Source: a virus
Direction: 5' to 3' (one strand)
Virus record (IMG/VR): IMGVR_UViG_3300022919_000011
Span: 1 to 24,381 of that record
DNA: 24,381 nt
Shown here: one piece after another, positions 1 through 24,381 of the stretch
Position numbering within the stretch: position 1 is the first letter of the stretch
Layout: the number at the start of each line of letters is the position of its first letter
Translations under genes and position numbers: made by a program
Notes under the pieces: generated by a model
What the model was told of the DNA's origin: nothing
Databases searched by the model: none
What the model saw: only the letters and a program-made list of their open reading frames with translations

Positions 1-344
1 AGATCGCCAGCGGGCAGGCTTATGAGGGCCGTGCAGACCTTGGGAATACCCAGCCGGGGGACGGCAAGCGGTACAAGGGGCGCGGCCCTATCCAGCTAAC
101 CGGGCGGGCCAACTATCGACGGTTCGGACGCAAGATTGGGATCGACCTTGAGGCGCATCCAGAGATCGTGTCGCATCCATCGGTCGGTCTTCTAGTCGGA
201 ATGATGTATTGGGACGACCGGCACCTGAACGGCTATGCCGATACCGATGATATCGTGGCGATCACAAAGCGCATAAATGGCGGGACGAACGGGATGGACG
301 ACCGCGTGTCTCGCACGGCCAAAGCGAAGGCTCTGATCCTGTGA
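1..344 (+). CDS. Endolysin, GH19 chitinase/lysozyme family (3' part only)
   Basis: The reading frame is already open at the left edge (first full codon at base 3) and ends at TGA 342-344, so only the C-terminal 113 residues are seen. The stretch YKGRGPIQLTGRANY matches the conserved substrate-cleft signature of glycoside hydrolase family 19, and the later MYWDDRHLNGYAD and KRINGGTNGMDDR segments match the C-terminal part of phage GH19 lysozymes. These enzymes cleave peptidoglycan glycan strands in the periplasm at the end of infection. The catalytic glutamates should lie upstream, outside the window. Its stop overlaps the GTG start of the inner spanin (GTGA), which fits a lysis cassette. No holin is visible in the window. 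Confidence 0.88.
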   Translation, partial: IASGQAYEGRADLGNTQPGDGKRYKGRGPIQLTGRANYRRFGRKIGIDLEAHPEIVSHPSVGLLVGMMYWDDRHLNGYADTDDIVAITKRINGGTNGMDDRVSRTAKAKALIL

Positions 345-691
345 TAATCCCCGAAATCCGCAAATGGCTCGTACTCGGTGCGATATTTGTTCTCTTGCTG
401 CTGTTGGGTTCCATCCTGGCTATGTGTCACGCCAAGGATGAGGCGCGCGAGGCTAATGCGGGAAAGACGATTGCGGATGGCCGAACGGCGGCATCGGCAG
501 ACGTGAATGATATCCGAGACGCGGCGGACGAACGGATCGCCGCCATCAATGCAGATGTAAAGGACGCCACAGATGCGATACGCAATGCTCCGACTGCCGA
601 TGCTCGCAACGATGCTGCTTTGCGCGGGTTGTGCGACATCGATCCGAGTGCAAGCCCCGACTGCCGGTTGCTCGACGCTAATCCCCGATAG
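341..691 (+). CDS. Inner-membrane spanin (Rz-like i-spanin)
   Basis: The protein has 116 residues and starts at GTG, overlapping the endolysin stop by 4 bp; an AAGG lies about 10 nt upstream. Residues 8-28 form one very hydrophobic segment (LVLGAIFVLLLLLGSILAM) after a short charged N-terminus. The rest is a charged, Ala/Asp/Arg-rich periplasmic region with coiled-coil character. This is the usual i-spanin layout: an N-terminal anchor in the inner membrane and a helical ectodomain that meets the outer-membrane partner to fuse the membranes. The assignment comes mainly from topology, position after the endolysin and the out-of-frame lipoprotein gene overlapping its 3' end; sequence similarity to Rz itself is weak by eye. 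Confidence 0.72.
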   Translation: MIIPEIRKWLVLGAIFVLLLLLGSILAMCHAKDEAREANAGKTIADGRTAASADVNDIRDAADERIAAINADVKDATDAIRNAPTADARNDAALRGLCDIDPSASPDCRLLDANPR

Positions 692-899
692 TTGGCGCGC
701 CAGTGTGCCGTCCGCCACCCTGGGTTCGGAGTCGGATATCACCGCCCGCTGGCAGATATTCGGTGTCGCTCAAACCGGCCAGCTCAAGCTGGCGAACGGG
801 CGCGCGGCGGACGTGATCGGCGTGGTGGAGGCTTGCGAGGCTCGTGATGCGGCAAGTGTTCGTGAAATCGAGCGTCCGTGGTATGCGTTCTGGCGATAA
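573..899 (+). CDS. Outer-membrane lipoprotein spanin (Rz1-like o-spanin)
   Basis: The protein has 108 residues. Its start lies inside the i-spanin gene in another frame, so the two share 119 bp. An AGGA Shine-Dalgarno at 560-563 supports this start. The N-terminus is a lipoprotein signal peptide with a hydrophobic core at residues 5-18 and the cleavage site LLCAGC, giving lipidated Cys20. The -3 residue is Cys rather than the usual Leu, a mild deviation. The mature part is not Pro-rich as in lambda Rz1 and carries WQIFGVAQTGQL and VVEACEARDA segments. The role inferred from layout is the outer-membrane half of the spanin complex. The alternative is an unrelated phage lipoprotein. Confidence 0.7.
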   Translation: MRYAMLRLPMLATMLLCAGCATSIRVQAPTAGCSTLIPDSWRASVPSATLGSESDITARWQIFGVAQTGQLKLANGRAADVIGVVEACEARDAASVREIERPWYAFWR

Positions 900-911
900 C
901 AGGACGACCCC

Positions 912-2417
912 ATGACCACGACCGAAAAACCCCGCTACCGTGTCCCCGCTGTCATGAGCGACGGGCTGGTCAATGTCATGACCGGACTAGGCACGACCGG
1001 CGATAAAAACGTCTATGGCCGATACGGTGTGTCGCTCATGGATCAGGCCCAGATTGAGGCCGCATACCGCACGTCGGGTCTGTGTAAAAAGATTCACGAT
1101 ATCCCGCCATATGAGATGACCCGCGCGCGTCGCGATTGGCAGGCGAAACCGCTTGATATCGAGAAGCTTGAGGAAGTCGAAAGAAAATTCGGCCTGTGGG
1201 ATCGTGTTTCCGAGGCCCTGTTGACGGCTCGTTTGTTTGGCGGCGCTGCAATCATTCTGGGATTGCCGGGTCGATCCGAGGAACCTGCGCGTCCAGGGTC
1301 GTTAAACTCTCTGCGGTACATCACCGTCGTTTCGCGCCACCAACTTACGGTCGGACCTATTGACAGCGACCTGAACTCTGTGGGGTTCGGGGAGCCTACC
1401 TATTATGAGATGAACGGCACGGGCGTAAGGGCGCAAATCCATCCGTCGCGCGTCGTCCCTATTGTGGCGAACAAACTGCCAAGGGGCTCGCTTTACACGT
1501 TCGGTTCAGACGGGTTTTGGGGCGACCCGCTCATGATGTCGATTGATTCGGCGGTAAAGAACGTTGACAGTTCGCAGGGTAATATCGCCGCGCTTTTGCA
1601 TGATGCAAAGGTCGATACAATCACGATGACGCGGCTGTCTGATAGTCTGGGGACGGCGGACGGCGAGGCATTGCTGACGAATCGTATCCGCGTCGCCCAA
1701 ATGTTTCAGTCGATATTCAACACGCGGTTACTTGACGGCGGCACGAACAAAGATGACGCCGACAAATGGGAAACCCGCCAGCTATCGTTCGCGGGTTTCC
1801 CGGAAGTCATGCGCGCGTTCCAATCGTTCCTCGCTGGCGTGGTCGATATCCCATACTCCCGCTTGTTCGGCGAATCACCGGGCGGATTGAACGCGACAGG
1901 GAATAGCGAACAGACCGACTTCAATAAGATGATTAGGTCGAAACAGAACGTCGAATTGACGCCGATTTTAAATCGTCTGGACGCATATATGATCCCGTCC
2001 GCGCTAGGGTCGATGCCTAGCGATGTGTCATGGGTGTATGCGCCGCTTGAAGATGCGGACCCTGAAACCGCAGCTAAGATCGAGAAGTCAGATGCCGAGA
2101 CGCTGAAACTGTATGCAGATAGCGGCGTCGTTCCCGATGTCGTGTTGGCAGCTATGGCGAGGAACCGGATTAACGAGGGTCAGCACTGGCCTGGGTCCGA
2201 GATTGCCTATGAAAAGGCCGATGCAGCCGGTGAGATTGCGCCGATTGAAGAGGATGAACCGGAACCGGAGGCGGTTGTGACGCCGTTGGCAGTGGCGGCG
2301 AATGATAAGCTAACTGATCCTGAAATTGATACCGTTATAGACGTCGTGACCGAGGGTGACAAAACAATGGCCGATAGGGTTCGTCGGTTGATCGAGTGGG
2401 CTATGGGCAAAAAATAG
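912..2417 (+). CDS. Portal protein (DUF1073 family)
   Basis: The protein has 501 residues, normal for the family. Visible family landmarks are SGLCKKIHDIPPYEMTRARRDW near residue 56, LFGGAAIILG near residue 108, the IHPSRVV motif near residue 178, and LFGESPGGLNATGNSE near residue 318 followed by a long helix. Twelve copies form the ring at the unique capsid vertex through which DNA enters and leaves, and the terminase docks on it during packaging. The C-terminal 60 residues are acidic and low in complexity. An AGGA lies shortly before the ATG. Databases sometimes label this family anti-CBASS Acb1-like, but I see no second HxT/S motif of a 2H phosphodiesterase here. The terminase must lie outside the window. 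Confidence 0.92.
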   Translation: MTTTEKPRYRVPAVMSDGLVNVMTGLGTTGDKNVYGRYGVSLMDQAQIEAAYRTSGLCKKIHDIPPYEMTRARRDWQAKPLDIEKLEEVERKFGLWDRVSEALLTARLFGGAAIILGLPGRSEEPARPGSLNSLRYITVVSRHQLTVGPIDSDLNSVGFGEPTYYEMNGTGVRAQIHPSRVVPIVANKLPRGSLYTFGSDGFWGDPLMMSIDSAVKNVDSSQGNIAALLHDAKVDTITMTRLSDSLGTADGEALLTNRIRVAQMFQSIFNTRLLDGGTNKDDADKWETRQLSFAGFPEVMRAFQSFLAGVVDIPYSRLFGESPGGLNATGNSEQTDFNKMIRSKQNVELTPILNRLDAYMIPSALGSMPSDVSWVYAPLEDADPETAAKIEKSDAETLKLYADSGVVPDVVLAAMARNRINEGQHWPGSEIAYEKADAAGEIAPIEEDEPEPEAVVTPLAVAANDKLTDPEIDTVIDVVTEGDKTMADRVRRLIEWAMGKK

Positions 2418-2444
2418 CCCGCCGCGATGGTTAGTCGGGCGGGC
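2409..2444 (-). terminator. Leftward intrinsic terminator after the membrane-protein gene
   Basis: Arms 2417-2423 (GCCCGCC) and 2438-2444 (GGCGGGC) pair perfectly over 7 bp around a 14-nt loop. Read leftward, the stem is followed by TATTTTTT, the complement of the A-run in the last codons of the portal gene. It would therefore stop the leftward gapR/membrane transcript, with its T-tract encoded inside the portal reading frame. Rightward it lacks a T-tract. Confidence 0.65.
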
Positions 2445-2449
2445 CATTA

Positions 2450-2469
2450 GCGGTTATTAGCGGTTATTA
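2450..2469. repeat. Tandem 10-bp duplication
   Basis: Two adjacent copies of GCGGTTATTA lie between the terminator hairpin and the membrane-protein gene. On the minus strand they supply two consecutive in-frame TAA stops (2469-2467 and 2466-2464) for that gene. Confidence 0.6.
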
Positions 2470-2769
2470 AATGAACAGTGACCAGACTGCGCCGACGCCC
2501 CATGAGATCAGCCAAACCACGGCGGTAATGCCCTGAACGATAAATATGGTCGCCACGGGATGATCGTTTTCTTCTGGCGTTTCCCGCTTTAGGCCGATTT
2601 TAAATAGGCCGACGAAAAGCAAAATCCCGACAGCTTGAAGATAAGTGATCGGCGCGATGTTGAACGTTCTGGCGATGAACCACGACCAGTAGTCCGACAG
2701 GATCACACCTCCAAGCAGTGTTAGCGGGATGCCAGTTAGAAACACCCAAGGTAGAGCCATGATTTTCAT
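2467..2769 (-). CDS. Small three-helix membrane protein, function unknown
   Basis: The protein has 100 residues. The start is ATG 2769-2767, which shares one base with the TGA of the upstream gapR-like gene (TGATG), so translation is probably coupled. A TTG one codon upstream is the less likely alternative. Three hydrophobic segments are visible, at about residues 5-25, 43-58 and 73-98. A charged loop (LKRETPEENDHP) separates the second and third. I recognise no family. A holin would fit the size and topology, but the gene is on the opposite strand from the lysis cassette and is paired with a DNA-binding protein, so I do not assign that role. It ends in tandem TAA stops before a leftward terminator. 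Confidence 0.7.
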   Translation of the reverse strand: MKIMALPWVFLTGIPLTLLGGVILSDYWSWFIARTFNIAPITYLQAVGILLFVGLFKIGLKRETPEENDHPVATIFIVQGITAVVWLISWGVGAVWSLFI

Positions 2770-3044
2770 CAAACTTCCCCCAGCGCGTTCATATACAGGT
2801 CGATAATCGCCTGCTCCTCTTGCCTTTTCGCTTTGTCCTGTTGGATCAATCGCACGACCTTGCGGAGCATCTTCACGTCATAGCCTTCACCCTTGGCTTC
2901 AGCATAGACTTCCTTGATGTCGAGTTGGACGGCCTGCTTATCGTCCTCAAGCCGTCCGATACGCTCCACGATGGTTCGCAGTCGGCCTTGTGCGGCCTGA
3001 GTAAGCGCGTCGTTTTCGGCGTCGAATTGTGTATCGTTTGTCAT
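2769..3044 (-). CDS. gapR: GapR-like nucleoid-associated protein (DUF2312)
   Basis: The protein has 91 residues, close to the roughly 90 of cellular GapR. The family signature is nearly complete: an N-terminal helix with LRTIVERIGRLEDDKQAV, then IKEVYAEAKGEGYDVKMLRK, then QQDKAKRQEEQAIIDLYMNA at the C-terminus. Cellular GapR of Caulobacter forms a tetrameric clamp that binds overtwisted, AT-rich DNA and helps topoisomerases ahead of replication forks; the basic residues in the second and third segments are the expected DNA contacts. The start at 3044 was chosen because TGGAGAGA lies a few bases before it; an upstream in-frame extension to 3095 lacks such a site. It is the first gene of a leftward two-gene unit. 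The phage role is inferred only. Confidence 0.9.
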   Translation of the reverse strand: MTNDTQFDAENDALTQAAQGRLRTIVERIGRLEDDKQAVQLDIKEVYAEAKGEGYDVKMLRKVVRLIQQDKAKRQEEQAIIDLYMNALGEV

Positions 3045-3067
3045 TGTTCTCTCCATTCTGACGCCCG

Positions 3068-3095
3068 ACCGTATCGCTAAAATCGGCATCGTCAA
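3068..3095 (-). promoter_or_regulatory. Promoter candidate for the gapR-like gene
   Basis: On the minus strand TTGACG (3095-3090) is followed after 16 nt by TACGGT (3073-3068), about 24 nt upstream of the start codon. The -35 is a near-perfect match to bacterial and Caulobacter-type consensus, and the -10 is poor. It sits in the 115-bp divergent interval that also serves the rightward gene at 3160. Confidence 0.42.
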
Positions 3096-3159
3096 ACATA
3101 TTTCTTGCCCTCCCCGATATTCCCAGCGTAGGGTTTCGGGATTGGAGATGGAGAGAATG

Positions 3160-3537
3160 ATGGAAAATTTTAAGGTTGGGGATCGGGTTCGTGTTAAATC
3201 CGAACCGGAAAGTTACACCGGGAGGCCTTACCCTTCCATTGGGATTAACGGAACAGTAGAATCAACGAGCCGAAACGGGCCGCAAGTTTTGCTAGACACG
3301 TACACCGATAGCAATAAGTCATGGGCCTATAAATGGGACGAGATCGAATTGATTCACAGTCCCGTTGTTTGTGACATCCGCGATCAGTTCGCCATGGCAG
3401 CTTTGACGGGCGTTCAATCGCTTCATCTTCTAGCCGTTAAAAGCGGTGGAAGTGGATACGGAAGCTCAAACGAAATGGCGCGCCAATCTTACGAACTAGC
3501 CGACGCCATGATGGCCGAACGGGAGCGGGGGAAGTGA
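3160..3537 (+). CDS. Phage protein with SH3/KOW-like N-terminus, function unknown
   Basis: The protein has 125 residues. Three in-frame ATGs are close together (3148, 3157, 3160). I chose 3160 because TGGAGAGA then stands at the same distance as it does before the gapR-like gene. Residues about 3-62 (FKVGDRVRVKSEPE, GINGTVES, VLLDTYTD, WDEIELI) look like a small beta-barrel of SH3/KOW type. The C-terminal half (IRDQFAMAALTG, SNEMARQSYELADAMMAERE) resembles a short segment common in small phage proteins of unknown role. The two halves may be a fusion. It opens a run of four overlapping small genes. A weak rightward promoter candidate (TTGCCC 3105-3110, 18 nt, TAGGGT 3129-3134) precedes it. Confidence 0.72.
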   Translation: MENFKVGDRVRVKSEPESYTGRPYPSIGINGTVESTSRNGPQVLLDTYTDSNKSWAYKWDEIELIHSPVVCDIRDQFAMAALTGVQSLHLLAVKSGGSGYGSSNEMARQSYELADAMMAERERGK

Positions 3538-3710
3538 AATACGTACTCCTGATCGCATACGTTATCAGGCGTCTGTGTACTTTTTTGGTGTTTATGTTTT
3601 CTTTTTACATTGTCGGGTATGCGATTGAATATGACCATATGTGGTGGCCGTTTCCGCTAATTGCAGTGGTTGTTCTTTTCGTGTCTGCCCTGACGGATGA
3701 CCCCAAATGA
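3534..3710 (+). CDS. Two-helix membrane peptide, function unknown
   Basis: This 58-residue protein starts at GTG, overlapping the preceding stop as GTGA. The first hydrophobic segment is about residues 2-30, interrupted by RR at 12-13. The second is about residues 38-53 (WPFPLIAVVVLFVSAL). A short loop with Asp, His and Trp joins them, and the C-terminus is acidic. I recognise no family. The 4-bp overlaps at both ends place it in a coupled small-gene operon. Holin-like roles are possible from topology but nothing specific supports them. Confidence 0.55.
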   Translation: MKYVLLIAYVIRRLCTFLVFMFSFYIVGYAIEYDHMWWPFPLIAVVVLFVSALTDDPK

Positions 3711-3865
3711 TCATAACCCTGACCCCCGACGAACACGCCTACCTCCTGCGCCTTTTAGGCGGGCCAAGCGAACAAGGAACGCGAACTTTAGGCGTCGGAT
3801 TGACGGCTGAGGGTGTGATTGCGTTTAGGAAAAAGGTGGAGGGCATGAATGTTATTTGCGTATAA
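3707..3865 (+). CDS. Small hypothetical protein
   Basis: This 52-residue protein has an ATG that overlaps the previous stop as ATGA. The sequence begins MIITLTPDEHAYLLRLLGG and ends with a short basic-acidic helix (FRKKVEG). It looks like a soluble alpha/beta or helical peptide and has no recognised family. It overlaps the next gene by 17 bp, and that gene's Shine-Dalgarno lies inside its last codons, again indicating coupling. Confidence 0.5.
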   Translation: MIITLTPDEHAYLLRLLGGPSEQGTRTLGVGLTAEGVIAFRKKVEGMNVICV

Positions 3866-4046
3866 AAGCAGCAAGATTTCTGACGAAACAACATCTCTTA
3901 ACGTTCAAAATGTTGAGAGCATGAAATTTGATCGATTAGGAAGTTTTGGCAGCGTGACTATGACATCTGGAGCCCGACACACACTGAATGAGCATGATTT
4001 TGAAATGCTCCGAAATGTCGTTATGCGCATTCCGACTGCCACCTAG
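3849..4046 (+). CDS. Small hypothetical protein
   Basis: The protein has 65 residues. GGAGGG at 3838-3843 lies 5 nt before the ATG, one of the best ribosome sites in this region. The base composition looks more AT-rich than its neighbours, with codons such as TTA, AAA and ATT frequent, which is common for small morons. The C-terminal half (GSVTMTSGARHTLNEHDFEMLRNV) suggests a beta hairpin followed by a helix. No family or function is recognised. It is the last gene of the four-gene block before the capsid genes. Confidence 0.55.
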   Translation: MLFAYKSSKISDETTSLNVQNVESMKFDRLGSFGSVTMTSGARHTLNEHDFEMLRNVVMRIPTAT

Positions 4047-4066
4047 CCTAATCCCGCGCGCGCGTG

Positions 4067-4072
4067 TATAAC
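4067..4072 (+). promoter_or_regulatory. -10-like box close to the DUF2213 start
   Basis: TATAAC ends 8 nt before ATG 4081, so a transcript started from it would begin at or within about 2 nt of the start codon. No convincing -35 is seen and no Shine-Dalgarno precedes the gene. This is a candidate only, for a leaderless capsid transcript. Confidence 0.22.
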
Positions 4073-4080
4073 CTCGCGCT

Positions 4081-5214
4081 ATGATCACCCTGACCGACAC
4101 AATCGCTTTCGACGCATCGCAGTTTCAGAACGGTAAACTGCGTCGCACGTCCGATGGGTATGCGGTTATGGACTGCGCCGTTGCCCGGTCTGGTATTCAA
4201 GAATATCTCGCTGCCGAAATGGGCGATGCGTTCAAAGACCGTGACCCATCGTCGGTTGTCCGAATCTATCGTCCGCCCGAAGTCATCTTTTCGGATGCCA
4301 GCCTTCGCAGCTACGCGCACAAACCCTTGACGAACGATCACCCTCCGAAGGGTGTTTCGGCTGAGAACTGGAAGCAGGTCTCAATCGGATGGACGGGCGA
4401 CGAGGCGTATCAGGATGCCGACAAGCGCCGCGTCCGTGTGCCGATGCTCATGGCCGATGCGAGCGCCATTGCTGATGTAGAGGCGGGTAAAGTCGAGTGG
4501 TCTGCGGGGTATTCCGTGTCTTTCGACGCGGTTCCAGGCGCCACACCAGATGGCCAATCCTATGACGCTATTGTCACGGGGCAGAAAATCAATCATATAG
4601 CACTTGTCGATAGGGGTCGGGCTGGTCCTGACTGTCGCATCGAAGACAAATCCAGCGCGTCGGATGACGCCCTTAAGGAGAATCGCCAGATGGCGGAAGT
4701 TAAGATGCATGACGGCGGTATCCCGTTCAACGTGGCGGATGCAACCGCTGAAGCTGTTGTCCGAAACATCATGACCGCTCGCGACAAGGCTATTGCCGAT
4801 CTTGCCGCTGCGGTTCTGGCCCGCGACACCCTGACCGGCGAAAAGGCCGTTTTGGAACAGAAACTGAAAGACGCCGAAGTTACCCCGGCGAAACTTCAAG
4901 TTCTCGCCGATGCCCGCGCTAAGGTGATCGCCGATGCCAAACGCATCGCCCCCACCATTGTCGTTGACGGCAAGACGGACGCTGAAATCCGCAGGCTGGC
5001 AGTGATCGCAAAGATCGGTGATAGTGCCGCGAGCCTTTCCGATGCCGCAATCGAGGGCGCGTTTATCGCCCTGGTTCCGGTCGGTGATGCGGCTCAAGAC
5101 GACATTCGCAATGTGGTTCTGGACGGCGCGATCAACACGACCGACGCCCGTGCCGCCTACGTCGCCGCCCGTGAAAAACGCCTCGCAGGTCTGCGCGGCG
5201 AAACCGTTCAATAA
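4081..5214 (+). CDS. Capsid maturation protease/scaffold (DUF2213)
   Basis: The protein has 377 residues. Family landmarks in the N-terminal half are YAHKPLTNDHPPKGVSAENWK near residue 79, VEWSAGYSVSFD near residue 138 and INHIALVDRGRAGPDCRI near residue 170. These are the DUF2213 motifs in which a serine-protease-like fold is proposed. From about residue 204 the protein becomes a helical, Ala/Asp/Lys-rich coiled coil (AVLEQKLKDAEVTPAKLQVL), typical of a fused scaffold. The expected role is to scaffold procapsid assembly and then process itself and perhaps the shell protein. It directly precedes the cement-like and major capsid genes. There is no Shine-Dalgarno before this start, while a good one sits inside the gene. 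Confidence 0.82.
   Translation: MITLTDTIAFDASQFQNGKLRRTSDGYAVMDCAVARSGIQEYLAAEMGDAFKDRDPSSVVRIYRPPEVIFSDASLRSYAHKPLTNDHPPKGVSAENWKQVSIGWTGDEAYQDADKRRVRVPMLMADASAIADVEAGKVEWSAGYSVSFDAVPGATPDGQSYDAIVTGQKINHIALVDRGRAGPDCRIEDKSSASDDALKENRQMAEVKMHDGGIPFNVADATAEAVVRNIMTARDKAIADLAAAVLARDTLTGEKAVLEQKLKDAEVTPAKLQVLADARAKVIADAKRIAPTIVVDGKTDAEIRRLAVIAKIGDSAASLSDAAIEGAFIALVPVGDAAQDDIRNVVLDGAINTTDARAAYVAAREKRLAGLRGETVQ
4674..4680 (+). promoter_or_regulatory. Internal ribosome binding site for a free scaffold product
   Basis: TAAGGAG lies 9 nt before an in-frame ATG at 4690, inside the protease/scaffold gene and exactly where the protease domain gives way to the coiled-coil part. It is stronger than any site before the full-length start. 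Confidence 0.55.
4690..5214 (+). CDS. Probable free scaffold protein (internal in-frame start)
   Basis: Initiation at ATG 4690 would yield a 174-residue product (MAEVKMHDGGIPFNV...) made only of the helical scaffold part of the DUF2213 gene. The layout mirrors lambda C/Nu3 and similar capsid genes, where one frame makes both the protease-scaffold fusion and an excess of scaffold. What is seen is the strong site, the frame and the domain boundary; that it is used is inference. Confidence 0.5.
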   Translation: MAEVKMHDGGIPFNVADATAEAVVRNIMTARDKAIADLAAAVLARDTLTGEKAVLEQKLKDAEVTPAKLQVLADARAKVIADAKRIAPTIVVDGKTDAEIRRLAVIAKIGDSAASLSDAAIEGAFIALVPVGDAAQDDIRNVVLDGAINTTDARAAYVAAREKRLAGLRGETVQ

Positions 5215-5226
5215 GGGGGCCGATAG

Positions 5227-5700
5227 ATGCCTGTCGTTCAAGATACCTATTCCAACTACCCGGCCAGCGGTTATGCCGGTATGGTCGCGAATGGCGAAAC
5301 GTCTAACCGCATCTCTCGCACCATCGAGGATGCGGCTGGGGTCGGCTTCGGCGTTCCGGTCTATCGCGGTTCCGGCGATCACGGCTGCACGGCCACGGTC
5401 GGCACTGCCGCAACCTTTCTCGGCTTCACCATCGCAGACCATGGTATCGCCACCGTTGCAGGCGGAACCGCTGACGTGGCCCCGCAATACGCATCGGTCG
5501 GCATTCTGACCGGGGGCGTCATGTGGGTTAACACCATCGGCGCGATTGCTGATGGGGCCGCTGTCACCATCGGCAAGGGCGCTGGATTGGCTGATGGCAT
5601 CGGCAACACCGCCGCCGACGCTACCCACATCGCCGCGACCGGTTGGGTTACGGATGACACTCTCGCCGCGTCGGGCCTCGCCCGTATCGCGAAACGCTAA
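5227..5700 (+). CDS. Small capsid decoration/cement-like protein
   Basis: The protein has 157 residues, rich in Gly, Ala, Thr and Val with almost no Cys or Trp, and alternating beta-prone segments (ATFLGFTIADHGIATV, GAAVTIGKGAG). It sits between the scaffold and the major capsid gene, the usual place for capsid decoration, cement or head-fibre proteins, and resembles the Gp24-type/DUF2190 structural cement group by eye. Its leader (TAAGGGGGCCGATAG) nearly duplicates that of the following capsid gene, which suggests matched high translation. The precise family is uncertain. Confidence 0.68.
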   Translation: MPVVQDTYSNYPASGYAGMVANGETSNRISRTIEDAAGVGFGVPVYRGSGDHGCTATVGTAATFLGFTIADHGIATVAGGTADVAPQYASVGILTGGVMWVNTIGAIADGAAVTIGKGAGLADGIGNTAADATHIAATGWVTDDTLAASGLARIAKR

Positions 5701-5712
5701 GGGGCCGAGAAC

Positions 5713-6681
5713 ATGACTTTCCGCTATATCTCGGACGAAGCTTTCGTTTCGGATGCCCAGCAACAACTGGCATTTCTGACCCCGCAACTCTACCGCATCA
5801 ATACTGCGGTCGAGATGATCAAATATCCGTCCTACGATTACGCCCGTCTCCTGCCGATCAATACGGACGGCGATATGTGGGACATCGGTTCGGTGTTCTA
5901 TTCGGGCGACATCGCAGGCAAGGTCGAGTTCCTGTCGGGCAAGGGCTTCGATATGCCATACGCCGATATTGCTCAGACCCAATTCGTGCAGCAAAACTAT
6001 CTGGCCGGTCTCGGTTACGAATGGTCGCTGCAAGAACTGAACCGAGCCGCCAAGCTGGGTCGCAACCTGGGGACGGACAAGGCATCGGCGGCTCGCAAGG
6101 TTGCCGAATCTTTTGTCTATTCGTTCATGGTTCGCGGATCGACGGAAAAGAACGTCACCGGCCTGATCAACAACGCATCGGTTCCGACTGCGACCGTTCC
6201 TGCGGATGGCACCGGATCGTCTACCCTGTGGTCCACCAAGACCCCGGAACTGATCCTGCGCGACATCAATCTGGCCCTGACCGACCCGATTAACGCGACC
6301 AAGGAAACTTCTATTCCGAACCGCCTGATGCTGCCATCCTCGCGACTGCAATATCTGGCCGCGACGCCTTATGCGGTGGACGGCGGATCGAACACGATCC
6401 TGAAGTTCCTGCAAGAGAACAACCAATACACCGCTCAGACCCGCCAACCGCTGGAAATCATCGGTTCGCGCGAACTGGAAACGGCTGGTGGTTCGTCCTC
6501 GGCTCGCATGGTTGCTTACGAGGCTAGCCGCGATGTCGTTCAGGGCCATCTCCCAGGCCCGCACGAGTTCCTTCCCGCCTTCCAAAAGTCCTCAATGACT
6601 TGGGAAGTCGGCGGGCTGCTGAACGTCGGTGGCGTCGAATGGCGTCTGCCGAAGGGTGGATCGTATCGCGACGGAATCTAA
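5713..6681 (+). CDS. Major capsid protein (DUF2184 family)
   Basis: The protein has 322 residues. Family features are visible: an N-terminal arm without signal (FVSDAQQQLAFLTPQLYRI), a GKGFDMPYADI segment near residue 77, GLGYEWSLQELNRAAKLG near residue 98, and the C-terminal WEVGGLLNVGGVEWRLP that ends most DUF2184 shells. It forms the icosahedral shell, expected to have the HK97 fold. Codons are strongly C/G-ending and regular, as expected of a highly expressed gene. A GGGGCCGAG site precedes the ATG and a strong terminator follows directly, which would boost or isolate its message. Confidence 0.9.
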   Translation: MTFRYISDEAFVSDAQQQLAFLTPQLYRINTAVEMIKYPSYDYARLLPINTDGDMWDIGSVFYSGDIAGKVEFLSGKGFDMPYADIAQTQFVQQNYLAGLGYEWSLQELNRAAKLGRNLGTDKASAARKVAESFVYSFMVRGSTEKNVTGLINNASVPTATVPADGTGSSTLWSTKTPELILRDINLALTDPINATKETSIPNRLMLPSSRLQYLAATPYAVDGGSNTILKFLQENNQYTAQTRQPLEIIGSRELETAGGSSSARMVAYEASRDVVQGHLPGPHEFLPAFQKSSMTWEVGGLLNVGGVEWRLPKGGSYRDGI

Positions 6682-6706
6682 CCCCGCCTAAAAAAAACGG
6701 ACGAAC

Positions 6707-6737
6707 AGGCCGCACTTTCACAGGTGCGGCCTTTTTG
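6707..6737 (+). terminator. Intrinsic terminator after the major capsid gene
   Basis: The stem AGGCCGCAC (6707-6715) pairs perfectly with GTGCGGCCT (6724-6732) around an 8-nt loop. It runs into TTTTT at 6732-6736. It ends the capsid block 25 bases after the major capsid stop. Downstream neck and tail genes need read-through, antitermination or a new promoter. Confidence 0.88.
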
Positions 6738-6766
6738 TTAGGGTGCGTCATATCAGGAGATATGAG

Positions 6767-6973
6767 ATGAAATTCAAGAACAACGCCCCCGGTCCACGCG
6801 CCGTTTATAAGCACTCGTCAAAAGAACTTGGCGGTGGCGTTTCTGTGTGGATTGACCCCGGCGAAACGGTCGAGATTGACGGCGTGTCGGACGCCGAAAT
6901 CAAGAATGCCGAAGAATATGGCGTTACGACTGAAAAACGCGGCCCAGGTCGTCCTCCCAAGGCTCCTGAATAA
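6767..6973 (+). CDS. Small capsid/connector-region protein with AT-hook-like tail
   Basis: The protein has 68 residues. The start at 6767 follows AGGAGA with good spacing; an upstream in-frame ATG at 6743 lacks a site and lies next to the terminator. The N-terminal part (FKNNAPGPRAVY, GGGVSVWIDPGETVEI) looks like a small beta domain found in little structural proteins near phage capsid genes. The C-terminus ends RGPGRPPKAPE, which contains the GRP core of an AT-hook flanked by basic residues. That could be a DNA contact or simply a disordered basic tail. It is coupled to the DUF4054 gene by TAATG. Confidence 0.65.
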   Translation: MKFKNNAPGPRAVYKHSSKELGGGVSVWIDPGETVEIDGVSDAEIKNAEEYGVTTEKRGPGRPPKAPE

Positions 6974-7392
6974 TGGCCTACGTTGTCCCCACGTTCGCAG
7001 ACTTAAGGGTAAAATATCCTGCGTTCACAGACACACCAGAAGCGACGATCACGGCCTATATCGCGTCGGCACAGGTCGATACGTCGTGGCTTGAGGCGGA
7101 TTATGCGAACGCTATCATGGCGTATGCGGCGTGGGCGATGACGGACGCGGGAATCGGTACTGGCGGCGAGATTGCCGGCTATGTCGGGCAGGGAATCAAC
7201 CGCCTGAAGTCCGGAACGCTGGACGTGTCTTTCTCTGACGCCGCGACATCTGCGACGGGTTTCGCAACGAACGTCTATGGACGCGAATACGACCGCCTGT
7301 TGCGAAAGAACAAGGGCGGACCTCGGGTCGTTCGTGGGTGCGTGGGGCCGGTCTATGACGGCTACAGGAACGGAATTCTGCCGTGGGCCTGA
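6973..7392 (+). CDS. Head-tail connector / adaptor protein (DUF4054)
   Basis: The protein has 139 residues. The opening MAYVVPTFADLRVKYPAFTD and the later YVGQGINRLKSGTLDVSF and YGREYDRLLRKNKGGPRVV segments match DUF4054 proteins of siphovirus and myovirus necks. The family is predicted to be the adaptor that docks under the portal (gp6/gp15 type). It begins in a TAATG overlap with the previous gene, and its own TGA is overlapped by the next start. Confidence 0.84.
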   Translation: MAYVVPTFADLRVKYPAFTDTPEATITAYIASAQVDTSWLEADYANAIMAYAAWAMTDAGIGTGGEIAGYVGQGINRLKSGTLDVSFSDAATSATGFATNVYGREYDRLLRKNKGGPRVVRGCVGPVYDGYRNGILPWA

Positions 7393-7733
7393 TGACGGGC
7401 GATGGTTCGGCGATCCTGAATTCTGTGTTTGGCGCTATCTATCCGTCCGGAACACTGATCCAGCGCACGATTACCGAGGACGCTGGCGGATCCCAGACGG
7501 TCACGACGACCAGTGTCCCGATCAAGGTTCAGACTGATCGCGTCACCGAGTCCATGCGCCAACAGCCGGGATATACCGACAAAGACGTGCGCCTGATCGT
7601 CCTCAGTGCGGGCGTGTCGGCGATCACGAGCGACGACCAGATTATCGACAGTCGCGGCGATACGTGGTCACTCATAGACCCCGCGCTCGATGTCTGCGGC
7701 TCTCACTATGAAATGCGCGGCCAACGCGTATAG
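7392..7733 (+). CDS. Head closure / stopper-like neck protein
   Basis: The protein has 113 residues from ATG 7392, which overlaps the preceding stop as TGATG. A GTG nine bases upstream (7383) is a possible alternative. The beta-rich pattern (TLIQRTITEDAGGSQTVTTT, VRLIVLSAGVS, GDTWSLIDPALD) fits the head-closure proteins that follow DUF4054 adaptors. The call rests on position and fold pattern rather than a clear family motif. It probably plugs the portal after packaging and joins the tail. Confidence 0.62.
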   Translation: MTGDGSAILNSVFGAIYPSGTLIQRTITEDAGGSQTVTTTSVPIKVQTDRVTESMRQQPGYTDKDVRLIVLSAGVSAITSDDQIIDSRGDTWSLIDPALDVCGSHYEMRGQRV

Positions 7734-7740
7734 TCGGCGG

Positions 7741-8544
7741 ATGATCGTAAATCTGCCAAAACTAACGAGAGAAAAAGGCATTCGCCGTCAGGTCGTGTTT
7801 CCTGATATCGTGCCGACAATGGCGCTCGAAAACGACCTCCTTGCGATTTACATGGAGACCGTGAAGATTTGGCGCGACGGGATCGTTTCGCTTCTTCTTC
7901 CGTCCTACGTTCAGCCGTCCGCAATTGTAACCGACGCCTCGCCCGCTGAAACCGCCTCCATCATAGGTCGGATATTCGCGGAAGGAGAAATGCGGATTAT
8001 CTATCAGACGCCCAAATTGGCACGGTGGGTTAGCCGCGTCGGCGCATGGAACGGCGAGAAAACGATTAGCGCAGCGAGGTCAGCGACGGGCGTTGAAATC
8101 GCTCCTTACATGCGCCTGATTGATATTCAGCCGCAGCTTGACGAGGCCATCCGCCTGAACGTCTCGATGTTTCGCACAATCAACGCAGACACGCGGTCGC
8201 GCATCGAAAACATTATGGCCGACGCCATTGTAAACAGGCGCAACAAAAAGTACGTGACCAAGGCTCTTTCGGAAGCATTGGGAATTTCACAGCGTCGTGC
8301 ACGTAATGCTGCCGGCGATCAACTACACAAACTCAACGTTGCCCTGACCTCGATCCGAAATCAGGAACTCGGCATCAGTCGGTTTAAGTGGGTCACTCGC
8401 GGAGACGGCAAGGTCCGTCCGCTGCACGTCACTTATGGAGGAAAGATTTTCAGATGGGATAAGCCACCATCAGACGGGTTGCCAGGGTTTCCAATCAACT
8501 GCCGCTGCACGGCGCGTTCGGTGTTTGGGGATGACGATGGCTAA
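7741..8544 (+). CDS. Phage head morphogenesis protein (MuF/SPP1 gp7-like)
   Basis: The protein has 267 residues. The C-terminal 90 residues carry the MuF_C pattern: helix with LNVALTSIRNQELG, then FKWVTRGDGKVRPLHV, then GKIFRWD and PGFPINCRCTARSVF. The NCRC end is diagnostic. The N-terminal two thirds are helical. MuF proteins are minor head components needed for morphogenesis and sometimes travel with the DNA. No C-terminal toxin fusion is present, so this is the plain form. ATG 7741 stands 7 bases after the previous stop with only a weak CGGCGG site; the 3' end overlaps the next gene by 8 bp. Confidence 0.88.
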   Translation: MIVNLPKLTREKGIRRQVVFPDIVPTMALENDLLAIYMETVKIWRDGIVSLLLPSYVQPSAIVTDASPAETASIIGRIFAEGEMRIIYQTPKLARWVSRVGAWNGEKTISAARSATGVEIAPYMRLIDIQPQLDEAIRLNVSMFRTINADTRSRIENIMADAIVNRRNKKYVTKALSEALGISQRRARNAAGDQLHKLNVALTSIRNQELGISRFKWVTRGDGKVRPLHVTYGGKIFRWDKPPSDGLPGFPINCRCTARSVFGDDDG

Positions 8545-8998
8545 AATATCTGGCGTGAACGTGCACCGCGCCCGCTTGGCCCGTATGCGGCGCGTATCGG
8601 ACCCAGCTTTGATCGCGCTATACGATCAGGGAGAGACGATCAGAAACGACGCAGCGAATTCGATTATCGAAGGCTCTGTGTCTGGGCCAGCGCACAAACC
8701 CTCGGCGCCAGGATCCCCGCCTAATCGAGACACGGGTAATCTAGACAAATCGATCGACGTTCGGATCAATAAGTCGCGTAAGACCGTGTCTGTGATCGCG
8801 CGCGCTGAATATGCAGCGGCTCAAGAATTCGGGACTAGCACGTTACCCGCTCGCCCATTCATGCGTCCCGCCTTGCAGCGGAATAAGGATCGCGTTGTAT
8901 TCGGCGTAGTGAAAGCCGTTAACGACGTGAACGTGAAGGTATTTAAGGGTCAGGTCGCGTTTGATCGGTCGAGGGCGAAGTATGAGGATGGCGGTTAG
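8537..8998 (+). CDS. HK97 gp10-like neck / tail completion protein
   Basis: The protein has 153 residues. The run DTGNLDKSIDVRI, then AEYAAAQEFGTSTLPARPFMRPAL is the classic HK97-gp10/DUF646 signature. These proteins sit in the neck near the head-tail interface. The start at 8537 was chosen over ATG 8531 because the GGGG at 8527-8530 then has 6-nt spacing. The preceding MuF gene overlaps by 8 bp. Its TAG stop overlaps the stop of the leftward gene coming from the other side. Confidence 0.88.
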   Translation: MAKISGVNVHRARLARMRRVSDPALIALYDQGETIRNDAANSIIEGSVSGPAHKPSAPGSPPNRDTGNLDKSIDVRINKSRKTVSVIARAEYAAAQEFGTSTLPARPFMRPALQRNKDRVVFGVVKAVNDVNVKVFKGQVAFDRSRAKYEDGG

Positions 8999-9294
8999 AG
9001 TTTGGTCGCTCTGTCGATTACGGCACGAGCAGTCCTGATCGAGCCGCGCGTGATGCGATAGGCATAGTGGCAGGGTTCATCGTCTGGGCCAGACGTAATA
9101 CCAAGGTTCGCGAATGGCGCTAGAGCGTTCAGCAATTCGGCCATCAGCTCATCAACAGGCCGAACCGCCATCATGGCCGCGTCCAGCGCTTCAAAATGTC
9201 CGTCTGCGTACTCACTGGCTTTTTGCTCCGTCGTGTACGTCCCGCCACACGCATCAACAGCGCGTTCAGCGGTTTTGTCAGGGTGAATTTCCAT
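8995..9294 (-). CDS. Small leftward hypothetical phage protein
   Basis: The protein has 99 residues. TGGAGAGA stands 8 nt before the ATG, the same leader as at the other leftward unit at 3044. The sequence resembles small soluble helical proteins frequent in phages of Proteobacteria (MAELLNALAPFANLGITSGPDDEPCHYAYRI given in two pieces: MAELLNALAPFANLG and DEPCHYAYRI), of unknown function. Cys and His are present near the middle and end, but no metal site is evident. It faces the neck operon with overlapping stops and likely belongs to a different expression class. Confidence 0.68.
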   Translation of the reverse strand: MEIHPDKTAERAVDACGGTYTTEQKASEYADGHFEALDAAMMAVRPVDELMAELLNALAPFANLGITSGPDDEPCHYAYRITRGSIRTARAVIDRATKL

Positions 9295-9377
9295 CTCGAT
9301 CTCTCCAAATCTAACCCGACGCTACCCAATCCCATCCTTTTCGTCTATACCCTTTCTAACATTTTCGGAGCTACCCC

Positions 9378-9884
9378 ATGGCCGTTGCCGCCTCTATCCG
9401 CGTCGCCCTCGATTTCAGCCAGACCGGATCGGCTGATTTCGGCCCTCCGCGTTTTCAGGGCAAGCTCGAAAAGCTGTTGGCGCTCGCGAACGGAACTGGT
9501 GTCGGTCAGGCAGACATTCTGTTCGTGGATGAGCGCACCGTCGCATCGGCGTCGAACGATGATCTGGACCTTGCCGGCGTTCTGTCGTCCGCGTTCGGCC
9601 AGACGATCACCGCCGTTGAGGTTGTTGCCGTCGTGCTGTTCAATAGCCCGCTTCTGGCATCGGACCCCGCTAACACGACGAACCTGACGTTGGGTGGCGG
9701 CACGAATCCTGTTCCTGCGATTTCGTCCGGCGCCATTGGTCCGAATGGGATGGTCCTGCTGGCTGATCCGGATGCGGGTGGGCTGGCGACCGTGACACCT
9801 GCGACGGGTGATATCCTGCGGGTGGCGAATAGCAGCGGCGCGGCTGCGAAGTATTGCATTGGGATTGTGGGGCGCAGCAGCTAG
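9378..9884 (+). CDS. Uncharacterised virion structural protein
   Basis: The protein has 168 residues, almost entirely beta-prone, Gly/Ala/Thr/Val rich and free of long helices. Recognisable stretches such as GVGQADILFVDERTVAS, DDLDLAGVLSSAFGQTI and the closing TGDILRVANSSGAA belong to a type of phage structural protein seen between neck and tail genes. A jelly-roll-like decoration or tail protein is plausible. CGGAG is 8 nt before the ATG. It lies immediately after the divergent leader shared with the leftward gene, so it would be the first gene of a new rightward transcript or depend on read-through. Confidence 0.68.
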   Translation: MAVAASIRVALDFSQTGSADFGPPRFQGKLEKLLALANGTGVGQADILFVDERTVASASNDDLDLAGVLSSAFGQTITAVEVVAVVLFNSPLLASDPANTTNLTLGGGTNPVPAISSGAIGPNGMVLLADPDAGGLATVTPATGDILRVANSSGAAAKYCIGIVGRSS

Positions 9885-9886
9885 TT

Positions 9887-10117
9887 ATGCGCGTCCGCTT
9901 CACATCCCCCTTCGACTACGTCACCCTGCGCTCTAAATCGGGCACTCCACGGGCGTCTGTGGCCTATCAGCCGGGAGAACTGACTGTGCCGCGCGCGCAT
10001 GGGGAGGCGGCTGTAGCGGACGGGTATGCGGTGGAGATTGAGGCGCCGAAGGTTGACGAGGCGAAGGATGCGGGCGTTCACGGCAAACTCGTTCGGCAAA
10101 TCCGCGCCAAAAAATGA
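9887..10117 (+). CDS. Small structural-region protein
   Basis: The protein has 76 residues and starts 2 bases after the previous stop. The N-terminal half (MRVRFTSPFDYVTL, SVAYQPGELTVPRAHGEAAV) forms a small beta unit similar in style to the 68-residue protein at 6767, followed by a basic C-terminal helix (KLVRQIRAKK). Comparable short proteins occur in many phage head-tail clusters without a proven role. The last 4 bp overlap the tail terminator gene. Confidence 0.6.
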   Translation: MRVRFTSPFDYVTLRSKSGTPRASVAYQPGELTVPRAHGEAAVADGYAVEIEAPKVDEAKDAGVHGKLVRQIRAKK

Positions 10118-10554
10118 GCGTTGACCACAACCTCCAACTCCGACGCGCGATCCTACCCCTCATAAAGGTAGAGCCTGTCGTCGTGGAACTCGCAGGAATG
10201 CGAGTGTTTTCCGAGGCGCCGAAAGCCCTGCCAGCGTTCCCGTTCGTGCGCTACGGAAACAGCGACGGGACACCTACTGAGTGGTCATGCACGGAGGGAT
10301 CTGACAATGCCGGAACAATTCACATCTTCTCGCGCGCAGACGGAACCGACGAAGTCGCCAGACTCCGTCGCGCCGTCTGCCGTGCGATCGACGGAAAAAC
10401 AGTCCAGCTTGAAGCTGACGCGGACGACGGGAAATCGGCGACCGCGCTAAATATCCAGGTCACTTTCCTGCCGGCGATCTTCCGCGACACAGACGATGCG
10501 TCAGCGTGGCATGGGGTGATTAACTGGCAGACTGAGGTGGCGGAGGATTTCTAG
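10114..10554 (+). CDS. Tail terminator protein (DUF3168)
   Basis: The protein has 146 residues with the DUF3168 pattern: an N-terminal helix (NLQLRRAILPLI), a FPFVRYGN segment near residue 42, and TIHIFSRADGTDEVARLRRAV near residue 68 followed by beta strands. The family caps the tail tube and joins it to the neck, like HK97 gp10/lambda gpU neighbours. It starts in an ATGA overlap. Its TAG stop shares the palindrome CTAG (10551-10554) with the stop of the leftward gene. Confidence 0.82.
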   Translation: MSVDHNLQLRRAILPLIKVEPVVVELAGMRVFSEAPKALPAFPFVRYGNSDGTPTEWSCTEGSDNAGTIHIFSRADGTDEVARLRRAVCRAIDGKTVQLEADADDGKSATALNIQVTFLPAIFRDTDDASAWHGVINWQTEVAEDF

Positions 10555-11042
10555 TCTGGCGACAGAAGCGATTCTATAACCTTTTGTCGGGAGCCGTAAG
10601 ACTTAGCAAGAAGGTCTAGCCGCTCCCTCACCCTTCGAGAAAGCCTAACGGTGACTGTCGTGTAACCGCGATCAATCAGGCTCGCCATATATTTTCGGTG
10701 CGCTCTGGCTTGGGCCTCGGTTACAGATTTCTGGTGGGGCGTTTCAACTTCGGCGTGGCCGGATTCCTTAGCGACCCTTTCCAGTATTTCATAAGCTTGT
10801 TGATCGGTAATCCTGAACCATTCTCGCCCTCGAATGGGTCCGCCTGAGATTTCGCTAGCGAAAAAATGAGCCCGCCTCTCCATAGCGGCAACAGCCTTGC
10901 CATCCTCGAAAAACATTGCCGTCAAAAGCTGAATCGGTTTTCCGACGCTTGCTTCTAACTGGACCCGTCTAGATGACGGCTTCGCGGCAATTCCTATCTT
11001 GCGATATTCGCCGTCACACATGATGTAGATCGCGCGAGCCAA
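10551..11042 (-). CDS. GIY-YIG/Mug113-type domain fused to a ribbon-helix-helix-like tail
   Basis: The protein has 163 residues and starts at TTG with GGAGA 6-7 nt upstream; ATG at codon 8 would cut into the first strand. Residues 5-77 follow the Mug113/T5orf172 branch of the GIY-YIG nuclease fold: IYIM at 5-8, KIGIA at 15-19, Arg25, then E55, H59 and EWF at 74-76. Residues about 127-163 (TVTVRLSRRVRERLDLLAKS, then QKVIESLL) look like a ribbon-helix-helix DNA-binding domain. The second Tyr/Gly of a strict GIY-YIG motif is replaced, so nuclease activity is not assured. The gene is a leftward island inside the tail operon with its own promoter and an operator-like palindrome, suggesting self-regulation by the C-terminal domain. 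Confidence 0.75.
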   Translation of the reverse strand: MARAIYIMCDGEYRKIGIAAKPSSRRVQLEASVGKPIQLLTAMFFEDGKAVAAMERRAHFFASEISGGPIRGREWFRITDQQAYEILERVAKESGHAEVETPHQKSVTEAQARAHRKYMASLIDRGYTTVTVRLSRRVRERLDLLAKSYGSRQKVIESLLSPD

Positions 11043-11053
11043 TGGCTTCTCCG

Positions 11054-11069
11054 TATGTGTTTACACATA
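11054..11069. promoter_or_regulatory. Palindromic operator candidate
   Basis: TATGTGTTTACACATA consists of perfect 7-bp arms around a 2-bp TT centre. It lies between the -10 candidate and the ribosome site of the leftward gene and overlaps the -10 by 4 bp. That is where a repressor such as the gene's own ribbon-helix-helix-like domain would bind. Confidence 0.6.
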
Positions 11070-11094
11070 TAGCCCGCGCCATTCGTTCGGTCTA
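11066..11094 (-). promoter_or_regulatory. Promoter candidate for the leftward GIY-YIG/RHH gene
   Basis: On the minus strand TAGACCG (11094-11088) is followed after 14 nt by GCTATATG (11073-11066). Against the Caulobacter-type consensus TTGACGS-(10-14)-GCTANAWC it matches 5 of 7 and 6 of 7 informative positions. The start codon is 24 nt downstream. Confidence 0.48.
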
Positions 11095-11133
11095 TAAACA
11101 AAATCAAGCCCGCACTGGCAGGCGGTCATAGCA

Positions 11134-11147
11134 CCATCGGACGATGG
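11134..11147. repeat. Short inverted repeat before the tail tube gene
   Basis: CCATCGGACGATGG is a perfect 6-bp inverted repeat with a 2-bp centre; as RNA it would make a 5-bp hairpin with a GGAC tetraloop. It lies 26 nt before the tail tube start. It may be an operator, an mRNA-stabilising hairpin or chance. Confidence 0.3.
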
Positions 11148-11173
11148 CGCATCCCTTAGAAGGAGCCGCCCTT

Positions 11174-11617
11174 ATGGCGACTATCATTCCGATCAAGTTC
11201 GGTGACGAGGCTTTCCAGTTCGGCAACGGCGGCGATCCGACCGAACTTTTCAGCGAACCGTGCGGCATCACGGGCCGGTCGCGCAATTTCTCGATCAACA
11301 CGCAATCGGATGATCTGCCCGATTGTGATGAACCTGACGCGGTGTCGTTCGACAGCCCCTACAAAATCAGCGTGGGCGAATCGGTTGATCTGCAATTCGT
11401 CACGTCGGCGGCAATGGAACCGCTCATGACGGACCTTGCCTATAACGAGGCGAACACGAACGCGCGCTATGTGATCAACAAGGGGTCGCGAGACGGCTAT
11501 TACGAAGGTCCCGGCATCCTGACTGCGTTGTCCTTTTCGTCGGAACGTCGCGGCAACGTGACCGGAACGGCGACTTGGACCTGGACCGCTAAACCTGTTT
11601 GGGTTCCGGCTGCGTAA
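11174..11617 (+). CDS. Major tail tube protein
   Basis: The protein has 147 residues. AAGGAG (11160-11165) with 8-nt spacing gives one of the strongest ribosome sites in the window, fitting a protein made in many copies, and it decides this start over an in-frame ATG at 11144. The protein is beta-rich (ATIIPIKFGDEAFQFG, ISVGESVDLQFVTS, VTGTATWTWTAKPVWV) with a Trp-rich last strand, as in tail tube and GTA major tail proteins. Position between the tail terminator and the assembly chaperones supports the call. It would polymerise around the tape measure to form the DNA conduit. Confidence 0.75.
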   Translation: MATIIPIKFGDEAFQFGNGGDPTELFSEPCGITGRSRNFSINTQSDDLPDCDEPDAVSFDSPYKISVGESVDLQFVTSAAMEPLMTDLAYNEANTNARYVINKGSRDGYYEGPGILTALSFSSERRGNVTGTATWTWTAKPVWVPAA

Positions 11618-11620
11618 TCC

Positions 11621-12124
11621 ATGACCGCCTTGGCCGAAATCGAACTTGAGTTTGGGGACGGACTTTTCCTTTTCCGCCTCCCCGCTCTTTATCTCGACCG
11701 GCTGCAACGTGATCGTGGCTATGAAGTGACATGGCCCGATGGCGCGACGGGGAAAAAGCCAAAGCCATTCGGTCAGATTTTCCGCGAGCATATGACGGGC
11801 GATTACGACGTTGCCGATTGCGACGCAGTTATCAAACTAGCCTTGACGGCTGGCGGCGGCGGAACTGTTGCGGGCGAGGTCGTAAAACTAGACCCGACAA
11901 AGGCTCGCATGATGTGCGAAAACGTCACCCTGACGTGGCCCATTGAGCAACGGTATTTGTTCGCGGCGACGATCTTGAGGGCCTGCACCTATGGCTACGA
12001 GGCAAAACCGAACGCGGGGGATAGCGAGCCGGGAAACGAGACGCCCCCGATGACGGGGGATACTTCGACCTCGGAGCCGCCGCCGGAAACCTCGCCGTCA
12101 TCGGACAAGGTTACGACCGACTAA
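11621..12124 (+). CDS. Tail assembly chaperone (GTA gp10-like)
   Basis: The protein has 167 residues. The N-terminal 120 residues carry a GTA-gp10/TAC pattern: LAEIELEFGDGLFLFRLPAL, a central helix (DAVIKLALTAGGGG) and IEQRYLFAATILRACTYGYE. The last 45 residues are disordered and rich in Pro, Ser, Thr and Glu. In this position such proteins bind the tape measure and recruit tube subunits. Its TAA overlaps the start of the next small gene as TAATG. The -1 frame behind its disordered tail is open into that gene, so a frameshift product is conceivable. Confidence 0.72.
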   Translation: MTALAEIELEFGDGLFLFRLPALYLDRLQRDRGYEVTWPDGATGKKPKPFGQIFREHMTGDYDVADCDAVIKLALTAGGGGTVAGEVVKLDPTKARMMCENVTLTWPIEQRYLFAATILRACTYGYEAKPNAGDSEPGNETPPMTGDTSTSEPPPETSPSSDKVTTD

Positions 12125-12306
12125 TGAGCGGCGAAATGTCGCTATGGGAATACGGCGCAATAGTTCAAAACTGGAATGACCGCCAACCGAAAGACGGCGC
12201 TATTCCTGAATACACCGGACCAATGCCTAGCGAGGAAGAAAGGGCGGAAATGCAATATCGAACCGCCCAGACTGTCGCCCGCGCGCAATCGAATGCGGTG
12301 CACTAA
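12124..12306 (+). CDS. Second tail assembly chaperone (short)
   Basis: The protein has 60 residues. MSLWEYGAIVQNWNDR resembles the short W-E-Y/W-N helix proteins that follow GTA-gp10-like chaperones and precede tape measures, the partner role of lambda T in the G/GT pair. It is coupled by TAATG at both ends. The Shine-Dalgarno upstream is unclear, so expression probably depends on termination-reinitiation or frameshifting from the gene before it. Confidence 0.65.
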   Translation: MSGEMSLWEYGAIVQNWNDRQPKDGAIPEYTGPMPSEEERAEMQYRTAQTVARAQSNAVH

Positions 12307-14735
12307 TGCCCGTCGCCGATAAGGTAACAGTCGAACTTGAACTGCTGGACGCGAAATATAAGTCCAAGCTAGATGCGAACGCGATTGTTTTCGACCGCCA
12401 AATGAAGCGGATGGAAAAGGACGCGCAAAAGGCTGCGGATCAAATCGAAGCCTCTCTAGGTCGCGTTCCTGATTCTCTTAAGGCTAAATACCGAGAACTC
12501 GGAGCCGACATCGGACGCTCGTTCGCGGGCATCTCTCGCGGCGCTCAATTGGCGTTCGGGGCGATCACCGCATATTCCCTGAAACTCGCATCCGACGCAG
12601 CCGAGATCGAATCGGCATTCCAAGTGGCTTTCGGGTCTGCCACGGAAGACGTTAAGACGTTTTCCGAGCAGCTTGGCGAAACGGCTGGACGTGATGCCGT
12701 CGTGTTGCGCGAGAGCATGACGCGGCTGCAACTTGTTCTGACAGGTACTGGAGTCGAAGCGAAAAAGTCCGCCGAACTCGTCAAGGCGCTTTCGACTGCT
12801 GGCGTTGATGCAGGTTCGCTGTTCAATACGTCCGATGCCGAAGCGCTGCAAAAAATCATCTCTGGTCTTACCGGCGAATCCGAACCGCTCAAGGCGTTCG
12901 GCGTCGTGCTGACTGAAGCGGCGGTTAAGGCAGAACTGTTGCGCCTTGGGTTCAAGGGCAATGTGGATGCTGCTTCCGAGGCATCAAAGGCTATCGCGCG
13001 CACTAATCTTATCCTTAAGGGCCTTGCCGTAGCCCAAGGCGACGCCGAACGGACATCGGGAAGCGCTGCGAACACGACAAAACGCATGACCGCCGAATTT
13101 AATAAGGCGGCTCGCGACCTGGGCACTGAATTATTGCCCGCCATGACGAAGCTTTTTGGCATCGCGACGGACGTTCTTACCGCGTTTAATAATCTGGACG
13201 GCGGGACGCAGGTTCTCGGCCTTGGGTTCCTTGCGTTGATCGCTGCTGGCGGGCCTATCGCGGGCATGATCGCTAATCTGGCGCGGCTGAGATTGATCGC
13301 TCTGGAAACTAAGGTTGCTCTTGCTGCCCTTGGCGTAGGTGGTGCGGGCGGTGCGGCGACTAGAGGATTGATCGCAGGGGGCGTCGCGGGGGCGGCTGGT
13401 CTTGGTGGCGCTCTATTAGTCGGAACTGGATCGTTCAAAGAACAGAACGAACGGACGCCCGAAGTCATCCGGTCAAATCTGGACGCTACCCGTCGCCTGC
13501 GTTCTGGCGATACCAGAACTATCCGATTTCTAGAACAGGAACTCGCTGGAGCTATACGCCAACGCGACCTCCGCACAAGCATGAACGAGATTGCCTACGG
13601 AACGGGAGCATATGCGCCTGGACCTAGCGCGGCAGACTCTGGCGTTGTTGGTGGGTTCGGACTAGGCGATCTTGCAAACGGCACCGCTAGCGGAGGGCGG
13701 GGAGGACGTGGGCGGGCTTCAACTGGACCGTCTGACCTAGAGATTGCGGCTAGACGCGCGGCTCTCGAATTGCAGAACAGCCTTAATCTAGCGGAGGCAG
13801 AGGGCCGTCGCGCGGATGCGGAAGGATATCGGCGTCAGATAGAGATTAATCAACTTACCGAGGAATTTGCCACCGCGCGGATCGATAACGCTCGCGCCCT
13901 TGCAACGGCTCAAGTTGATGCCATTCGCGCTGGCGAAAAGGCAGGCGAAGAAGCTGCTAAATTCGCGGAACAGTACCGCAAACAACTTGAGAAAGAGCAG
14001 GCGGAACTAGAGGCGATCAATCGTGAAAACGAAAGACGCCTTCAGTTTCAGCTTTCGCTTGCGCGGGCGTCTGGCGATGACGCTCGCATCCTTGCGCTGG
14101 AACGAGAACTGTCTTTGTTACAGCGTATAAATGACCTTGGCCCCGGTCGCGAAGGCGAGGCCCGCGCCGAGGAAGGCCAACTTAATCGCGCCGAAGATGA
14201 CGCTATTGCCCTTGATCGAGGCCGTGAGATGGCGCGGTCATTTATCGATGTGGTCCGGTCGGATAACATCGGACAGGCCATCGGGGACCGTTTCAAACAG
14301 GCCGCTTTTGATGGAATCGAATCATACCTAAGCCGCATCTTCGCATCGCTGTTCCAAAGTGGAGGACAAGGCGGGGGTAGCGGCATCAGTTCAATCATAT
14401 CTGCGGGCGCTAAAATCCTTGGGTTCGGTGGCGGTCGTGCATCGGGCGGTCCAGTGCGAGCCGGATTTAGCTACGACGTTGGCGAGAATGGACGCGAGAA
14501 ATTCGTTGCGCCTGCTAACGGGTTTATCATGCCGAATATGGGCGCGCAGGCCAAGTCGGCTAGCCCGCAATCGATCACGGTAAAGCAATCGTTCGACCTT
14601 ACCGGCGTGACGGGCGATGCGGCGATCTATGGCAATGTCAGTAGGATGATCGCGCAAGGTCAACGCCAGACACTCGCCATCGTGAAAACGTCCGCGCCAT
14701 CCGCTCAACTTGAGCAACGACTGCTGAGGGATTGA
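12306..14735 (+). CDS. Tail tape measure protein
   Basis: The protein has 809 residues and starts in a TAATG overlap. The order is an N-terminal charged helix (residues 1-70); a tape-measure core with AEIESAFQVAFGSATEDVKT near residue 98 and GLTGESEPLKAFGVVLTEAA near residue 188; hydrophobic segments at about 301-330 and 345-375; a Gly-rich linker; a long coiled coil at about 491-609; and a C-terminus with ASGGPVRAGFSYDVGENGRE as in lambda-type tapes. At about 0.15 nm per residue it predicts a tail near 120 nm, which points to a siphovirus. No lytic transglycosylase or peptidase domain is visible. Confidence 0.93.
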   Translation: MPVADKVTVELELLDAKYKSKLDANAIVFDRQMKRMEKDAQKAADQIEASLGRVPDSLKAKYRELGADIGRSFAGISRGAQLAFGAITAYSLKLASDAAEIESAFQVAFGSATEDVKTFSEQLGETAGRDAVVLRESMTRLQLVLTGTGVEAKKSAELVKALSTAGVDAGSLFNTSDAEALQKIISGLTGESEPLKAFGVVLTEAAVKAELLRLGFKGNVDAASEASKAIARTNLILKGLAVAQGDAERTSGSAANTTKRMTAEFNKAARDLGTELLPAMTKLFGIATDVLTAFNNLDGGTQVLGLGFLALIAAGGPIAGMIANLARLRLIALETKVALAALGVGGAGGAATRGLIAGGVAGAAGLGGALLVGTGSFKEQNERTPEVIRSNLDATRRLRSGDTRTIRFLEQELAGAIRQRDLRTSMNEIAYGTGAYAPGPSAADSGVVGGFGLGDLANGTASGGRGGRGRASTGPSDLEIAARRAALELQNSLNLAEAEGRRADAEGYRRQIEINQLTEEFATARIDNARALATAQVDAIRAGEKAGEEAAKFAEQYRKQLEKEQAELEAINRENERRLQFQLSLARASGDDARILALERELSLLQRINDLGPGREGEARAEEGQLNRAEDDAIALDRGREMARSFIDVVRSDNIGQAIGDRFKQAAFDGIESYLSRIFASLFQSGGQGGGSGISSIISAGAKILGFGGGRASGGPVRAGFSYDVGENGREKFVAPANGFIMPNMGAQAKSASPQSITVKQSFDLTGVTGDAAIYGNVSRMIAQGQRQTLAIVKTSAPSAQLEQRLLRD

Positions 14736-14736
14736 T

Positions 14737-15411
14737 ATGGCAGTCCTGACGTTCCCCTATGACATTATCAAAATCCGTGACTTCTCCCTCGATATTCAGG
14801 GCCAAGTGATCAGCGGAGGCATCACGCAATCCGGCCAACAACAGGTCGTGAACGCGACGGGCGGCGGTCTGTGGGCGCTCAAGATCGATTGCGCGACACT
14901 GCGGACGCCAGAACAAGTCAGGGCATGGCGCATCATTCAATACGGTTCGCAGGGCGGCGTCGTGGCCGTCAACGTGGCGATTTGCGACCTTAGACACGCG
15001 CCTGTGTCTGGCGTTCCTCATAGCGATCTGACGCCATTTTCCGATACGTCGCTTTATCGCTGGTACGGGGTCGTTGCCGAACTTGCATTGAGTGCGTCGC
15101 TGCGGGCGACATCGGCTGTCATTTCGTTCGCGGGCGGGGCGATTCCGAAGGGCGGCGAGTTTTTCTCGCTCCCTTATGGTGATGACCAACACGAGTTACA
15201 CGTCATTACGTCTGTCGCACCTTTCGGGTCAAACTACGCCGTGACGTTCGTTCCGCCGCTAAGGGCCGCTCATGCGGCGGGTGAAGCGGTGGAATTTAAG
15301 CACCCGATGTGTACCTATCGCCTCGCTAACCAGGGATCGATGTCTCATACCTTATCGTCAGGGAAGCGCATCGACGCGCCGTCCGCGACGTTTATCGAGG
15401 CGTTCACATGA
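14737..15411 (+). CDS. Distal tail-type protein
   Basis: The protein has 224 residues and begins one base after the tape measure stop. The first half (MAVLTFPYDIIKIRDFSLDI, GGGLWALKIDCATLRTPEQVRAW) is beta-rich with a pattern of substitution around Trp typical of distal-tail or baseplate ring proteins. The second half includes an inserted beta domain (GGEFFSLPYGDDQHELHVIT). Placement directly after the tape measure is the position of Dit/gpM proteins. It does not show the DUF2460 motif of GTA gp12. The assignment is by position and pattern. Confidence 0.6.
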   Translation: MAVLTFPYDIIKIRDFSLDIQGQVISGGITQSGQQQVVNATGGGLWALKIDCATLRTPEQVRAWRIIQYGSQGGVVAVNVAICDLRHAPVSGVPHSDLTPFSDTSLYRWYGVVAELALSASLRATSAVISFAGGAIPKGGEFFSLPYGDDQHELHVITSVAPFGSNYAVTFVPPLRAAHAAGEAVEFKHPMCTYRLANQGSMSHTLSSGKRIDAPSATFIEAFT

Positions 15412-16001
15412 ATATCAACGCCCTTGTGAAGGCCCAAATTGACGGTCGGCTTATCCGTATGTCATGGCTGGTTCGACTTGCCACCGAAGAGCCCGTTCGC
15501 GTGTGGTTTGGAATTGGCGATATAGAACACGGAATTGATGCAGTCGAGACAGAAGGCGGGATTTACAAAGGTATCGGGACGCTTCTCGAAATGCCCCCGT
15601 TGCAACAACTGACGAACGGAACTGCTGAACGTATCGACCTATCCATGAGCGGCGTCAGTGCGGAAATCGTCGCCCTTGCCGATGCTGATGCGCCAGAAGT
15701 CAGGTCCAAGCGCGTCGATATCGGTATCATGTTTTTCGATGAAGACTGGCAACCGCTCTCTGATACGATGTGGGTGTGGTCGGGAGAGGCGGATGTTATA
15801 AAAACGTCGTCGCAATCGTCCGCCGATTTCACCCGTACTCGCACCGTCACGCTGTCTATAGGGTCCGATCTTACGGGCCGTCGTCGCCCCAAACTGTCGT
15901 ACTGGACGCGGGCGCAACAACGTCGTCGCTCGCCCGATGATGCATTCTGCGACCGGACGGCGATCTATTCTCAAGGGTCGAGTATCAAATGGCCCCCCTA
16001 A
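15408..16001 (+). CDS. Baseplate hub-type tail protein (gpL/GTA gp13 position)
   Basis: The protein has 197 residues and starts in an ATGA overlap. Beta strands dominate (VRVWFGIGDIEH, IDLSMSGVSAEIVAL, SKRVDIGIMFFDEDWQPL), and the C-terminal segment GRRRPKLSYWTRAQQRRRSPDDAF matches the conserved end of phage hub proteins that precede an NlpC/P60-like gene. A single Cys is present, not the Cys cluster of iron-sulphur tail proteins. It overlaps the next gene by 13 bp. It likely joins the tube end to the gpJ-like tip. Confidence 0.62.
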   Translation: MNINALVKAQIDGRLIRMSWLVRLATEEPVRVWFGIGDIEHGIDAVETEGGIYKGIGTLLEMPPLQQLTNGTAERIDLSMSGVSAEIVALADADAPEVRSKRVDIGIMFFDEDWQPLSDTMWVWSGEADVIKTSSQSSADFTRTRTVTLSIGSDLTGRRRPKLSYWTRAQQRRRSPDDAFCDRTAIYSQGSSIKWPP

Positions 16002-16387
16002 CAGAATTCCTGGACGAAATGGCCGAGCGAGGATGGCAATGGGGGGATCGAGACTGTCTGTTGTGGCTGGGTCTCTGGTCGGAGCGCGTCACCGGAATAG
16101 ACGGCGGCGCACCGTGGCGTGGTCGCTATCGCACGGCCTTGGGGTGCGTCAGAACACTGAACAAGTCTGGTGGAATGGTCGCCTGTATCGAACGTGGCGC
16201 GAAGCTATCCGGCATGGTGGAAACGACGACGGCGAAACCGGGCAACGTCGGCCTGATATGGGCCATGACGCATAAGGGACCGCGCGAGGTCGGTGCGATT
16301 TGCACGGGGCCGAGGTGGGCGGTTCTCATGGACGAAGGGCTTAAAACCGTTCGCGCGAACCCTATTCGTCAATGGGGATTTGTGTAA
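15989..16387 (+). CDS. NlpC/P60-like Cys peptidase-family tail protein (DUF6950-like)
   Basis: The protein has 132 residues. The N-terminal WGDRDCLLWLGLWSERVTG holds the conserved D-C (Cys23) at the start of a helix, and RGRYRTALG, GNVGLI and AICTGPRWAVLMDE follow in the order of the DUF6950/NlpC-like group. His91 in MTHKG is a candidate catalytic partner. Proteins at this site (lambda gpK, GTA gp14 position) are thought to trim peptidoglycan during DNA entry, although the small DUF6950 type has not been shown to be active to my knowledge. It overlaps the neighbours on both sides. Confidence 0.72.
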   Translation: MAPLTEFLDEMAERGWQWGDRDCLLWLGLWSERVTGIDGGAPWRGRYRTALGCVRTLNKSGGMVACIERGAKLSGMVETTTAKPGNVGLIWAMTHKGPREVGAICTGPRWAVLMDEGLKTVRANPIRQWGFV

Positions 16388-18531
16388 TGCCTCAAGCTAT
16401 CCCGGCCATCATTGCGACCGTCAAGGCAGCTTATACGGCGGCGCAGGCTTTTGTGGCGTCTGGATTGACGGCTGTTGGCGTTCCGGCTGGGGCCGCTGCC
16501 GCTGCTGCTGCCGTTATCGTGGATACAACGATTCAACTCGCCATCGGCACGGCTATCGGAGCAATTTCCCGCCCCTCAATCCCAGACCCTGAATTTGCCC
16601 GGACGAACAAGAAACAGGCAATCCCGGAGCGCGTATCAGGATACGGTCGCGTCCGTCTGGGCGGCGCGTATATGCTTTACGAAGCGCAAGACAAGCTCGC
16701 TTTTAACGTGTTTGCTGCCCATGACGGCATGATTGATGCGTGGGAAACGCTTTACCTGAATGATTATGTTGAAACGGTCATCGGCGGATTAGCGACGGGC
16801 GGGTTTGTCCAACGCGGCGCAGATCGTCGGTACGGACCTAACGACATGGTGCAAATCCATACGCGGGTTGGGCATCCGACCGAAACCCGTTATGCACCGA
16901 TCACCGATACGTCTATTTGGCCGACGAACGCACGTGGGGACGGCATCGCATCATTCATGATGGTCGCCCGATCTCACAAAACAAGCGAGTTCCTGATCGA
17001 CTATCCGAATGGCCTTCCGCAACCGTCTATCGTGGGGCGTCTGCAATTGTGTTGGAATCCTCGGCTTGGTCCGCGAGGAGTGATCACAGACGATGACGAC
17101 AAGCGCGCGTCGGCAACGTGGGAGTGGACGCTAAACCCGCCGCTGCAACTGCTTGACTACATGACGAACCCGGAAACAGGAATGGGATTCCCTATCTCCC
17201 GTTTCTTGCCAAGGATAGACACATGGATCGAGGCGGCGAACGTCTGCGATGAAGCTGTTGACCTAAAGGCGGGCGGGACTATTCCGCGCTATCAGGCGTC
17301 AGGCGTTTATCTGCATTCGACACCTCCCGCCGATGTCATTCGCACAATGCTAAGCACGTTTGACGGATGGCTCGCGCAGGATTCCAGTGGCGTCTATATC
17401 GTCCAGGCTGGTAAATATTACCCGCCAACGGTCACGATCACCGACGAACATATTATCAGCCTTGATCGACAGTTTTACATCGAGGACGAGCGCGCCGTTA
17501 ACGAATATACGGTGTCGTTCACTGATCCCGCGTTTGATTACACGGAGGTCGAAACGACGCCGTACCGCAATCAGGCGGACATTGATATTCGCGGCGAGGT
17601 CAGAACCGAAAAGCTTTCGATGCCGTGGGTCACGAACAATAGCCAAGCGCAACGCCTCGCAAAGATTGCGATGCATAAGGCTGTCGCTCCAATCAGCGGA
17701 ACTCTTGTCACCACACTGGACGGACTTCGTGCTTATAGCGAGCGACGCATTCGTATTCAGTCGCCATCCGATTCTGTGGTCATGGCCGATATCGTGGTCG
17801 ATATTTTGCCGATCACGATTAACTCCGACATGAGCGTGACCATCCCTTTCCGGTCATGCGATCCTGACGGCTACGAATGGGATGCGGATACCGAAGAAGG
17901 CGACGGGGCAGGCGACGACACGCGACCTGACCTTGAGCCCGTATCTGTTCCTGATATCGAAAACATTGAGGCGTTTGATATCGACGTAGGGTCGGCACGG
18001 TTGCGGATATTTGTTGACGGTGAAATCGGCAGTTCATATTCGACGCAATGGCGTATTGTCGGAACTTCGGTATGGTCAACGGCGGTCAGTCAGGAACTCG
18101 TGGCCGATACGCCGTTCCCATATTTTGAAACTGGCCTTGTTTCGGCATCTTCACTTGAGGTGCAGATTGCCGCCGTAACCCCTAGCGGGGCGCTGTCCGA
18201 CTGGTCCGATATCGTGACTATCGACGCATCGGTTTCCGTGCCGTCGCCCCCAACGTCACTTACGGCGAACGATGACGTGGGGGCGGCGATCATCGCGTGG
18301 AGCAATCCGACATCGCCCGTATTCGCACAATCGCGGGTCTACAGGGCAACGACAGGTGGTGGGTTCGGTATCGCTATTGACGTGTCTGGTGCGATATCGG
18401 GGGCAATCGGAACCCTCGATTCGTTCACGGATGTGGTTGCACCTGGAAACTACGATTATTGGGTCGCGGCAGAGACGGCAGCGAGCGTTTCGAGCGGCCC
18501 AGCCGGTCCAGCATCCGTGACCGTGACGTGA
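16387..18531 (+). CDS. Tail tip / host-specificity protein (gpJ-like, FnIII-containing)
   Basis: The protein has 714 residues and starts in a TAATG overlap; an ATG five codons upstream is in frame but less likely. Residues 1-63 form an Ala-rich hydrophobic segment (AAAAAAAVIVDTTIQLAIG) usual at the start of gpJ-type proteins. The middle carries the Phage-tail_3 pattern with NPETGMGFPISRFLPRIDTW near residue 260. Residues about 523-615 and 617-714 look like two fibronectin type III-like domains (VPSPPTSLTA, NYDYWVAAET). It forms the tail tip below the hub and anchors the receptor-binding proteins. Confidence 0.84.
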   Translation: MPQAIPAIIATVKAAYTAAQAFVASGLTAVGVPAGAAAAAAAVIVDTTIQLAIGTAIGAISRPSIPDPEFARTNKKQAIPERVSGYGRVRLGGAYMLYEAQDKLAFNVFAAHDGMIDAWETLYLNDYVETVIGGLATGGFVQRGADRRYGPNDMVQIHTRVGHPTETRYAPITDTSIWPTNARGDGIASFMMVARSHKTSEFLIDYPNGLPQPSIVGRLQLCWNPRLGPRGVITDDDDKRASATWEWTLNPPLQLLDYMTNPETGMGFPISRFLPRIDTWIEAANVCDEAVDLKAGGTIPRYQASGVYLHSTPPADVIRTMLSTFDGWLAQDSSGVYIVQAGKYYPPTVTITDEHIISLDRQFYIEDERAVNEYTVSFTDPAFDYTEVETTPYRNQADIDIRGEVRTEKLSMPWVTNNSQAQRLAKIAMHKAVAPISGTLVTTLDGLRAYSERRIRIQSPSDSVVMADIVVDILPITINSDMSVTIPFRSCDPDGYEWDADTEEGDGAGDDTRPDLEPVSVPDIENIEAFDIDVGSARLRIFVDGEIGSSYSTQWRIVGTSVWSTAVSQELVADTPFPYFETGLVSASSLEVQIAAVTPSGALSDWSDIVTIDASVSVPSPPTSLTANDDVGAAIIAWSNPTSPVFAQSRVYRATTGGGFGIAIDVSGAISGAIGTLDSFTDVVAPGNYDYWVAAETAASVSSGPAGPASVTVT

Positions 18532-18551
18532 CCCGGAATATAGGCTAGAAC
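18523..18551 (+). promoter_or_regulatory. Promoter candidate for the tailspike gene
   Basis: GTGACGT (18523-18529) is followed after 14 nt by GCTAGAAC (18544-18551). The -10 matches the Caulobacter-type GCTANAWC consensus at every informative position and the -35 matches 5 of 7. It spans the stop of the gpJ-like gene and lies 36 nt before the tailspike ATG, in one of the few real gaps of the tail operon. Confidence 0.52.
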
Positions 18552-18587
18552 AATCATGCAGCGTCGGATGACGGAGCGAGGGCTAAA

Positions 18588-20789
18588 ATGGGACTGATTT
18601 CAACGAGGGCGAATACCGTTTGGCGTGACGGCGCGCCCGCTAATCCGCATTTCCCCGTAAAGCCTGAAATCCGCGAACTTTTCGGCATCGTGGACGCCAT
18701 TGCTGGCGCGACGAGCGAGAGCGCCGCTGATGCCGCTGCGTCCGCTCAAGCGGCTGAATTCTATGCGGCTGCGGCGGCTGCGGCCATCGGTCAAATCGTC
18801 CCGTCGTATCTGGAATTTCATCACACCGGAAACGGCGTGACGACATCGTTTGCCATGGCGCAGGCCGTCCAGTCTGGCAACGAAGGGTCTGTGCTCGTCG
18901 CGGTCGCGGGCGTGGTGCAGATTGGGACGTATAGTTGCGACGGTAGTGTAAATCTCGTTTTCGATACCGCTCCTGCTAACGGCGCGGAAATCCACGGCGT
19001 CCACATTGCGAACTCGGTAGCGCTCGCTATCGCGCCAAACGACCGCGCTGTTGTTGATGATGGTCGCGCGCTTTCCACGACGGACCGGGCTGAGCGGTTT
19101 CCTGATTTTTATGACAAGGCCACGGTATACAAGGATGGATCGTCCAACGACGGCCCTGGTATCGAGGCGGCGTTTGATGTTGGCCCTGTGTGGACCCACG
19201 CGAACGGAATTGTGCGGATCGAGAGTGACACGACTATCCCAGCCGGAACTCTTACGACTATCGGGTCAGGTCAGTTTTTCGTCGCATCTGGCAAAACGCT
19301 GACGATCAACGGCGTATTCAACGCGCGAATGGATAGTCAGGTATTCATCCTTGAAGACGATACGGCGTCGGTTATCGGTCTCGATTGGGTGTCGCCTGAG
19401 ATGTTCGGCGCAGTCGGTGACTTCGATGAGTCGCGAGCCGCCGACGCCACCTACACGACCTACACGGACAACACGGACGCGATTAACGCGGCGGTGCGAT
19501 GTGTCCTTGGTGCGGGCGGTTCCGAGGGTGCGTCACGAACGCCTACGGTTCAGTGTCTGGATCGTGCGTATGGGATCGACGGCATCGTTCTTATCCAGCC
19601 TGCGCTAGGCGCTCCGTTTGAGTTTCGGGGCACTGGATGGGTTATCGCAGGATCGGGAACGCGGTTCTACTCCGGTGATGGTACGGGATGTATCATGGTG
19701 ACTGGCGGCGCTCCGTTTTCCAATCCTAATGCCTTTGTGCAGTTCAAGCTTTCTTCTTTTTCCATTCTTACGTCAGCCGATCCTGCGCCAGTTGGGCTTA
19801 CGATTGCAGGCGACGGCGGGGTTACGGACAAGGTTTTGTCTGGCCTCATGTCGAATATCGTTGAAAACGTATTCATTGGCGACTTTGAAATCGGCTATAA
19901 AATTGCAAGCGTTTCCAAGCTTCGTCTGAAAAACTGCACCGGGCTATCTGGCGCAGTCTATGGCGTTAACTGCGAAATCACCGTGACGACGGGCGGGTCT
20001 AATACGTCAGATATTGCCTTTGAGGGATGTCTTTTCAGCCAGCCAACGGGCGGCGGAACAGGCGGGAAGGCTGTTTATATTCATAACGACGACGTTTCTG
20101 GTTCGGCTGCTGCATCGGCTAACGTGCGAGGAATCAACTTTGATGACGACTGCCAGCTTTACGGTGGATCGGGCGGATGGTCGCTCTATATTCTTGGTCG
20201 CGCGAGCGTCAGTAAGGCCAAAAACCTTGGGGATATCTGGACTTCGCCAGGGACGAAACTACAGGGTTCGGGTGACTTGTCTTCGTCAGGTGGCGTTTTT
20301 GTCAACGCCATAGACGGTGCAAAGGTTTCCAGTCTAAATGTAATAAACACTCAAATTGAGGGATTTAACGGCCCCGCAATTCAAGTGCAAATATCAACAA
20401 CTGGTGCTGTTTTCGGCGATGTGAGTGATGTAAAAATCATTGGTAATACGTTCCGGTACTGCCTTAACCAAAGCATCATTCTTGATGGCGTCGTTGGTTA
20501 TGTCGTCACCGGAAATACGCAACAGTATTGTGGTGCGAACGCGGCCCCTGCTGCTGAGCATATGTATTTTAGAAATTCGTTCGGCAGAGTTAGAGACAAC
20601 ATTACATCTCACGATGATACTTTATGGCCTGGACTTTTGCGAGGCGTCACGATCACTGGAAGCGCTACCAAAACTACGTACCTTTCGGGAAACGCTATGG
20701 GAACGAGTTCTGCCAAAACTATTGAAGCCAGCGCGACCGGACTTGCGACCGACAGCACAGAACAACCCTCAACGTTGAGCCTAGTCTAA
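18588..20789 (+). CDS. Tailspike/tail fibre with beta-helix body
   Basis: The protein has 733 residues. The order is an N-terminal attachment segment (MGLISTRANTVWRDG, VKPEIRELFGIVDAI); an Ala-rich helix at about 43-72; a beta adaptor at about 80-155 (NGVTTSFAMAQAV, GSVLVAVAGVVQIGTY); then from about residue 265 the entry motif PEMFGAVGDFDES followed by DAINAAVRCVLG, the usual start of a pectate-lyase-like beta-helix. The later part (ENVFIGDFEIGYKI, LRLKNCTGLSGAVYGVNC, VKIIGNTFRYCLNQSIILDG) shows rungs of that fold. It is probably a trimeric receptor-binding protein or surface-polysaccharide depolymerase; I see no certain catalytic residues. GAGGG lies shortly before the ATG. Confidence 0.82.
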   Translation: MGLISTRANTVWRDGAPANPHFPVKPEIRELFGIVDAIAGATSESAADAAASAQAAEFYAAAAAAAIGQIVPSYLEFHHTGNGVTTSFAMAQAVQSGNEGSVLVAVAGVVQIGTYSCDGSVNLVFDTAPANGAEIHGVHIANSVALAIAPNDRAVVDDGRALSTTDRAERFPDFYDKATVYKDGSSNDGPGIEAAFDVGPVWTHANGIVRIESDTTIPAGTLTTIGSGQFFVASGKTLTINGVFNARMDSQVFILEDDTASVIGLDWVSPEMFGAVGDFDESRAADATYTTYTDNTDAINAAVRCVLGAGGSEGASRTPTVQCLDRAYGIDGIVLIQPALGAPFEFRGTGWVIAGSGTRFYSGDGTGCIMVTGGAPFSNPNAFVQFKLSSFSILTSADPAPVGLTIAGDGGVTDKVLSGLMSNIVENVFIGDFEIGYKIASVSKLRLKNCTGLSGAVYGVNCEITVTTGGSNTSDIAFEGCLFSQPTGGGTGGKAVYIHNDDVSGSAAASANVRGINFDDDCQLYGGSGGWSLYILGRASVSKAKNLGDIWTSPGTKLQGSGDLSSSGGVFVNAIDGAKVSSLNVINTQIEGFNGPAIQVQISTTGAVFGDVSDVKIIGNTFRYCLNQSIILDGVVGYVVTGNTQQYCGANAAPAAEHMYFRNSFGRVRDNITSHDDTLWPGLLRGVTITGSATKTTYLSGNAMGTSSAKTIEASATGLATDSTEQPSTLSLV

Positions 20790-20825
20790 TGAATATCGCC
20801 AACACCAAAGTAAGGATTGCCTGAG

Positions 20826-23800
20826 ATGGTCAGTACCATTAGCCATCTTGGCCTTTCCTTCGACCGCGCGTCCGAGACCCTGACCGTGGGGTCGGGCGGT
20901 CAGTATGCCACGATCAACGCCGCCATCGAGGCGGCGACGAAGAGCCACCCGCAAGTCTTCCTGACCGGCGGGGTGACGGTGACGATTCGGCTGTTGGCCG
21001 GGTTCGTGATGGACGAACAGGTGTTCGCGCGTCGCATCGACCTGTCGTGGATCGTCATCACAGCGGCGGATGCCGAGGTCACAATCAACCCCGCCGGGGT
21101 CGCTCAATACGCCTCCCAGGCCGACGACGTGCGTCCGGCCTTTGCCGGGCTGGACGGCGCGAAACTGCCCGTCATCGGGTGCCTGTTCGCCTATGCCGAC
21201 AACACCACGGCGCGGGACGGCGTCGGCCTGTTCGGCGGATCGGTGGCCCGGATCGCGCCGGGGTGCGGCGTCCGGCGAGCGCGTCGCGGCCTGACCGCGT
21301 TCGGCGGGTCCGAAGCCTCGTGCTTCATTCCCGGCCTGACCCAAGGCGGGGCCGGATCGGGGGCTGGATCGGCCACGGGCGTCGATTTCAGCTACGCCAG
21401 GGTCAAGGCCTGTCACCTGTCGCACGGGTCGCGCGCCAATCTGCCCCGGTCGCAGTTCCAGTATTGCGAGGGCGGCGAGGCCGTCTATGTCATCTGGGGC
21501 TCGCACGGCGATTTCTACCAGTCGCAGGTCCACCATTCGACGGGCACGGCCTTTTATGTTCGCGACGGCTCGACGGCCAACTGTCGCGAAACCCAGGTGG
21601 CCTATTCGAACAAGGGCTATCACGCCCTGCACAATGCCCGGATCAATGCCCGGTCCAAGGAGGGCGCTGGGGTCAACGCCTGGGTCGGCGACAGCGCCAA
21701 ATATTGCGGCGAGTATGGGGTCCATGCCTCATATGGCGGCGAGGTCGAGGCCGCCAATCTGGATGTCAGCGAGTGCGGCGAGCGCGGAGTCCACGCCTCG
21801 AACAACAGCCGCGTCAACTTCCTGGGCGGCATCGCCTTCGACTGTGGCACCCAGGCGGTCAGCGCCTATGACGGTTCGACGATCAGCGCCTATCAGGCCG
21901 CGGTGTCGGGCTCGGCGGTCGGCTTCTACTGCGATGCTTCGACGATTACCTGTCGCGAAAGCATCGCCGAGGATTGCGCGGACGGCGGCTATGTTCTGGT
22001 CAGCGGCGGGTTCATGGATGCGGACCTGTCCAGCGCCGACCGGTCCGGCGTCTATGGCTATTCCTGCAATGCCGGGACGCTGAACGCCGACAGCACGTCG
22101 GCCACCGACTGTCAGGCGGGCGGGTATCTCTCCGAAGAGAGCGGGTCGATGCAGGCCAGGAACTGCCTGGCCGATGACAACTATCGCGGCTTCCTGGCCT
22201 ATCGCGGCGGACGGATCAACGCGCGCGGATCGACCGCCCTGAACAACGACATCGGCTTCTTCTCCTATGAAGACGGCTACATGAACGCCAACAGCGGCGA
22301 CGCCACGGGCGCGGTGACGGTTGGGTTCCGCGTTGATCGCGGCGGCTATATGAACGTGTACGACAGCACGGGCACCCGCAGCCAGCGCGCCAACATCGTC
22401 ACCGGCTATGGTGTCCTGCTGGACAAGGCCGTCGATAACGACGCGCCTCTGGTTCAACGCAAACTGTGCGAGATCAACCTCGGCTTTTCGGGCGGGACCG
22501 GCGGCAACACGCCCCTGTTCACCGGGGCGGGCAACAGCCCGCAGGGGTTCTGGCGCGTCTATTTCAACGGCTGGGAACGCGCCTTCGTCATGGTGCGATG
22601 CGCAGGCGACACCTATCAGTCCGACGAGCGCCAGCGCATCGTCGAGGTCAAGCTGAACCCCGATGGGTCGTTCAACTCCATCGTCGCGATTTCGCCCGAA
22701 CTGACCCTCGCGCACCAGGGCCTTGGCGGCTACGTCTCGAGCGGGAAAATCTATCTGGTTGCCAGCTTGCCGGTTGACGTCTCGGGCGGCGGTACGAACG
22801 GGGCCAAGGGCTTCTGCTATTTCGAGTGGAAGGGTGCCGCGACCAGCAACGCCGACCGGGTGATGCGCAAGACCATCGGCGACACCGGCTCGGGCCATGT
22901 GCTGGAAACCTTCTACAACGGGGCATCGGGCGTCAGCGAGGACGGCACGACCGTGTTCGCAATCTTCGCCGACAAGCGGGGCGGGTCGGCCCGGACCTTC
23001 ATCGAATGGAACCGCGCGGCCCTGTGGGCCGCCGCCGATCCCACGACGGTCAAGCCTGTCACGATCTTCCAACTGGTCCAGCCCAGCGCCGAGGGCCTGT
23101 CGGGTGTCCAGATGCCCGCCGCCGATGGCGAGAACGTCTTCGTCCTGCGCGGGCCGCCCGGCCCGTTCACGCGCGCCATTCTGGAAACCTATGGCCGCGA
23201 CGGGACGTTGCGCGCCAGCTGCTATCCCGGCCTGATCCAGGAACAGTATGGTCGCGACGGACTGTTGAATCACCCCACGCTGGGGTCGTGCATCCAGGTG
23301 GAGCCCGAGGGCATCGCCCTGAAACAGGGTGAAATCCAGATCCTGGGCTGCGACGGCTGGGTCGCGTCGCCCGACATCGTGTCGTGGCGCGGCAAGAACT
23401 ACAACGTCATCAAGTCCGGCACGGTCGGCGTGATCCCGTGGGATCAGCTCTATTGGGCCGAGACGACCAAGGCGGCGACGGTCGGTGCCTGGGACGCGGC
23501 GACGACCTATAATCTGAACGGGTCGGTCACGCGCAAGGGCAAGTGGATTTATGCGATCCAGACCCAGCGCGGCCTGGCCGGGGAACAGCCGTTGGACACC
23601 GGCGTCGCCAATCGCGGATCGACCGCGACGATCCAGGCCGGGGAGAACAGCGTCGATCTATCGTGGCGCGTCGGCAAGGACCTGCAGTTCGACCCCTACA
23701 GCGAGGTGCTTGCCAGCCATCTGAACGGCTTCACCTATAGCCAGATGCGCGGCCTCAAGCTGTATGACGCGCGCGAGGGCAGCGACAACGCCAAGTACGT

Positions 23801-24381
23801 CCGGCTGATGACCGACTTCAGCGGGACGCGCGAGATCGCCTCGTTCTGGGCGCGCGACAGTCTGTCGAACGGCGCGGGCTGGAACCTGTACGGAGACAAC
23901 GACAGCGGATCGCCGGGGGCCGCGCGCCTGTTTACCAACGACATCGAACGGATGGATGTCGCCCTGAACGGCCAGATCGACACGACGGCAGATGCGGCGG
24001 TGGACTATGCCTTTCGCGTCACGCGGGGCGACACCGGGGATTTCATCGTCGGGCGTCGCGGATCGACCGACATCATCGGGCTGTATGGTTCCTCGACCAA
24101 TGCCCATGTGCGTGCCTTCAACGGCACCAACCTGTGCCTGTCCACCGTGGCAGGCGGCGCGGCATCGACCGGCATCATCCGCTGGCAGGTACTGAGCACT
24201 ACGGGCCATTTCATCCCGTATTCGGACAGCGTCTACGACCTCGGCGATCCGACGCACCGGGTCCGCCGTGTGTATGCCGGGGCGGTGATCGACGGGTTGC
24301 GCACCATCACCGTGACCGGGGCAGTCACCGTCGGCCTGACCGACACCGCCATCGCGATCCGCAAGACGCCCATCGAGACGA
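20826..24381 (+). CDS. Giant beta-helix tail fibre (5' part; runs off the window)
   Basis: The frame stays open from ATG 20826 to the window end, at least 1185 residues. AAGGA lies about 10 nt upstream. Residues 1-215 open with LTVGSGGQYATINAAIEAAT, a pectate-lyase-like start. About residues 216-535 hold roughly a dozen 22-23-residue rungs of the type G[YFV]..-GG.[IM]NA-(S/C).A-(D/N)C of a right-handed beta-helix. A beta-rich middle follows, then residues about 885-925 (GAWDAATTYNLNGSVTRKG, KWIYAIQ) resemble a CBM5/12 chitin-binding module. Near the end, SDSVYDLGDPTHRVRRVYAG is the repeat that usually precedes a fibre C-terminal knob or chaperone. The GC content is clearly higher than in the genes before it. 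Confidence 0.85.
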   Translation, partial: MVSTISHLGLSFDRASETLTVGSGGQYATINAAIEAATKSHPQVFLTGGVTVTIRLLAGFVMDEQVFARRIDLSWIVITAADAEVTINPAGVAQYASQADDVRPAFAGLDGAKLPVIGCLFAYADNTTARDGVGLFGGSVARIAPGCGVRRARRGLTAFGGSEASCFIPGLTQGGAGSGAGSATGVDFSYARVKACHLSHGSRANLPRSQFQYCEGGEAVYVIWGSHGDFYQSQVHHSTGTAFYVRDGSTANCRETQVAYSNKGYHALHNARINARSKEGAGVNAWVGDSAKYCGEYGVHASYGGEVEAANLDVSECGERGVHASNNSRVNFLGGIAFDCGTQAVSAYDGSTISAYQAAVSGSAVGFYCDASTITCRESIAEDCADGGYVLVSGGFMDADLSSADRSGVYGYSCNAGTLNADSTSATDCQAGGYLSEESGSMQARNCLADDNYRGFLAYRGGRINARGSTALNNDIGFFSYEDGYMNANSGDATGAVTVGFRVDRGGYMNVYDSTGTRSQRANIVTGYGVLLDKAVDNDAPLVQRKLCEINLGFSGGTGGNTPLFTGAGNSPQGFWRVYFNGWERAFVMVRCAGDTYQSDERQRIVEVKLNPDGSFNSIVAISPELTLAHQGLGGYVSSGKIYLVASLPVDVSGGGTNGAKGFCYFEWKGAATSNADRVMRKTIGDTGSGHVLETFYNGASGVSEDGTTVFAIFADKRGGSARTFIEWNRAALWAAADPTTVKPVTIFQLVQPSAEGLSGVQMPAADGENVFVLRGPPGPFTRAILETYGRDGTLRASCYPGLIQEQYGRDGLLNHPTLGSCIQVEPEGIALKQGEIQILGCDGWVASPDIVSWRGKNYNVIKSGTVGVIPWDQLYWAETTKAATVGAWDAATTYNLNGSVTRKGKWIYAIQTQRGLAGEQPLDTGVANRGSTATIQAGENSVDLSWRVGKDLQFDPYSEVLASHLNGFTYSQMRGLKLYDAREGSDNAKYVRLMTDFSGTREIASFWARDSLSNGAGWNLYGDNDSGSPGAARLFTNDIERMDVALNGQIDTTADAAVDYAFRVTRGDTGDFIVGRRGSTDIIGLYGSSTNAHVRAFNGTNLCLSTVAGGAASTGIIRWQVLSTTGHFIPYSDSVYDLGDPTHRVRRVYAGAVIDGLRTITVTGAVTVGLTDTAIAIRKTPIET

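Follow-up and report, generated by a model that had tools for sequence, protein, structure and literature searches.

The window analysed here is a 24,381-base virus record (IMGVR_UViG_3300022919_000011, positions 1-24,381) from a siphovirus-type phage, with genes for head and tail proteins. A single ORF on the opposite strand lies between the genes for the tail terminator and the major tail (tube) protein, in which a GIY-YIG domain is followed by a module resembling ribbon-helix-helix (RHH) proteins (Table 1). This fusion gene and the terminator gene stand tail to tail and have their stop in common (CTAG, 10551-10554). The leftward unit had been described in the original prediction as an island within the tail genes, in agreement with the approximately 550 nt of extra DNA found at 10555-11104; the span then given to it, 10551-11094, contains a real leftward ORF, which occupies 10551-11042. 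The whole fusion protein had no tblastn match in phages or plasmids, and scans of genome contigs with the whole protein and with the alignment of the RHH-like module gave no match.

Table 1. Features of the GIY-YIG/RHH-like cassette and its flanks, in window coordinates.
Feature	Position	Strand	Remarks
Tail terminator gene, left flank	10114-10554	+	PF11367 E=7.9e-12; phrog_176 E=1.1e-10
GIY-YIG/RHH fusion gene	10551-11042	-	163 aa, TTG start, single leftward ORF
RHH-like module	10554-10724	-	Residues 107-163; homologous over its whole length to separate small proteins of L001 and L003
GIY-YIG (T5orf172/MUG113-type) domain	10773-11042	-	Residues 1-90
Shine-Dalgarno-like GGAG	11049-11052	-	Upstream of the TTG start of the fusion gene
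Perfect 7-2-7 palindrome TATGTGT-TT-ACACATA, candidate operator	11054-11069	.	Exact match
Candidate promoter ATAGAC-17-CTATAT	11067-11095	-	By eye; absent from sigma-70 scan
Conserved leader of the tail tube gene, right flank, outside the cassette	11105-11173	+	Comparison with L003 and L001
Major tail (tube) protein gene, right flank	11174-11617	+	phrog_13196 E=3e-12

Other leftward genes are also present among the structural genes. A 99-aa ORF of unknown kind (8995-9294, minus strand), flanked by an HK97 gp10-like gene and the tail gene that comes next, marks a second possible cargo site in the window. Another leftward pair is formed by a gene for a GapR-like DNA-binding protein (2769-3095, minus strand; PF10073 E=1e-28) and an adjoining membrane moron (2467-2772; phrog_2169 E=1.9e-7). 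The GapR-like gene presumably points to an alphaproteobacterial host.

The claim that the N-terminal half follows the T5orf172/Mug113 pattern was upheld by profile searches. Residues 14-90 match T5orf172 narrowly above the Pfam cut-off (E=4e-4; 21.3 bits against 20) and lie at the cut-off for MUG113 (E=2.5e-4; 22.0 bits against 22.3), the MUG113 score with the frame neighbours of the protein being 22.8. In an alignment with four phage T5orf172 proteins, Y6, I7, K15, I16, G17, R25, E55, H59, E74 and F76 were invariant, so that the core Tyr, KIG, Arg and Glu of phage homing nucleases are all kept (Y6, K15-I16-G17, R25 and E55); the catalytic residues named for the phage nuclease Odn are Arg and Glu (PMC8263062). 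The best tblastn matches of residues 1-96 among 50,697 phage records had E-values of 0.2-7, too weak to stand alone, and those with an annotation were mostly endonucleases, GIY-YIG or homing endonucleases. The arrangement of domains differs from that of the four aligned proteins, in which the nuclease is C-terminal, with CapR/DUF4379 zinc fingers in front in two of the four, whereas here it is N-terminal and the RHH-like module C-terminal. No CapR, DUF723 or DUF4379 zinc finger profile matched the fusion protein; a zinc finger, present in 200 of the 229 proteins of a published T5orf172 homing set (PMC10448857), is usual in these endonucleases but does not define them. The full-length predicted model was poor (pLDDT 52, and 35-59 over residues 1-90, for which there were too few relatives), and it was set aside as fold evidence together with its PDB matches. 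PDB sequence searches returned nothing useful.

Counterparts of the C-terminal module occur in L001 and L003, fragments of two related phages that both derive from metagenome IMG/VR 3300020045; together with the window, these were the only three genomes in which the module was found. Residues 107-163 are 49% identical to a stand-alone protein of 61 aa in L003 and 46% identical to one of 57 aa in L001, and the similarity is present at the DNA level too. The proteins of the relatives start with MTPAQ where the fusion protein reads VTEAQ. Because Val107 thus sits where the relatives have the initiator Met, it appears from these sequences that the nuclease has taken up a complete small gene by fusion. 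When the module was modelled with AlphaFold2 together with the L003 and L001 proteins, the result was a 59-residue model with a pLDDT of 87, comprising a helix (5-20), an extended segment (21-31) and two further helices (32-45 and 48-56). This predicted topology of helix, strand, helix and helix fits an RHH fold with an extra N-terminal helix, the strand being putative, as the lone chain has no partner strand. RHH_1 did not match the module even at an E-value of 10, nor did any other RHH profile; the only matches were weak ones, to families that have no assigned function or are hard to classify. The separate profile searches with each half that had been proposed gave GIY-YIG matches for the first half but no RHH match for the second. 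The RHH-like character proposed for the last 37 residues nevertheless stands on two homologues and a confident model, although the unit comprises the last 57 residues or so. Its putative strand reads V-T-V-R-L-S in the window, V-T-V-C-L-S in L003 and V-T-I-I-L-N in L001. If, by likeness to known RHH repressors, T131, R133 and S135 are the base-facing positions, the three proteins may read different operators.

The two fragments also show what else can occupy this site. Their tail terminators are 70% (L001) and 59% (L003) identical to that of the window, and the tail tube of L003 is 86% identical. Leftward genes are found at the same terminator/tail-tube junction in all three (3/3), with extra DNA of 550 nt in the window and 811 and 948 nt in the other two. 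In L003, the RHH gene overlaps a gene for an HNH endonuclease (HNH_3 E=1.6e-7; phrog_59 E=6e-22), whose frame extends antisense into the terminator gene. The junction of L001 contains small ORFs, the RHH gene, again overlapping its partner, and a 94-aa ORF of unknown kind that ends at the terminator stop; profile searches recognised no nuclease partner among the neighbours of this module. At ten cassette-free loci, including some near-identical pairs, only 29-72 nt separate the terminator and tail tube genes, against 619 nt in the window, where the gap would be about 70 nt without the cassette. Since three leftward cassettes share one junction that spans only 29-72 nt elsewhere, the locus is, judging from these comparisons, a cassette open to exchange: the RHH protein is common to all, the nucleases it is combined with differ, and the two are fused here but separate elsewhere. 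No close cassette-free allele was found among the relatives, and therefore neither a homing site nor the precise junction can be read.

The same junction is occupied by different small ORFs in a more distant relative, L049 (11840-12468), and one of these ORFs begins like a lipoprotein; the junction may thus serve for cargo in less closely related phages as well. At another gene boundary, L001 carries an HNH_3-like endonuclease ORF (2670-3374, minus strand; E=3.4e-5, just below the cut-off).

The original prediction also placed a palindrome just upstream of the ribosome site, overlapping a candidate -10 and forming an apparent self-operator. The palindrome is exactly there, ending 2 nt before the GGAG, and it would lie over the expected transcription start if ATAGAC-17-CTATAT is the promoter. 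By eye, the candidate -10 does cover its first 3 bp, but a scan for sigma-70 promoters found none; we take the candidate to resemble alphaproteobacterial promoters. The whole window has 14 perfect 7-bp inverted repeats (loops of 0-6), which does not exceed the 14.7 expected by chance, and the probability of one falling in the intergenic upstream stretch is about 0.03-0.05. Having no T-run and lying upstream of the gene, the palindrome was set aside as a terminator. It is not conserved in L003 or L001, neither of which has an inverted repeat above chance, a result named beforehand as refuting. This non-conservation is not decisive, because the residues predicted to contact bases differ among the three RHH proteins. 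Upstream of the cassette start, the window and L003 do share a similar stretch, TTATA...GGCGCGGG..TATATG (P 0.0015 versus shuffles), which is not shared by L001. The palindrome can accordingly be regarded as a candidate operator but as nothing beyond that: its placement is good and its conservation is lacking, which leaves a self-operator plausible but weakly supported.

The leader of the tail tube gene, on the other side of the intergenic region, is nearly identical in the window, L003 and L001, except for the 5-bp stem of a hairpin (11131-11150, plus strand). Changes in this stem are compensatory while the GGA(C/T) loop stays constant, with four of seven pairs changed on both sides and 100% paired. 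Rfam gave no match for the hairpin, and a DNA-pattern scan for the leader had one match, in L034, which was rejected as an unrelated terminase. This pattern of variation suggests that the element is an RNA hairpin under selection, placed before the ribosome site. CsrA/RsmA sites typically have a GGA in the loop.

With the module C-terminal to the nuclease, the two-ended layout of a free-standing homing endonuclease is present, the module presumably providing DNA binding. We give an even chance to the interpretation that the fusion protein is such a homing-type nuclease, with an RHH tail for DNA binding and autoregulation, which spreads by cutting relatives. The leftward-transcribed cassette would have inserted between the tail-terminator and tail-tube genes; its N-terminal domain would cut DNA, and its C-terminal module would dimerise and supply DNA binding. 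The module would probably also repress the promoter of its own gene, in the way that I-TevI is both nuclease and autorepressor. Relatives that are cassette-free or differently loaded would be cut near the junction, and repair would copy the cassette in. Among the three roles offered in the original prediction (homing-type nuclease, exclusion factor against related phages, or regulator), homing has the most support, because the protein retains the catalytic Arg and Glu, its weak matches are mostly endonucleases and the L003 cassette pairs the RHH protein with an HNH homing-type endonuclease.

The second of those roles, a moron nuclease for superinfection exclusion or inter-phage competition, is the main rival but rather unlikely. 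Such a protein would be made in the infected or lysogenic cell and would cut the DNA of related phages or satellites while not itself being mobile. The gene is transcribed on its own, leftward and opposite to the late genes, as a moron would be, and residues 4-113 match positions 6-125 of 221 in PDC-S57, a PADLOC candidate-defence model (E=2.4e-8). However, PDC-S57 is a computed candidate family of which only about half the profile is matched, and the related cassettes hold an HNH homing-type gene or genes of unknown kind, with no known defence gene among them. Odn, a chimeric T5orf172 nuclease directed against satellite origins, is nonetheless a tested precedent for this role (PMC8263062).

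Somewhat less probable still, in our view, is that regulation came first, with the RHH protein as the repressor of a leftward accessory operon at this hotspot and the GIY-YIG domain as a passenger that has little or no activity or serves DNA binding. The RHH protein is indeed the constant element in 3/3 cassettes while its partners vary, L001 has no recognisable nuclease partner, and both the upstream stretch common to the window and L003 and the palindrome adjoining the ribosome site speak in favour of this reading. Drift without use would not be expected to preserve an intact catalytic Arg and Glu, though, and no conserved operator was found in L001 or L003. The intact core residues likewise make it less likely that the nuclease fold was kept only for DNA binding.

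We regard as improbable a variant in which the nuclease captured the repressor of its own locus, so that it would seek the operator of rival cassettes, cut them and replace them. The terminator/tail-tube junction of the phage group would then be the seat of a leftward accessory operon whose RHH repressor is shared, and nucleases and other cargo would turn over at one promoter. A toxin-antitoxin-like unit, with an RHH antitoxin and a partner toxin fused in the window, is very improbable: the overlap between the small RHH-like gene and its partner, seen in L003 and L001, is reminiscent of type II operons, but no known toxin family occurs among the partners, that of L003 is an HNH homing-type endonuclease, and toxin and antitoxin in one chain would be unusual.

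At one locus, a putative DNA-binding module occurs by itself and also as part of a nuclease, its separate and fused partners having two unrelated folds (HNH and GIY-YIG). How a local regulator might give rise to a sequence-guided phage nuclease can therefore be tested directly. Judged by title and abstract, none of the papers retrieved from an open-access library describes a protein with GIY-YIG and ribbon-helix-helix domains, and the word "ribbon" is absent from the text of the T5orf172 survey (PMC10448857). Within the open-access literature, the domain pair is probably undescribed so far.

The closest known systems each share part of this arrangement. The T5orf172 homing endonucleases of ICP1, T5-like phages and Kuttervirus have the same GIY-YIG type and invariant core residues, likewise lie between conserved phage genes, carry a modular DNA-binding part and swap their DNA-binding domains (PMC10448857). 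The phage T4 endonucleases I-TevI and Seg resemble the fusion protein in having an N-terminal GIY-YIG domain and C-terminal DNA binding, the latter putative in the fusion protein; Seg genes are free-standing copies between genes, as here, and I-TevI represses itself through an operator over its promoter (PMC2988022). Both use other DNA-binding folds, however, I-TevI is intron-encoded, and the operator of the fusion gene is a candidate only. Odn (ICP1 Gp88), as the fusion protein probably does, combines a T5orf172 nuclease with a DNA-binding domain that also exists in another protein, and it is a precedent for a new nuclease arising through exchange of DNA-binding domains (PMC8263062). The RepA_N domain of Odn comes from a satellite replication protein and targets the satellite origin, whereas the module of the fusion protein matches small proteins of the same locus; if it does bind DNA, an RHH-type module would be added to the DNA-binding parts used by T5orf172 nucleases.
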